Source: Xylanimonas allomyrinae
GTDB lineage: Bacteria > Actinomycetota > Actinomycetes > Actinomycetales > Cellulomonadaceae
Assembly: GCF_004135345.1 (NCBI RefSeq)
Contig: NZ_CP035495.1
Span: 2,480,001-2,544,000 of the forward strand
Direction of reading: 5' to 3'
DNA: 64,000 nt
Shown here: positions 1 through 64,000 of the stretch, piece after piece
Numbering within the stretch: position 1 is the stretch's first letter
Layout: the number at the start of each line of letters is the position of its first letter
The notes under the pieces: generated by a model
Database searches by the model: none
What the model saw: the letters and a program-made list of their open reading frames with translations, nothing else
Told to the model about the DNA's origin: nothing
Translations under genes and position numbers: made by a program

Positions 1-1497
1 CAGGCCGTCCTCGGGCGCGCCGAGCGGCAGCTCGTCCTGCTCGAGCAGGTGCTTGCCGAGCTGGTCCTCGGGCGGCAGCTCGATCGGGTACTTGCCCGTG
101 AAGCACGCGGCGCACAGCTGCGAGGCGGGCTGCTGCGTCGCGGCGATCATGCCGTCGAGCGAGATGTACCCCAGCGAGTCGGCGCCGAGCGACTGGCCGA
201 TCTCGTCGACCGCCAGGCCGTTGGCGATGAGCTCGGCGCGCGAGGCGAAGTCGATGCCGTAGAAGCACGGCCACGTGACGGGCGGCGAGGAGATGCGCAC
301 GTGCACCTCGGCCGCGCCCGCCTCGCGCAGCATCCGCACCAGGGCGCGCTGGGTGTTGCCGCGCACGATCGAGTCGTCGACGACGACGAGCCGCTTGCCG
401 CGGATGACCTCGCGCAGCGGGTTGAGCTTGAGGCGGATGCCGAGCTGGCGCAGCGTGTCCGACGGCTGGATGAACGTGCGGCCCACGTACGCGTTCTTGG
501 TCAGGCCCTGCCCGAACGGGATGCCCGACTCCTGCGCGTACCCGACGGCGGCCGGTGTGCCCGACTCGGGCGTCGGGATGACGAGGTCGGCCTCGACGGG
601 GTGCTCCTTGGCGAGCGCCCGGCCCATCTCGACGCGCGCGGAGTGCACGGAGCGACCGTTGATGACGGTGTCGGGGCGGGCCAGGTACACGTACTCGAAG
701 ACGCACCCGGCACGCTGCGGCTCGGCGAACTTGCGCGACCGCAGGCCGTCCCCGTCGATCATGATGAGCTCGCCCGGCTCGACCTCGCGCACGTACGACG
801 CGCCGACGATGTCGAGGGCCGGCGTCTCGGACGCCACGACCCAGCCGCGTTCGAGGCGGCCCAGCACGAGCGGGCGCACCCCCTGCGGGTCGCGCGCGGC
901 GTACAGGGTGCGCTCGTCCATGAAGACGAGCGAGAACGCCCCGCGCAGACGCGGCAGCACCTCGAGCGCCGTCGCCTCCAGGGTGTGGTCGGGGTCCCCG
1001 GCCAGCAGCGCGGTGACGAGCGCCGTGTCGGTGGTGTTGCCGCGGGCGAGCTCGCCCCGGCGCTGCGCGCCGTAGCGCTCGGCGACCAGGTTGACGAGCT
1101 CGGCCGAGTTCGTGAGGTTGCCGTTGTGGCCCAGGGCCACGGTGCCCGACGCCGTCGCGCCGAGCGTCGGCTGTGCGTTCTCCCACGTGACCCCGCCCGT
1201 GGTCGAGTAGCGGCAGTGGCCGACGGCGATGTGGCCGCGCAGCGCGTCGAGCGCCGTCTCGTCGAAGACCTGGGACACGAGGCCCATGTCCTTGTAGACG
1301 AGGATCTGCTCTCCGTTCGAGGTGGCGATGCCGGCAGACTCCTGGCCGCGGTGCTGGAGCGCGTACAGCCCGAAGTAGGCGAGCTTCGCGACCTCCTCAC
1401 CGGGAGCCCAGACCCCGAAGACGCCGCACGCGTCTTGAGGGCCCTTCTCGCCGGGCATCAGGTCATGGTTGAGGCGACCGTCAGGGCGCAAAGGCAT
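1..1497 (-). CDS. purF: amidophosphoribosyltransferase PurF (3' end outside window)
   Basis: Catalyses the first step of de novo purine synthesis: glutamine plus PRPP gives 5-phosphoribosylamine. The 499 codons present run from an N-terminal glutamine amidotransferase (nucleophile Cys24 in DACGVFG after a short propeptide, then LQHRGQESAG) into the phosphoribosyltransferase domain with the PRPP loop VVVDDSIVRGNT near residues 370-381. The frame is still open at base 1, so only the C-terminus is missing. The start is the ATG at 1497, which leaves the propeptide usual for this family. The gene upstream ends 10 bases away, so the two may be cotranscribed. purL lies about 38 kb away in the same orientation. 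Identity is near certain. Confidence 0.97.
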   Translation of the reverse strand, partial: MPLRPDGRLNHDLMPGEKGPQDACGVFGVWAPGEEVAKLAYFGLYALQHRGQESAGIATSNGEQILVYKDMGLVSQVFDETALDALRGHIAVGHCRYSTTGGVTWENAQPTLGATASGTVALGHNGNLTNSAELVNLVAERYGAQRRGELARGNTTDTALVTALLAGDPDHTLEATALEVLPRLRGAFSLVFMDERTLYAARDPQGVRPLVLGRLERGWVVASETPALDIVGASYVREVEPGELIMIDGDGLRSRKFAEPQRAGCVFEYVYLARPDTVINGRSVHSARVEMGRALAKEHPVEADLVIPTPESGTPAAVGYAQESGIPFGQGLTKNAYVGRTFIQPSDTLRQLGIRLKLNPLREVIRGKRLVVVDDSIVRGNTQRALVRMLREAGAAEVHVRISSPPVTWPCFYGIDFASRAELIANGLAVDEIGQSLGADSLGYISLDGMIAATQQPASQLCAACFTGKYPIELPPEDQLGKHLLEQDELPLGAPEDGL

Positions 1498-1507
1498 GCC
1501 TCAAGTA

Positions 1508-1924
1508 TCACACGGAGCGATTGGCGTCACGGCGCCGCACGCTGCGGCGGTCGACGACGCTCGCGACCAGGCCCGCGAGCAGGGTCGTCAGCGCCGTCGT
1601 GCCCAGGACGGTCACCGTCAGCCACACACCGGGCTTGCCGAGCTCCTGGTCGCGGCCCGGCTCGAACGTGGACAGCAGGTAGAGCCCGAAGGCGAGGCCC
1701 AGCACGAGGCCCGCGACGACGCCGACCACGAAGAAGCCCTTGTACCGGGGGGCCCGGCGGACGGTGGCCGGATCGACGAGCGCCCGCACGTCGACGTCGG
1801 CGGGCACGGTGTCGGGCACGGTGTCGGGCACGGTGTCGGGCACAGCCGCGGGCTCGGGTGCAGGCTCAGCCGCGGGTTCGGACTCGGGCGCGGGGGCGTG
1901 GTCTGGCTCGGGCGCGGTGCTCAC
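1508..1924 (-). CDS. small membrane protein with Pro/Glu-rich N-terminus
   Basis: Function unknown. The 138-residue protein starts with an acidic, Pro/Ala/Glu-rich segment containing PDTV repeated three times, encoded by a 12-bp tandem repeat near 1800-1845. Two hydrophobic helices follow (GFFVVGVVAGLVLGLAFGLY and a second around LTVTVLGTTALTTLLAGLVA), then a basic tail, so a two-pass inner-membrane protein is likely. I chose the GTG at 1924; an upstream in-frame start at 1963 is possible but adds a basic stretch without support. It sits immediately upstream of purF with 10 bases between, which suggests cotranscription but gives no clear functional link. Confidence 0.75.
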   Translation of the reverse strand: MSTAPEPDHAPAPESEPAAEPAPEPAAVPDTVPDTVPDTVPADVDVRALVDPATVRRAPRYKGFFVVGVVAGLVLGLAFGLYLLSTFEPGRDQELGKPGVWLTVTVLGTTALTTLLAGLVASVVDRRSVRRRDANRSV

Positions 1925-1967
1925 CCGGCCAGGGTAGCCGCGTGCCCCCACACGCCCGCACACGCCG

Positions 1968-2005
1968 GAGGCCGGGCCCTCCCCTCGCGGGGACGGCCCG
2001 GCCTC
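1968..2005 (-). terminator. strong hairpin after the nuclease gene
   Basis: Perfect 11-bp stem (GAGGCCGGGCC with GGCCCGGCCTC) with an inner CCCC/GGGG extension. It lies just downstream of the secreted nuclease stop at 2035 and upstream of the next gene. There is no T-run, as is common for GC-rich actinobacterial terminators. Confidence 0.6.
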
Positions 2006-2034
2006 GGGCGGTCAGGGGTGCGGCAGAGCCGGCG

Positions 2035-5000
2035 TCAGATCGCCCCCAGGTCCTTCCACGGGCCGTACGCGTCGGCCCCCGGCTCCTGGTTGCGGGTCCA
2101 CCACTGGGCCTTCCAGCGGTGCCCGTCGTGGACCACCGTCTCGCCGCCCGTGTAGACCCACGAGCCGGTCCACTCGAGGAACGTGCCGGCCGGCGTCTTC
2201 ACCTCGGCGCCGATCTCCATCCACGATCCCCAGGGCGAGGCGTCGGGGGCCGTGCCCAGCGTCCACCACTGGGCCTGGTACGCCGTGCCGTGGTAGGTCA
2301 CCTTCTCGCCGCCGGTGTAGACGAGGCCCGGCAGGAACGCCGGGTACAGCGGGGCCGGGGCGGCCTCGACCGTGACCGGCAGCAGCGTCGTCGTGCCCGA
2401 CGGCGTCGCGACCACCTTGAGCGCGTAGGCACCCGCCGCGGTCCCGGCCGGGATCGTGACGGCGACCGTGGCGGCACCGCCGCTGACGGCCGTCTCGCCC
2501 AGGGCGACGCCGTCGGACGCGGTGTCACCGGCGGGAACGAGCGAGACGGACGCCGACGTGTTGGCCGGGGAGCCCAGCGAGGTCAGGTCGAGCCCGCTCA
2601 GGGACGCCGTGGCCTGGCCCCCGGCCGTGACCGTGCCAGGCAGGGTGCCGGCGACGGTCCGCGTGCGGGCGAACGACGGCGTGAGCGGCGAGTTGGCCTT
2701 GATGTAGTCGATCCACGCGTCACGGTCGACGAGGCCCGAGTCGCGCACGTCGGTCGCCTGCGTGAAGGCGCGGAAGTTGTCGCCGCCCGTGCCGAGGAAG
2801 CTGAACGTCGCCACCCGGAAGGTGTCCGTGGGCTTGACCAGCGTGCCGTTCACGTAGACCGCCAGGACGTTGCCGCCCGGGGTGGCGTTGCCGTCGGCCG
2901 TCTTGGCGACCCACGTGACGTTGTCGGACAGGCCCAGGGCCAGGTACGGGCGCGACGGGCGCGTGCCGTCCGTGTTGGTCTGCCACTGCTGCTCGAGGAC
3001 CTCCGTGAGCTGGGCACCCGTGAGCGTCAGCGTCCAGAGGTTGTTGACGAACGGCAGCACCGCGTTGGCCTCGGCGTACGTGATGACGCCGTCGTCTCCC
3101 TTGAGGAGCTCGGCCCGCAGGCCGCCCGGGTTGACGATGCCGATCTGCGCGCCGCCGCGCTCCGGGGAGGCGAGCGAGTCGCGCAGCGCGTCGCCCACGA
3201 GGTTGCCCAGCGTGGACTCGGACGCGCGGTCGTCGCGGGCGCCGCCCGCGAAGGCCGTCGTGATGTCGGCCGTGACCTTGCCCACCGGCTGCGAGCCGAT
3301 GACGTCGGCCTGGGCGAGCGCCGCGTCGACGATCGTCTTGACCTGCGCCACGCGCGGGTAGGTGGCGACCAGCTCGGCCGCGGGCGTCGTCGAGCGGGGG
3401 ACGTTCTCGACCGTGTAGTCGGTGACCTCGTCGGTCGCGGGGTCGACGGTCAGCGACGTGTGGCCGACGAACTCGCCGTAGTTGCCCGTCTGGATGATCG
3501 GGCGCGTGCGGTCGGTGCCCGTGATCGGGGCGTCCCACGCGTACTGCTTGTGGGTGTGGCCGGTGAGGATGGCGGCCACGCGCGGGTCGGTGTCGGTGAC
3601 GATCTCGGCGAACGGGCCGCCCGCGGCGACCTCCTGCTCGAGCGTTGCACCGTCGGGCGTGCCGGCGGAGGCGCCGTCGTGCACGAGGGCGATCACGACG
3701 TCGGCCTCGCCGTTGGCGGGGTCGCCGTCCTTGAGCTGGGCGGTGACGCGGTTGAGCGCCTCGACCGGGTCGCCGAAGTCGAGGCCGGAGACGCCGGCCG
3801 GCGAGACGAGCGACGGGGTCTCCTGCGTGACGACGCCCACGAAGCCGACGTCGAGACCGTTGACCTCCTCGACGTCGTACTCCGGCAGTGCCGGTGTCGT
3901 CGTGCCCTTGGTGTAGACGTTGGCGCCCAGGTACGGGAAGCCGGACTGGTCGGCGACGCGGCCCGTGAGGTCCGCGAAGCCCTGGTCGAACTCGTGGTTG
4001 CCGACGGCGCTGACCTTCAGGCCCAGCGCGTCGAGCACGTCGAGCGTCGGGGTGTCCTGCTGGAGCGCGGAGGCGAACAGCGAGGCGCCGATGTTGTCGC
4101 CCGCCGAGACGAAGACGGTGCCGTCCGGGTTCTGGGCGCGCAGCTGCTCGACGGTGCCCGCGACGTTGACCGTGCTGGCGTCGATGCGGCCGTGGAAGTC
4201 GTTGAGGTTGACGATGTCCAGGTCGACCGGGCCGGGGTTGCCGGCCTCGCCGCGCGTGAGGCCCACGACCACCGGGTCGTGGTCGGAGGACGCGTAGGGG
4301 TCGGGCGCGTAGAAGAGCGTGCCGTGGTAGTTGTACCGGCTGTACTCCAGCGCGATGGACTCCTCGGCGTTGATCTCCCAGATGTCCGCGCCCGTCGCGC
4401 GCTCGAGCGCGGGGGCGTTGAGGAGCACGTGGTCGAGCGAGCCGGACAGGCCGCTGAACGAGTACGAGTACTGACCGCTCGAAAGGTGCGACGCGGCGTC
4501 GGTGTATCCCGCCGCGTAGAGCACCTGCAGCGGGTCCTCCTGCGTGTAGGAGTTGAAGTCGCCGATGAGCGCGACGGCCTCGCCCGGCTCGGTCACCGTG
4601 CCGACCCAGTCACGCAGCGCGGTGGCCTGGCGGACGCGGGACTCGTTGGACGAGCCCTGGCCGTCGCCCGTGTCGGCGTCGCCCGGCCAGGGGCCGGCCG
4701 ACCCCTTCGACTTGAGGTGGTTGACCGCGACGAAGAACGGCTCGCCGCCGCCCACGGGCGCGAACTCCTGCCCGATCGGCTCGCGCGCGTTGTCGAACGC
4801 CTGCCCGGCGGCCGACGCCGTGCCCAGCGCGCGCGACTGCCCGACGCGCTCGACGGCGGCCGGCTTGTAGATGATCGCGTTGCTGATGACGTCCATCTCG
4901 GCCGGGTCCGGCAGCTCCGACGACGACGGTACGTAGGCCCACACGTCCGAGCCGGCCGCCTCGTTGAGGGCGGCGACCAGCGTGGCCACGGCCTCGTCCT

Positions 5001-6798
5001 TCGGCTCGCCCAGCGCGACCGAGTTCTCGATCTCCAGCAGGCCCACGACGTCGGCGTCGACCGCGTTGATCGCAGCGACGATCTTGCTCTGCTGACGCTG
5101 GAGGCTAGCGGCGTCCCACGCGCCGCGCGGGCCGTTGCCCGGGCACGTGTTGACCGCGATGGGGTTGCCCTGGCGGTCGGCGTAGTACGAGCAGCCGCCG
5201 TAGGCGTCGCCCGTCGTCGTGAAGTAGTTGAGCACGTTGAACGTGGCGACCTTGAGGTCTCCGCCCACGTTCTGCGGGGCCGCGGTGCGGGTGTGCTCGA
5301 ACGTCACCGGCGTGGGGCCGCCGGCCGTGACCTGGTGGGTCGGGTTGAGCTTCCATGCGTCGTTGCGGTAGTCGACGATCACCGGCTCGGTGAACGTCAC
5401 GGCCGCGCCGACCCGCACCGGGTCGTCGAGCGAGACGTAGGGCGGCGTCAGGCCGCTGTTGGCCGAGCTGAGGAAGTTGAGCGTCGAGGCGTCGTCGAGC
5501 ACCACGCCGCGGGCGGCGTTGTCGGCCTTGATCGCCTCGGCCTCGGTGCTGCCCGGGCGGGCGGCGTCGGTCCACTGGATCAGCGGCGTGTCACCGGCGG
5601 CCAGGCCGACCTCCGAGTACTGGTTGGCCGTGTAGGCGTTGCTCACGGTGAACGCGCCCGGGGCGTAGAGCATCGACTCGATGGACTCGCGCTGCGCGGC
5701 CGAGCCCGGCCAGGCGGCCGTCGCCGGGGCGACCGGTGCGGCGTCGGGCAGGAGGGCCAGGTGCTGCGTGCCGTCGACGGTGATCTCGGTCAGGCCGTTG
5801 AACTCGCTCACGGTGCCCGTCACCTGGACGGTCTGGCCGACGCGGACCGCGGCAACCGTCGAGGACGAGTAGACGAAGACGGCGTCCGAGGCGGTGTGCG
5901 TCGTCAGGTCGAGCGCGCCGCCCGTGCCCGGCGTCTGGATGACGTAGCCGTTGAGGCCGCCGGTCGGGTAGGCCGCGGTGACGACGCCCGTCGTCGTGAC
6001 GGTCTGGCCCACGAGCGGCGAGGCCGCGCCCGTGCCCTGGATCTGCGCGATCGTGTGCGTGTCCTGGCCCGGGGTGGCGGTCGGCGTGGGATCGGGCGTC
6101 GGCGTCGGCGTCGGGTCGGGGTCGGGCGTGCCGCCCGTGTCGGCGGCGTTGGCCGGTGTCGGCGCTCCCGCCACGAAGTCCGCGCCGTTGACGCCCGTGT
6201 TGGCGTGGTCGGCGCGCGCGATCGAGGTGCTGTTCGACGTCGCGGGGGCCGCGGTGGCTCCGGCCCAGGCGTTGACGCCCGATCCCCAGCCGACCAGGTC
6301 GACGACGTCGGGGACCGTGGCGCAGGCGGCGCCCGTGCAGCCCAGCCGCGTCGTGGTCTGGACGAGCGCGACCTTCGCGCCCGTGCCCGACATCGCGATG
6401 GTGCCGGTGGCGTCGGGCGCCGGCAGCGACGGCAGCGCGGTGTTCGCGCCGAACGCCTCGCCGACGAGGTAGTGCCCGTGGGCGGGGATGGTGCCCGTGA
6501 GGTTGGTCTGGGCGCCGTTGGCCCAGGTGCCGCCGCTCGACGCGTACTGGATCGACCAGCCCGCGAGCGAGACGGGCTCATCGGTGGTGTTCCACAGCTC
6601 GACGAAGTCCTGGCTCAGCGGCGCGCCGCTGTTGCCGCCGCCTCCGAACACCTCGTCGATGACGACCGGGGACTGCGGGCTGACGTTCGCCGCCGCGGGG
6701 GCGGCGAGCGCGAGAGTGGTAGGGACGGCGACGGCCGCGGACAGGAGCGCCGCGAGGGCGCCCTTCCTGCGTCGTCCGGCAGGGGACGTGATGGTCAC
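2035..6798 (-). CDS. secreted multidomain nuclease / 5'-nucleotidase with C-terminal carbohydrate-binding repeats
   Basis: Probably degrades extracellular nucleic acid and dephosphorylates the nucleotides, for phosphate and nucleoside scavenging. The 1587-residue protein has a signal peptide ending near APAAAN, a lamin-tail domain (about 45-160), an OB-like ExeM/NucH segment (about 290-390), an endonuclease/exonuclease/phosphatase domain (about 514-850, starting LKVATFNVLNYF), a UshA-type metallophosphatase (about 858-1110: NLNDFHGRID, SAGDN, GNHEFDQG, GHTHKQY) and the 5'-nucleotidase C-terminal domain (about 1165-1330). It ends in an Ig-like stretch and two CBM5/12-like repeats (VYTGGE...QAQWWT). 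The GTG at 6798 has a GAGGAG site 6 bases upstream; an upstream ATG at 6921 has no such site and would bury the signal peptide. Confidence 0.93.
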   Translation of the reverse strand: MTITSPAGRRRKGALAALLSAAVAVPTTLALAAPAAANVSPQSPVVIDEVFGGGGNSGAPLSQDFVELWNTTDEPVSLAGWSIQYASSGGTWANGAQTNLTGTIPAHGHYLVGEAFGANTALPSLPAPDATGTIAMSGTGAKVALVQTTTRLGCTGAACATVPDVVDLVGWGSGVNAWAGATAAPATSNSTSIARADHANTGVNGADFVAGAPTPANAADTGGTPDPDPTPTPTPDPTPTATPGQDTHTIAQIQGTGAASPLVGQTVTTTGVVTAAYPTGGLNGYVIQTPGTGGALDLTTHTASDAVFVYSSSTVAAVRVGQTVQVTGTVSEFNGLTEITVDGTQHLALLPDAAPVAPATAAWPGSAAQRESIESMLYAPGAFTVSNAYTANQYSEVGLAAGDTPLIQWTDAARPGSTEAEAIKADNAARGVVLDDASTLNFLSSANSGLTPPYVSLDDPVRVGAAVTFTEPVIVDYRNDAWKLNPTHQVTAGGPTPVTFEHTRTAAPQNVGGDLKVATFNVLNYFTTTGDAYGGCSYYADRQGNPIAVNTCPGNGPRGAWDAASLQRQQSKIVAAINAVDADVVGLLEIENSVALGEPKDEAVATLVAALNEAAGSDVWAYVPSSSELPDPAEMDVISNAIIYKPAAVERVGQSRALGTASAAGQAFDNAREPIGQEFAPVGGGEPFFVAVNHLKSKGSAGPWPGDADTGDGQGSSNESRVRQATALRDWVGTVTEPGEAVALIGDFNSYTQEDPLQVLYAAGYTDAASHLSSGQYSYSFSGLSGSLDHVLLNAPALERATGADIWEINAEESIALEYSRYNYHGTLFYAPDPYASSDHDPVVVGLTRGEAGNPGPVDLDIVNLNDFHGRIDASTVNVAGTVEQLRAQNPDGTVFVSAGDNIGASLFASALQQDTPTLDVLDALGLKVSAVGNHEFDQGFADLTGRVADQSGFPYLGANVYTKGTTTPALPEYDVEEVNGLDVGFVGVVTQETPSLVSPAGVSGLDFGDPVEALNRVTAQLKDGDPANGEADVVIALVHDGASAGTPDGATLEQEVAAGGPFAEIVTDTDPRVAAILTGHTHKQYAWDAPITGTDRTRPIIQTGNYGEFVGHTSLTVDPATDEVTDYTVENVPRSTTPAAELVATYPRVAQVKTIVDAALAQADVIGSQPVGKVTADITTAFAGGARDDRASESTLGNLVGDALRDSLASPERGGAQIGIVNPGGLRAELLKGDDGVITYAEANAVLPFVNNLWTLTLTGAQLTEVLEQQWQTNTDGTRPSRPYLALGLSDNVTWVAKTADGNATPGGNVLAVYVNGTLVKPTDTFRVATFSFLGTGGDNFRAFTQATDVRDSGLVDRDAWIDYIKANSPLTPSFARTRTVAGTLPGTVTAGGQATASLSGLDLTSLGSPANTSASVSLVPAGDTASDGVALGETAVSGGAATVAVTIPAGTAAGAYALKVVATPSGTTTLLPVTVEAAPAPLYPAFLPGLVYTGGEKVTYHGTAYQAQWWTLGTAPDASPWGSWMEIGAEVKTPAGTFLEWTGSWVYTGGETVVHDGHRWKAQWWTRNQEPGADAYGPWKDLGAI

Positions 6799-6963
6799 AC
6801 TGGCTCCTCGGTGAATGCGCTGGTGGCGGACACACGCAAACAGGCACAGGTGAACCGGTAGTGAACGTTCTCCATCGCGACGGCGTCCGCCGGACGGCGA
6901 GCGCACAGTGACCGGGATCACGCTGCGAGGGGCACCGTATCCGCAGGTTGTGACGCGGGCATG

Positions 6964-7335
6964 TCAGCGCTCGCGCGCCGCCTGCAACGGAAGGAGCGAC
7001 GAGAGGTCCGAACGCTCGCCCGAGGCGCGCACGCGCCCGTCGTCGACGGCGTCGGCCCATCGCACGCGGCCGGTGACCAGGCCCAGCCACGTCTCGACGT
7101 CGGTCTCGACCACGTTGGGGGGCGTGCCGCGCGTGTGCCGGGGGCCGGGCACGGCCTGGACGGCACCGGCCGGCGGCACCCGCACCTCGACGGCGTTGCC
7201 GGGCGCGACGTCCGCGAGCTCCTCGAGCGTGAAGCGCACCGCCGTCGTCGTCTGCGCGCGCACGGCCTCACCACGCAGCCAGGCGCCGACGGCGGCGCGT
7301 CCGGCGGCGGGGTCGGTGCGGCGTCGGGCGGGCAT
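6964..7335 (-). CDS. sterol carrier family protein
   Basis: A 123-residue cytoplasmic protein resembling the short actinobacterial sterol-carrier (SCP2-like) family: an N-terminal helix ([12 protein letters not shown]), a central strand/helix region, and a conserved [26 protein letters not shown] segment (residues about 74-100), which is where these proteins are best conserved. The molecular role of this family in bacteria is not established, so I assign only the family. It lies 25 bases downstream of the RNB ribonuclease on the same strand and is probably cotranscribed with it. Confidence 0.8.
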
Positions 7336-7360
7336 GGCGCGACCCTATCCGCCCGCCCCG

Positions 7361-8848
7361 TCAGAGGCGGAAGCGGACGCGGCGCTCCGGCACCGACGCC
7401 TCGGCGAGCGTCACGCGCGTGCGCGCACCGAGCGGCAGGTTCTCACCGTCGACGCGGGCGCGCACCGCGGGGTCGCGCAGCACCACCTCGCCGCGGGTCG
7501 CGGGTCGGCCGTTGCGCTCCTCGACCTCGACGACGACGGCGTCGAACGTCTGGCCCACGCGCGCGCCCAGCAGCGCGGCCTCGACGACGTCGACGCACGA
7601 GCGCTCGAAGGACGACGCGACGCGGCCCGTCGTGCTCATGGTGCGCGGCAGGCCGGGCAGCGCGTCGGCGACCCAGCGCGGCACGTCGCGCCCGCCCGAG
7701 TGGGCGAGGCACACCTCGATGCCGTAGCGGTCCACGAGGCGGCGCAACGGCGCGGTGACGTGCGCGTACTCGGCGGCGATGGCGGCGTGGCGGGCCCCGC
7801 CCTCGGCGGCCGAGGCGCCGTCCGGGAGCCGTACCGTCGTGCCGTCCTCGCCGGGCACGCCGAACGCGAGGTAGCCCGCGCCGCGGAACAGCGTGGTGGC
7901 CTCGTTGAGGAACGCCGCGTGCGTGGGGCGGCGCGACTCGAGCCGGTGCAGCAGCTCGGCGTACGGCAGGTCGTCGGGCCAGTCGATGCCCAGCGCGACG
8001 GCGGTGCGGCGCAGGCGGGCCAGGTCGCGCGGGTCGGCGGGCGGCAGCGTGCGGAAGATGCCGACTCCGGCCTCGCGCATCATGCGCGCCGCCGCGATGC
8101 CGGTCAGCAGCGAGATCTGCGCGTTCCAGCCCTCGACGGGCAGGGTGCGGCGGAAGGCCAGGGCGAACGAGCCGTCGGGCCGCTCGACGACCTCCTGCTC
8201 GGGCACGTCGAGCGACACGCCGCCGCGGTCTCGCTCGCGCGCCTGGCGCAGCCGGCCGACGTCGGCGAGGAGCTGGAGCGGCTCGGGCGCGGTGCCGTCG
8301 TCGAGCGCGGACTGTGCCTCGCCGTAGGTGAGGCGGGCGCGCGAGCGCACGAGCGCGCGCGCCACGGTCGCCGAGGTGAGCTCGCCGTGGGCGTCGAGGC
8401 CGATCGTCCACAGGGCTGCGGGGCGGTCCTCTCCGGGCAGGAGGCTCGCCGCGCCCTCGGACAGCACGGGCGGGTGCAGCGGCGTGCGCGTGTCGGGGCC
8501 GTAGACCGTGGTGCCGCGGCGGTGGACCTCGCGGTCCAGCCGGCTTCCCGGCGTCACGAAGGCGGCGACGTCGGCGATGGCGTAGCGCACGATGTACCCG
8601 TCGCCCGACGAGGCCACGTGGACGGCCTGGTCGAGGTCCATCGAGCCTGGCGGGTCGATGGTGACGAAGTCCACGTCACGGCGGTCCTGCCGGTCGCGGG
8701 TGACGTCACGGGCCGCGGCGGCGCGCGCCTCGTCGTTGACCGCGAGCGAGAACATCGCGGGGAGGCCGAGCTCCGCTCGCAGCGCTGCGAGCGCGGCCCG
8801 CACCTCGTCGGAGGAGGTCGAGGCGAGGCTGAGGTGTCGGGAAGGCAC
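7361..8848 (-). CDS. RNB-domain exoribonuclease (RNase II/R-like)
   Basis: Predicted 3'-5' exoribonuclease. The 495-residue protein is shorter than RNase II or R because it lacks N-terminal cold-shock domains. It opens directly with the catalytic RNB segment DFVTIDPPGSMDLDQAVHVA (Asp65, Asp71 and Asp73 in the metal-binding positions) and ends with a small beta-rich C-terminal domain (about 435-495). I chose the GTG at 8848 because it gives VPSRHLSLAS directly before the conserved region; upstream in-frame codons are low-complexity Arg-rich. This short form is common in actinobacteria. The divergent gene is the FNT channel, and the gene downstream is the sterol-carrier-like protein. Confidence 0.9.
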   Translation of the reverse strand: MPSRHLSLASTSSDEVRAALAALRAELGLPAMFSLAVNDEARAAAARDVTRDRQDRRDVDFVTIDPPGSMDLDQAVHVASSGDGYIVRYAIADVAAFVTPGSRLDREVHRRGTTVYGPDTRTPLHPPVLSEGAASLLPGEDRPAALWTIGLDAHGELTSATVARALVRSRARLTYGEAQSALDDGTAPEPLQLLADVGRLRQARERDRGGVSLDVPEQEVVERPDGSFALAFRRTLPVEGWNAQISLLTGIAAARMMREAGVGIFRTLPPADPRDLARLRRTAVALGIDWPDDLPYAELLHRLESRRPTHAAFLNEATTLFRGAGYLAFGVPGEDGTTVRLPDGASAAEGGARHAAIAAEYAHVTAPLRRLVDRYGIEVCLAHSGGRDVPRWVADALPGLPRTMSTTGRVASSFERSCVDVVEAALLGARVGQTFDAVVVEVEERNGRPATRGEVVLRDPAVRARVDGENLPLGARTRVTLAEASVPERRVRFRL

Positions 8849-8952
8849 GTCTCGACAGTAGGGCCGCGCACCGACGTCGGCGCGCCGACGCGGCCGCTGC
8901 ACGGGTGGGTCGTGCCGCGCGCGCCCGCTCGCTCGACGACGATCAGCGGGTC

Positions 8953-8968
8953 TACTATGGTCTGACCA
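8953..8968 (+). promoter_or_regulatory. -10 box overlapping a GntR/FadR-type operator
   Basis: TACTAT at 8953-8958 reads as a -10 element, and its last base begins the interrupted palindrome TGGTCTGACCA (8958-8968). That arrangement (TGGTC-N-GACCA) matches the consensus of FadR-subfamily GntR repressors. The start codon of the FNT gene is 32 bases further. No convincing -35 is visible, and no GntR gene lies in the window. Confidence 0.5.
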
Positions 8969-9000
8969 CATTCCTGCCACGCCGAGAAGCAGAGGCCGTC

Positions 9001-9849
9001 GTGTCCGAAGTCCTGACCATCGCCAGCACCGTCTCGCCGACCGCCGTCGTCGACGAGATGGTCGCATCCGGGGCCTACAAGGCCGCGCGGCCCGCCCGCA
9101 AGATCATGGTGCAGGCGATCCTCGCCTCGTTCGTCTTCGGAGCCGTGACCCTGCTCGCGGGCACCGTAGCCACGCAGACCGGCATCACCTTCACCGGGGC
9201 GCTCGTCTTCCCCATGGCACTGGTCATCGTCATCCTGCTCGGGCTCGAACTGGTGACCTCGACCATGGGGCTCGTACCCCTCGCCTGGTGGCGCGGTCAG
9301 GCGCGCGGCGTCGACGTGTTCCGGGCGATCGGCTGGGCCCTGCTCGGCCACATCATCGGCTGCGGAATCTTCGCGGTCGTCGCCTGGGCCACGGTCACCG
9401 AGATGGGCCACACCATGGACGCGCCCGTCGCCGAGTGGATCCGGAACCTCGCCGAGCACAAGACCCTCGGATACCAGGCGCTCGGCGCCGGCGCCGGCCT
9501 CGGTCTCGTGTTCCTGCGCGCGATCCTGTGCAACTGGCTCGTCTCGCTCGGTGCCGTCATGGGCATGACGGCACGCACCACGGGCGCCAAGATCGCCGCG
9601 ATCTGGCTGCCCATCACGCTGTTCTTCGGGCTCCAGTGGGAGCACTCGGTCGTCAACCTCTTCGTCATCCCCGCGGGCATGCTCATGGGTGCGGACATCT
9701 CGTTCTCCGACTGGTGGCTGTGGAACGAGATCCCCGTCATCCTCGGCAACCTCGTGGGTGCGGCGACGCTCACCGGAGCGGGCCTGTGGCTCGCGCACCA
9801 CGGCACGCTGCCGTGGAACCGCCGCGACGCCGTCGACGCACCGCACTGA
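9001..9849 (+). CDS. formate/nitrite transporter family (FNT) channel
   Basis: A 282-residue integral membrane protein with about six hydrophobic helices and the FNT fold pattern, including LRAILCNWLVSLGAVMGM in the conserved N-W-L-V region and the WLPITLFFGLQWEHSVVNLF helix. The family conducts formate, nitrite or hydrosulfide across the cytoplasmic membrane; the substrate cannot be told from sequence alone. Hydrosulfide is a tempting idea here because the next operon is SAM-controlled, but that is inference. The GTG at 9001 is chosen (VSEVLTIAST); an in-frame start at 8905 would precede the promoter. A GntR-type operator lies upstream and a hairpin downstream. Confidence 0.9.
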   Translation: MSEVLTIASTVSPTAVVDEMVASGAYKAARPARKIMVQAILASFVFGAVTLLAGTVATQTGITFTGALVFPMALVIVILLGLELVTSTMGLVPLAWWRGQARGVDVFRAIGWALLGHIIGCGIFAVVAWATVTEMGHTMDAPVAEWIRNLAEHKTLGYQALGAGAGLGLVFLRAILCNWLVSLGAVMGMTARTTGAKIAAIWLPITLFFGLQWEHSVVNLFVIPAGMLMGADISFSDWWLWNEIPVILGNLVGAATLTGAGLWLAHHGTLPWNRRDAVDAPH

Positions 9850-9854
9850 CGTCG

Positions 9855-9873
9855 GCGGGACCACGCGTCCCGC
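9855..9873 (+). terminator. hairpin after the FNT gene
   Basis: GCGGGA and TCCCGC form a 6-bp stem a few bases after the FNT stop codon, ahead of the riboswitch leader. Modest strength, no T-run. Confidence 0.4.
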
Positions 9874-9947
9874 ACCGCGGGCATCCCGCATCGTGAGACT
9901 CATCACCCTGAGGGTGGACGTCCTCGCACGGCAGCCGTCAACTACTG

Positions 9948-10031
9948 CCAGGTCACGAGTCCCAGCGCCAAGTCCCGGCTCGCTGGGCAGCAACCCCAAG
10001 CCACGACGGGGTGCTCCGGGAGATGACCTGG
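9948..10031 (+). promoter_or_regulatory. SAM riboswitch (SAM-I/IV clan) 1
   Basis: The core pairs as expected for the SAM-I/SAM-IV clan. P1 is CCAGGTCA (9948-9955) with TGACCTGG (10024-10031). P2 is CCCAGCG (9961-9967) with CGCTGGG (9981-9987). P3 is CCCC (9994-9997) with GGGG (10008-10011). The pseudoknot pairs TCCCGG (9973-9978) in the P2 loop with CCGGGA (10016-10021). The conserved GCAAC of J2/3 is at 9990-9994. It sits 60 bases upstream of a flavin reductase/monooxygenase operon, so low SAM should turn that operon on. The RBS-proximal CGCCC-GGGCG hairpin may be the expression platform. Confidence 0.88.
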
Positions 10032-10091
10032 CCGCCGGCCGCCCACGGGCGAGTCGCCGCGCGGCAAGCGTGCGACCACGAGGAGCCCACG

Positions 10092-10648
10092 ATGCCCACA
10101 CCCTCGTCCCCCACGACCCCGGTCGTCGTCCTCTCCGGCAACCCACGTGCCGGGTCACGAACCCTGACGGCCGCACAGGCCGTCGCCACCCGCCTCGCCA
10201 CCCGGCTCGGCATCGGAACTGACGACACCCTCGACACCATCGAGCTGGCCGACCTCGCCGGCGAGATCCTCGCCCCCGCCCACCCGGCCGCCGACGCCGC
10301 CCGGCACCGCCTCGCCCAGGCGACGCTCGCCGTCGTCGCCACCCCCGTCTACAAGGCCTCCTACACCGGCCTGCTCAAGGCGTTCCTCGACCTGTACGGG
10401 CCCGACGGCCTCGCCGGCGTCGTCGTCGTCCCCGTCGTCGTCTCGGGCAACCCCGCCCACCAGCTCGCCGGGGAGGTCCACCTGCGGCCCCTGCTCGTCG
10501 AGCTCGGCGCCGTCGTGCCGACCCGCACGTTCGCCGTCACCGAGGCCCAGCTCGCCGACCTCGACACCGTCGCCGACGACTGGGTCGCAGCCAACGCCCC
10601 GCGCTCGAACGCGCGCTCGGCGCGGCGCTCGTGGGGTCGACGCGATGA
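10092..10648 (+). pseudogene. SsuE-like NAD(P)H-dependent FMN reductase, frameshifted near its 3' end
   Basis: Supplies reduced FMN to two-component monooxygenases. The flavodoxin-like fold shows the FMN phosphate loop GNPRAGSRT at the N-terminus and ATPVYKASYTGLLKAFLDL, the SsuE-type motif, near residues 77-95. The ATG at 10092 follows GAGGAG. Read without correction, the frame misses its stop and runs across the next gene. In the -1 frame after the C4 run at 10597-10600 it instead ends ALERALGAALVGSTR with a TGA that overlaps the next ATG, the usual coupling here. One missing C therefore explains the break. The protein itself is essentially complete, so a sequencing error is more likely than inactivation. 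Confidence 0.8.
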
Positions 10649-11184
10649 CCACCGAGAACCTCACCACGCTCGAGGTCCTGCTCGCCGAGCAGGACGAGCC
10701 GCAGCTCACGGCCGCGGCGTTCAAGGACGTCTTCCGCCGCCACCCGGCCGGCGTCGCCGTCGTCGCCCTGCGGCACGGCGACCAGCCCGTGGGCTTCACC
10801 GCGACGTCCGTGATCTCGGTGTCGGCCCAGCCGCCGCTGTTCGCGTTCTCGCTCGCGTCCTCGTCGTCGTCGTGGCCCGCCGTCAGCGCGGCGCAGACCC
10901 TCGCCGTGTCCTTCCTCGCCGACCACCAGGGCGACGTCTCGGCCCGCTTCGCGACCAGCGGCATCGACCGGTTCGCGGCCGGCGGCTGGACCGCGCTGCC
11001 CACCGGCGAGCCCGTGATCGACGGCGCCGTCTCCTGGATCCGGGCGCGCATCGTGCAACGCACACCCGTCGGCGACAGCTACCTCGTCTCGCTGCGCGCA
11101 CTCGACGCCGGCACCACACAGGCCCCGCCGCTCGTCTACCGCGACCGGTCCTACCACCGCCTGAGCCACGGCACGGCGAGCTGA
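10645..11184 (+). CDS. flavin reductase-domain protein
   Basis: A 179-residue FMN-binding split-barrel protein of the flavin reductase family, with the conserved FRRHPAGVAVVAL and GFTATSVISVSAQPPLFAFSL segments (residues about 30-75). These enzymes reduce free FMN or FAD with NAD(P)H and hand it to a partner oxygenase. It overlaps the FMN reductase by ATGA and the GNAT by the same pattern, so the three are translationally coupled. With a second reductase next to it and two LLM monooxygenases downstream, a role as electron donor for organosulfur cleavage is likely but inferred. Confidence 0.88.
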   Translation: MTTENLTTLEVLLAEQDEPQLTAAAFKDVFRRHPAGVAVVALRHGDQPVGFTATSVISVSAQPPLFAFSLASSSSSWPAVSAAQTLAVSFLADHQGDVSARFATSGIDRFAAGGWTALPTGEPVIDGAVSWIRARIVQRTPVGDSYLVSLRALDAGTTQAPPLVYRDRSYHRLSHGTAS

Positions 11185-11894
11185 TGACCGCCCTCGCGGA
11201 AACCGGCACGGACGTCCTCGACGCCGCGCCCTGGTCGTCCCTCACGGGGGCGCACGCGCACCTCGCCGAGGGCAACGAGCTCGTGCTGCGCTACCCCGCC
11301 GACGTCTCGCCCTTCGCCGCGGTGCGGTCCTGGGACGAGCCCGAGGTGTTCGCGGCGATCCTCGCCGTCGTCGGCCCCGGTGCGTCGTTCCCCGCGCCGC
11401 CCGACGACGTCGCGCTCCCGCCCGGGTGGGCGCGCGAGCCGCACCTTCCCGGCGTGCAGCTCGTCGAGACCGACGCGCTGCGGGCCCGCACCCGGCCGGA
11501 CGACGAGGCCGTGGTGCTGGGCGCCGACGACGTGCCCGAGATGCTCGACCTCGTCGAACGCTCGCGCCCCGGACCCTTCCTGCCGCGCACCTACCTGCTG
11601 GGCCGCTACGTCGGCATCCGGCGCGACGGGCTCCTCGTGGCCATGGCGGGCGAACGCCTGCGCCCCACCGGGTGGACCGAGATCAGCGCCGTCACGACCG
11701 ACCCCCGCCACCGGGGCCGCGGGCTCGCGACCCGGCTCGTGCTCGACGTCGCCCACCACATCCACGCGCGCGGCGACCGTGCGCTCCTGCACGCCGCCGC
11801 CTCCAACACCGGCGCCATCCGCCTCTACCAGACCCTCGGCTTCACGCTGCGCAGGACGACCGGCTTCGGGTCCGTGCGCACACCCGAGGCATAG
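11184..11894 (+). CDS. GNAT family N-acetyltransferase
   Basis: A 236-residue protein with a C-terminal GNAT/FR47-like domain: VTTDPRHRGRGLATRLVLDV is the acetyl-CoA pyrophosphate loop (about residues 172-191), followed by ALLHAAASNTGAIRLYQTLGF. The N-terminal half (1-110) is a separate alpha/beta region common in this subgroup. The substrate is unknown. Its place inside a SAM-riboswitch operon, overlapping the flavin reductase by ATGA, suggests it acetylates a sulfur-containing amine or amino-acid intermediate; that is inference only. The start is fixed by the overlap. Confidence 0.85.
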   Translation: MTALAETGTDVLDAAPWSSLTGAHAHLAEGNELVLRYPADVSPFAAVRSWDEPEVFAAILAVVGPGASFPAPPDDVALPPGWAREPHLPGVQLVETDALRARTRPDDEAVVLGADDVPEMLDLVERSRPGPFLPRTYLLGRYVGIRRDGLLVAMAGERLRPTGWTEISAVTTDPRHRGRGLATRLVLDVAHHIHARGDRALLHAAASNTGAIRLYQTLGFTLRRTTGFGSVRTPEA

Positions 11895-11902
11895 GAGACA
11901 TC

Positions 11903-13117
11903 ATGACCATCCCCTTCTTCGTCGGCCTCGACGTCGACGGCGCGGGCGCCCACCCCGCGGCCGCCACGGCGTCCGGTCAGGCCCCCGCCGACCTGCTCTC
12001 GGGCGCACGACTCGCCCGCTCCGTGCGACAGGCCGAGAACGCCGGCGTCACGTTCGTGACCTTCACCGACGCCCTGCTGCCCGCCGTGACCGGCCACGCG
12101 TCGTCCGGACGGCTCGACGCCGTGACACGCGCCGCGTTCGTCGCACGCACGACGACGGCGATCGGCCTCGTGCCGCAGGTGCCCACCACGTACCCCGAGC
12201 CGTTCCACGTCGCCGCACAGCTCGCGTCCCTCGACCACGCCGCCGCGGGGCGCGGCGGGTGGCTCGCGGGCGTGACCCGCACGCCCGAGACCGCCGCCGC
12301 CTACGGCCGCGCGGCCGTGGACGACGTCGAGCGTGAGGCGCGCGACGTCGTCCAGGTCGTGCGCGACCTGTGGGACACGTGGGAGGACGACGCCGTGATC
12401 CGCGACGTCGCCACCGGACGCTACGTCGACCGCGACCGCATCCACTACCCGCGGTTCGAGGGCGCCAGCTTCTCGGTGACCGGCCCCCTCATCACGCCGC
12501 GACCGCCGCAGGGCCAGCTCGTGGTGCTCGCCGCCGCGGGTGACGTCGCGCCCGGCTCGCGCGAGCCGCTCGTCGACGTCGCGCTCGTCGGCGGGACCGG
12601 AGCCGCCGACGCGACGGCGGCGGCGCTGGAGTCGCGGGCACGGCCCGCCGGCTCCGCGCTTGGCACCGCAGGACCGGACACGTCGCAGCGAGGCACGGCC
12701 CAGGCCTCCGATGCGCGCGCCGTCGACGGCCGTGCGCCGCGCGCGGGCGTCGAGGTCGAGGTGGTGCTCGACGCCGACGGGCGGCGCGCCGCCGACCGGC
12801 TGCGCGACCTGGACGCCGCCACACCCGGCGGCGTGCGCTCACCGTGGGGCGCACCCGCACCGTCGGGCACGAGCCCGCTGCGCTACGTCGGCGACGGCGC
12901 CGGACTCGTCGCGCTGCTGACCTCGCTGGCCGCGAGCGGTGTGGACGGTGTGCGCCTGCTGCCCGCGGTGCTCGACACCGACCTGCGCGCCCTCGTCCGC
13001 GAGGTGCTGCCCGCGCTGCGCGCCGCCCGCGTCGTCGTCCCGCCCCGGCCGGGAGCCACGCTGCGCGAGACGCTCGGCCTGCCGCGACCCGCCAACCGCT
13101 ACGCACGCGTCGCCTGA
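11903..13117 (+). CDS. luciferase-like (LLM) FMN-dependent monooxygenase
   Basis: A 404-residue LLM-fold protein. The N-terminal half shows recognisable elements (RQAENAGVTFVTFTDA, VARTTTAIGLVPQVPTTYPEP, ASLDHAAAGRGGWLAG). The C-terminal part is longer and less conserved, with a low-complexity insert around residues 235-290. Such enzymes use reduced FMN and O2 to cleave C-S or C-N bonds; the substrate is unknown. An AGGAGA site lies just before the ATG at 11903. It is the fourth gene of the riboswitch-1 operon and is followed by a clear NtaA/DszA-type member, so the two may act on related substrates or in sequence. Confidence 0.85.
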   Translation: MTIPFFVGLDVDGAGAHPAAATASGQAPADLLSGARLARSVRQAENAGVTFVTFTDALLPAVTGHASSGRLDAVTRAAFVARTTTAIGLVPQVPTTYPEPFHVAAQLASLDHAAAGRGGWLAGVTRTPETAAAYGRAAVDDVEREARDVVQVVRDLWDTWEDDAVIRDVATGRYVDRDRIHYPRFEGASFSVTGPLITPRPPQGQLVVLAAAGDVAPGSREPLVDVALVGGTGAADATAAALESRARPAGSALGTAGPDTSQRGTAQASDARAVDGRAPRAGVEVEVVLDADGRRAADRLRDLDAATPGGVRSPWGAPAPSGTSPLRYVGDGAGLVALLTSLAASGVDGVRLLPAVLDTDLRALVREVLPALRAARVVVPPRPGATLRETLGLPRPANRYARVA

Positions 13118-13143
13118 CGCCCGGCATCGACCCAGGAGCTTCC

Positions 13144-14574
13144 ATGAGCACGCAGCACCCGATCGTCCGCCCCGGCGCCCAGGTCCACTTCGGCGTCTTC
13201 TTCCAAGGCGTCAACCACACCACGATCTGGTCCGACCCCGAATCCGGGTCGCAGACCGAGTTCGCATCCTTCGAGCGCGTCGCCCGCACCGCAGAGCGCG
13301 GGCTGTTCGACGCGTTCTTCCTCGGCGAGGGCCTGCGGCTGCGCGAGTCGCGCGGCCTGCTCCACGACCTCGACGTCGTCGGGCGCCCCGACGCCATCAC
13401 CCAGCTCGCCGCGCTGGCCGCCGTCACCGAGCGCATCGGCCTGGTCGCCACGCAGAACACCACGTACAACGACCCCGCAGACCTCGCGCGACGCCTGCAG
13501 AGCCTCGACGTGCTCTCGGGCGGGCGAGCCGCGTGGAACGTCGTGACGACCGACAACGCGTGGACCGGGGCGAACTTCCGTCGCGGCGGGTACCTCGACC
13601 ACGCCGACCGCTACGAGCGCGCCGCCGCCGTGCTCGCCACCGCGCGTCGCATCTGGGACGCGTTCCCCGACGCCGGCACCCCCGGGACCGTCGCGCGCGT
13701 CACGGCATCCGCCGCCGACCTGCGCACACCGCTCGACGCCGTCATCGACCCGACGACGCCGCGCAGCCCACAGGGCCACCCGGTGATCTTCCAGGCGGGC
13801 GACTCCCCCGCCGGGCGCGACTTCGCCGCCGCCAACGCCGACGTTATCTTCTCCGCACACGGATCGGTGCTGACCGACGCGCTCGACTTCGCCGCCGACG
13901 TACGCCGGCGCGTCGTCGCCGCCGGACGCCCCGAGGACGACCTCAAGATCTTCCCCGGCACCTCGATCATCGTGGGCGACACCCCCGACGAGGCCGAGGA
14001 AAGGGCTCGCTGGGTCCGCACCCAGCAGGTCACCCCGGCCACCGCGCTGTCCATCGTCGGCAACATCTGGGGCGAAGACCTGTCGGCCTACGACCCCGAC
14101 GGGCCCCTGCCCGCACACGACCCCGTCGTCGAGGAGCTCGGCGGCGAGCGCGGGTCGGCCACCACGGGCGCGCGCACCCGTGAGATCGCGCAGCGCTGGC
14201 GTGCGATCGCCGAGACCGAAGGACTGTCGATCCGCCAGCTCGTCATCCGCAACAGCGGAGAACGCGGGTTCGTCGGCACACCCGGCTCCGTGGCCGAGGA
14301 CCTGACGCGCTGGGTGCGGACGGGAGCCGTCGACGGGTTCAACATCAGCCCGTGGATCGTGCCCAGCGGACTCGACGACATCGTCGACCGCGTGGTGCCC
14401 GAGCTCCAGGAGCGCGGTGCGTACCGGACGGCGTACGAGGGCACGACGCTGCGCGAGCACGTGGGGCTGCGCGAGCCGCTGCCGTGGCGCACGGAGCGAC
14501 GAGACGAGCCGCGCGAGAGCGGGGCACGCGCGGGTGCAGGGCAGGAGGGAGAGGCGGCGGAGTCGGCGGCGTGA
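13144..14574 (+). CDS. NtaA/SnaA/DszA family FMN-dependent monooxygenase
   Basis: A 476-residue member of the nitrilotriacetate/dibenzothiophene-sulfone monooxygenase branch of LLM enzymes. Recognisable features are VHFGVFFQGVNHTTIWSDP at the N-terminus, the active-site region LFDAFFLGEGL, the NTTYNDPADLARRLQSLDVL segment and GRAAWNVVTTDN. The branch oxidises substrates with FMNH2 from a separate reductase; two candidate reductases lie upstream. The ATG at 13144 is preceded by CAGGAGC. The last ~25 residues are low-complexity Gly/Ala/Glu and abut the 8-bp repeat tract that starts 42 bases after the stop. It is the last gene of the SAM-controlled operon. Confidence 0.9.
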   Translation: MSTQHPIVRPGAQVHFGVFFQGVNHTTIWSDPESGSQTEFASFERVARTAERGLFDAFFLGEGLRLRESRGLLHDLDVVGRPDAITQLAALAAVTERIGLVATQNTTYNDPADLARRLQSLDVLSGGRAAWNVVTTDNAWTGANFRRGGYLDHADRYERAAAVLATARRIWDAFPDAGTPGTVARVTASAADLRTPLDAVIDPTTPRSPQGHPVIFQAGDSPAGRDFAAANADVIFSAHGSVLTDALDFAADVRRRVVAAGRPEDDLKIFPGTSIIVGDTPDEAEERARWVRTQQVTPATALSIVGNIWGEDLSAYDPDGPLPAHDPVVEELGGERGSATTGARTREIAQRWRAIAETEGLSIRQLVIRNSGERGFVGTPGSVAEDLTRWVRTGAVDGFNISPWIVPSGLDDIVDRVVPELQERGAYRTAYEGTTLREHVGLREPLPWRTERRDEPRESGARAGAGQEGEAAESAA

Positions 14575-14616
14575 CGGCGTGACGGTGTGGCGGCGTGACG
14601 GTGTGACGGCGCGACG

Positions 14617-14832
14617 GCGCGACAGCGCGACAGCGCGACAGCGCGACAGCGCGACAGCGCGACAGCGCGACAGCGCGACAGCGCGACAGCGCGACAGCGC
14701 GACAGCGCGACAGCGCGACAGCGCGACAGCGCGACAGCGCGACAGCGCGACAGCGCGACAGCGCGACAGCGCGACAGAGCGACAGCGCGACAGCGCGACA
14801 GCGCGACAGCGCGACAGCGCGACAGCGCGACA
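14617..14832. repeat. 8-bp tandem repeat, 27 units
   Basis: GCGCGACA repeated 27 times without interruption (216 bp); only the unit at 14777-14784 differs (GAGCGACA). It is preceded by degenerate units from about 14575. It fills most of the 367-base gap between two convergent genes (stops at 14574 and 14942). No gene is supported in the gap; the long open frames on both strands are by-products of the repeat. Confidence 0.95.
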
Positions 14833-14866
14833 GCGTGGGCGGCATGACGGAGCAGCAGCGTGACGG

Positions 14867-14898
14867 CGCGGGGACGCGGGGACGCGGGGACGCGGGGA
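14867..14898. repeat. second 8-bp tandem repeat, 4 units
   Basis: CGCGGGGA four times in a row, about 35 bases after the long repeat and in the same convergent intergenic space. The shared 8-bp period suggests both arose by the same slippage process. Confidence 0.85.
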
Positions 14899-14941
14899 CG
14901 CGCATGGTGACGCGGCACGCGGCAGACGCCCGCGCGGCACG

Positions 14942-16759
14942 TCAGAACGGCGGGTCGCCCCAGTCGGGTGGTTCGTCGCCGGGGTCGGGTGTCCGGTGCA
15001 CCGTCGCGGGCACCGGGTCGGGCCGGGTGACGTAGGTGCGGCCCGTCGGGGTGGTCCACGTCAGCGTGCCGTCACCGACGGCGGACTGACTCACCGTGAA
15101 GCGTGACTGGTGCTTCAGCACGTGGTGCCGGCGGCACAGTTCGGCGAGATTGCCCGCATGCGTGCCGCCGCCGTCGGCGCGGGCGATCGTGTGGTCCGCG
15201 TCGGCGGCCGACGCCGGGCGCGCGCACCCGGGGAACCGGCAGGTGACGTCCCGCACCTTGAGGTAGTGACGCAGATCGGCGGGCGGGCGATACGACGAGG
15301 AGCCGACAGCCAGCACCGCTCCGTTCTCGGGGTGGGTCAGCAGGCGGGTGAACGACGTCGCAAGACCGGCGAGCTCGCGCGCCGTCTCCGGGTCGATGGG
15401 CACGCTGCCGTCGAGCATCGCGGGCTCGTCCGCGCGGCCCAGCAGCGTCAGCACGGGGACCGTGACGTAGATCTTCGGGCGCACCGAGCGCGCGACGGTG
15501 GCGAGCGAGAACCCGGTGCGGCCGAACGGCTCCGACCCGGCGCGTGTGCCGTCGTCGTCGGCCCCGACCGCGTCCCCGCCGTCGAGGTCGGCCCCGGCGC
15601 CCGAGGCGCCGCCCTGGCGCGACCCCGCGCATGCCGCCACGGAGGCAGCCGAGGCGAGGTCCAGGGTGCCGTCGTCGAGCAGGAGCGCGCACGCCACGTC
15701 GGCCCGGAGCTGGGCCAGCGTCCGAGCATCGCCATCGGCACGCGCGGCGCGGCCCACGGTCTCGATCCGGTCGCCGATCGCATGCACAGCAGGCGCCGGG
15801 GCGCACAGGGTCAGATAGGCCATGCCGTCTGCGGCACGGTCGATCCAGACGCCTCGCTTGGTCGCGGCCTCGGCGTGACGGACCTCGGCCGGCGTCGCGT
15901 GCACGGACTCGCGCACCCTTCGGACGGTCCTCGCAAACCGCTGCGGACTCTGACGGGCGGCGTGGTGCGCGACAAGCTCGTCGAGGCGGGCCGCGGCGGA
16001 CAGGTCCAGCTCGGCCACGGCGTCGGCCACCTTCGTGGCATTGCGCCACGCGACTCGCCCGGCCAGCGCACCAGCCAGGGTCTGCGGTGCCCGTTCCACG
16101 AGCGCCTGCGCACACCCCGCGCGCACGGCGACCGCGTGCTCGTCCTGATGGATCGCCAGCGCGATCTCGGAGACGACGGCGCGGCGGGCGAGGTCACCGC
16201 GCCGAACGGCGCCCGCCGCGCGCACCTGGGAGTCGCCGTCGTCGAGCACCACCGCCTCGGCGCGCAGCGCCTGCCGACGCGCACGCTCGAGCAGCAGCGC
16301 CTCGACCGCCTCCCAGGCGTTCACCTGCGCCCGCGCTGCGGCGACGGCGTCAAGCGTCGCGTCCAGGTCGTCGATCCCGACGGCACCGCGCACGTCCACC
16401 AGCGCGGCCGCGTCTGCCGGCAACCCCCGGGCGTCGCTGCCCGCACCGAGCGGGTCGATCGGAGCCCGCCCGAGCAGTGCGTCGACCAGGTCCGGCTGGT
16501 CCCACAACCTCGACGCCAACGACCCGTCGTCCGCGATCCCGGCGCGCGCCAGCGCCGCCGCACGCTGCCTGACCAGGTCGCGGAACGACGCCCGCTCCTC
16601 GTCCTGGTGTGCACGGAGCGCGTCGGCGCGGAGCACGTCGGCGCGGAGCGCGTCGGCGCTGAGCACGTCGGCGCGGAGCGCGTCGGCGCTGAGCACGTCG
16701 GCTCCAGGGCTCGCGCCCACCGGCCGCTCGTTCGCCGTGCTCGGCGCCGTGTCGATCAT
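14942..16759 (-). CDS. DUF222/13E12-type HNH endonuclease
   Basis: A 605-residue protein with a central DUF222 region (about 150-420) and a C-terminal HNH nuclease motif: CRFPGCARPASAADADHTIA, then GGGTHAGNLAELCRRHHVLK, with paired Cys and His residues. This family is abundant and mobile in actinobacteria (the 13E12 family of mycobacteria); its biological role is not settled. The N-terminus carries a repeated ADVLSADALR pentapeptide-pair encoded by a 15-bp repeat. The ATG at 16759 lies only 12 bases from a perfect LexA box and has no Shine-Dalgarno site, so a leaderless, SOS-induced transcript is likely. Neighbours are the 8-bp repeat and a trpS remnant, fitting a plastic locus. Confidence 0.9.
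   Translation of the reverse strand: MIDTAPSTANERPVGASPGADVLSADALRADVLSADALRADVLRADALRAHQDEERASFRDLVRQRAAALARAGIADDGSLASRLWDQPDLVDALLGRAPIDPLGAGSDARGLPADAAALVDVRGAVGIDDLDATLDAVAAARAQVNAWEAVEALLLERARRQALRAEAVVLDDGDSQVRAAGAVRRGDLARRAVVSEIALAIHQDEHAVAVRAGCAQALVERAPQTLAGALAGRVAWRNATKVADAVAELDLSAAARLDELVAHHAARQSPQRFARTVRRVRESVHATPAEVRHAEAATKRGVWIDRAADGMAYLTLCAPAPAVHAIGDRIETVGRAARADGDARTLAQLRADVACALLLDDGTLDLASAASVAACAGSRQGGASGAGADLDGGDAVGADDDGTRAGSEPFGRTGFSLATVARSVRPKIYVTVPVLTLLGRADEPAMLDGSVPIDPETARELAGLATSFTRLLTHPENGAVLAVGSSSYRPPADLRHYLKVRDVTCRFPGCARPASAADADHTIARADGGGTHAGNLAELCRRHHVLKHQSRFTVSQSAVGDGTLTWTTPTGRTYVTRPDPVPATVHRTPDPGDEPPDWGDPPF
16621..16695. repeat. 15-bp tandem repeat inside the HNH gene
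   Basis: Five units of CGTCGGCGCGGAGCR with one variant base (CGCGG or CGCTG). In protein this is an alternating ADVLS/ADALR pattern in the N-terminal tail, outside the conserved domains, so copy-number change would not disrupt the enzyme. Confidence 0.85.
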
Positions 16760-16771
16760 GCCGTCATGATA

Positions 16772-16787
16772 TCGAACATATGTTCGA
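16772..16787. promoter_or_regulatory. LexA (SOS) box
   Basis: TCGAACATATGTTCGA is a perfect 16-bp palindrome. It matches the actinobacterial LexA consensus TCGAAC-N4-GTTCGA exactly. It is 12 bases upstream of the HNH endonuclease start and should repress it until DNA damage. Confidence 0.85.
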
Positions 16788-16920
16788 CATGCGAGGTCTG
16801 TGCGCGAACACGTCATCACGACACAGGTGCGTTCACCCGCATCACCGACCGCACGCCGACGGGCGCGCACGCCGCAACCACGCGGCTGCACCCGCGCGCG
16901 CCTCAACCGCTCGACTGAAC

Positions 16921-17180
16921 CACGCGGACACCCCGACGCCGGAGGCGCTCGCCGGCGAGATCGGCGCCGTCGGCGCCGGAAGGCGCAAGGACGTCGTCAC
17001 CAAGGCCCTGGTCGAGGCCCCACGCCCGCCGTCGGCCAGCGCCCCCTGCGAGACCTGCGCCGGGCCGTCGATCGCGGGCAGGACGACCTGCACGAGACCC
17101 TCGCGCGCGGCACCGCCCGCGCTGCCCAGATCGCCGACCGCACGCTCGACGAGGTCCGCGACCTCACGGGTTGGCGCGCC
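16921..17180 (+). pseudogene. trpS: 3' remnant of a tryptophanyl-tRNA synthetase gene
   Basis: The segment TPEALAGEIGAVGAGRRKDV followed by VTKALVEA resembles the late TrpRS region usually written as EEIAAEIG...GAG...LV.EAL. After a shift at the C4 run 17018-17021 it continues as DDLHETLARGTARAAQIADR and TLDEVRDLTG, like the TrpRS C-terminus. About 85 residues survive; there is no start codon and no catalytic domain (HIGH, KMSKS) upstream, where the divergent HNH promoter now lies. I see no other gene in the 559 bases between the LexA box and the NUDIX gene. The family match is by eye and moderate. Confidence 0.5.
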
Positions 17181-17346
17181 GACGTCAGACCGCCTCCGCC
17201 GGACCAGACCCGGCCCGCGGCCGTCCAGCGCGGGTCGACGCCGTCGTGCCGGTCTGCGAGGAGGGCATCGCGTTCGCGCGCGGAGCCTGGCCCGTCGGCG
17301 CGGGTGACGGCAGCAGTCCTGGCGCCTCGGCGCCGGCGCGATCCCA

Positions 17347-17775
17347 TCAGTTCCGTACGAGGCCCCAGGTGCTGCGGTTGCTCTCCCAGGTCAGCGCGCC
17401 ACCGACGTCGCCCCGCGGGCACCAGCGATGGCCGTCGTGCTCGTCCGGGCTTGTCGTCACCGCTACCGGGGACCGCAGGTGGACGACGAACAACGTCTTG
17501 ACGACCTGGAGGCTGTCACTGATCGGGACGACGACGCCCTCCGCGACCTGCACGAGCGCGTCCGGCTCGAGGCGCAGGGCGGTCTCCTCCCAGACCTCTC
17601 GCACCGCGGCGTCACGTGGGCTCTCGTCCCGCTCGATCCCGCCGGTGACCGGCTGCCAGAAGCCGTCCGGTGGGAACGCCCCAGCCGCGACGTGCAGCAG
17701 CAGCACCAGATCGCTGCCCGCAAGGACCCAGCACTCGATGCTCTCTCGCGTCCGCACCGCCCTGCCCCGCCCCAT
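17347..17775 (-). CDS. NUDIX hydrolase
   Basis: A 142-residue NUDIX pyrophosphohydrolase. The Nudix box is complete: GGIERDESPRDAAVREVWEE, then T, giving G-x5-E-x7-R-E-x2-E-E. The arrangement with GFWQPVTGG just before it resembles NudB-like dihydroneopterin-triphosphate or dATP pyrophosphatases, but the substrate is not certain. The start at 17775 gives a typical short N-terminus. It is 176 bases downstream of the gamma-carbonic-anhydrase-like gene on the same strand and could be the last gene of that operon or independent. Confidence 0.88.
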   Translation of the reverse strand: MGRGRAVRTRESIECWVLAGSDLVLLLHVAAGAFPPDGFWQPVTGGIERDESPRDAAVREVWEETALRLEPDALVQVAEGVVVPISDSLQVVKTLFVVHLRSPVAVTTSPDEHDGHRWCPRGDVGGALTWESNRSTWGLVRN

Positions 17776-17951
17776 GCCGCTCGCACCCGATGCCGACCAC
17801 CCCGCTGGACGCTACAGGTGCGTGACGCAGCCGACGCCGCCCGCGCCACGCAGGGCACCGGCGTCGGAACGACCGCATTCTCCAGAGCACCACCACCGCG
17901 CGGAGCGTGCCCGGGGCACATTCCGCGAAGACGACCGGCGAAGACGCCGTC

Positions 17952-18473
17952 CTACCCGCCGACGGCCTCGCGGTGCCGCCGGGCCAGCTCCTCGTAGTGG
18001 AGGGCGTTGCTCGCCACCCGCTCGCGGCCCGCGTCGTCGAGCTCGCCGCGCACCTTCGCGGGCACGCCGACGGCGAGGTGGCCCGCCGGGATCACCTGCC
18101 CCTCGCGGACGAGCGCCCCGGCGGCGACGAACGCGCCCTCACCGATCACGGCGCCGTTGAGCAGCGTGGCTCCCATGCCGATGAGGCTGCCGTCGCCGAC
18201 CGTGGCGCCGTGCACGATCGCGCCGTGCCCGACGCCGACGCCCGCGCCGATGTGCGTAGGGACGCCCTCGTCGGTGTGGACGACGCAGTTGTCCTGAAGG
18301 TTGGAGCCCTCGCCGAGCACGATCTCGTCGAGGTCGGCGCGCAGCACCGCACCGTAGAAGACGCTTGCGCGCGGTCCGATCGTGACCCGCCCGACGACGG
18401 TTGCCGTCGGGGCGAGCCACGCCGTCGGGTGGATCTGCGGGGTGTGACCGCCAAAGGAAAGCACCGTTGCCAT
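17952..18473 (-). CDS. gamma-carbonic-anhydrase-like (PaaY/YrdA family) hexapeptide-repeat protein
   Basis: A 173-residue left-handed beta-helix protein with hexapeptide repeats (VVGRVTIGPRASVFYGAVLR and on) and the three conserved zinc-ligand histidines in NCVVHTDEG and GVGHGAIVHGATVG. Family members are zinc proteins with weak carbonic anhydrase or thioesterase activity; actual function here is unknown. It follows the third LLM gene with a 10-base gap and so closes the long sulfur-type operon, a position that argues against a simple housekeeping role. Confidence 0.88.
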   Translation of the reverse strand: MATVLSFGGHTPQIHPTAWLAPTATVVGRVTIGPRASVFYGAVLRADLDEIVLGEGSNLQDNCVVHTDEGVPTHIGAGVGVGHGAIVHGATVGDGSLIGMGATLLNGAVIGEGAFVAAGALVREGQVIPAGHLAVGVPAKVRGELDDAGRERVASNALHYEELARRHREAVGG

Positions 18474-18483
18474 GTGCCGGACC

Positions 18484-19614
18484 CTACCGGGACGCGCTCC
18501 CGGCGGTCGCGGGCACCAGGGCGGTGAAGCCCTTCGCCCGCCGCTCGTCCGCCGTCGTCCACAGGTCCGTCGTCACCTCGGCCTGGACCACGGGGATCAC
18601 CTCCTGCGCGAACCTGCGCAGCACGTCCTCCTGCTGCGCGGGCGGCAGGAGGTGGTTGACGGACACCGACTGGAGCACGTGGCCGAAGCTCCGGTGGTAG
18701 TCGAGGATCTTCTCCGCGACCCGCTCCGGGGACCCGACCAGGGCGGGGCCGCGCTCGACGGCCTCCTCGATCGTCTCGAAGCTCAGCGCCTTGCCGACGT
18801 GCGTCGCCGGGTCGTACCCGCGCCGGCGCATCGACGCGACCTGCGCCTCGTACAGCGGCCGGTACTCCTCGACCGCCTGCTCGGTGGTGTCCGCGAGGAA
18901 CAGCCCGCCCGACCCGGAACCCACGAACCCGTATCGCGCGTCGTGCCCGTGGGCGGCGTACTGCTCGCGGTAATGCTCGAGCAGCACCTGGTAGTTCTCA
19001 CGCGGCTGCAACGCGTTGGCGGTGATGACGGGGTCGCCGTGCTTGGCGGCCAGCTCGACCGCGAACCGCGACGTCGCCGAGCCGTGCCAGATGCGGAACG
19101 GCCCGGCGAACGGTCGCGGCAGCGTGGTCGCGTGCTCCAGGCGGTGCCGGTGGCGGCCCTCCCAGGTCACGTCCTCCTGCGAGAGCAGCAGGCGCAGCAG
19201 CTCGTAGTTCTCCTCCAGGTACTCGTACTGCTTGGTGATGTCGAGGCCGAGCAGCGGGTACTGGAGGTCCTCGTTGCCCTTGCCGATCGTGATCTCCAGG
19301 CGGCCGCGCGAGAGCTGGTCGACCGTGGCGAGGTCCTCAGCGACGCGGATCGGGTCGAGCAGCGAGAGCACCGTGACGCCCGTGCTCAGCAGGATCCGGT
19401 GGGTCGCCTGGGCGACCGCACCGAGGATCACCGTCGGCGCCGACGACAGCACGTCGCCCGCGTGCCGCTCCCCCACCGCGAACGAGTCGAACCCGAGCTC
19501 CTCGGCGAGCACCGCGTGCTGGACCACGCGCTCCAGGCGGTCCGACGGCGGCACGGCCTCGCCCGTGACCGGGTGCGGCGGGTTGAACACGATGTCCAGG
19601 AGCTGGAAGCGCAT
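18484..19614 (-). CDS. LLM class FMN-dependent monooxygenase (CE1758-like)
   Basis: A 376-residue LLM enzyme with strong family sequence: LAEELGFDSFAVGERHAGDV near the start, ILLSTGVTVLSLLDPIRVAE, and LATVDQLSRGRLEITIGKGN (about residues 75-120). It resembles the corynebacterial CE1758 group, whose substrate is unknown. The ATG at 19614 shares a base with the stop of a 29-codon mini-ORF, and the gamma-CA gene follows after 10 bases, so it is embedded in the sulfur-type operon. The likely electron donors are the flavin reductases encoded at 10.1-11.2 kb. Confidence 0.9.
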   Translation of the reverse strand: MRFQLLDIVFNPPHPVTGEAVPPSDRLERVVQHAVLAEELGFDSFAVGERHAGDVLSSAPTVILGAVAQATHRILLSTGVTVLSLLDPIRVAEDLATVDQLSRGRLEITIGKGNEDLQYPLLGLDITKQYEYLEENYELLRLLLSQEDVTWEGRHRHRLEHATTLPRPFAGPFRIWHGSATSRFAVELAAKHGDPVITANALQPRENYQVLLEHYREQYAAHGHDARYGFVGSGSGGLFLADTTEQAVEEYRPLYEAQVASMRRRGYDPATHVGKALSFETIEEAVERGPALVGSPERVAEKILDYHRSFGHVLQSVSVNHLLPPAQQEDVLRRFAQEVIPVVQAEVTTDLWTTADERRAKGFTALVPATAGSASR

Positions 19615-19703
19615 CAGGCGTCCCTCCCCTCGTGCACGGCCGCTCCCGCGGCGTCGCGTCTGCCAGTCCTCGTGGTGGCGGTCGTCAGGAAGTCGACGGG
19701 CAC
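19614..19703 (-). CDS. 29-residue mini-ORF upstream of the LLM gene
   Basis: Begins GTG at 19703 after an AAGGAGAAC site, starts VPVDFLTTATTRTGRR and ends HEGRDA with a TGA that overlaps the next ATG (TGATG). The good ribosome site and the coupling suggest it is translated. I do not recognise it; it may only serve to couple translation of the LLM gene. No cysteines, so it is not a Cys-sensing leader. Confidence 0.4.
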   Translation of the reverse strand: MPVDFLTTATTRTGRRDAAGAAVHEGRDA

Positions 19704-19759
19704 GGCTCTCTGTTCTCCTTCGGGTGCGGTTCAGGGGGTAGGCCGGGTGCTGCTTGCGG

Positions 19760-20098
19760 TCAGGCGCCGTCGGCGGCGAGCAGGCCGGCGTCCTTCCAGG
19801 CGCCGAATCCGCCGTCGACGTGCGAGACGTCGGTGTACCCGCGGGCCGCGAGCGCCTCGGCGACGGGTCCGGAGCCGTTGATCGACCCGCACACGACGAC
19901 GACGGGCGTGTCGTGCGCGACCGCGGGCGCGGCGGCCGGGCCGAACAGTGCGTCGAGGTCGTCGCGGTCGGCGATCGTCGCGCCGGGGATCTCGCCGGTC
20001 GACGCGCGCAGGGCGGCCGAGCGGACGTCGATCAGCAGGGCGCCGTCGGCGACCTTGGCGCCGGCGTCGGCGGCGGTCTGGAGCTCGGGGCTGGTCAC
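19760..20098 (-). CDS. rhodanese-like protein
   Basis: A 112-residue single rhodanese domain: GALLIDVRSAALRASTGEIP, then VVVVCGSINGSGPVAEALAA and the terminal GGFGAWKDAGL. Rhodaneses carry a persulfide on an active-site Cys, here Cys70. The active-site loop CGSINGSG departs from the usual C-x-x-G-x-R-S: the Gly and Arg are replaced by Ile and Gly, so activity may differ. The GTG at 20098 is preceded by AGGAGG. It lies between two LLM genes and could accept or move sulfur released by them. Confidence 0.85.
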   Translation of the reverse strand: MTSPELQTAADAGAKVADGALLIDVRSAALRASTGEIPGATIADRDDLDALFGPAAAPAVAHDTPVVVVCGSINGSGPVAEALAARGYTDVSHVDGGFGAWKDAGLLAADGA

Positions 20099-20128
20099 GT
20101 GGTCCTCCTGGGGTTGTGGGAGTGGGTT

Positions 20129-21361
20129 CTAACCGGCGAACGCGGCCGCTTGTTCCGTGCGCGGGGCGCGGTCGGCGCCCGCGCCGGCCCATGCCTGGGC
20201 CAGCAGCGCGTACGAACGGCGGGCGTCGGCGGGGTCGTGGGTCGCGGTGGTGACGAGCAGCTCGTCGGCGCCGGTGACGCGCTGGAGCGTCGCCAGGCGC
20301 TCGACGGCGGTGGCCGGGTCGCCGACGATGCGCGTGTCGACGCGGTCGGCGACGACGGCGCGCTCCGGTTCGGTGCGCTCGGTCCACGGCGTCGCGTCCT
20401 GGGGGCGCGGGTAGGCGATCGCGCCGTCGGCTCCGCGACGGATCGAGGCGACCCAGTCGGCGAAGGGGGCGGCGAGGTCGTGCGCGCGCTGGGTGGTCTC
20501 GGCGACCAGGACGTCGGCGGACACGACGACGTACGGCTCGGCGAGCACGCCGGGACGGAACGCGGCACGGTAGGCCGCCACCGTGTCGAGCGTGGTGTGG
20601 GGGCTGACGTGGAAGTTCGCGGCGATCGGCAGGCCGAGCCGGCCCGCGACGCGCGCGGACTCCCCGCCTGAGGACGCGAGCACGAACAGGTCGAAAGCCG
20701 CGTCCTGGACGGGCGGCGACACGTAGTGGTGGCCGGCGTCGTCGGTGAACGTCCCGGCCCGCAGCCCCAGCACGAGCTCGAGCTCGGCCTGGAAGCTCGC
20801 GGGGGCGCGCGACGCCCCGACGACGGCGGCCTGCGCGAGGAATCGCTCACGCAGCGCGGAGTCGTTGAGCGTCGGGGGTGCGGCGGGCACGTAGAGGCCG
20901 TCGACGACGCGCGGCCCGGCCTCGCGGGGTGCCGGGCGGTCGGCGGGCCTGGGGGCGTCGGCCTGCGGGGCCTCCCCTGCCTTGTGCCGTGCCGCGCGGT
21001 CGCCGGTCGGCGGGGTGAACGCCCGGCCCAGGCCGAGGTCGACGCGCCCGGGGTGGAGCGCCGCGATCGTGCCGAACTGCTCGGCGGCGACGAGCGGGCT
21101 CGTGGTGCTCAGCAGCACCGCCCCGGATCCGACGCGGATGCGTTCGGTGCGTGCGGCCGCGGCCGCGGCGAGCACGGCCGGTGACGCCGACGCGACGCCG
21201 GGCGACAGGTGGTGCTCGGCGTACCAGACCCGGCGGTAGCCGAGGCGGTCGAGGTCGACGGCGAGCGAGACGGCGTCGCGCACGGCCTGTGCGCCCGTGC
21301 CGCCGTCGGGCACGAGGGCGAGGTCGAGGACGGAGAGCGGGACCCGGGTCGGGACGGTCAT
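20129..21361 (-). CDS. LLM class FMN-dependent monooxygenase (MsnO8-like)
   Basis: A 410-residue LLM enzyme starting VPLSVLDLALVPDGGTGAQA and carrying RRVWYAEHHLSPGVASASPA and VGSGAVLLSTTSPLVAAEQF, the pattern of the MsnO8 group. An Ala/Pro/Arg-rich insert lies around residues 120-150. The ATG at 21361 has GGAGCTCACC upstream. It follows the family-3 binding protein gene by 96 bases in the same operon. Substrate unknown; the context suggests an oxidised or reduced organosulfur compound imported by the adjacent ABC systems. Confidence 0.9.
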   Translation of the reverse strand: MTVPTRVPLSVLDLALVPDGGTGAQAVRDAVSLAVDLDRLGYRRVWYAEHHLSPGVASASPAVLAAAAAARTERIRVGSGAVLLSTTSPLVAAEQFGTIAALHPGRVDLGLGRAFTPPTGDRAARHKAGEAPQADAPRPADRPAPREAGPRVVDGLYVPAAPPTLNDSALRERFLAQAAVVGASRAPASFQAELELVLGLRAGTFTDDAGHHYVSPPVQDAAFDLFVLASSGGESARVAGRLGLPIAANFHVSPHTTLDTVAAYRAAFRPGVLAEPYVVVSADVLVAETTQRAHDLAAPFADWVASIRRGADGAIAYPRPQDATPWTERTEPERAVVADRVDTRIVGDPATAVERLATLQRVTGADELLVTTATHDPADARRSYALLAQAWAGAGADRAPRTEQAAAFAG

Positions 21362-21457
21362 GGTGAGCTCCGAGGGTGACGGTGGGCCGGCCGGTGGCGG
21401 CGCCGCGGGGCGACGCCACCGGACGGGGTGGCGGGTGCGGGGCGGGACGCGGGCGCG

Positions 21458-22462
21458 TCAGCTCGTCTTGGGCAGGCCGGGCGGGTTGGTCTCGGGCTGC
21501 TCGATGGCCTCGGCCTCCAGGCCCCACCGCTGGAGCACCTTGGCGTAGGAGCCGTCGTCGAACGCGCCCTGGAGCGCGGCCGTGACGGCCGGCGCGAGGT
21601 CGTTGCCCTTGAGGGTCGCGACGGCGATCTGCGCCTTGTCGGGCCACCCACCGTTGAGCGTTCCGACGACGGCGAAGTCCTGCGGGGAGACCTTGGCCTT
21701 GTACGACGCCGACGCGTTGGGGCCGAACGACGCGTCGATGCGGCCCGACTGCAGGGCGAGGGTCGTGTCGCTGTCGTTGTCGAAGTACTCGACCTTGACG
21801 GGGGCCAGTCCCGCCTTCGTGTTCTCCTCGTCCCAGGCGAGCAGGATCTTCTCCTGGTTGGTGCCCGAGCCGACGGCGACCGTGAGCCCGGCGATGTCCT
21901 GAGGCTCGGTGATCGTCGTGTCCGCGAGCTTGCCGCCCGCCTTCACGAGCCAGCCCAGCTCGTCGTTGCGGTAGGAGGAGAAGTCGTACAGCTCCTTGCG
22001 CTCCTCGGTCACGGTGACGTTGGTGATGACGGCGTCGACGTCGCCGGACTGCACGGCCAGCGGCCAGTCGGCCCACGCCTTGACGTCGAGCTCGAGCTTC
22101 TTGCCGAGGGCGTCGGCGACGAGCTGGGCGATGTCCGTCTCGTTCCCGATCGGGGTCTTCTCGTCGTCGGCGAGGAACACCAGGGGTGGGGCGCCCGTGG
22201 CGCTCACGGCGACCTTGAGGGTGTCCGTGTCGGCGAAGGCCGGCGGGAGGAGCGCGATCGCCTCCGGGTTCGCAGGGGTGTGGATCCGGTCCTGATGCGG
22301 GGAGGTGCTCACCTCGAGCCCGGCGGCCTGTGCGGCGTGCTGCAGGTCGTCGGACTCCGCGGCGCCGGACGTGCCGCCGCAGGCGGCAAGGAGTGCGACG
22401 ACGGGTCCTGCTGCGAGCGCGGCGAGCGCGGCGCGGGGGCGCCGGCGGGCGATGGAAGTCAT
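21458..22462 (-). CDS. ABC transporter substrate-binding lipoprotein, family 3
   Basis: A 334-residue periplasmic-binding-type lipoprotein: signal sequence with lipobox LLAACGG (Cys near residue 28), then a family-3 fold (TLKVAVSATGAPPLVF, DIAQLVADALGKKLEL, GDVDAVITNVTVTEERKELY, DIAGLTVAVGSGTNQEKIL). Family 3 usually binds amino acids such as cystine; with LLM enzymes around it a sulfur amino acid or related compound is plausible but inferred. It ends the family-3 importer set (permease, ATPase, binding protein). The apparent open frame that joins it to the ATPase upstream results from the ATPase frameshift. Confidence 0.9.
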   Translation of the reverse strand: MTSIARRRPRAALAALAAGPVVALLAACGGTSGAAESDDLQHAAQAAGLEVSTSPHQDRIHTPANPEAIALLPPAFADTDTLKVAVSATGAPPLVFLADDEKTPIGNETDIAQLVADALGKKLELDVKAWADWPLAVQSGDVDAVITNVTVTEERKELYDFSSYRNDELGWLVKAGGKLADTTITEPQDIAGLTVAVGSGTNQEKILLAWDEENTKAGLAPVKVEYFDNDSDTTLALQSGRIDASFGPNASASYKAKVSPQDFAVVGTLNGGWPDKAQIAVATLKGNDLAPAVTAALQGAFDDGSYAKVLQRWGLEAEAIEQPETNPPGLPKTS

Positions 22463-22529
22463 GGGTGCCTCTCGTGGTAGGCGGGTGGTCGGTGGCTGGG
22501 AGCTGTGGCTGGGGGGTCTAGGGCAGGGG

Positions 22530-23352
22530 CTACAGGACCTTGGCGAGGAACGCCCTGGTCCGCTCGTGGCGGGGGTTGCCGAGCACCTGCTCGGGCGGTC
22601 CTTGCTCGACGACGCGGCCGGCGTCCATGAACACGACGGTGTCGGCGACCTCGCGCGCGAAGCCGATCTCGTGCGTGACGACGACGAGCGTGGTGCCGCC
22701 GTGCGCGAGGTCGCGGATGACGTCGAGCACCTCGCCGACGAGCTCGGGATCGAGCGCCGACGTCGGCTCGTCGAACAGCAGCACCGAGGGCCGCATCGCG
22801 AGGGCGCGGGCGATCGCCACACGCTGCTGCTGCCCCCGGAGAGCTGCCGGGGGCGCGCGTCGGCCTTGTCCGCCAGCCCGACGCGGGCGAGCAGCTCGCG
22901 CGCCTCGGGCTCGACCTCGGCGCGGCGCCGGCCCTGCGCCGAGACGGGCGCCTCGACGACGTTCTCGAGCGCGGTCAGGTGCGGGAAGAGGTTGAACGAC
23001 TGGAACACGAACCCGATCCGGGTGCGCTGCCGCAGCACCTCGCGCTCCTTGAGCTCGCGCAGCACCTCCCCGCGCCGCGTGGCACGGCGCGCGTAGCCGA
23101 CCAGGTCGCCGTCGAGCTCGACGAACCCGGCGTCGACCTTCTCCAGGTGGTTGACCAGGCGCAGCAGCGTCGACTTGCCCGACCCGGACGGTCCGAGGAT
23201 CACGGTCACCTCACCCGGGCGGACCTCCAGGTCCACGGCGTGCAGCACCTCGAGGGTGCCGTATGACTTGCGCACGCCGTGCAGTCGCAGGTGGCCGCCC
23301 GCGGGGTCGCAGTTGTGTTCACAGTCGTGCTCGCCGTCGTGTTCGCGCTCAT
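22530..23352 (-). pseudogene. polar amino-acid-type ABC transporter ATPase, frameshifted
   Basis: Energises the family-3 importer. The Walker A GPSGSGKS and Q-loop [13 protein letters not shown] are in one frame up to LSGG. The signature then breaks, because one base is missing in the C5 run 22833-22837. In the other frame the protein resumes as [30 protein letters not shown] (Walker B) and VVVTHEIGF, ending at 22530. A second shift is likely near 23303-23306: the ATG at 23352 that overlaps the permease stop is out of frame with the ATPase, and no ATG or GTG exists in the ATPase frame before 23275, which would cut the first strand. Both breaks are one-base losses in G/C runs, so sequencing error is the simplest reading. 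Confidence 0.8.
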
Positions 23353-24377
23353 CGTTGTGCTCCGTCGAGGGCCGGGGTCGTGGCCGCGGTGCGGGTCAGG
23401 TGCCCGCGTGCACGCAGGGCGCGCACGAGCCGCTGCCGGGGAGTGGGTGGCACGGTGCGCAGCGCGCCGCGGGCGTAGTGCCGTTCGAGGTAGTACTGCG
23501 CGACGGTCAGCACCGTGGTGATGACCAGGTACCAGATGCCCGCGACCAGCAGCAGCGGGACGACGCGCTGGTTGCGGCCGTAGATGATGCCCACCGTGTA
23601 GAACAGCTCGCCGTAGGCCAGGACGTAGACGACCGAGGTGCCCTTGACGAGGCCGATCATCTCGTTGACCGACGTCGGCACGATGGTGCGCATGGCCTGT
23701 GGCAGCACGATGGCCCACTGCTGGCGCCAGCGCGGGATGCCGAGCGACGCGGCGGCCTCCTGCTGGCCCTGGTCGACGCCGAGGATGCCCGCGCGCACGA
23801 TCTCTGCGCTGTAGGCGGCCTGCGACAGCCCCAGGCCCAGCACCGCGGCGCCGAACTTGTCGACGATGTCGAGCGTGTCGAACGAGGCGAAGCCGGGCCC
23901 GAACGGGATGCCGACGCTCAGCTCGGGGTACAGGTAGGCCAGGTTGTACCAGAGCAGAAGCTGCAGGATCAGCGGCACCGAGCGGAACACCCACATGTAG
24001 GCCCAGGCGACGGACTGGAGCAGCGGCGAACGCGACAAGCGCATGAGCGCGAGCACCGTGCCGAGCCCGAACCCGATGACGATCGAGGCCGCGGCGAGCC
24101 GGATCGTGCCCCACAGCCCGTCGAGGACCGACGGCCAGGTCAGGTACTGCGCGACGACGTCCCACTCCCAGTGGTCGTTCGTCACGAGCGAGCTGACCAC
24201 CATGGCGAGCAGGACGGCCACGACACCGGTCGCCGCCCATCGTGCGGGGTGCCGCGCGGGCACCACGCGCAGGCCCGCGTACGACGGCGCGGCCGACGGG
24301 CTCGCGTCGGCACCTGCCGAATGATCGGCCGACGGCGGAGCGACCACCCGCGCCGTGGGCAGGGCCGTGGCGCTCAT
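23349..24377 (-). CDS. polar amino-acid-type ABC transporter permease
   Basis: A 342-residue His/Glu/Gln/Arg/opine-family permease. After a ~60-residue cytoplasmic N-terminal extension come the first membrane helix, LWGTIRLAAASIVIGFGLGT and the coupling loop EAAASLGIPRWRQQWAIVLP with the EAA motif. Four to five membrane helices are seen. It overlaps the DUF1684 stop by ATGA at one end and the ATPase start ATG at the other, so the importer genes are translationally coupled. Length is longer than typical (~220-280) because of both termini. Confidence 0.92.
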   Translation of the reverse strand: MSATALPTARVVAPPSADHSAGADASPSAAPSYAGLRVVPARHPARWAATGVVAVLLAMVVSSLVTNDHWEWDVVAQYLTWPSVLDGLWGTIRLAAASIVIGFGLGTVLALMRLSRSPLLQSVAWAYMWVFRSVPLILQLLLWYNLAYLYPELSVGIPFGPGFASFDTLDIVDKFGAAVLGLGLSQAAYSAEIVRAGILGVDQGQQEAAASLGIPRWRQQWAIVLPQAMRTIVPTSVNEMIGLVKGTSVVYVLAYGELFYTVGIIYGRNQRVVPLLLVAGIWYLVITTVLTVAQYYLERHYARGALRTVPPTPRQRLVRALRARGHLTRTAATTPALDGAQR

Positions 24378-25352
24378 CGGGGCGCCTTCTCCCCCGCCGG
24401 CACCGCGAACGGCACGTGGTTGCCCGGCGCCGGGGCGGGGCACGTGCCGTGCTCGGTGAACGCGAACGGCAGGTTGCGGGCCTCGTTGAAGTCGACGCGC
24501 ACCGTGCCCGACCCACCGGGGGCGAGCGTGCCCGGCAGGTCGACGGCGAGGATGCGCCACGGCGCCACGCCAGGGGTCTCGTCGGAGAACAGGATCGAGG
24601 CCCGGTCACCCGTGCCGGTCAGCAGCAAGGTCACGGCGTGGCCGGCGTGCGCGAGGTCGACCTCGCCGATCACCTGGACGTGATGGAGCAGGCCGGGGCG
24701 GGCCGCCCCCACGACGATCTCGCGCGGCTCCGCGTACTGGCGCACGCGCCCGTCGAGCACCCACGCCGGGTCGAACGGGAACGTCGGCACGCCCGCGAAG
24801 TCCGCGCGCGCCGGGGCGTGCGGGTCGCGCAACCGGATCGCGTAGCGGCCCGTGCGCTGCACGACCTCCACGGCCACCACCGCGGTCTCGCCCCCGCCCC
24901 CTCGGGCAGCGGGGCCCGGCCTGCGGGCAGGTACGACCCGAGCACCACCGACCCGCCCTCGGGCACGACGACGTCACCGGACCCGCGGGCGAGACGCTCG
25001 CCCACGAGGCCACCAGCCCCAGGCGCGGCGGCACCGGGCCCCGACGCGAGGCGGTCGCCGGCGAGCGCGGAGGGGACGTCCTCCCGCGCTTGGGCGGCAT
25101 GCCCGACGAACACGGCGTCGGCGGCGCGACCAGCGGCGGCGTCGGCGGCGCGACCGGCGGCGGGACCCGCGCCGTCGGCGGGCCGCACGTGCGCCCCGGC
25201 GGCGTCGGCCCACCACAGGCCGGGCACGCCGGGCAGCGCGGCGGGCTCGGCGGGCAGCCAGTGGAACGCGACGACCGACAGCCAGCCGTGCGGCGCGGCC
25301 AGGGCGCGCTCACGCTCCGCCTGCCGCGCGGGCCTGTCCAGGATCTGCGTGC

Positions 25353-25356
<4 letters not shown>
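24374..25356 (-). pseudogene. DUF1684-domain protein, frameshifted
   Basis: DUF1684 proteins are of unknown function. The first frame (ATG 25356) reads MSTQILDRPARQAERERALA then GWLSVVAFHWLPAEP, the conserved opening, to about 24905. After one missing base in the C5 runs at 24891-24901 it continues as TAVVAVEVVQRTGRYAIRL, RDPHAPARADFAG, PTFPFDPAWVL and the end of the family, ARNLPFAFTEHGTCPAPAPG. An Ala/Gly-rich insert lies near residues 60-95. Both ends overlap neighbours by ATGA, between the two ABC systems. The well-kept second half argues against real decay. Its constant place in a sulfur-type operon is the best clue to function. Confidence 0.78.
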
Positions 25357-27493
<2,137 letters not shown>

Positions 27494-27497
<4 letters not shown>

Positions 27498-28396
27498 CGC
27501 ACGGGCCTCCGGTCGTGGGAGAAGGCGCGCCCGAGGCGTCCCACGGCGACCACGAGGGCCGCGATGACGACGCCGGGCAGGGTCGAGTACCACCAGGCGG
27601 TGGCGAGGTAGTTGCGCCCCTCGGCGACGAGCGAGCCCCACTCGGGTGCGGGCGGCGCGGCACCGAAGCCGAGAAAGCTGAGCGCGGAGACGGCCAGCAC
27701 GACGGCCCCGAGCTCGACGGCGGCGAGCACGAGCACCGGCCCGGCCGCGCCCGGCAGCACGTGCCGCAGCACGACGGCGGTCTCGCGCACCCCGGCCAGT
27801 CGTGCCGCCTCGACGTACGTCGCACCGCGCACGCGCAGCACCTCGACGCGCATGACGCGCGCGAACGTCGCGACGGTGGCCACGCCGACGGCGACGGCGA
27901 CCTTGACGGTGCCGAAACCGAGCGCGGTCACGACGGCCAGCGACAGCAGCAGGCCGGGGATCGCGAGCAGCACGTCCGACGCCCGCATGACGACGGTGTC
28001 GACCCACCCGCCCACGAACCCGGCCACCAGGCCGAGCGCACCGCCGACGAGCAGCGCGATCGCGATCGCGATGAGCGCCGCCTGCAACGACAGGCCGGTG
28101 CCGTGCACGGTCCGGGAGAACAGGTCGCGGCCGAGGTGGTCGGTGCCGAACCAGTGGGCGGCGCTCGGGCCCTGGAGCTTGTCGGCCGGGACTCCCGTGA
28201 CGGGGTCCTGGTGGGCGAACACCCCGGGCAGCACGGCCCACGCGAGGATCACCAGCACGACGGCGAGGGCGAGGAGCGCGCCGGGCCGCAGCAGCGGGTG
28301 GCGCACCGCCCGCACGCGCTGCGCCGTCGGGTCGGCGAGGGCCGCGGCCGCGCCGGGTCGGTGGCCGGGGATGCGTGAGGCGGACAGCAGGCTCAT
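27494..28396 (-). CDS. family-5 ABC importer permease (DppC-type)
   Basis: A 300-residue permease of the DppC type: N-terminal helix, then HWFGTDHLGRDLFSRTVHGT, the conserved periplasmic motif, and a coupling loop VEAARLAGVRETAVVLRHVL, with about six membrane helices. Pairs with the DppB-type permease encoded just upstream. The ATG at 28396 overlaps that gene's stop, and its own stop overlaps the ATPase start. Substrates of this importer family are oligopeptides, nickel, glutathione or opines; the sulfur-type context favours a sulfur-containing solute. Confidence 0.94.
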
Positions 28397-29391
28397 GCGG
28401 CCCTCCCGAGGGCGGTCGTGCGCCGGGCGGCCGGCGCACGGCGGGGGCGGAGCACACCGGTGAGGTCGATGCGCGGGTCGAGCAGCGGGTAGGCCAGGTC
28501 GACGGCGAGGTTGACGACGACGAACACGGCCGCCGCGACGACGACGAGGCCCTGGACCACGGGGATGTCCTGCGTCGTGACCGCCTGCTCGACGAGGCGG
28601 CCGAACCCTTGGCGGGAGAACACCGTCTCGGCGACGACGGACCCGGCCAGGAGCTGGCCGACCAGCACGCCCAGCACGGTCAGGACGGGCAGCACCGCGT
28701 TGCGCAGCACGTGCCGCCCGAGCACCCGGCCGCGTGAGGCGCCTTTGGCGAACGCCGTCTCGACGTAGGGCGAGCGCCAGGCGGCGCCCAGCCCTTGCGA
28801 GAGCACCTGCGCGACGGTCGCGGCGCCGGGGATGGCGAGCGTCACGGCCGGCAGCACGAGCGACGCGAAACCGTCGTTGCCCACGGCGGGGAACCAGTAC
28901 CAGCGGAAGGAGAAGAGCTGGAGCAGCAGCAGCCCCACCCAGAAGCCGGGCACGGCCACGCCGAGCGGCGGCAGGGCGAGCAGCAGCCCGCGCAGGCGGC
29001 TCGACCGTGTCCACGAGGCGAGCACCGCGGTGCCGCCGCCTACGGCGACGGCCAGGACGAGCGCGAACGCCGCGAGCGCCGCCGTCTGCGGGAAGGCCTG
29101 CGCGATCAAGGTCCGCACGGGCGCCCCCGAGGTGAGCGACGTGCCGAGGTCGCCGGTCACGGTGTGGCCGAGCTGGCTCAGGTACTGCTCGACGGGGCCG
29201 CGGTCGAACCCGTACTGGGCCCGCAGGGCTGCGGCCTGGGCGGGGTCCACCGTCTGACCGGCCGACGCGTTGTCGAGCATCACGCTCACGGGGTCGCTCG
29301 GGAGCAGGTACAGGACCACGAAGGACACCGTGACGGCGGCCCACAGGACGGCGACGGCCGCGACGACCCGGCCCAGGACGTAGCGCGTCAT
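28393..29391 (-). CDS. family-5 ABC importer permease (DppB-type)
   Basis: A 332-residue DppB-type permease with the characteristic N-terminus TRYVLGRVVAAVAVLWAAVT, a long first periplasmic loop containing QYGFDRGPVEQYLSQLGHTV and GDLGTSLTSG, and the coupling loop VETAFAKGASRGRVLGRHVL. It starts one base after the stop of the binding-protein gene and overlaps the next permease. Six membrane helices are expected. The tail is Arg/Ala-rich and cytoplasmic. Confidence 0.94.
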   Translation of the reverse strand: MTRYVLGRVVAAVAVLWAAVTVSFVVLYLLPSDPVSVMLDNASAGQTVDPAQAAALRAQYGFDRGPVEQYLSQLGHTVTGDLGTSLTSGAPVRTLIAQAFPQTAALAAFALVLAVAVGGGTAVLASWTRSSRLRGLLLALPPLGVAVPGFWVGLLLLQLFSFRWYWFPAVGNDGFASLVLPAVTLAIPGAATVAQVLSQGLGAAWRSPYVETAFAKGASRGRVLGRHVLRNAVLPVLTVLGVLVGQLLAGSVVAETVFSRQGFGRLVEQAVTTQDIPVVQGLVVVAAAVFVVVNLAVDLAYPLLDPRIDLTGVLRPRRAPAARRTTALGRAA

Positions 29392-29392
29392 G

Positions 29393-31039
29393 TCAGCCCT
29401 GCTCCACCCACGCGTCGTGGAACAGCAGGCGGCTGGAGGCGTCGAACGTGACGCCGTGGACCTTCGCGCCCACGCCGATGGACTGCGCGAGCTCGAAGAG
29501 CGGGATGGCGTAGCCCTGGTCGACGATCTGGCGCTGTGCCTGCGCGATGGTGTCGGCGCGCTGCGCGGCGTCGGACTGCGTGAGCTCGGCCGCCAGCAGC
29601 GGGTCGAGCGCGGGGTCGGCGGGGCGGCGGTTGCGGTTGCCTTCGGCGGCGGGGAACTGCGTGCGCAGGATGTCGCCGTCGGCGCGGGTGACGTTGTAGT
29701 AGTAGGTGTCGTAGTCGCCGCTCTTGTCGAGCGCCGACTGCTCGGCGGGGGTGACCTGGCGCAGCGTGAGGTCGACGCCGACGGCGCGCAGCTGCTGCTG
29801 GGCGAGCTCCAGGACGGCCTGCGAGCCGGTGAACAGCGGGGCGTAGACGACGTCGAACGTGGCCTTCTGGCCGTCCTTCTCGCGGATGCCGTCGGCCCCG
29901 GGCTTCCATCCGGCGGCGTCGAGGGCGGCCTTCGCGGCGTCGGGGTCGAACGCCAGGTCCTGCGACAGGTCGGTGTACCCGGGTGTGGTCGAGGCGAGGA
30001 CGCTCGTGGCGGGCTTGAACGCGTCGGACAGCACGGTGTCGACGAGCTCGGGGCGGTTGATCGCCTGGCTGACGGCGCGGCGCACGGCGACGTCGGCGAG
30101 GAACCCGCGGGTCACGTTGGGCTGGAGCACGAACGTCACGCCCGGGTTGGTGCGGGTGAGCACGGAGCCGCCGGCGGCGGAGATCTGCTGGACGTCCTGC
30201 GGCAGCACGTCGCCGACGGCGTCGAACTGGCCCGAGGCGAGGCCTCCGGCGCGCACGCCCGACTCGGGGACGATGCTGAAGTCGATCTCGTCGACGTAGG
30301 CGGGGCCCTCGTGGTCGGAGACGGCCGAGGCCCAGCCGTAGTCGGCGCGCCGGGTCAGCACGGCCCCCTGGTCCTGCGTGTAGGACTTGAGGACGAACGG
30401 GCCCGAGCCGACGATCGTGCCTTGCAGGCGCGCAGCCGCGTCGGCGCCGACCGACGCGTCGGACAGGATCGCGAGCGACACCGTCGAGGTGGCCTGGAGG
30501 AACTGGGCGTTGGGCGCGTCGAACGTGACCGTCACGGTGTGGTCGTCGACGACGGTCGCACCCTGGTACCCGGCCAGGTAGGAGGCGGCCAGCGGCGCGG
30601 AGGCGCCGAACGGGCCGGTCAGCGCGTCGAGGTTGGCCTTGACGGTGGTGGCGGTCAGCGGCGTGCCGTCGGAGAACGTGACGTCGTCGCGCAGGTGGAA
30701 GGTGAACGTCGTCAGGTCGTCGCTGACGTCCCACGACGTGGCGAGCCACGGGACGATCTCGCCGGTCTTCGGGTCCTGGTCGGTCAGCGAGTCCGCGAGC
30801 TGGCGGGCGATGTAGATGCTCACGTTGGTGCCGACCTGCTGCGGGTCGACGCCCGACGGCGAGGCGCCGAGCGCGAAGCGCAGCGTGCCGCCCGGTGTGG
30901 GGTCTCCGGTGGGCGCGGCCCCGGCGGGGCCGCCCTGGGTGGCGGCACCGCCAGGTCCGGCGCACGCGGCGAGCGCGAGCGCGGGGGCGAGCAGGGCGAC
31001 GGCGGCGACGTGGCGCCACCGGGGCGTGGTGCGTGGCAT
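29393..31039 (-). CDS. family-5 ABC substrate-binding lipoprotein
   Basis: A 548-residue binding protein of the peptide/nickel family. Signal sequence with lipobox ALAACAG, then the family-5 opening TLRFALGASPSGVDPQQVGT, the hallmark IVPWLATSWDVSDDLTTFTF, and RDDVTFSDGTPLTATTVKAN. An AGGAGAC site precedes the ATG at 31039. It heads the importer genes and follows the first LLM gene of the operon after a 155-base gap that contains a 14-bp repeat. It probably captures the compound that the LLM enzymes then oxidise; this is inference from context. Confidence 0.94.
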   Translation of the reverse strand: MPRTTPRWRHVAAVALLAPALALAACAGPGGAATQGGPAGAAPTGDPTPGGTLRFALGASPSGVDPQQVGTNVSIYIARQLADSLTDQDPKTGEIVPWLATSWDVSDDLTTFTFHLRDDVTFSDGTPLTATTVKANLDALTGPFGASAPLAASYLAGYQGATVVDDHTVTVTFDAPNAQFLQATSTVSLAILSDASVGADAAARLQGTIVGSGPFVLKSYTQDQGAVLTRRADYGWASAVSDHEGPAYVDEIDFSIVPESGVRAGGLASGQFDAVGDVLPQDVQQISAAGGSVLTRTNPGVTFVLQPNVTRGFLADVAVRRAVSQAINRPELVDTVLSDAFKPATSVLASTTPGYTDLSQDLAFDPDAAKAALDAAGWKPGADGIREKDGQKATFDVVYAPLFTGSQAVLELAQQQLRAVGVDLTLRQVTPAEQSALDKSGDYDTYYYNVTRADGDILRTQFPAAEGNRNRRPADPALDPLLAAELTQSDAAQRADTIAQAQRQIVDQGYAIPLFELAQSIGVGAKVHGVTFDASSRLLFHDAWVEQG

Positions 31040-31063
31040 GGGTGTCTCCTGGATGGGCGTGGC

Positions 31064-31105
31064 GGATCGACGTGACGGGATCGACGTGACGGGATCGACG
31101 TGGTG
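31064..31105. repeat. 14-bp direct repeat, three units
   Basis: GGATCGACGTGACG twice plus a third copy differing in the last bases, directly upstream of the binding-protein ribosome site. It lies in the LLM-to-transporter gap within the operon; role unknown. Confidence 0.8.
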
Positions 31106-31194
31106 GATCGATGCACCGGACGGGCGTGGCGTACCTGGCTGGTGGGGTGTGGTTCGGACGCCGCGGGTGCGTGGCGGGCACCCGCGGCGTGTGC

Positions 31195-32300
31195 TCAGGC
31201 GGGTTGCAGGGCCCGCACGGGAGCGGCCGGGCCGTGCAGGCCCAGGCGTTCCCGGAACGAGCCGGTGGTCTTCTCGACGGGGAACAGCCCGCGCGCCTGC
31301 AGGTCGGGCACGAGGCCGGTCACGATGGCGTCGAGGTCGGCCTCGAGCGCGGCGGGCCGCAGCACGAACCCGTCGACGGTCCCGGCGGTGACCCACTCGG
31401 CGACGACGTCGGCCAGGTGCCGCGGCGTCCCGGCGACGACGAAGGCGCCGCCCCCGGCGCTGGCGCCCTCGATGTCCTCGATCATCGCGAGCCGGGCCAG
31501 GGCGCTCTCGCGCTGGGCGGCGAGCACCACGTAGGCCTCGGCGAGCACGCGCAGCTCGTCGGGGTCGCGCCCCTCGGCGGCGGCGGCCTCGCGCACCGCG
31601 GACCGCAGCGCGAGGACGCCCGCCTGGTCGGGGGCGACGATCCGGACGACGTCGGCGACGAGCGCCGCGGCCCGTGCCCCCGTCTCGTCCGTGACGCGCA
31701 CGACGACGGGCGGGCGGCCGTGCGGCGCGGCGATCGGCTCGGCCGGGCGGCTCACGGCGAAGCGGATGCCGTCGTGGTCGAGGCGCCGCCGGCCGTCAGG
31801 GTCGCGCGTTGCGGTCCGCGCGTCGGCGTGGTCCCACAGCCGCCCGATGCGGCGGGCCGCGACGACGGCGTGCCGGGCGAGGCGTTCGTCGCCTGCGGGC
31901 AGGCCGACCTGCCAGGCGGCGCGGCCGCCGCTCGCGCGGTCGATCCCGGCGACCGCGCCTGCGATCGCGGACGGGTCGAGGTGGAGGGGGTCGACGCCGG
32001 CGACCAGGCCGATGCCCGGCGCGTGCGGCGCGACGCGGGCGGCGGCCACGGCGGCGTCGAGCCGGCCGGCGACACGGCCGCGCCCCGGGTGCAGCAGGAA
32101 GGCGGCGTCGAGCACGACGAGGTCGACGTGGCCCTGCTCGGCGGTGCGTACGAGGCGCACGAACCGCTGGCCGTCGAACGGCAGCGCGGCGATCCCGCCG
32201 CGGGTGCGGTGCGCGCCGGGCCGCGCTCCGGCGGCGGTGAGGTCGACGCCGACGATCGCGCGGGGCCGTCGGAGGGGACGGGGGCAGGAGGAAAGAGCAC
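31195..32300 (-). pseudogene. LLM class monooxygenase, first gene of the sulfur-type operon, frameshifted at its start
   Basis: An NtaA-like LLM protein. From about 32260 down to 31195 one frame is open: AIVGVDLTAAGARPGAHRTR, RLVRTAEQGHVDLVVLDAAF, ASGGRAAWQVGLPAGDERLA, and an end FRERLGLHGPAAPV. No usable start exists in that frame. The GTG at 32300, with a GGAG site, opens VLFPPAPVPSDGP in the other frame and joins it if one base is restored to the G4 run 32262-32265 (C run on the coding strand). The corrected protein is about 368 residues. The substrate pocket cannot be read. It lies 158 bases after the Cys leader peptide and is the first target of riboswitch 2. Confidence 0.78.
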
Positions 32301-32458
32301 GGGGAGGCTCCGTTCATGAGCGTCGCCGCGCCACGCGTCAGCGCGGCGGCAGGGCGACCGGGATGCACAGGACCGCACGGGGGCGGCGATGGCCGTAGGC
32401 CGGTGTGGATCGAGGGGACGGGCTCAGGCCCGCGGACCGCGCGTAGCGGCGTCGCTGG

Positions 32459-32494
32459 TCAGCGACAGCAACAGCGACACTGGCTCCGGTACAT
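32459..32494 (-). CDS. Cys-rich leader peptide MYRSQCRCCCR
   Basis: An 11-residue ORF with a very strong ribosome site (AGAGGAGGAACG) before its ATG. Four of the last six residues are cysteine. It lies about 60 bases after the SAM riboswitch and 158 before the LLM gene on the same transcript. Poly-Cys upstream ORFs are known in mycobacteria as cysteine-responsive attenuators; the same role is inferred here. Confidence 0.7.
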   Translation of the reverse strand: MYRSQCRCCCR

Positions 32495-32552
32495 CGTTCC
32501 TCCTCTTCGCCCGCGAGGGCTCGCGTGTTGTCTCACCGCTGGCGCGGCCAAA

Positions 32553-32634
32553 CCTGGTCCTCACCCGGGGCACCCACCCGCGCGGGGGGTTGCCGTCCGA
32601 CCAGCCGGGGCTTGACGTCGGAGCTCATGACCCG
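32553..32634 (-). promoter_or_regulatory. SAM riboswitch (SAM-I/IV clan) 2
   Basis: On the minus strand the core reads GGTCATGAG, then P2 TCCGAC paired with GTCGGA, the conserved GGCAACCC, a P3 of CCC/GGG pairs, TGCCCCGGGTGA and GACC closing P1 (GGTC/GACC). The CCCGG of the P2 loop can pair with CCGGG after P3 to form the clan's pseudoknot. The P1 seen is shorter than in the other two copies. It leads the ~14-kb LLM/ABC operon. The intergenic span 32301-32837 holds this, its promoter, the Cys leader and the icd promoter; nothing else is seen. Confidence 0.85.
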
Positions 32635-32659
32635 AGGCCCGGGGGCCTCGACACGCAGG

Positions 32660-32688
32660 ACACTACGGAGCGCTCGTACGCAGGGCAA
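32660..32688 (-). promoter_or_regulatory. promoter of the sulfur-type operon
   Basis: On the minus strand TTGCCC (32688-32683) and TAGTGT (32665-32660) are separated by exactly 17 bases, and the riboswitch begins about 26 bases further. Good geometry for a sigma-A-type promoter. Confidence 0.5.
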
Positions 32689-32768
32689 CGGCCGTTTCAC
32701 ATTTCGAGACATCGTTTTGAGACGCACGAAGCGCGTCGCGCATTCCGGTGAGCACGGCCCGTCAAGTA

Positions 32769-35057
<2,289 letters not shown>

Positions 35058-35073
35058 AGCGAGGCCACGCCGG

Positions 35074-35111
35074 GAGCCCCGGTCCCCCGCCGCGCGGGGG
35101 CACCGGGGCTC
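35074..35111. terminator. bidirectional terminator hairpin
   Basis: GAGCCCCGGT pairs with ACCGGGGCTC, continued inward by CCCCCGC with GCGGGGG (one bulge): about 17 bp in all. It sits between icd and the convergent small membrane gene, overlapping the latter's stop codon, so it can serve both. Confidence 0.75.
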
Positions 35112-35499
35112 ACCAGCTCCAGCCGCGCGAGGCCAGCTCCAGCTCCTCGCGGAGCCGTTCGGCCTCCGGGGTGCGGTCGGTCACCAGGTGCGGGGCCTCG
35201 ACGGGCAGGCCCGCGCGGCGGCACGCCTCCGCCAGGAGCGCGTCGTAGGCCGCCTGGGCCGCGCGCGTGTGGTGCGCGACCGCGAAACCGCGGCTCCCGG
35301 CCAGGGCCTGGATCTCGCGGGCGATCTCACCGAGGCGCAGCTGCAGCGTCAGCGTGTCGATCGGGTCGCCCGCGGCCTTGCGCCGGCGTTCCGCCCGACG
35401 ACGCAGGCGCGTGCGCACGATGGCGCACAGCAACCCGACCGCGACCGCGAGCATCGACGCCACGGACAGGCCGAGGAACATCGCGAGCTGCCACGTCAT
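35110..35499 (-). CDS. small membrane protein with a cytoplasmic helical domain
   Basis: Function unknown. 129 residues: one N-terminal membrane helix (WQLAMFLGLSVASMLAVAVG), a basic stretch (RTRLRRRAERRRKAAG), then a probably coiled-coil region rich in Leu, Glu and Arg (LTLQLRLGEIAREIQALAG). The ATG at 35499 follows AGGGAGGCGAAGG. It is transcribed toward icd and ends in the shared terminator. Codon use matches the neighbours, so it is likely a real gene. Confidence 0.7.
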   Translation of the reverse strand: MTWQLAMFLGLSVASMLAVAVGLLCAIVRTRLRRRAERRRKAAGDPIDTLTLQLRLGEIAREIQALAGSRGFAVAHHTRAAQAAYDALLAEACRRAGLPVEAPHLVTDRTPEAERLREELELASRGWSW

Positions 35500-35583
35500 C
35501 GCGCCTTCGCCTCCCTGTCCGGGCGCCGCTCTGCACCGGGAGCACCCCTGGTGCGAGCGGCCCCTCGCACCCATGATGTGCCC

Positions 35584-36519
35584 ATGACGCGGTTTCGGAG
35601 AGCGGTAGGCGCCTGGGTCGCTGCGATGACCCTGCTCGTGCTCGCCGCGTGCGGGCCGGCGGACCCGACGACGGCGGGCGCCACCGGCCCGCTCGCCACC
35701 GGCCCGCTCCCCGCAGGGACGTCGGGGCAGGTCCCGCTGGACGGCCGCCCCTTCGCGCTGACCGTCCCCGCCGGGTACGACGCGGGCACGCCGGTGCCGC
35801 TCGTCGTCGGACTGCACGGCTACACGTCGTCGGGCGCCGAGCTGGCCTCCTACCTGGGGCTCACGGCGCAGTCGCAGGACCGCGGGTTCCTGCTGGCGAC
35901 CCCCGACGGGACGCCCGACGCCGACGGCAAGCCGTTCTGGAACGCGACGACGGCATGCTGCGACTTCCACGACACCGGCGTCGACGACTCGGCATACCTC
36001 GCGCACCTCATCACGACCGTCGAGGCGCAGTACGCGGTCGACCCGGCGCGCGTCTACGTCGTCGGCCACTCCAACGGCGGGTTCATGGCGCTGCGGATGG
36101 CGTGCGAGCACGCCGACCTCGTCACCGCCGTCGTCTCGGTCGCCGGGGAGATGACCGACGACGTCTCGTCGTGCACGCCCGCACGTCCTGTGAGCGTGCT
36201 CCAGGTGCAGGGCGACGCCGACGAGACCATCCGCTACCGCGGCGGCAGCAACGGCCCGGGCCGGCGCTACCCCGGCGCGGAGCAGACGGTCGCCGACTGG
36301 GCCGGCCTCGACGGATGCGCGGCGGCGCCCCAGGAGGGGCCGGCGCTCGACCTGGAAGACACCGTGAGCGGCGCCGAGACGACGCCGCTCACGTGGTCAC
36401 CGTGCGAGGCCGGCACCGAGGTCGCGCTCTGGACGATCGCCGGCGGCCGCCATGTGCCGGCATGGTCGCCGACGTTCGGTCCGGCGCTCGCGGACTGGCT
36501 GCTCGCCCACGCCCGCTAG
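35584..36519 (+). CDS. secreted esterase lipoprotein (PHB depolymerase/feruloyl esterase-like)
   Basis: A 311-residue alpha/beta hydrolase exported as a lipoprotein (lipobox LLVLAACGP). The core includes VPLVVGLHGYTSSGAELASY (oxyanion region), the nucleophile elbow VYVVGHSNGGFMALRMACEH, and late Asp and His positions in VQGDADETIRY and IAGGRHVPAW. Six cysteines such as TTACCDFHDT suggest disulfides. This pattern is found in LpqC-like polyhydroxybutyrate depolymerase-type and feruloyl esterases; substrate is uncertain. The divergent neighbour is the small membrane protein. Confidence 0.88.
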   Translation: MTRFRRAVGAWVAAMTLLVLAACGPADPTTAGATGPLATGPLPAGTSGQVPLDGRPFALTVPAGYDAGTPVPLVVGLHGYTSSGAELASYLGLTAQSQDRGFLLATPDGTPDADGKPFWNATTACCDFHDTGVDDSAYLAHLITTVEAQYAVDPARVYVVGHSNGGFMALRMACEHADLVTAVVSVAGEMTDDVSSCTPARPVSVLQVQGDADETIRYRGGSNGPGRRYPGAEQTVADWAGLDGCAAAPQEGPALDLEDTVSGAETTPLTWSPCEAGTEVALWTIAGGRHVPAWSPTFGPALADWLLAHAR

Positions 36520-36527
36520 CGCCGTCG

Positions 36528-37487
36528 TCACCCCTCGGCGTCACGGACCACGGCGCACGCCCCCGGTCCGTACCCGGCGCCCTCCAGCACCCGCCGGGTC
36601 TCGTCGCCGACCCGGGACACCAGCGGGGTCGCCGTGGCCACGACGGGAAGCGTCTTGACGTCGACGGCCCCGGCCGACCGGAGCGCGGTGAGGCCGAACA
36701 GAGACGTCGACGTGTCGAGGCTGGTCTGACCCCCGACGTTCCACGCGAGTCGCTGGAACGTCAGCGGGGAGCGCACCCCGTGCAGTCGCGCCGCCATGGT
36801 CGAGAGCATGGCGCCCACGCCGGCCGCGCGGTCGAACGCGCCGGTGCGGTCGTCGACCTGCTGCCACACGCCGTCCACGAGCGTCTCGGTGTGCCGGGAA
36901 CGCACCAGCGACAGGGCCTGCACCCCGTCGAGGCGCTGGACCCCCGCGGGCAGGTCGAGGCCCGTGCTCAGGTCGCGCGTCGGGGCGGGAAGGGTGACCT
37001 CGACGCCGCCGACCGCGTCGACCGCGCCCGCGAAGCCGCGCATGGTCACGGCGACCAGATGGTCGGTCGGGATCCCGAGGCCCTCGCACATCCCCGTGAC
37101 GAACGCGTCCCACCCCCGCGCCACGAGAACGCCGACCCGGTCGGGCTCACCGTCGGCCGGCCGCACCCGCAGCTCGCGGGGCACCGCGAGCGCCGTCGCG
37201 TGACCGTCCTCGACGGTGAGCACGACGATGGCGTCGGCGTGCGGCGGGTCGGTGACGGCCTCCGCGATGCCGTAGTAGTCGGGCCCGTCGGGGGCGGCGT
37301 CGCGCGAGTCGAGACCGACCAGGACCCAGGTCTGCCGGTGGGTGCTGCGGGCGCCGGTCGACGCGGTCGCAGGGATCGCGACGCGGTCGACCCGGGCGGC
37401 GATCGTGGCGACGTCTGCCGCGACGGCCGCGACCAGGGCGAGGACGGCCGTCAGGACGACGGCGCGGCGACGCGGCCAGGCCGTCAC
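36528..37487 (-). CDS. LytR-CpsA-Psr (LCP) family protein
   Basis: LCP enzymes transfer lipid-linked glycopolymers to peptidoglycan outside the membrane. This 319-residue protein has an N-terminal membrane helix (AVVLTAVLALVAAVAADVAT), then the LCP core: WVLVGLDSRDAAPDG, DAIVVLTVEDG, AVPRELRVRPADG, GVEVTLPAPTRDL, and LDGVQALSLVRSRHTE, which includes the Arg pair binding the pyrophosphate. The GTG at 37487 overlaps the sortase stop, so the two are coupled. Grouping with a sortase and a secreted protein suggests cell-wall anchoring. Confidence 0.85.
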   Translation of the reverse strand: MTAWPRRRAVVLTAVLALVAAVAADVATIAARVDRVAIPATASTGARSTHRQTWVLVGLDSRDAAPDGPDYYGIAEAVTDPPHADAIVVLTVEDGHATALAVPRELRVRPADGEPDRVGVLVARGWDAFVTGMCEGLGIPTDHLVAVTMRGFAGAVDAVGGVEVTLPAPTRDLSTGLDLPAGVQRLDGVQALSLVRSRHTETLVDGVWQQVDDRTGAFDRAAGVGAMLSTMAARLHGVRSPLTFQRLAWNVGGQTSLDTSTSLFGLTALRSAGAVDVKTLPVVATATPLVSRVGDETRRVLEGAGYGPGACAVVRDAEG

Positions 37488-38242
37488 CGCTGGGCGGTGG
37501 TGGTCTCGAGCTGGGCGAGGACCACGATGTTGTCCTCGGCGTACCCGGCGCCGGTCAGCGCAGCACCGGCGCGATGGTCGCAGGTGACCAGCAGCAGGCG
37601 CCCGGGGACCTGCTCGACCGCCTTCGGCAGGCTCGTGTAGCCGTCCTTGCCGACCGTGATCACCTCGTGCACGTCGTAGGTCAGGGGGCCCGCGCTCGTG
37701 GTGATCTCGATCGTGTCGCCCGCCGCGAGCTCGCCGATGCGGGAGAAGATCGCCGTGCCCGTCGCGTCGGCGTGCCCGAAGAGGTACACGTTCTGCTGGG
37801 CCTGAGCCGAGGGGGCCGCGCCGTAGAGCACGCCGTCGCTCGCGCCCTGCTGCCACACGACGTCGGCGAGGTCGACCGGGTCGATGCACACGATTCTGCC
37901 GTCCACCAGGCACGGCGTCCCTGCGACCTCGTCATACCCCTGAGCGGCCTCTTCGGCCGTGTAGGCGTGCAAGGGGGCGTCGATCCCCAGGCTGGAGATG
38001 GTCAGCTGCGGGGCCTGGCCGAACGCGAGGGACGTAGCCGTGGGCAGCGGGGCCGCCGGCGTCGCGCTCGCGGTCGGTGAAGCCGCTGCCACCGGATCGG
38101 GCTTCGGCGCGTGCCCGAAGACGAGGACGCAGGCCGCCACGACGACTGACACACAGGCGACGGACACCAGGGCGAGCGTGACAGCGGCCCGCCGACGCGG
38201 TGCGCGTCGACGGGCCGTTGCGTGATTCGGAGCTTCGCCCAC
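37484..38242 (-). CDS. sortase (class E/F-like)
   Basis: Sortases join surface proteins to the cell wall. The 252-residue protein has an N-terminal membrane helix (ALVSVACVSVVVAACVLVFG), a Pro/Ala-rich linker, and the sortase barrel with catalytic His157 (YLFGHADATG) and Cys221 (LLLVTCDHRAG). The position of the usual catalytic Arg (YRDN-type motif before the last strand) reads GYAEDNIVVLA, so that Arg appears replaced by Ala; Arg224 might substitute. The start is GTG 38242, one base after the preceding gene. The preceding secreted protein lacks a clear LPxTG signal. Confidence 0.85.
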   Translation of the reverse strand: MGEAPNHATARRRAPRRRAAVTLALVSVACVSVVVAACVLVFGHAPKPDPVAAASPTASATPAAPLPTATSLAFGQAPQLTISSLGIDAPLHAYTAEEAAQGYDEVAGTPCLVDGRIVCIDPVDLADVVWQQGASDGVLYGAAPSAQAQQNVYLFGHADATGTAIFSRIGELAAGDTIEITTSAGPLTYDVHEVITVGKDGYTSLPKAVEQVPGRLLLVTCDHRAGAALTGAGYAEDNIVVLAQLETTTAQR

Positions 38243-38243
38243 G

Positions 38244-39028
38244 TCAGAGGACGACGTCGTTGGCTGCGCTGGGCAGGACCCCGGCGCCGCTCGGCGACTT
38301 GGCCGGCGCGGTCGGAACGAACGTCGGCGGGGCCGGCGCGGCCGGGACCGGAGCAGCGGTGGCGCTGACGACGGTGAACGGCAGTTCCACGGCGCCCTTC
38401 GTGCTGACACCGACCAGGCGCAGCGTGTGGGCACCGAGCGTGCTGCCGTTGCCGGTCGCAAAGGTTCCCGAGATGGTGCCGTCGGCATCGGCCGTGTCGG
38501 TCGCGAACCGCTCGCCGTCGAGGTAGACCTCGATCGACTCGCCCGGCGCGAAGCCGCCCGCGGTGACCGCGGTCTCCTGACCGGTGATCAGAAGCGACGT
38601 GTCCTCCATGGCCCCCGACAGCTTCGCCAGCGTGGTCCAGCCACCCGATGCCGGCGCGCCGGTCGCGCCGGCATAGTCGATGCAGTGGGCGGTGTAGGTC
38701 CACGTGCCCACGGTGGCGCCGTCGATGATGGTCCCTACAACGGCCCACGACCCGTCGTCTTCGAGGTCGTACACGCCGCCCTCGTTGTCGACAACCGTCC
38801 CGTTGTACGTCGCGGTCAGTTCGACATAGCCAGTCTCGCCCGTCAGCCCCGAGCACGTCCCCCGATGGAGACGGCGTCGCCGTAGCGGACGTACTGCGTG
38901 GCCGGCGTGAAGGTGATCGTCGCGTCGGCGGGCGCGGCATCGGCAGTCGCGGCGCCCGCTCCCATGACAAGAAGGCCGACCATGGGGGCGACGAACCCCG
39001 CTCGGCGCAGTGACAGAGAACCGCTCAC
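38244..39028 (-). pseudogene. secreted Ig-like protein upstream of the sortase, frameshifted
   Basis: Function unknown. The GTG at 39028 (GGGGAG site) opens a signal peptide ending near ADAAPADA, followed by TITFTPATQYVRYGDAVSIG. The frame then stops early because the G5 run (plus 38859-38863) is one base short. In the corrected frame it continues TCSGLTGETGYVELTATYNG and VYDLEDDGSWAVVGT, then an Ig-like strand-rich domain (TAGGFAPGESIEVYLDGERF). A Pro/Ala-rich tail ends GVLPSAANDVVL, with no LPxTG and no final membrane helix. Corrected length about 261 residues. One base before the sortase start, so cotranscribed. Confidence 0.75.
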
Positions 39029-39176
39029 AGGAACTCCCCTTCGGTAGGGCGGCAGGTCAGAGCCGGGGACTGGCCGACTCACCGAAGGAACTATTCCCCG
39101 CCTTGGCGCGCACGGTGCCGCGATGTCGCAAGGAGGCTGACCGTCGTCGCACCGCGGCACGTGCGCTGCCTGGACA

Positions 39177-41480
<2,304 letters not shown>

Positions 41481-41880
41481 CAAGCTCCCTCGAGGTCGCA
41501 CTGTTGCCACGGCCGGGTGAGCTCCGCGCTGGTGAGCGGCGGTTCCGGCGTCGGCCGTGGCGGGTGTGGTGCGCGAGACGCGCGTGGACAGTCTATCCGC
41601 GCGCGGCGGCGCTCCCCGTGCCCGGGGCGCGGCGACCGGCGGCGAGTCGCCGGGCGGCCGGCTCACACGATCGAGCCGGGCGGGCCGGGCGCAGCGCCAT
41701 GGCCCGCACTCGGTCTCGCGGAGGTGATGGCCGGCGCGATGGTCGTCCCCGCGCGGCACGCGGAGCGGCCGACGACCGGTCGCCGCGCGCCAGAACCACC
41801 GTCCCCGGGCGCCAGACGGGCCGATCCTGGTCCACACGCCGGGCGGGCGCCCGACGCTTCTCCGGCAGGAGGTGGGCACG
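41481..41880. other. intergenic, no gene supported
   Basis: Contains the purL promoter region and GC-rich dyads, for example around 41635-41665 and 41705-41720. Open frames here have no coding signature. Nothing further is seen. Confidence 0.5.
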
Positions 41881-42237
41881 ATGGCGGTTCCGGACGCGGT
41901 GTGCTGGGGGCTCAGCGACGAACCCTCGAAGGACCGGCTCGTGACGCACACCCGCCTGCCCGTGGTGCCGTGGCGTGTCCGGCTCCCCGCCCCGATGCCC
42001 GCGAGCTGGGTCGCGTACCTGCTGCTGGCGGCCTTCGCGATGTCGCTCGTGACGTTCATCGGCATCACGTCCACGGGCCACTCGGCCCGGGTCGCGGTGG
42101 TCGCCGCGGCGTTCGCGGCGTGGGCGCTCGGGCGCTGCCTGCGCCCCTTCGCCGAGGTGCGGCTGCGGCGCGAAGCCTTCGCCGTGCTGAGCGTCCTGTA
42201 CGAAGACCGACCCGACTCGCGAGACGCCGGGACGTGA
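41881..42237 (+). CDS. small membrane protein
   Basis: Function unknown. 118 residues with two membrane helices ([20 protein letters not shown] and [16 protein letters not shown]) separated by a short loop. The N-terminus is soluble (~45 residues) and the C-terminus basic/acidic. A strong AGGAGGT site 7 bases before the ATG at 41881 decides the start over an alternative GTG at 41872. It is divergent from purL. Confidence 0.65.
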
Positions 42238-42351
42238 CGGGTGGGCGCGGCGCGGATGCGCGACGCCGCGGTTCGTCGCCCCGTGGGGCGAGAGGCTGAG
42301 GGAGCAGCCACCTGAGGGCCCGTGCTGCTGGCCGGAGCGAGGATCGCCGTC

Positions 42352-42495
42352 GTGGACGCGGCGGTGCTCGACACGAGCCTCCTCATCGAGAACGGGTCGC
42401 CGCGAGCGGCCGGTGCGCACGACCTCATGACCGGTGCGCGATATGCACTCTTGGTGCACAACTCGTGCACAACCAGGTGCTGGAGGACACGCTAG
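42352..42495 (+). pseudogene. possible N-terminal remnant of a PIN-domain (VapC-like) gene
   Basis: [20 protein letters not shown] resembles the first strand and helix of PIN-domain toxins, with the conserved Asp in LDTSLLI. The frame then degrades and stops after 47 codons, with none of the later acidic residues. The 342-base gap to the next gene holds nothing else, except short GTGCAC repeats (about 42449-42475). Weak call. Confidence 0.3.
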
Positions 42496-42579
42496 CGAGG
42501 GCGCCGGAGCCGCTCCCCGTCGCGGCCGCGGCGTCTTGACGACGTCGCGGCCGCGACCGGCCGGCACCTTGCCGACGCG

Positions 42580-44682
42580 TCAGCGCGCGCGGGCCTTGAG
42601 CGACTTCTCCGGCGTGGGGGCCTTCCCCGACTCGCGCTCGGCCGCGTAGTACGCCCGGGCCTCGTCCTGGCGGACGCGCTCGGCGCCCGTGGCGATCGCG
42701 GCGCGCAGGTGGTCGTCGCCCAGACCCCACGCGTCGACCAGGTCGAGCACGTGGGGGCGCAGGCGGCGCAGCAGCCCGTCGAGCTCCGACTCGACGGCGC
42801 GGGCCCGCGTCGTCGAGAGACGGCCGTGGGCGAGGAACCAGGCGAGGTCCTGCTCGATCACGGTCAGCGCGTAGACGTCGCGCAGCCAGCCGAGCACGGT
42901 GCGCGTGCCGGCGTCGGGCGTCGCGTCGACCGCTGCGGTGAACGCGTCCCAGCGCACCAGGTCGGCGTGCGCGCGGGCGGCGTCGACGAGCGCGACCTGG
43001 TGCCGGTCGAAGATCGCCTGCCCCGTGACCGGGTCGGCCGAACGCGCGGGCCGCAGCGCGAGCGCCACGGCCTCGACCTTCGCGGCCACGCGCCCCGCGA
43101 GCAGCTCGTGCTGGGAGCCGGCGTCGAACCACGCCCCGGCGGCGGGGCGCGCGACGGCGTCGGCGACCGTCTGGACGGCGGCGCGCAGCGGCGTGCGGTG
43201 CAGGGCCGTGTCGATCACGCGGTCGAGCACGAACCGGGCCTTGCCCTGACCGGTGCGCACCTGCGCGCCCATGGCCTTCGCGTAGTCGCCCACGAGGCGC
43301 TTGCCGACAAGCTGGAGCAGCACGGTGTTGTCGCCCTCGAACGTCGCGTACACGTCGAGGTCGGCGCGCAGGCTCGTGAGGCGGTTCTCGGTGAGGAAGC
43401 CCGCGCCGCCGCACGCCTCACGGCACTCCTGAAGGGTGCCGAGCACGAAGTCCGTCGAGGTCGCCTTGAGCGCGGCGGCCATGGTCTCCAGGTCCTGGCG
43501 CTGCTCCGGGGTGTCGCCGCGGCCGCTGAACACCTGGTCGAACAGGTCGAGCAGGCGCTCGTGGGCGTAGTGCATCGCATACGTCTCGGCGATGCGCGGG
43601 AACAGGCGCTTGCGGTGCGTGGCGTAGTCGAGCAGCACGACCTCGTCCTGCGGGCGCGCGCTCGCGAACTGGCGGCGCTGCGCGCCGTAGCGGATCGCGA
43701 TGGCCAGGCCGATGCGCGAGGCGACGCCCGCGGCGCCGTCGAGCGAGACGCGACCCTGGACCAGGGCGCCCAGCATGGTGAAGAAGCGGCGGCCGGGGCT
43801 GTCGATCGAGGACGTGTAGGTGCCGTCCGCGGCGACCTGGCCGTAGCGGGCCAGCAGGTCGGCGCGCGGGACGCGCACGTGGTCGAACCAGAGCCGCCCG
43901 TTGTCGACACCGCGCAGGCCGCCCTTGAGGCCGTCGTCCTCGCCGCCGACGCCCGGCAGGAACCGGCCGGTCGCGGCGTCGCGGATCGGCACGTAGAAGC
44001 AGTGCACGCCGTAGTCGACGCCGCCCGTGACCAGCCGGGCGAACACCGTCGCGGCCGTCGCGTGCAGGGCCGCGTTGCCCAGGTAGTCCTTCCACGCCGC
44101 GCGGAACGGGGTGTGGATCACGAACTCCTCGGTGTCCGGGTCGTAGGTCGCCGTGGTGCCGATGGCGGCGACGTCGGAGCCGTGGCCCGTCTCCGTCATC
44201 GCGAACGCACCCGGCACCGACAGGTCCATCGCGCCCGGCAGCAGGCGGTCCTGCTGCTCGGGCGTGCCCAGGTGCAGGATCGCCGCGGCGAACAGGCCCC
44301 ACTGCACGCCCGCCTTGATCTGCAGCGACGGGTCGCCGATCGCGAACTCCTCGAACCCGGCGAGGTTGGCGCCCGGGGCGTCCCGGCCCCCGAGCCGCTC
44401 GGGGAACGCGAGCCACGACTGGTGCTGCGGGTCCTTGGCCATGAGGTGGCACTGGGAGAGCACGCGCTCGCGATGCTCGTCCATCGACAGCGACTCGTCC
44501 TTCCAGAACTCGGGCTGCGCCGCCCGGGCCCGCGCAGCCGCACGCCACTGCGGCCAGGCGCCCAGGAGCGCGTCGTGCAGCGCGGCGACGGCGACGCGCG
44601 GCTGGCCGGCAGGGCTCGTGGCCTCGGCCACGGGTGCCTCGGCGGGCGCGGCCAGCGGGCCGGGCTCGGTCGTGGTGGTCAT
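42580..44682 (-). CDS. acyl-CoA oxidase-type acyl-CoA dehydrogenase
   Basis: A 700-residue FAD enzyme with the peroxisomal acyl-CoA oxidase layout: MTETGHGSDVAAIGTTATYD (flavin and substrate region), LWFDHVRVPRADLLARYGQV, YATFEGDNTVLLQLVGKRLV, and a C-terminal ACOX domain. Oxidises acyl-CoA to trans-2-enoyl-CoA. Oxidases pass electrons to O2 and dehydrogenases to ETF; which applies cannot be decided from sequence. In mycobacteria the unrelated-length FadE5 occupies the matching place next to fadA2-fabG4. The ATG at 44682 overlaps the TetR stop, so enzyme and regulator are coupled. Confidence 0.9.
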   Translation of the reverse strand: MTTTTEPGPLAAPAEAPVAEATSPAGQPRVAVAALHDALLGAWPQWRAAARARAAQPEFWKDESLSMDEHRERVLSQCHLMAKDPQHQSWLAFPERLGGRDAPGANLAGFEEFAIGDPSLQIKAGVQWGLFAAAILHLGTPEQQDRLLPGAMDLSVPGAFAMTETGHGSDVAAIGTTATYDPDTEEFVIHTPFRAAWKDYLGNAALHATAATVFARLVTGGVDYGVHCFYVPIRDAATGRFLPGVGGEDDGLKGGLRGVDNGRLWFDHVRVPRADLLARYGQVAADGTYTSSIDSPGRRFFTMLGALVQGRVSLDGAAGVASRIGLAIAIRYGAQRRQFASARPQDEVVLLDYATHRKRLFPRIAETYAMHYAHERLLDLFDQVFSGRGDTPEQRQDLETMAAALKATSTDFVLGTLQECREACGGAGFLTENRLTSLRADLDVYATFEGDNTVLLQLVGKRLVGDYAKAMGAQVRTGQGKARFVLDRVIDTALHRTPLRAAVQTVADAVARPAAGAWFDAGSQHELLAGRVAAKVEAVALALRPARSADPVTGQAIFDRHQVALVDAARAHADLVRWDAFTAAVDATPDAGTRTVLGWLRDVYALTVIEQDLAWFLAHGRLSTTRARAVESELDGLLRRLRPHVLDLVDAWGLGDDHLRAAIATGAERVRQDEARAYYAAERESGKAPTPEKSLKARAR

Positions 44683-45404
44683 GCGTGGATCCCCCTCGTG
44701 TCGTGGTGGGTGGGGTGGCTGCCGGCCGTGGCGCCGGCGGGTTCGCGGTGCAGGACCCCGACGGGGCCCTGCCAGAGCCAGAGCGTCACGTGCTCGGTGA
44801 GCTCCTCACGGGTCATCGCGGTCGTGCCCGCCTCCCGGTGGGCCAGCCACCACTCGCCCGCGCCGCGCACGTGCCCGACGGCGCCCGCCGCCCAGGCCGC
44901 GGCGACGTCGTCGGACACCCCGGCGAGCTCGGCGAACGGGCGCGCGACGATCTCGATGACCGAGTCGAGGTATGCCGACAGCGGCGCCTCGGGCGTCCCG
45001 ACGACGCCGGGGCCGGCGTCGCGGTCGTCGGGCTCGACACCGGCGATCGAGGTGCGGGTGACGAACCAGTAGACCTGCGGCGACTGCTCGATCATCTCGA
45101 GGTAGACGCGCACCATGGCGCGCAGGCCGCCGAGCGGCGTCGGCGCGTCCTCGGCTGCCCGTGCGAGCGCGTCACGCATGTCGGCGACGACCGCGGACGA
45201 GACGGCGAGCCGCAGGCCCGCCTTGTCCTCGAAGTAGCGGTAGACGATCGACTTCGACGTCCCCGCTGCGGCAGCGATCTCGTCCATCGAGACGCCGGGG
45301 CCGCCGCGGTGCACGGTCTTGCGGGCCGCGCTCACGAGCTCGGCCCGTCGCGCGGCGCGGTGGTCGTCCCAGCGGGTCGAGCGCCCGTCCTGGTCGCGTG
45401 TCAT
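44679..45404 (-). CDS. TetR-family transcriptional regulator
   Basis: A 241-residue TetR regulator. The N-terminal helix-turn-helix is SMDEIAAAAGTSKSIVYRYF, followed by EDKAGLRLAVS, and the ligand-binding C-terminal domain is all-helical. It is divergent from the thiolase operon and directly coupled (ATGA) to the acyl-CoA oxidase-type gene, so it likely senses an acyl-CoA or lipid intermediate and controls both sides. A palindrome in the intergenic region is its probable operator. Confidence 0.9.
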   Translation of the reverse strand: MTRDQDGRSTRWDDHRAARRAELVSAARKTVHRGGPGVSMDEIAAAAGTSKSIVYRYFEDKAGLRLAVSSAVVADMRDALARAAEDAPTPLGGLRAMVRVYLEMIEQSPQVYWFVTRTSIAGVEPDDRDAGPGVVGTPEAPLSAYLDSVIEIVARPFAELAGVSDDVAAAWAAGAVGHVRGAGEWWLAHREAGTTAMTREELTEHVTLWLWQGPVGVLHREPAGATAGSHPTHHDTRGIHA

Positions 45405-45430
45405 CGCGTTCCCCGGTGAACACGATCTCC

Positions 45431-45446
45431 TGTGATGTGGCTCACG
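45431..45446. promoter_or_regulatory. CRP/GlxR-like site
   Basis: TGTGATGTGGCTCACG fits TGTGA-N6-TCACA in 9 of 10 fixed positions. It lies in the divergent TetR/thiolase intergenic space, close to the TetR start. Confidence 0.4.
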
Positions 45447-45452
45447 GGACGA

Positions 45453-45469
45453 ACAGTATCAGGTACTGT
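45453..45469. promoter_or_regulatory. probable TetR operator
   Basis: ACAGTA-TCAGG-TACTGT is a perfect 6+6 inverted repeat in the middle of the divergent promoter region (179 bases). A second, looser dyad CTGTGA...TCACAG overlaps it at 45466-45485. Binding here would block both directions. Confidence 0.5.
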
Positions 45470-45583
45470 GAGTCCTACGTCACAGTTGCTCCACCACGGG
45501 GGCAGCGCGACGATCGACGAAGATCACGGCCAGGCGGCGCGCGGGACGGCGCGCCATCGGCCCAGAGCGAAGGAAGCGACGCA

Positions 45584-46921
45584 GTGGCCACACGAACCAC
45601 CACCCGCACCAGCCCGCCCGGCGTCCGCGACGCCGTCGTCGTCGGAGGCAACCGCATCCCGTTCTCCCGGGCCGGCCGCACCTACGCCGACGCCTCGAAC
45701 CAGGAACTGCTCACCGCAGCCATCGACGGGCTCGTCGCCAGGTTCGGCCTCCAGGGCGAACGCCTGGGCGAGGTCGCGGGCGGCGCGGTGCTCAAGCACT
45801 CGCGCGACTTCAACCTCGTGCGCGAGTGCGTGCTCGGATCGTCGCTCTCGCCCCAGACCCCGGCCTACGACGTCCAGCAGGCATGCGCGACCGGCCTGGA
45901 GGCCGCGATCGCCGTGACCAACAAGATCCGCCTCGGGCAGATCGACTCCGGCATCGCGGGCGGCACCGACACCGTGTCCGACGCCCCCATCGCCGTCGGC
46001 GAGGGGCTGCGGCGCGTGCTGCTCGAGGTCTCGCACGCCAAGACCGTCCAGGCGCGGCTGCGAGCGCTCGCCAAGCTGCGCCCCGCCGACCTCAAGCCGC
46101 TCACGCCCGTGACCGACGAGCCCCGCACCGGCCTGTCCATGGGAGAGCACCAGGCGGTCACCACCGCCCGCTGGGGCATCACGCGCGAGGCGCAGGACGA
46201 GGTCGCGCTGGCCTCCCACCAGCACCTCGCGGCGGCATGGGACGCAGGCTTCTTCGACGACCTCGCCACCCCGTTCCGCGGGCTGACGCGCGACGACAAC
46301 CTGCGCCCCGACACCTCGCTGGAGAAGCTCGCCGCGCTCAAGCCGGTGTTCGGCAAGGCGCTCGTCGGCCCTGCCGAGCCCACCATGACCGCCGGCAACT
46401 CCACCCCCCTGACCGACGGCGCCTCGGCCGTGCTGCTCGCCTCGCGCGAGTGGGCGCACGAGCACGACCTGCCGGTGCTGGCCCGGTTCGTCGACGCCGA
46501 GACGGCCGCCGTCGACTTCGTGCACGGCCACGAGGGCCTGCTCATGGCCCCCGTCCACGCCGTCCCGCGCCTGCTGGCGCGCAACGGGCTCACGCTCGAC
46601 GACGTCGACTTCTACGAGATCCACGAGGCGTTCGCCTCGACCGTGCTGACCACGCTCGCCGCGTGGGAGGACGACGAGTACTGCCGCACGGAGCTCGGGC
46701 TGCCGGGGGCGCTCGGCAAGGTCGACCCGGCCCGCATCAACGTCAACGGCTCGTCGGTCGCGGCCGGGCACCCGTTCGCCGCGACCGGGGGGCGCATCGT
46801 GGCCACGGCGGCCAAGCTCGTCGCCCAGCGGGCCGCGCAGACGGGCAAGCCCGCGCGAGCGCTCATCTCGATCTGCGCCGCCGGTGGGCTCGGCGCCGCC
46901 GCGATCCTCGAGTCGGCGTGA
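45584..46921 (+). CDS. acetyl-CoA C-acetyltransferase (thiolase, FadA2-like)
   Basis: A 445-residue type-II thiolase: nucleophile Cys101 in DVQQACATGLEAA, the His region NGSSVAAGHPFAATGGRIVA, the NEAF-type HEAF loop, and the second Cys431 in SICAAGGLGAAAILES. It condenses or cleaves acyl-CoAs. The order thiolase - long FabG4-type reductase - MaoC hydratase matches the mycobacterial fadA2/fabG4/htdX cluster. The GTG at 45584 follows AGGAAG. The divergent TetR gene is its likely repressor. Confidence 0.93.
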   Translation: MATRTTTRTSPPGVRDAVVVGGNRIPFSRAGRTYADASNQELLTAAIDGLVARFGLQGERLGEVAGGAVLKHSRDFNLVRECVLGSSLSPQTPAYDVQQACATGLEAAIAVTNKIRLGQIDSGIAGGTDTVSDAPIAVGEGLRRVLLEVSHAKTVQARLRALAKLRPADLKPLTPVTDEPRTGLSMGEHQAVTTARWGITREAQDEVALASHQHLAAAWDAGFFDDLATPFRGLTRDDNLRPDTSLEKLAALKPVFGKALVGPAEPTMTAGNSTPLTDGASAVLLASREWAHEHDLPVLARFVDAETAAVDFVHGHEGLLMAPVHAVPRLLARNGLTLDDVDFYEIHEAFASTVLTTLAAWEDDEYCRTELGLPGALGKVDPARINVNGSSVAAGHPFAATGGRIVATAAKLVAQRAAQTGKPARALISICAAGGLGAAAILESA

Positions 46922-46954
46922 CGCCGCACCACGCCGGACCTCAGGGGAAGAACC

Positions 46955-48367
46955 ATGACTGACGCGTACACCCGGGCCGTCAACACCGGCCTGACCAAGA
47001 CCCTCGCCAGGAAGCTCGGCCTGCCTCGCCCGGCGCTCCTGCGCCGCTACAAGCCGGGCGCCCCTCTCACGACGGGCCCGGTGCTGCTGATCTCCGACCC
47101 CGCGAGCGCCGCGACCGCCGACGCCGTCGCCAAGGTGCTGGCGGGCTGGGACCTGGCGGTACACCGCGGCAGTTCGTCGTCCGATCGTGCGCCCGAGGGC
47201 ACGATCGGACGACAGACTGCCGAGGAGCCCCGCTGGGGCGCGGTCATCCTGGTGCTGGCCGACGCCGAGGGGCCGGGCGAGGTCTCTGCCGCGGTGCTGG
47301 CAGCGGGGGCGGCGGTCAAGCGGCTCGCACCCAGCGGGCGCGTCGTCACCGTGTCCCGCGCCGCGGAGCCCGGCGACCCGCCCGCGGTCGCCGCCGTGCG
47401 GCAGGGCGTCGACGGGTTCGTGCGCTCGCTGGCCAAGGAGCTGCGGGCCGGGGCCACCGGGAACGGCATCGTGCTGACCGGGGGCGCCACCGGCGACGAC
47501 ACGAGCACGCAGGCCGCGTTGCGGTTCTTCCTGTCCGCCAAGAGCGCCTACGTCGACGGCCAGCTCCTGTCCGTCGGCCCGACGCCGTTCGGGCTCGCGG
47601 CGTGGACGCCCGCGTACTGGGACAAGCCCCTCGACGGCAAGGTCGCGGTCGTCACGGGTGCCGCGCGCGGCATCGGTGCGGCCATCGCACGCACGCTCGC
47701 GCGCGACGGCGCCACCGTGGTGTGCGTCGACGTGCCGGCCGCCGGCGAGGGCCTGGCCCGCACCGCCAACGCGGTGCGCGGCACGGCACTTCAGCTCGAC
47801 GTCACCGCGCCCGACGCCGGCGAGAAGATCCTCGCGCACGCCACGGCACGCCACGGGCGCCTCGACGTCGTCGTCCACAACGCAGGGATCACCCGGGACA
47901 AGCTGCTGGCCAACATGGACACGGCGCGGTGGGACTCGGTGGTGGCCGTCAACGTCGAGGCACAGCTGCGCATCAACGCGCACCTGCTGGAGGCGGCCGG
48001 GCGAGGCGAGCTCGACGGGCTGCGCATCGTCTCGCTGGCCTCGACGTCGGGCATCGCGGGCAACCGCGGGCAGACCAACTACGCGTTCACCAAGGCGGGA
48101 GTCATCGGGCACACGGCCGCGACGGCGGCGCTGCTGGCGGAACACGGCGGCACCGCCAACGCCGTCGCGCCCGGGTTCATCGAGACCGACATGACGCGGC
48201 ACATCCCCTTCGCGACCCGGCAGGTGGCGCGGCGGCTGTCGTCGCTGCTGCAGGGCGGCGAGCCCGTCGACGTCGCCGAGGCGATCGCGTTCCTCGCCTC
48301 ACCGCTCGCAGCGGGCGTCACGGGGCAGACCCTGCGGGTGTGCGGGCAGAACATGGTGGGCCGGTGA
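46955..48367 (+). CDS. 3-oxoacyl-ACP reductase, long (FabG4-type) form
   Basis: A 470-residue protein: an extra N-terminal flavodoxin-like domain (~1-205) and a C-terminal short-chain dehydrogenase with the NADPH motif VTGAARGIG, the NNAG-type VVHNAG, the catalytic Ser-Tyr-Lys around SLASTSGIAGNRGQTNYAFTK and the VAPGFIETDM loop. High-molecular-weight FabG reduces 3-oxoacyl thioesters. Inside the N-terminal domain, around residues 71-90, lies an insert SSSSDRAPEGTIGRQTAEE encoded by a large inverted repeat. Overlaps the MaoC gene by GTGA. Confidence 0.93.
   Translation: MTDAYTRAVNTGLTKTLARKLGLPRPALLRRYKPGAPLTTGPVLLISDPASAATADAVAKVLAGWDLAVHRGSSSSDRAPEGTIGRQTAEEPRWGAVILVLADAEGPGEVSAAVLAAGAAVKRLAPSGRVVTVSRAAEPGDPPAVAAVRQGVDGFVRSLAKELRAGATGNGIVLTGGATGDDTSTQAALRFFLSAKSAYVDGQLLSVGPTPFGLAAWTPAYWDKPLDGKVAVVTGAARGIGAAIARTLARDGATVVCVDVPAAGEGLARTANAVRGTALQLDVTAPDAGEKILAHATARHGRLDVVVHNAGITRDKLLANMDTARWDSVVAVNVEAQLRINAHLLEAAGRGELDGLRIVSLASTSGIAGNRGQTNYAFTKAGVIGHTAATAALLAEHGGTANAVAPGFIETDMTRHIPFATRQVARRLSSLLQGGEPVDVAEAIAFLASPLAAGVTGQTLRVCGQNMVGR
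47167..47222. repeat. 56-bp inverted repeat inserted in fabG-type coding sequence
   Basis: Arms CGGCAGT-TC-GTCGTCC... and its mirror pair 22 of 24 bases; the inner 15 bp (47176-47190 with 47199-47213) are perfect, with an 8-base loop. It keeps the reading frame. It looks like a small palindromic (REP/MITE-like) element, but no second copy occurs in this window. Confidence 0.7.
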
Positions 48368-49359
48368 CGGCGGCGGCGCAGGTGAGCGCCGGCGGTACCG
48401 CCGGCGACCTGAGCGTCGAGACCCTTCCCGCGCTGCCGGGCCTCGCCGGTCTCTACGCGCGCGGGGCGGCGTCGTCGGGGCGTATCGCCGCCGGGCGGGC
48501 GCTGCCGGGCCGCGGGCCGGCACCGGCGTCCGACGGGCTGCTGACGCTGCCGCGCGTCGCCTACCGCGTCGCGGGCGTGACCACGGACGGCCTGGCGAGC
48601 CACCTGCGCGACTACCAGCGGCTGCTGCACGAGCCCGGCACCGACGCCCTGCCCGCCGGGTACCTGCACGTGCTCGCGTTCCCGCTCGCCACGGCCGTCA
48701 TGGTGCGCGGCGACTTCCCGCTGCCGCTGCTGGGCATGGTGCACCTGGCCAACGACGTCACGCTGAGCCGGCCGGTGGTGCTGGGCGACGTGCTGGAGGT
48801 GCACGCCTGGGCCGAGGGGCTGCGGCCCCACCGGCGCGGGGTCCAGGTCGACCTCGTGGCCGAGGTGCGCGTCGAGGACCGCGCGGGCGGGGAGCCGCAG
48901 CTCGCGTGGCGCGGCGTCTCGACGTACCTCGCCAAGGGGTTCCACCTGCCCGACGACGACGCACCGGAGCAGGCCGCTCCTGCGACCGAGGGCGGACCCG
49001 AGGGTGCCTGGGTGCCGCCGCTTCCGACGGGCCGGTGGGCGCTGCCGGGCAGCACGGGCCGGGCCTACGCGGCCATCTCGGGCGACCGCAACCCGATCCA
49101 CCTGTCGGCGCTGTCGGCCAAGGCCTTCGGGTTCCCGCGGGCGATCGCGCACGGCATGTACACGGCGGCGCGCGCGCTCGCGGAGGTCGGGCCGTCACGC
49201 GGCGCGACCTACCGGTGGACGGTCGAGTTCGCCAAGCCGGTGCTGCTGCCGGGCACGGTGGACGTGGCGATCAGGCCCGCCGACTCGGGCCACACGTATC
49301 TGGGCTGGGCCTCGACGCGGCGGCTGCGGCACTTCCAGGGCGAGGTCACGCCGCTGTAG
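48364..49359 (+). CDS. MaoC-like double-hotdog hydratase (HtdX-like)
   Basis: A 331-residue protein with an N-terminal hotdog half and a C-terminal MaoC half bearing the hydratase motif AISGDRNPIHLSALSAKAFG followed by RAIAHGMYTAARAL; the Asp and His pair of the motif is intact. Such enzymes hydrate trans-2-enoyl thioesters in fatty-acid elongation or oxidation. The GTG at 48364 overlaps the FabG4-type stop. Last gene of the lipid operon. A block of 12-bp repeats follows. Confidence 0.9.
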   Translation: MTAAAQVSAGGTAGDLSVETLPALPGLAGLYARGAASSGRIAAGRALPGRGPAPASDGLLTLPRVAYRVAGVTTDGLASHLRDYQRLLHEPGTDALPAGYLHVLAFPLATAVMVRGDFPLPLLGMVHLANDVTLSRPVVLGDVLEVHAWAEGLRPHRRGVQVDLVAEVRVEDRAGGEPQLAWRGVSTYLAKGFHLPDDDAPEQAAPATEGGPEGAWVPPLPTGRWALPGSTGRAYAAISGDRNPIHLSALSAKAFGFPRAIAHGMYTAARALAEVGPSRGATYRWTVEFAKPVLLPGTVDVAIRPADSGHTYLGWASTRRLRHFQGEVTPL

Positions 49360-49452
49360 CGGCGCGACGGGCCGGGGCCCAGGTCCCGGCGCGTCGGGGC
49401 TTAGGTCCCCGCGCGCCGGGGCCTGGGTCCCTGCGCACCGGGGTTCGGTGCC

Positions 49453-49618
49453 GGGCTCGGTGACGGGCTCCGTGACGGGCTCGATGCTGGGCTCGCTGCC
49501 GCGTTCGGTGACGGGTTCAGTGACGGGCCCGTGACGGGCTCGGTGACGGGCTCGGTGACGGGCTCGGTGGCGGGTTCGGTGACGGGTTCGGTGATGGGTT
49601 CGGTGACGGGCTCAGCAC
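49453..49618. repeat. degenerate 12-bp tandem repeat
   Basis: About 14 units of the type GGTGACGGGCTC with scattered variants (TTC for CTC, CGTG for GGTG). Fills the convergent gap (49360-49622) between the MaoC gene and a GNAT; the open frame through it (Gly-Ser-Val-Thr) is not a supported gene. Confidence 0.85.
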
Positions 49619-49622
49619 CGGG

Positions 49623-50228
49623 TCAGGCGACGAGCCGGGCCTGCAGGCCGGACCGGACGCGGGGCCACTCGTCGTCGAGGATCGAGTAGTACGCGGTGTC
49701 GCCCGGGCTGCCGTCGGCGGCCAGGCGGTGCTTGCGCAGCACGCCCTCGGGCGTCGCGCCCAGCCGCGTGATCGCGGACCGCGAGCGGGTGTTGCGGGCG
49801 TCGGCGCGCAGGGCGACCCGCTGGAGCCCCCACGTCTCGAACGCGTGCGTGAGGAGCAGCAGCTTGCACGCGGGGTTGTTCGACGTTCCCCACCAGCGGC
49901 GCGCGGAGAACGTCGTGCCGATCTCGACGCGGCGGTGCGCCCGGTGCAGGTCGTAGAACGAGGTCGACCCGCGCACCTCGCCGTCGGGGCGCGGGCGCCC
50001 GTCGCGGTCGGCGGCGTCGCCCGCGCTCACGACGGCGAAGGCGAGCCGTGCGGGGTCCGCCACCTGGCTGCCCACCCACGCCTGCCACTGCGCGAGGCCC
50101 TGCGGGCGGGGCGAGCCCATGCAGAACCACAGGTCGTCGTCGACGATCGCGTCGAAGGCGGGGGCGTGGGCGGGCGTCAGCGGTTCGAGGCGCACGCCGT
50201 GGCCGGTCAGGACGAGGTCGTGGATCAC
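49623..50228 (-). CDS. GNAT family N-acetyltransferase (RimJ/RimL-like)
   Basis: A 201-residue GNAT with the RimJ/L pattern: GVRLEPLTPAHAPAFDAIVD at the start, HRRVEIGTTFSARRWWGTSN, and LGLQRV-like and LGATPEGVLRKHRLAADGS segments. The family acetylates protein N-termini or small molecules; substrate unknown. The ATG at 50228 gives the usual start. Divergent from an LLM gene across ~50 bases. No sign that it belongs to a longer unit. Confidence 0.88.
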   Translation of the reverse strand: MIHDLVLTGHGVRLEPLTPAHAPAFDAIVDDDLWFCMGSPRPQGLAQWQAWVGSQVADPARLAFAVVSAGDAADRDGRPRPDGEVRGSTSFYDLHRAHRRVEIGTTFSARRWWGTSNNPACKLLLLTHAFETWGLQRVALRADARNTRSRSAITRLGATPEGVLRKHRLAADGSPGDTAYYSILDDEWPRVRSGLQARLVA

Positions 50229-50277
50229 GCGCGCATTTCATCACGCGCCCGTCGGTGCCTGCTCCTAAGGTCGGCGC

Positions 50278-51075
50278 ATGGTCACGCTCGGGTGCATCGC
50301 GACGCCGGATCTCGCCCCGGCACGGTTCCTGCCGCTCGCGCGGGCGGCAGAGTCGGCCGGGCTCGACGAGCTGTGGCTCTGGGAGGACTGCTTCAAGGAG
50401 TCGGGGGTCGCGGCGGCGGGCGCGATCCTCGGGGCGACCCGCCGACTGCGCGTCGGCATCGGGATCCTGCCCGTCCCGCTGCGGAACGTGGCGTTGACGG
50501 CCATGGAGCTCGCCACGCTCGACGGCATGTTCCCGGGACGGCTCGTGCCCGGCATCGGCCACGGCGTCCAGGACTGGATGGCGCAGATCGGTGCCCGGCC
50601 GGCCTCCCCGCTCACCCTGCTGCGCGAGCACGCCGACGCCCTGCACGGCCTGCTGCACGGGCAGCGCCTGACCGTCGGCGGCCGGTACGTCACGCTCGAC
50701 GACGTCGCGCTCGACTGGCCGCCCGCGGCACCGCCACCCGTGCTGATGGCGGGTCAGGGGCCGCGCACGCTGCGACTGGCCGGCGAGGTCGCCGACGGCG
50801 TCGTGCTCACCGGCGGTACGACGCCGTCGGGGGTGCGGGACGCGTTGGCCCTGGTCGAGGAGGGCCGGGCGGCCGCGGGGCGCACGGACGCGTTCGCCGT
50901 CGTCGCCTTCGTCGCGGTGCCGCCCGGGTCACGCGCCCGCGGCGCGCAGGCGTGCGCCGACCGGCTGCGCGCCTGGGCCGAGGCCGGGGCGACGACGATC
51001 GCGGCCATCCCCCTCGACGGGGCCCCGCAGGAGGTCGCGTCCTGGCTGGGGCAGGAGGTCCGCCCGCTGCTGTGA
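50278..51075 (+). CDS. LLM-class (probably F420-dependent) oxidoreductase
   Basis: A 265-residue short LLM protein: ARAAESAGLDELWLWEDCFK, RLRVGIGILPVPLRNVALTA and MELATLDGMFPGRLVPGIGH. Short members of this kind often use coenzyme F420, but FMN cannot be excluded. It is not part of any riboswitch unit. The ATG at 50278 follows AAGG. A CRP-like site overlaps its stop, and a lipoprotein-amidase pair follows. Confidence 0.85.
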   Translation: MVTLGCIATPDLAPARFLPLARAAESAGLDELWLWEDCFKESGVAAAGAILGATRRLRVGIGILPVPLRNVALTAMELATLDGMFPGRLVPGIGHGVQDWMAQIGARPASPLTLLREHADALHGLLHGQRLTVGGRYVTLDDVALDWPPAAPPPVLMAGQGPRTLRLAGEVADGVVLTGGTTPSGVRDALALVEEGRAAAGRTDAFAVVAFVAVPPGSRARGAQACADRLRAWAEAGATTIAAIPLDGAPQEVASWLGQEVRPLL

Positions 51076-51086
51076 CGTCCGTCACG
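51071..51086. promoter_or_regulatory. CRP/GlxR-like site
   Basis: TGTGACGTCCGTCACG fits TGTGA-N6-TCACA in 9 of 10 fixed positions. It overlaps the LLM stop and is 130 bases before the lipoprotein start. A possible -10 (TAGTGT, 51108-51113) lies downstream. Confidence 0.45.
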
Positions 51087-51121
51087 AACCGCCGGAAGGG
51101 CGCTCGCTAGTGTCGAAGAAC

Positions 51122-51159
51122 CGCCGCGTCCCACGCGTCACCGCCGACGGGACGCGGCG
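51122..51159 (+). promoter_or_regulatory. hairpin in the lipoprotein gene leader
   Basis: CGCCGCGTCCC and GGGACGCGGCG form a perfect 11-bp stem with a 16-base loop, 57 bases before the lipoprotein start. May be an attenuator or a terminator for the upstream gene. Confidence 0.45.
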
Positions 51160-51215
51160 TACCGCGTGCCCGTCACCCGAGGGCCGCGGCTCGACACGAC
51201 CGAAGGGAACCGACG

Positions 51216-52058
51216 ATGAAGCACCTTCGAGCCCCCAGCGCGACGACCGGTCGCCTCGGGACACTGTGCCTGGCTGCTGCGACAGCGCTCACGCTCGCCT
51301 CCTGCGCGCCCGGTCAGGCCGGGGGCCAAGACCCGCCCGCGGCGACACAGAGCGCCACCCTGAGCCAGGAGAACTTCGTCGGGGCGGTCGTCGCCTCGGT
51401 GGAGGGCATGACCTCGATGCACCAGGAGATGACGTTCGCCGGCAACGTGTTCGACTCCGCAGGGTTCGGCGAGACCCCGATCAGCGCCGACATCAACCTG
51501 GCCGGCAAGACGCCGGAGATGCACATGACGATGTCCACGGCGGGCGGCAAGACGGAGGTGATCATGACCGGCGGCGAAGTGTTCATCTCGCTGGGCGACC
51601 TGTCGGGAGGCAAGTACCTGCACATGACCAAGGCCGAGCTCGCCGGCGACGACGGCTTCTCGCGGATGCTGGAAGGCGCCGGAGCCGACGACCTCGCCGC
51701 GCAGGTGGAGGGGTACATGGCCGGTGTCACGTCGTTCGAGTCGACGGGCACGGACGTCGTCGACGGCACCGACGTCACGCTCTACACGATGACGGTCGAC
51801 CCGTCCAAGGTGAACCACGGCGCCCTCGGGCTCGAGGAGAGCGCGCTCTCCTCGGCCGGGGAGATGACGGTCGTGTACGCGCTCGACAAGGACAACCTCC
51901 CGCGCCGGGTGGCGGTCACCATGGCACCCTCGGGCGAGGGGAAGACGATGACAGTGACCAGCGTGATCTCCAAGGTCAACGAGCCCGTGACCATCCAGGC
52001 GCCCGCCCCCGAGGAGACCGTGCCGTACAGCACCATGTTCGGCAGTTCCGGACCGTGA
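51216..52058 (+). CDS. LppX/LprG-like lipoprotein
   Basis: A 280-residue lipoprotein with lipobox TLASCAP (Cys near residue 30). The rest is a strand-rich fold: EGMTSMHQEMTFAGNVFDS, KTPEMHMTMSTAGGKTEVIM, GEVFISLGDLSGGKYLHM and late VSIS-type strands, resembling the half-barrel lipoproteins (LppX/LprG, LolA-like) that carry lipids. Function here unknown. The ATG follows GAAGGGAAC. It precedes the amidase by 12 bases. Confidence 0.75.
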   Translation: MKHLRAPSATTGRLGTLCLAAATALTLASCAPGQAGGQDPPAATQSATLSQENFVGAVVASVEGMTSMHQEMTFAGNVFDSAGFGETPISADINLAGKTPEMHMTMSTAGGKTEVIMTGGEVFISLGDLSGGKYLHMTKAELAGDDGFSRMLEGAGADDLAAQVEGYMAGVTSFESTGTDVVDGTDVTLYTMTVDPSKVNHGALGLEESALSSAGEMTVVYALDKDNLPRRVAVTMAPSGEGKTMTVTSVISKVNEPVTIQAPAPEETVPYSTMFGSSGP

Positions 52059-52070
52059 TGGGGTGACCTC

Positions 52071-53591
52071 GTGACCGACCTGCACGAACGTTCCGCCGTC
52101 GAGCTGCGCGAGCTGCTGCTCGGCGGGAGCGTGTCCCCCGTCGAGCTGACCGAGCACTACCTGGGCCGCGTCGCCGAGCGCAACCCCGCCCTCGGAGCCT
52201 TCGCGACCGTGACACCGGACCGGGCCCGCGCTCGCGCGCACGAGCTGCAGCGCGAGCGCGAGGTCGGCGACGCGCTGGGCGACCCGGGCGACCCCGTCGA
52301 CGAGCAGGTGCTGTGGGGCCTGCCCTCGGGCGACAAGGACCTGTGGGACCGTGCGGGCGTGCCCACCGGCTTCGGGTCGCGGGCCTTCGCGGGCACCCAC
52401 GCCTGGGTGCCCGCCGTCAGCGCCGACGTCGTCGCGCAGCTCGACGCGGTCGGCACGATCAGCCTGGGCAAGACCGCCGCACCGGAGCTCGGCTTCCCCG
52501 CGTACACCGAGCTGCTCGCGGGGCCGCCCGCGCGCAACCCGTGGGACCCGACGCGCACCGCGGGCGGGTCGAGCGGCGGCGCGGCCGTGGCCGTCGCCGC
52601 CGGGATGCTGCCGTTCGCGCCCGGGTCCGACGGCGGCGGGTCCATCCGCATCCCCGCCGCGGCGTGCGGGCTCGTCGGGCTCAAGCCGAGCCGGGGCCTG
52701 CTGGCCGCGGGAGGCGGCCTCGACGGCCCGGGCGGGCTCGTGGTGAACGGGCCCCTCGCGCGCACCACGGCCGATGCCGCGCTGCTGCTCGAAGGGCTCA
52801 TCACCCGCACCCCCGACGGCGCGGCGGCACGCCCCTACACGCTCGGGCAGGCCGTCGGGCCGCGGTGGTCGTACCTGGCGGCGGCCCTCGACGGCGAGGT
52901 CCGCGGCGGCCCCGGCCGCACGACCCGGTTCCGGCTCGGCGTCAGCCGGTTCAGCGCCTGGGAGGGCTTCTACGACATCGCTCCCGAGCCCGAGGCGCTC
53001 GCCGCGCACGCGGCGGGGGTCGCGGCGCTCGCGGGCCTGGGTCATGACGTCGAGGAGGTCGCCTGGCAGCCCGACGCCGCCTACGCGCCCGCCTTCCGCA
53101 CGCTGTGGATGGCGGGTGCGGCGGCCCTGCCGATCGACGACCCGGAACGCCTCGCGCTGCTCGAGCCGCTGACGCAGTGGCTGGTCGGGGTGGGCCGCAA
53201 GGTCGGGGCCCGCGAGCTGGTCGACGCGCTGCGCGCGCTGACCGCGTTCGAGCGCGCGACGGTGGCGCGGCTGGCGCCCTACGACGCCGTCGTGCTGCCC
53301 GCCCTCGGCATGGTGCCGCCCCCGCTCGGGTGGTTCGACCCGGCCGACCCGGAGCGCAACTTCGAGCAGCAGTGCCTGTTCACGCCGTACACGGCGATGG
53401 TCAACGTGGCCGGCCTGCCCGCGATCACGCTTCCCGTGCAGTGGACGGAGCCGACGGCGTCGGCGCCCGCGGGCATGCCCATGGGCGTGCAGCTCGTCGG
53501 GCGGCCGGGGGGCGAGCACGCGCTGCTCGCGCTGGCCGCGCAGCTCGAGGGGGCGTTGCGCCGGCCCGACCGGCGGCCGCCGACGTGGTGA
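52071..53591 (+). CDS. amidase signature (AS) family hydrolase
   Basis: A 506-residue amidase with the Ser-cisSer-Lys machinery: Lys in GLPSGDKDLWD (unusual, since the common form is GxPxxxKD), cis-Ser in TAGGSSGGAAVAVAAG, and nucleophile Ser in GSDGGGSIRIPAA. Hydrolyses an amide; substrate unknown. GTG start 12 bases after the lipoprotein stop. Its last codons lie in the first copy of a 92-bp tandem duplication, so the C-terminus (RPDRRPPTW) may not be ancestral. Confidence 0.9.
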   Translation: MTDLHERSAVELRELLLGGSVSPVELTEHYLGRVAERNPALGAFATVTPDRARARAHELQREREVGDALGDPGDPVDEQVLWGLPSGDKDLWDRAGVPTGFGSRAFAGTHAWVPAVSADVVAQLDAVGTISLGKTAAPELGFPAYTELLAGPPARNPWDPTRTAGGSSGGAAVAVAAGMLPFAPGSDGGGSIRIPAAACGLVGLKPSRGLLAAGGGLDGPGGLVVNGPLARTTADAALLLEGLITRTPDGAAARPYTLGQAVGPRWSYLAAALDGEVRGGPGRTTRFRLGVSRFSAWEGFYDIAPEPEALAAHAAGVAALAGLGHDVEEVAWQPDAAYAPAFRTLWMAGAAALPIDDPERLALLEPLTQWLVGVGRKVGARELVDALRALTAFERATVARLAPYDAVVLPALGMVPPPLGWFDPADPERNFEQQCLFTPYTAMVNVAGLPAITLPVQWTEPTASAPAGMPMGVQLVGRPGGEHALLALAAQLEGALRRPDRRPPTW

Positions 53592-53762
53592 CGGTGCCCC
53601 CGGAGGTGCCCATGAGGTGCCCCCGGACTCGCCTCAGTACGTGACGCACCCGAAGGCGTCGGTGGTCGTCGCCGACGTGGTGACGGCGCCCCCGGAGGTG
53701 CCCATGAGGTGCCCCCGGACTCGCCTCAGTACGTGACGCACCCGAAGGCGTCGGTGGTCGTC
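53579..53762. repeat. 92-bp tandem duplication at the ends of two convergent genes
   Basis: 53579-53670 and 53671-53762 are identical except for one base (ACGGT versus ACGGC near the start). The first copy includes the amidase stop, the second the last 12 codons of the cysteine-desulfurase-like gene. The tail TTTDAFGCVTY is encoded in both copies. Confidence 0.92.
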
Positions 53763-55144
53763 GCCGCCGTCGCCAGCAGGGCGTCGAGGCCCAGCCCGTC
53801 GGGCACCGGGCGCGGGTCGTCGACCACGACCCACAGCCCGTCGACGACGTCGTAGCGCGCCTGCGGACCGTCGGCGACGAGCGCGCGCACCGCGGCGAGC
53901 AGCCGCTCGACGTCGGAGCCCGGCGTGCCGACGCCGACCGACGCGCGCACCGCCCCCGCGTCGAAGCCCAGGCGGCCCAGCAGCGGGTGCGCGCAGAAGC
54001 GGCCGTCGCGCACGCCGATGCCGTGCTCGGCCGACAGGTAGGTCGCCACGAGCCCCGGGTCGTAGCCCACGACGGTGAACGTGACCACGCCGACCGGGTC
54101 GACGGCGTCGTCCCAGGCGCGGACCACCCGGACACGCTCGATGGCCTCGAGCCCCGTCACGAGCCGGGCCCGCAGCGTCGCCTCGTGCCGCTGGAGCACG
54201 CCGGGGTCGAGCGCGCCGAGCGCGTCGGCGGCGGCCGCGATCGCCACCGCGCCGATCACGTTGGGCGACCCGGCCTCGTGCCGCGCGGGGCCCTCGTGCC
54301 AGCTCGTGTCGGTGACGCGCACCCGGCGCACCGCCCCGCCGCCCGCGAGGTACGGCGTGCCGGCGTCGAGCCAGTCACGGCGACCTACCAGCGCTCCCGC
54401 GCCGTAGGGCGCGTACGTCTTGTGGCCCGAGAACGCCACGTAGTCGACGCCGCTGCGCGCCAGCGAGAAGCGGCGGTGCGGCACGAGCTGGGCGCCGTCG
54501 AGCGCGACGCGTGCGCCGACGGCGTGCGCCGCCTCGACGACGGCACCCACCGGGAGCGCCTCGCCCGTGACGTTGGAGGCGCCGGTGACCGCGACCAGGG
54601 CGTACGGCGCCCCGGAGCGCGCTGCGTCCTCGAGCTCGGTGCGCAGCTCGTCGAGCGTCGCGGCGACGCTGCGGGCACCCGTGAGCACCGTCGCCTCGGT
54701 GTCGCGCTGCCACGGCAGCAGGTTGGCGTGGTGCTCGACGTCGAGCACCAGCACACGGCCGGGCTCGCCGGTCGCCGGGTCGGCGGGCACGCAGCCGGCG
54801 AGCAGGTTGAGCGAGTCGGTGGTGTTGCGCGTGATGATCGTCAGGTCGTCGTCGCGCGCGTCGACGAGCCGTCCGACGGTGCGGCGGGCCTGCTCGTACA
54901 GCGCCGTCGAGACCTGCGACAGATACCCGGCCCCGCGGTGCACGCTCGCGTACAGGGGCAGCACCCGCTCGACGCGCTCGGCCACGGCCACCAGCGCGGG
55001 CGCGGACGCGGCGACGTCGAGGTTGGCGTACGGGACCTGGCGCCCGTCGACCAGCGGCACGAGCGTCGACCCGCCGACGACCGGCAGGACCGGTGCGACG
55101 TCGTCGACCCGGGCGGTGGTGGGTGTCACGGTGAGCGTGGTCAT
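53726..55144 (-). CDS. cysteine-desulfurase-like class V aminotransferase (SufS/Csd type)
   Basis: A 472-residue PLP enzyme. The PLP lysine is Lys242 in FSGHKTYAPYGAGAL, the cofactor-binding Asp216 in ALDGAQ, and Cys384 in RDGRFCAHPLL matches the type-II desulfurase R-x-G-x-x-C-A motif. It may remove sulfur from cysteine, or act on a related sulfur amino acid. The C-terminus carries a further FGCVTY. It is directly under a SAM riboswitch and is not in a suf operon, so Fe-S assembly is less likely than sulfur salvage. Its final codons are duplicated (see repeat). The ATG at 55144 follows GGAGGAC. Confidence 0.9.
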   Translation of the reverse strand: MTTLTVTPTTARVDDVAPVLPVVGGSTLVPLVDGRQVPYANLDVAASAPALVAVAERVERVLPLYASVHRGAGYLSQVSTALYEQARRTVGRLVDARDDDLTIITRNTTDSLNLLAGCVPADPATGEPGRVLVLDVEHHANLLPWQRDTEATVLTGARSVAATLDELRTELEDAARSGAPYALVAVTGASNVTGEALPVGAVVEAAHAVGARVALDGAQLVPHRRFSLARSGVDYVAFSGHKTYAPYGAGALVGRRDWLDAGTPYLAGGGAVRRVRVTDTSWHEGPARHEAGSPNVIGAVAIAAAADALGALDPGVLQRHEATLRARLVTGLEAIERVRVVRAWDDAVDPVGVVTFTVVGYDPGLVATYLSAEHGIGVRDGRFCAHPLLGRLGFDAGAVRASVGVGTPGSDVERLLAAVRALVADGPQARYDVVDGLWVVVDDPRPVPDGLGLDALLATAATTTDAFGCVTY

Positions 55145-55164
55145 GCGTCCTCCTCGGCGTCGCC

Positions 55165-55208
55165 GGGGAGCGTGTTCTCCCCGCGCTTGCCGCACCGAAC
55201 CGTGCGGC
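55165..55208 (-). promoter_or_regulatory. expression platform of riboswitch 3
   Basis: Two hairpins follow the aptamer: GCCGCAC/GTGCGGC (55189-55208) starts right after P1, and GGGGAG/CTCCCC (55165-55182) ends 10-15 bases before the GGAGGA ribosome site. Either could switch with the aptamer. Confidence 0.4.
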
Positions 55209-55292
55209 CAGGTCGTCACCCGGGGCACCCCGCCGCGAGGGGAGGGTTGCCGGCCAGCGAGCCGGGGCTTCGCGCTGGCGCTCATGACCTGG
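55208..55292 (-). promoter_or_regulatory. SAM riboswitch (SAM-I/IV clan) 3
   Basis: On the minus strand: P1 CCAGGTC with GACCTGG (55286-55292 with 55208-55214), P2 GCCAGCG with CGCTGGC (55273-55279 with 55253-55259), the conserved CCGGCAACCC of J2/3, P3 and GTGCCCCGGGTGA. The CCCCGG of the P2 loop can pair with the CCGGG after P3. Leads the cysteine-desulfurase-like gene. Confidence 0.9.
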
Positions 55293-55294
55293 CG

Positions 55295-55585
55295 TCAGGT
55301 TGCCGTGCCGAAGGCGTGGACGTCAACCGCTGGGCCGAGCAGTCCCGACAGCCGGGACGCCGGGCACCTGACGTCAGCGAACGCGCGCAGCGAGGCCAGG
55401 AGCCGCCCCTCGTCCGGCGAGAGCACACCGCTGCGGATCAGCTCCGCGAGGAGGGTGTCCTCCTCCTCGGCCGCGAGCTCGCGGACCACGACGATCGACG
55501 CGGGCCGCCGCCGCGGAGGGTCGACGGGACCGCGGCGCCGTCCGCTTGCCGACCAGTCCGGCAGGTCCGGCGCTCCTAACGGCAC
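55295..55585 (-). CDS. small hypothetical protein
   Basis: Function unknown. 96 residues from a GTG (55585) that overlaps the M15 peptidase stop, coupling the two. After an Arg/Pro-rich start, the body has strong coding character: SIVVVRELAAEEEDTLLAEL, RSGVLSPDEGRLLASLRAFA, mostly helical and acidic. Two cysteine-free halves; not recognised. Its stop lies 2 bases before the riboswitch. No clear ribosome site, so weaker than its neighbours. Confidence 0.5.
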   Translation of the reverse strand: MPLGAPDLPDWSASGRRRGPVDPPRRRPASIVVVRELAAEEEDTLLAELIRSGVLSPDEGRLLASLRAFADVRCPASRLSGLLGPAVDVHAFGTAT

Positions 55586-57366
55586 GCGCGACGCCGCCGA
55601 CCCGTCGACGTGACCTGGGCGGGCCCGGCAGGCAGGGCCGCGAGGGCGCCGGCGATCCCGGCGGCCGGCACGTCGTCGGGACGCTGCCCGCCCGGGGAGG
55701 GGACGGGAGCCGGCACCGAGGTCGCGGCGGGGGAAGGCTCCTTCCCCGGCGCCGACGGCGACGGCGACGGCGCGGGTTCTGAGGTCGCAGGGGGACGAGG
55801 CGTCGCGGAGGGTGCGGAGGTCGCGGGCGGCGACGGCGGCGCGGGCGCCGGCTCGGTCTTGCCCGGTGACGGCGCGGGCGTCGGGGAAGCCGGCGTCGGG
55901 GAAGCCGGCGTCGGGGAAGCCGGCGTCGGGGAAGCCGGCGTCGGCGCAGATGGCGACGGCGTGCGCGGAGCGGCCGACGGCGACGGCGACGGCGACGGGG
56001 ACGGGGACGCAGGTGACGGTGTGGGTGACGGTGCAGGCGACGGTGTGGGCGACGCCGTGCCGGGCAGGCCGGAGTCGGTTGCCGCAGGGGGCTCCGACCC
56101 GGTCGCCGGCGCGTCGGGCGTGCCCGCAGGGGCCTGCCCCACCGGAGACGTCCCCGTGTCGGACGCGAGCCCCGTGGTGGTCGTGCCGTTCGTCGACCCG
56201 GGCGCGGGGGCCTTGGCGCCCGGCCTGCCCTTCGTGCCGCCCTTCGTCGTACCCTGCGTGCCGTTGAGAGCGGCGATCTCGTCCTCCGAGAGCGCACGGT
56301 TCGGCACGGGGCCGGCCGCGAAGAACTCGAAGTGCCAGGGTTCGGGCTTGGAACCGTCGAGCCGTGCCCACGACGGGTTGTCCCACCCGTAGTCGGGTCC
56401 GTGAAGCCGCAGCCAGCGGTACTCGTCACCGAGGCCGGAGCTCACCGGGGCCCCCAGGTCGACGGCCAGGCCCCACCCGTGGTTGGAGTAGCCGGGCGTC
56501 GCGGCGAGAGCAGGCTTCGTCTGCCGCAGACGGATCTGCGACTCGATCGACCGGTAGGAGTCGGTGACCGCGAGGTGCGCGCCGAACTGCTCCGCGAACG
56601 CCGCGTCGAGCGCGACGAGCTGCGCCGCGGCGTCGCAGCGCAGGCGCTGCCCGGGGGCGAACGGCAGCGGGCACAGCACGTCGGCCGGGATGCGGCCGTT
56701 GCTGTAGCCCGACGTCGAGTTGCCGTACCGCGAGACGACCTCGCGCAGGCTCGCGGCGAGCGAGCCGTCCCCCGCGGCGTCGTCGCCGCTGACCTCGACG
56801 ACCGTGCCCTCATAGGCGCGTGACGGGTCGAGCATGTCCGCCAGGCGCAGGGCGGCCGCGAAGAGGACCTCGAACGTGACCTCGGCCTCGTCGCCACCCG
56901 GCTCGGTGGCGTCGGCCCGCGCAGCGCTCGACAGGAGGGTGCTGGTCAGCCCGCTCGGGTCGGCCGGCGTGGGCAGGGCGTCCAGGTCGGCGGCATGCTG
57001 GTCGAGGTACGTCGCCAGGAGCACGCCGAGCTCGCTCGCGGACTGCTGGGCGGCCGGGGTGATCGTGACCCCGGCCGCGCGGCCCGACCGCTCCGCACGA
57101 TCGACGACCGACAGGACCTGCGAGATCGACCACAGGACCTCGGGGTCGACGACGTCGACCACGGAGGTCGCGCCCTCTTCGCTCGCGTGCGCGACGTTGA
57201 GGGACAGCCCGAGGCGGGGCACGTCGGGCGGCAGCGCCACCGACGAGGCGAGCGTGCCGGTGGCCAGCAGCAGCGCTGCAGCCATGCTCGCCGCACGCCA
57301 CGCGCGGCGACCGCGCGCGGAGCGAATGCCCCAGGCAGGAACCCTGGCCTGACGGAACGGCTTCAC
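55576..57366 (-). CDS. secreted M15-family D-Ala-D-Ala carboxypeptidase with Pro-rich tail
   Basis: A 596-residue exported protein. A signal/anchor helix (RAASMAAALLLATGTLASSV) is followed by a ~180-residue unknown region, then the M15B zinc peptidase domain: VTDSYRSIESQIRLRQ, the ligand motif GYSNHGWGLAVDLG and EPWHFEFFA. It trims peptidoglycan peptides. The last ~220 residues are Pro/Ser/Thr/Ala with SPTPASPTPA repeats, a wall-spanning type of linker. The GTG at 57366 overlaps the preceding gene. Fits a cell-envelope operon with a sortase. Confidence 0.9.
   Translation of the reverse strand: MKPFRQARVPAWGIRSARGRRAWRAASMAAALLLATGTLASSVALPPDVPRLGLSLNVAHASEEGATSVVDVVDPEVLWSISQVLSVVDRAERSGRAAGVTITPAAQQSASELGVLLATYLDQHAADLDALPTPADPSGLTSTLLSSAARADATEPGGDEAEVTFEVLFAAALRLADMLDPSRAYEGTVVEVSGDDAAGDGSLAASLREVVSRYGNSTSGYSNGRIPADVLCPLPFAPGQRLRCDAAAQLVALDAAFAEQFGAHLAVTDSYRSIESQIRLRQTKPALAATPGYSNHGWGLAVDLGAPVSSGLGDEYRWLRLHGPDYGWDNPSWARLDGSKPEPWHFEFFAAGPVPNRALSEDEIAALNGTQGTTKGGTKGRPGAKAPAPGSTNGTTTTGLASDTGTSPVGQAPAGTPDAPATGSEPPAATDSGLPGTASPTPSPAPSPTPSPASPSPSPSPSPSAAPRTPSPSAPTPASPTPASPTPASPTPASPTPAPSPGKTEPAPAPPSPPATSAPSATPRPPATSEPAPSPSPSAPGKEPSPAATSVPAPVPSPGGQRPDDVPAAGIAGALAALPAGPAQVTSTGRRRRACR
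55879..55938. repeat. 15-bp tandem repeat, 4 units
   Basis: CGTCGGGGAAGCCGG four times, coding for TPASP in the M15 peptidase tail. Confidence 0.9.
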
Positions 57367-58520
57367 GACACTCTCTCCCGTCTGCGGTCCGCGCGCCCAG
57401 GGGGCGGAGCCTGGACGCCGTCACGTCGCAGTCTTTCCCCCGGAGGCATCGGGGCCGCGACCGTGACGCATCGAGACGGGCCGGCGTCGCGCCTGGGCCG
57501 ACCGCGCCGCGCGACCAGCCCGACCAGCCCGACCAGCCCGACCAACACGGCGAGCACGGCGAGCACGGCCGCCGGGCTGCCGAGCGCGGCCGGCCACGCG
57601 CGCCCGGCCACTGCGTGCCCGCCCGTCCCCGCGACCGCGCCGTCCTGCGGGGTCGGGGTCGCGGACGCCGCCGCGGGCGTGGGCACGCTCGCGGCAAGCC
57701 CGACGACGGCCTCGGACGCCCGGCCCTCGACCGGCTCGACCCCTGCGGGGCCCTCGGCCAGCACGACCCCGGCGCCCCGGACGGTCAGCGGGTCGCCGAG
57801 CGGAGGCTCGACGTCCACGACCCCGACGCACCGCGTGTCCTCGCCCGGCGCCAGCACCGCGGCGTCGCACGGGGCGTCCACGTCGACGACGCGCGCCCCC
57901 GCCGTCACCTGGAGCCGGGCGGCAAGACGGCGCAGCGTGACGTTGCCGTCGGCCGTGACGGCCACGGCGAACTCCACCCGTGCGCCCTCGCCGGCGTGCC
58001 CGGGCCGGTCCAGGACCGCTGCCGTCGTCCGCACGGCCAGCGACGGCACCTGGCGCGCCTCGACGGCCGCGACGGACTCGGCCTCCGCGCCCGCACCCGC
58101 GGCGGCGAACCGCACGACCACGACACCGTTGTCGAGATCGGCCTGCGCGACGTCGTACCCCACGGTGCACCGCGTCGACTCACCGTGACCGAGGGCGGCG
58201 GAACCGCACGCCGTCGCGGCCCCGAGCCGGCCGAGGGCCAGCTCCGGCCGGCTCTCGACGCGCAACCCCCGCACCGGGTCGGACCCGCGGTTCGTCACCA
58301 CGACGTCGAAGCGGATCTCGTCGTCCGCGCTCGCGACGACGGCGGTGCCGGCGCCGTCGACACGGGCCGACACCGTCACTTCGAGGGGATCCTCCCCGCC
58401 CTCCCCGGCACTCGCCGCGGCCGGCAGCACGGCCGGCACCGCGGCGAGCGCCAGCACGGCCAGGCACGCTCCGCCGCCGGTCCACCGGCGCGGTCGCAGG
58501 GACGGGGGGCGCGGGATCAC
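57363..58520 (-). CDS. secreted/membrane-anchored DUF11-like Ig-repeat protein
   Basis: A 385-residue surface protein: a signal peptide ending near AAASAGEGG, two beta-rich modules of the DUF11/Ig type (DEIRFDVVVTNRGSDPVRGL, EFAVAVTADGNVTLRRLAAR), with paired Cys in each, a low-complexity stretch, and a C-terminal membrane helix built of LVG repeats encoded by GACCAGCCC direct repeats (about 57512-57546). No LPxTG is seen. A basic cytoplasmic tail follows. Overlaps both neighbours by GTGA. May anchor to or brace the wall; role inferred. Confidence 0.8.
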   Translation of the reverse strand: MIPRPPSLRPRRWTGGGACLAVLALAAVPAVLPAAASAGEGGEDPLEVTVSARVDGAGTAVVASADDEIRFDVVVTNRGSDPVRGLRVESRPELALGRLGAATACGSAALGHGESTRCTVGYDVAQADLDNGVVVVRFAAAGAGAEAESVAAVEARQVPSLAVRTTAAVLDRPGHAGEGARVEFAVAVTADGNVTLRRLAARLQVTAGARVVDVDAPCDAAVLAPGEDTRCVGVVDVEPPLGDPLTVRGAGVVLAEGPAGVEPVEGRASEAVVGLAASVPTPAAASATPTPQDGAVAGTGGHAVAGRAWPAALGSPAAVLAVLAVLVGLVGLVGLVARRGRPRRDAGPSRCVTVAAPMPPGERLRRDGVQAPPPGRADRRRERVS

Positions 58521-59230
58521 TCTGCCAAGGTGGCCTCGACCACCAGATTCTTCAGCGAGCGCCCGGCAGCGCGCTGCAAGCAGGTCACGAGCACGAGGCG
58601 CCCAGGCTGCGGCTCCCACAGGCGCGCCACCGACGGCAGCTGGGTCTTGGGGATGAGCTCGACCGCCGTCACGTGGTAGACGAGGTCGGAGACGCGCACC
58701 TCGTCGCCAGGTCCGACGGTCGCGATGCCCTGCGGGATGTTGATCAGGTAGTTGCCGGGCGCACGCCCGCCGCGCACCGAGTGGGTCGCCATGTAGACGG
58801 TGCCCTCGGAGGCGTGGTCGAGGTCGACGCCCATGTTGCGCACGAGGTACACGGACGTGAACCCCGGCGGCCGGATCATGCCGTCGACCTCGTTCATCTC
58901 GCCCAGCGGTGCGTCCAGGCCCACCTTGGGCACCTGGACCCGCATGCCGATGTCGTCGACCAGCTTCATCCGGGAGACCTCGCTCACGCTCGGGACGCTG
59001 CCCGGGTCGGCCACGACGAGGTGGCCGTCCATGTCGGGGAGCGGCTCACCGTGCGTCGACGGCGCGGTCGCCGCTACCAGCACCAGGGCGACCAGCGCCG
59101 CGGCGGAGACACCCGCCGGGCGCCACACCGGCCACCAGCGCCGCCGTCGGCGCACTGCGCCGTCCGACGCACCGGACGCCGGGGCGCTCGGCATGGTCGC
59201 GTCCGGCTGGACGTGACGGTGTCGGGGCAC
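58517..59230 (-). CDS. sortase (class E/F-like)
   Basis: A 237-residue sortase: N-terminal Arg-rich and membrane helix region, then the barrel with catalytic His150 (VYMATHSVRGG), Cys217 (RLVLVTCLQRA) and Arg224 (AGRSLKNLVV). Unlike the sortase at 37.5 kb, the triad is complete. The GTG at 59230 is preceded by GGAGGAG. Starts the operon with the DUF11-like protein and M15 peptidase. No LPxTG substrate is visible here, so its targets are encoded elsewhere or use a non-standard signal. Confidence 0.88.
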   Translation of the reverse strand: MPRHRHVQPDATMPSAPASGASDGAVRRRRRWWPVWRPAGVSAAALVALVLVAATAPSTHGEPLPDMDGHLVVADPGSVPSVSEVSRMKLVDDIGMRVQVPKVGLDAPLGEMNEVDGMIRPPGFTSVYLVRNMGVDLDHASEGTVYMATHSVRGGRAPGNYLINIPQGIATVGPGDEVRVSDLVYHVTAVELIPKTQLPSVARLWEPQPGRLVLVTCLQRAAGRSLKNLVVEATLAE

Positions 59231-59315
59231 TTGCTCCTCCTCGGGTGAACACGCGCACACAGCGCCGGGCAGGCGCGCGGGCGTGGTCCGCGCCTCCTGC
59301 CCGGCGTGTGCCGCA

Positions 59316-60889
59316 TCAGATGCCGACGTTGCTGTACTGCTCGCGCAGCTGCTTCTTGAGCACCTTGCCCGTCGCGTTCTTGGGCAGGGCCTCGACGACG
59401 AACACGTGGCGAGGAACCTTGAACCCGGCGACGTGCTTGCGCGCGAAGCCCTGGACCGTCTTCTGGTCGAGGCGGGCGCCGTCGCGGGGAACCACGACGG
59501 CGACGATGGCCTCCAGGTAGACGGGGTCGGCGACCCCGAACACGGCGACCTCGGCGACGTTCTCGTGGGCGAGGATCGCGTTCTCGACCTCGACCGTCGA
59601 GACGTTCTCGCCGCCGATGTTGATGGTGTCCTTGATCCGGTCCACGAAGTACAGGCGCCCGGTGGGTGCCCGGTACCCGACGTCGCCGGTGTGCAGCCAG
59701 CCGGAGCGGAAGAGCTGGCGGGTGGCGGCCTCGTCGTTGTAGTAGCCGAGCGAGGCGTGCGGCGACCGGAAGCAGATCTCCCCCAGCACGCCGTCGGCGA
59801 CGGGCTTGTCCGCCTCGTCGAGGATCGCCATCTCCACGTTGAGCGCAGGGCGCCCGGCCGAGCCGGGGAACGCGATCTGGTCCTCGGGCGGCAGGATCGT
59901 GGCCAGCGGAGCCATCTCCGTCTGCCCGTAGTAGTTCCACAGCCGCACGTGCGGCAGGGCCTCGCGCAGCTGGCGCAGCACCTGCACCGGCATGGCCGAC
60001 GCGCCGTAGTAGGCCTTCTTGACGCCGTCGAAGATCGCCGGGTCGAACTGGTCGGAGCCCAGGATCTCGATCCACTTGGTCGGCGTGGCGAAGATCTTCG
60101 AGACCTTGTACTGCTTGATCGCCTTGAAGACCTCGGCCGGTGCCCCGCTGCGCACGATCACGTTCGTCGCACCGATGTACAGGTCGGGGCCGAAGAACCC
60201 GTCCATCTGCCCCGTGTGGTACATCGGCATGAAGTGCAGGTCGACGTCGCCGCGCTCGTACTCGCCGTCGGCGACGACCGACGCGTACTGCCACAGCAGC
60301 GAGCGCGACGTCAGCACCACGGCCTTCGGGGTCGCCTCGGTGCCCGAGGTGAACATGTACCGCACCGGCTCGTCGTCCTCGACGTCGACCGGCTCGGGCG
60401 TGCCCTCCTCGGTCACCCACGCACCCAGATCACCCCACCCGGCCTCGGTGGCCTTCTGGTTGGGCTCGATCGCCAGACGCACGACGTCGCCACGCCCGGC
60501 CAGCTCGAGCGCCGCGGCGGCCGTCTCCGCCGACTGCCGGTCGGTCACGAACACCTTCGGGTTCACCAGCTCGATCAGCTTGGCGACCTCCTCGGAGGTG
60601 AAGAACGTGTTGACCGGGGCCAGCACCGCCCCCGCGCGGGCCATCGCCCACGGCAGAACCCCGAACTGCCAGCAGTTGCGGGACATCACCATGACGACCT
60701 GGCCCTTGCCGACCCCGCTGCCTGAGCGGACGCGGCGACGTTGTCGCACAGGACATCGAGCTGCTGGTAGGTGATCTTGGTGTCGCCGTCGATGATCGCG
60801 AGCGCGTCAGGGTAACGAACGGCAGTACGACGGGGAATGTCCCCGATGGACTGGCTACGCACCACACTCGGTGCCGTGAACTGGGCCAT
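59316..60889 (-). pseudogene. AMP-dependent acyl-CoA synthetase/ligase, frameshifted
   Basis: Activates a carboxylic (likely fatty) acid with ATP and CoA. The ATG at 60889 (AGAAGGAAC site) opens RTAVRYPDALAIIDGDTKIT in one frame to about 60720. The rest runs in a second frame: VVMVMSRNCWQFGVLPWAMA, the P-loop-like RYMFTSGTEATPKAVVLTSR, WNYYGQTEMAP, WLHTGDVGY and the lysine near the end in PKNATGKVLKKQL. They join if one base is restored in the C4 run 60713-60716. All motifs are intact, so the break is probably a sequencing error. Corrected length about 524 residues. Confidence 0.82.
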
Positions 60890-60953
60890 GGTGTTCCTTC
60901 TCGTGTGATCGGTCTTGCGAGTGCTGTGAAGCGGTCCGGACAACCGGCCGCGG

Positions 60954-63200
60954 TCAGGAGGTGACCTCGGCGTCGAGGAACTCGACCGTCGAGGGCTGCG
61001 CAGTCCCCAAGAGCCCGTAGTGGGTGCGGACCGTCACCGCCCGGATGGCGACATGCAAGGTCTCCCCGCTGCCCCACCACTGCGTGTCCCAGTCCGGGCC
61101 GACCGCGCGCAGCGCGGGCGCCCCGTCCCCCCCGCAGAAACGCACCACCGCGGTGAAAGTGCCGTCCCCCGGCGCCTCGACCACCGTCTCGGCCGCCAAC
61201 GGCTCAGCCCACTCGAGCGAGGACAACGAGCTGAGGTTCTGCCCCCAGTCGCCGTGGCTCTCGTCGGCCACCCACGCCTCACCGTGCCCGCGGCCCGCGT
61301 CGAACTCACCCACGCACCGGCGCGCGACGTCCTGCGCACGCGCCTTGGCCTCGACGATCCCCTTCAGGTTCAGCCGCGGGATCGCGTTCGGGTCAGTCAG
61401 GTCGAAGATCAGATACGGATGCAGCGCCGACGTCTCCTCGTCCGTCACCGGCGCCTCGTCGTCGGCGCCGTCCGCCGGGACACGCACCGCATCCGCGGAC
61501 AACGGAGCCTCCACGCTCACGGGCGCGTCCGCGACCGCCACCTCCAGGGCAACGGCCGGCACCACCTCGGGCGCCCCGGCCGCCGGCTCCGACACCACGT
61601 CGTCGTCCTCGTCGAGCGCCGGATCGGCGAACGGGTCCCAGACCTCCTCCTCGACCTGGCCGACGACGCCCCCGGCCCAGCCGGAAGCGGCCGACCCGAC
61701 CGTCGGCAGCATCATCGTCGCGGCAGCCGGCGGGATCGACGGCGGCATCTCCCGGGCAGGTCCCGTCTCGCGCGCCCACCCCGGCATCGGCTCGATCTCG
61801 ATCGGCTTGGACCGCACGATCCGCTCCGGCTCACGCGGCAACTCCGCGAACGGCTCGGCGACGGGCTCGGGCGCGGCTGCGGGCTGCTCGGATACGGCTG
61901 CAGGCTGCTCGGGTGCGGCTGCGGCGGCAGCGGGTGCCGTCAGGTCCGGCAGGTCCGGCAGGTCCGCGGGCGACAGGTGGCCGACCGGCTCGAGCGTGAC
62001 GACGCGCAACGCTTCGGGCTCGGGCTCAGGTGCCGCAAGGGACGCGGCGGCAGGTTCGGGCTCGGGCTCGGGCTCGGGTTCGGGCTCGGGTTCGGGCTCG
62101 GGCTCGGGCTCGGGTTCGGGTTCGGGCTCGGGTTCGGGCTCGGGTTCGGGCTCGGGCTGCGGCTCCGGCTCCGGCTGCGGCTCCGGTTCGGGCTCGGGCT
62201 GCGGCTGCGGCTCCGGTTCGGGCTCGGGCTGCGGCTCGGGCTCCGGCTGCGGCTCGGGCTCGGGCTCCGGCTGCGGCTCCGGTTCGGGTTCGGGCGCAGG
62301 CTGCGGCTCCGGCGTCGGCGGCTGCTCCTTGTCGGCAGCCGACGTCGGTGCGGCCTCCGGCTTCCCGGACCCCGCGAGCCAGCGTCCTGCGGCGTCGTCA
62401 CCGAGAGCCATCGCCAGCAGGTGGCGGGCCATCGTGCGCTCCAGAGCGCGCAGGTCCGACACGATGCGCCGGCACCGCTCGCACGACTGCACGTGCTCAC
62501 GCAGAGCCTTCGCAGCGGCCGGCTCCGGGCGCTCACCCTTGGCGAGCCGAGCCACCAGCTCGACCGACGTCCGGCACGCACCCAGGTTCGTCTCACCCTC
62601 GAGCCGGGACTTGAGCCACGACGTACGCAACACGCTGCGCGCCTTCGCGAAGCGTGCGTCCAGCGACTCCACCTCGGTGCCCAGGTGCGTCGAGGCCTCC
62701 GCCGACGACACCCCCTCGACGTCGTGGTACCAGATCGCCTCACGCACCAAGCCGGGCAGCGCCACGAAGAGCTTCTCGACCGGCGCACCACCGGGCCGGT
62801 CGTCGCTCGCAGGCCGCTCCTTCGGCGAGCCGTCCGCACGCTGCAGCAGCGTGTACAGGAAGAGCCTCAGGTCATACCCCGCCGGGCCGTTCCCGCCGCG
62901 CACCGCACGCCACAGCTGTGTCCCCACGGCATCGAGAGGCACTTCCCGCCCCTCCACGCCGGCGCTCAGCGCCGCCCAGGCGCGCCGGACCGCCGGCTGC
63001 GTCCGCTCCCACAGCCAGGCGAACGCGGTCTCGTCGCCTGAAGCGGCTCGCTGGACGAGCTCCGCGTCACCCGGTGCGCGAGGGAACCCTGCAGGCGCCT
63101 CAGCCACGGTCTCCGCCGTCATCTCGCGTTCCTCTCTCGCCGTGAGCAGCGCGCTCACCTTGTGACGGTCCTTGCCTGTTCGATCGGTCGTGCGCCGCAT
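60954..63200 (-). CDS. ECF-like sigma factor / zinc-finger / Pro-Glu-repeat fusion protein
   Basis: A 748-residue multidomain protein. Residues about 40-190 resemble degenerate ECF sigma regions 2 and 4 ([40 protein letters not shown]). Then comes an anti-sigma zinc finger of the C-x-H-x3-C-x2-C type ([20 protein letters not shown]). A ~90-residue PEPEPQ repeat and Ala/Pro linkers lead to an unknown C-terminal domain (about 640-748). An anti-sigma finger fused to its own sigma is unusual. The start at 63200 has a GGAGGAG site 6 bases upstream, just after the previous stop; an internal ATG at 63122 (AGAGGA) is a possible second start. Confidence 0.8.
62045..62310. repeat. hexanucleotide Pro-Glu repeat
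   Basis: GGCTCG/GGCTCC/GGCTGC/GGTTCG hexamers repeated about 44 times, coding for (PE/PQ)n on the minus strand. A similar block occurs at about 63765-63905 in the neighbouring gene. Confidence 0.9.
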
Positions 63201-63203
63201 CGA

Positions 63204-64000
<797 letters not shown>

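Follow-up and report, generated by a model that had tools for sequence, protein, structure and literature searches.

The window analysed here, a stretch of 64,000 nucleotides of Xylanimonas allomyrinae DNA, carries on its minus strand a SAM-IV riboswitch aptamer that is followed by a very short upstream open reading frame (uORF) with a Cys-rich end, a C-rich spacer and a gene cluster extending from about 32.3 kb to 18.5 kb (Table 1). A preliminary description of this locus had pointed to a SAM aptamer, an 11-codon ORF ending in CRCCCR with a strong ribosome site, and some 14 kb of genes behind them. The first two elements are confirmed, with the aptamer matching the SAM-IV covariance model over its full length and well above the gathering score, and the extent of the minus-strand cluster fits the third.

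Table 1. Features of the leader and the downstream cluster, in window coordinates and in the order of transcription
Feature	Position	Strand	Basis
SAM-IV riboswitch aptamer (RF00634)	32518..32632	-	cmscan 89.8 bits, gathering score 38, model positions 1-116 complete
Short hairpin GCCC-TCGC-GGGC behind the aptamer and ahead of the ribosome site, probable expression platform	32509..32520	-	Best-hairpin script on family loci
Shine-Dalgarno motif GAGGAGG of the uORF	32499..32505	-	Read from sequence
Cys-tailed uORF MYRSQCRCCCR, 11 codons (ATG 32494 to TGA 32459)	32459..32494	-	Sequence; short ORF with a Cys-rich end in the equivalent position in relatives
Hairpin GTCGCT-GACC-AGCGAC around the uORF stop codon	32451..32466	-	Stem scoring of family loci
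Untranslated C-rich spacer ending at the probable start of the operon, possible Rho-loading region, ~160 nt	32301..32458	-	C 0.46, G 0.32 over 32315-32458; terminator scan
First cluster gene: luciferase-like flavin monooxygenase (TIGR03860-related)	31195..32300	-	PF00296 E 4.9e-17; TIGR03860 E 1.8e-35, below curated cut-off
ABC importer, SBP_bac_5/peptide-nickel type: binding protein, two permeases, fused double ATPase	25353..30988	-	Pfam, NCBIfam
Further genes: permease, ABC ATPase and binding-protein ORFs, two more luciferase-like monooxygenases	18484..24560	-	Pfam for 23349-24560, 20129-21361 and 18484-19614; ORF list

The leader and its cluster

The uORF (ATGTACCGGAGCCAGTGTCGCTGTTGCTGTCGCTGA, encoding MYRSQCRCCCR; all peptides are written here up to their stop codon) has a run of Cys codons near its stop, as do its Cys-tailed counterparts in relatives. 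It begins 138 nt behind the aptamer start and is led by a Shine-Dalgarno (SD) motif whose 3' end lies 4 nt ahead of the ATG, and it is thus not a leaderless ORF. SAM-IV was the only Rfam aptamer found in 32150-32700 at E values up to 5, and the leader is not a tandem riboswitch in this sense. An intrinsic terminator was considered and rejected, given that the terminator scan of the window leader detected no terminator-like site on the minus (coding) strand in 32150-32850 and hence no attenuator composed of a terminator hairpin and U tract after the leader ORF. The whole leader of the window folds with no unusual stability (z -0.66), and RNAfold offers an alternative fold in which the 3' arm of the stop-codon hairpin pairs with an upstream TGTCGCTG copy instead. 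A promoter-like pair TTGCCC-17-TAGTGT, noticed by eye and unreported by the consensus scan, is located at 32660-32688 on the minus strand and ends about 27 nt before the aptamer.

The candidate operon probably serves sulfur scavenging, judging from its LLM/TIGR03860-type monooxygenase and its ABC importer. Pfam and NCBIfam matches of the first gene cover 31195-32160, and the upstream part was assigned by tblastn with the relative at locus L025. In the same comparison, the N-terminal part of this gene lies in another frame; at 32255-32300 the homologous frame offers no start codon, and a short way upstream it is closed by a stop. The frame break reflects a frameshift in the strain or else an error of the assembly. 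Farther downstream, one permease of the second ABC system comes from a Pfam match, and the ATPase and binding-protein ORFs of this system were read by eye from their translations.

Conservation of the aptamer-uORF pair

Two more SAM-IV aptamers in the window (55178-55289, minus strand; 9951-10076, plus strand) each lie directly before an ordinary gene without a uORF, and the fourth copy of the genome, outside the window, is also found directly before a gene. Across the genus, SAM-IV was detected at 23 places in 7 of 11 genomes, and six of these places share the aptamer subtype of the tandem leader as judged by sequence. A uORF is present at three of the six, i.e., in the window, at L014 (MRRSQTRCCCR, before a monooxygenase) and at L018 (MNRSLCRRSCR, before a binding-protein gene). 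The remaining three (L013, L015 and L016) and a seventh congener locus of the subtype (L062) have no uORF and carry the monooxygenase gene directly behind the aptamer; genome G003 harbors both versions, the direct one at L015 and the tandem one at L018. The preliminary description had stated that its reading would be refuted if close relatives had lost the Cys codons. Such a loss is mostly not observed, as the two other congeneric uORFs keep three Cys (L014) and two Cys (L018), compared to four in the window. Against the reading, four congener loci do without the uORF altogether. Lower-scoring SAM-IV matches (L003, L010, L017, L019, L021, L022 and L023; 48.7-79.6 bits) represent sequence types of their own and also lie before genes.

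To look beyond the genus, we searched 221 family genomes at the DNA level, reading 30 of the loci, and scanned named genomes with a pattern that yielded 76 stretches. We counted as a Cys-tailed uORF any SD-led ORF of 4-50 codons that starts at most 140 nt from the aptamer core and has at least two Cys in its last eight residues. Such a uORF follows the aptamer at 40 of the 74 named-genome loci with this subtype (the 76 fetched stretches minus L061 and L097, where the locus ends too soon), compared to 0.08 expected from dinucleotide shuffles, with the caveat that loci and pairs are mutually related and that these counts are not counts of independent events. The order of aptamer and poly-Cys ORF, proposed from the outset as something to check in related genomes, is thus conserved across many genera, and the pair is real, broadly conserved and not a product of chance. 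It occurs in Promicromonospora, Cellulosimicrobium, Cellulomonas, Xylanimonas, Puerhibacterium, Oerskovia, Isoptericola and Krasilnikoviella. The peptides there are 11-50 residues long, and their tails read, for example, CCR, CRCR, CRCRR, CCHCSCR or WCRRR. Because peptide lengths differ, a narrow uORF pattern matched only 3 of the 221 family genomes, all of them from the genus of the window. At least two Cys are present at 29 of 40 loci from family-type genera and at least one at 35 of 40; the corresponding figures for other genera are 11 and 13 of 34. Some family uORFs have a single Cys within the last eight residues, two of four Luteimicrobium loci have none in the last eight residues of their short ORF, and no Cys uORF was found behind SAM-IV in Arthrobacter (0 of 6 loci), Intrasporangium (0 of 2) or Janibacter (0 of 2). 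Locus L091 (QAPD01000042.1), labelled Sphaerisporangium cinnabarinum, carries a Cellulosimicrobium-type uORF, and this label looks wrong.

A class-wide search found SAM-IV in 276 of 393 genomes. Our class sample is non-random and comprises 106 rows (30 best matches and 76 hand-picked ones, with one place counted twice and four further fetches left out, namely one duplicate, two cut and one filler), of which 10 have a Cys-tailed uORF, compared to 0.42 expected, and 96 have none. Presence of the Cys uORF is tied to the type of gene behind it, with gene classes defined by our own sequence motifs: in the class sample it precedes metY in 10 of 53 rows, cysteine-desulfurase-like genes in 0 of 40, metX in 0 of 4 and unclassed genes in 0 of 9, and among the named loci it is found before 21 of 29 LLM monooxygenase genes, 11 of 17 metY, 8 of 12 unclassed genes, 0 of 10 metX and 0 of 6 desulfurase-like genes. 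An NCBIfam check on five representatives agrees with these classes, placing metY (L137 and L122) and metX (L116) above the curated cut-offs and the desulfurase-like (L145) and monooxygenase (L094) representatives below theirs. The same design stands before metY in Rhodococcus, Nakamurella and Mycobacteriaceae-like genomes. All seven Rhodococcus loci have the uORF MCRTCR (metY lies behind it in six, and the seventh locus ends too soon), and the uORFs MRASLHPLTRCCCR, MARSPMRCCCQ and MRPEMCHCC come from one Mycobacteriaceae-like family whose name we infer.

NCBIfam leader models matched neither the 30-aa ORF enclosing the uORF of the window nor six of eight relatives' uORFs tested, and the two matches are leaders of another type behind SAM-IV. 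These are leader peptides of the known RRHVDLLR type at L210 (NF042934 above cut-off) and L224 (NF042936, NF042934 below cut-off). Separately, an in-frame CGA-AUG (Arg-Met) pair is present in short uORFs behind SAM-IV at 20 of 181 loci, compared to 0.05 expected from mononucleotide shuffles, and five of these are uORFs of the window's family. Examples are VTCRMRR, MTCRMPF and VSKRMR, and loci of this kind include L135, L141, L149, L220, L222, L230, L202, L064, L081 and L111 as well as the Streptomyces-like L147, L152, L155, L160 and L161. The pair may serve to sense Met or as an internal start.

uORF position, codon choice and probable regulatory output

In three relatives with the direct arrangement, the gene starts 63, 63 and 67 nt after the aptamer core, and the uORF starts 50-75 nt after it at the 22 of 43 family tandem loci whose main gene could be identified; the uORF occupies the place of the regulated start. 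This equivalence of position makes it most likely that the riboswitch acts on the entry of ribosomes at the uORF, which in turn would read Cys-tRNA. The best hairpin between aptamer and ribosome site has at least four pairs at 44 of 46 family loci, as determined by a script that takes the best hairpin obtainable, without shuffle control or null model. Its stem differs between genera, with 25 distinct sequences among the 46 loci, and for the window the same script prefers an overlapping stem CGCGA/TCGCG.

Among 66 within-group pairs, 71 of 128 indels inside the uORFs keep the frame, compared to 72 of 513 outside. Mismatches are spread rather evenly over the codon positions of the uORFs (276/236/206). 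The third position shows no excess, and selection on the entire peptide sequence is thus not visible: kept are the frame, the Cys tail and the position behind the aptamer, but not the rest of the peptide. The Cys codons are mostly UGU, with a UGU:UGC ratio of 109:24 in 42 family uORFs (40:2 for the last Cys) and of 48:352 in the coding stretches of the family loci. All 49 uORFs (52 distinct ones minus three without Cys in the last eight residues) together have 123 UGU and 25 UGC, and 13 ORFs of the window have 0:28. Use of the rarer Cys codon where sensing would take place is consistent with a sensor that is decoded slowly. A selenocysteine reading of UGA was dropped; TGA is the stop in 42 of 43 family uORFs, but 12 of 16 others end in TAG. 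At L065, L079, L108, L112, L044, L045, L090 and L105, a Met codon directly precedes the Cys run (MCCR, MCCHCSCR), and uORFs of this kind might read both sulfur amino acids.

Two sulfur-linked sensors in series had been suggested for this leader from the window alone, and the recurrence of the aptamer and a Cys-ended ORF in many genera supports this idea. We consider it, on balance, probable that the operon is on only when both SAM and charged tRNA-Cys are low; translation of the uORF, the responses to SAM and cysteine, the Rho output and the logic of the gate are what we infer from sequence. Aptamer and short platform hairpin together would gate ribosome entry at the uORF rather than at the distant operon gene. 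At high SAM, the uORF would remain untranslated, and the bare C-rich leader would allow an early stop of transcription, probably by Rho. At low SAM, the uORF would be translated, and with enough Cys-tRNA the ribosome would reach the stop codon and leave, exposing the leader again. If Cys-tRNA were scarce as well, the ribosome would pause on the rarer UGU codons, which adjoin the stop. Paused so close to the stop, it would shield the beginning of the C-rich stretch, along with the stop-codon hairpin where present, and polymerase could pass.

For the output step, we favor Rho-dependent attenuation over refolding of the leader with moderate confidence, because the spacers are long and C-rich, no terminator-like site was detected in the window leader, the Cys codons lie beside the stop, and the stop-codon hairpin is not a general feature. 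Family spacers measure 126-397 nt with mean C and G contents of 0.50 and 0.31 (22 loci). The hairpin reaches a stem score of at least 5 in 20 of 40 distinct family loci, compared to a mean of 4.5 (maximum 10) with shuffled 3' flanks and 14.0 (maximum 21) with flanks swapped between loci, and thus lies within the swapped-flank range; it may matter in some lineages. Rho was also proposed for the Cys leader peptides of cys operons, in a prediction termed rather weak in the passage cited (Seliverstov 2005; PMC1262725).

The same two sensors could have a translational output instead, with the stalled ribosome refolding the leader to free the operon ribosome site without Rho. Passages on mycobacterial poly-Cys attenuation describe it as acting on translation (PMC9031893, PMC13236596), and the short Rhodococcus spacers (68-72 nt at the six loci measured) would suit such an output. 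Nevertheless, this seems rather unlikely: family spacers are long and variable, and an eight-sequence Promicromonospora consensus fold (one all-over fold without control) revealed no convincing pairing that would hide the operon ribosome site. It is also conceivable that the two inputs are independent and not serial, with cysteine alone acting at the uORF and the aptamer acting separately on transcription. SAM riboswitches of other classes are often transcriptional, and this background as well as the long spacer between aptamer and operon would agree with independent inputs, which we nonetheless regard as quite improbable: the uORF starts where direct relatives have their regulated start, a hairpin lies in between, and no terminator-like site was detected on the coding strand of the window leader.

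Stalling could further depend on the Cys residues and not on their codons if the nascent peptide bound a metal or thiol and arrested its own ribosome. The recurrent Cys-Arg tails (CCR, CRCR, CCHCSCR) are what one would look for in this case, but the strong UGU bias, the freedom of the remaining peptide to change and the lineage-specific form of the tails (MCRTCR, CHCC, CRCRR) make it very unlikely. That the uORF is merely a chance ORF beside a SAM riboswitch would agree with its absence from the four congener loci; we rejected this as having next to no probability in view of the dinucleotide shuffles (40 of 74 loci against 0.08) and the frame-keeping indels.

If true, the serial two-sensor leader would amount to a two-input RNA gate of natural origin, present across many actinobacterial genera, where the riboswitch controls the sensor of the second signal and not the gene. 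The length of some SAM-IV leaders would then be explained, and a single leader would connect SAM and cysteine as the two main sulfur pools. The system is directly testable because direct and tandem versions of one aptamer subtype share a genus and, in G003, even a genome. Conservation of the pair in many related bacteria suggests that the leader itself checks two sulfur signals ahead of operon activation. We see an even chance that actinobacterial SAM-IV serves more widely as a licence for an interchangeable second sensor, a tiny ORF whose rarer Cys codons would read tRNA charging (next to Met in some lineages, accompanied by a CGA-AUG pair or belonging to the RRHVDLLR leader type in others), forming a gate for low SAM and low Cys in several lineages and before different genes such as monooxygenase operons and metY.

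Comparison with known regulatory leaders

Cys uORFs and SAM-IV riboswitches are each known, and their serial combination is undescribed as far as searched: in line with the novelty suspected in the preliminary description, none of the literature matches listed describes, in its title or abstract opening, SAM-IV with a Cys leader peptide behind it. The parallel drawn there to the poly-Cys uORFs of mycobacteria holds for the codon run and not for the mode of initiation, since those uORFs are reportedly leaderless (thus the title of a 2020 study by Canestrari) and the window ORF is SD-led behind an aptamer. Like the window leader, Salmonella mgtA and E. coli tnaC combine a leader peptide and another signal with a Rho-dependent output, but their ligands and the causes of stalling are different. 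In Clostridium acetobutylicum, one sulfur operon is subject to control by a T-box that we take to be specific for Cys.

This operon resembles our locus in its joint control by SAM and a T-box, but its SAM sensor acts from an antisense transcript and a T-box takes the place of a leader peptide, according to the sections cited (PMC9943018). Mycobacterial poly-Cys uORF attenuators and the Cys leader peptides of cys operons share with the window a short ORF with a Cys run near its stop, before sulfur genes and with no obvious terminator; unlike the SD-led window ORF behind its SAM aptamer, they come with no mention of such an aptamer in the passages drawn on (PMC9031893, PMC13236596, PMC1262725). 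SAM-IV itself is described in Mycobacterium avium and Streptomyces lividans before genes for O-acetylhomoserine sulfhydrylase and cysteine desulfurase, and a uORF of this kind goes unmentioned in the parts cited (PMC3774663, PMC8079986). The B12 riboswitches of metE and ppe2 in Mycobacterium tuberculosis are similar in that a riboswitch acts together with a translated uORF, and ppe2 expression requires translation of its uORF; however, the ligand is another one, the uORF lies inside the aptamer (metE) or overlaps the gene (ppe2), and no amino-acid-sensing codon run is described in the sections considered (PMC11260477). The SAM-I riboswitch of Xanthomonas differs from the window in that its expression platform binds tRNA directly, with no leader peptide mentioned in the passages cited and Met in place of Cys, but here, too, one leader senses both SAM and an uncharged tRNA, in this case tRNA-fMet (PMC7270179).
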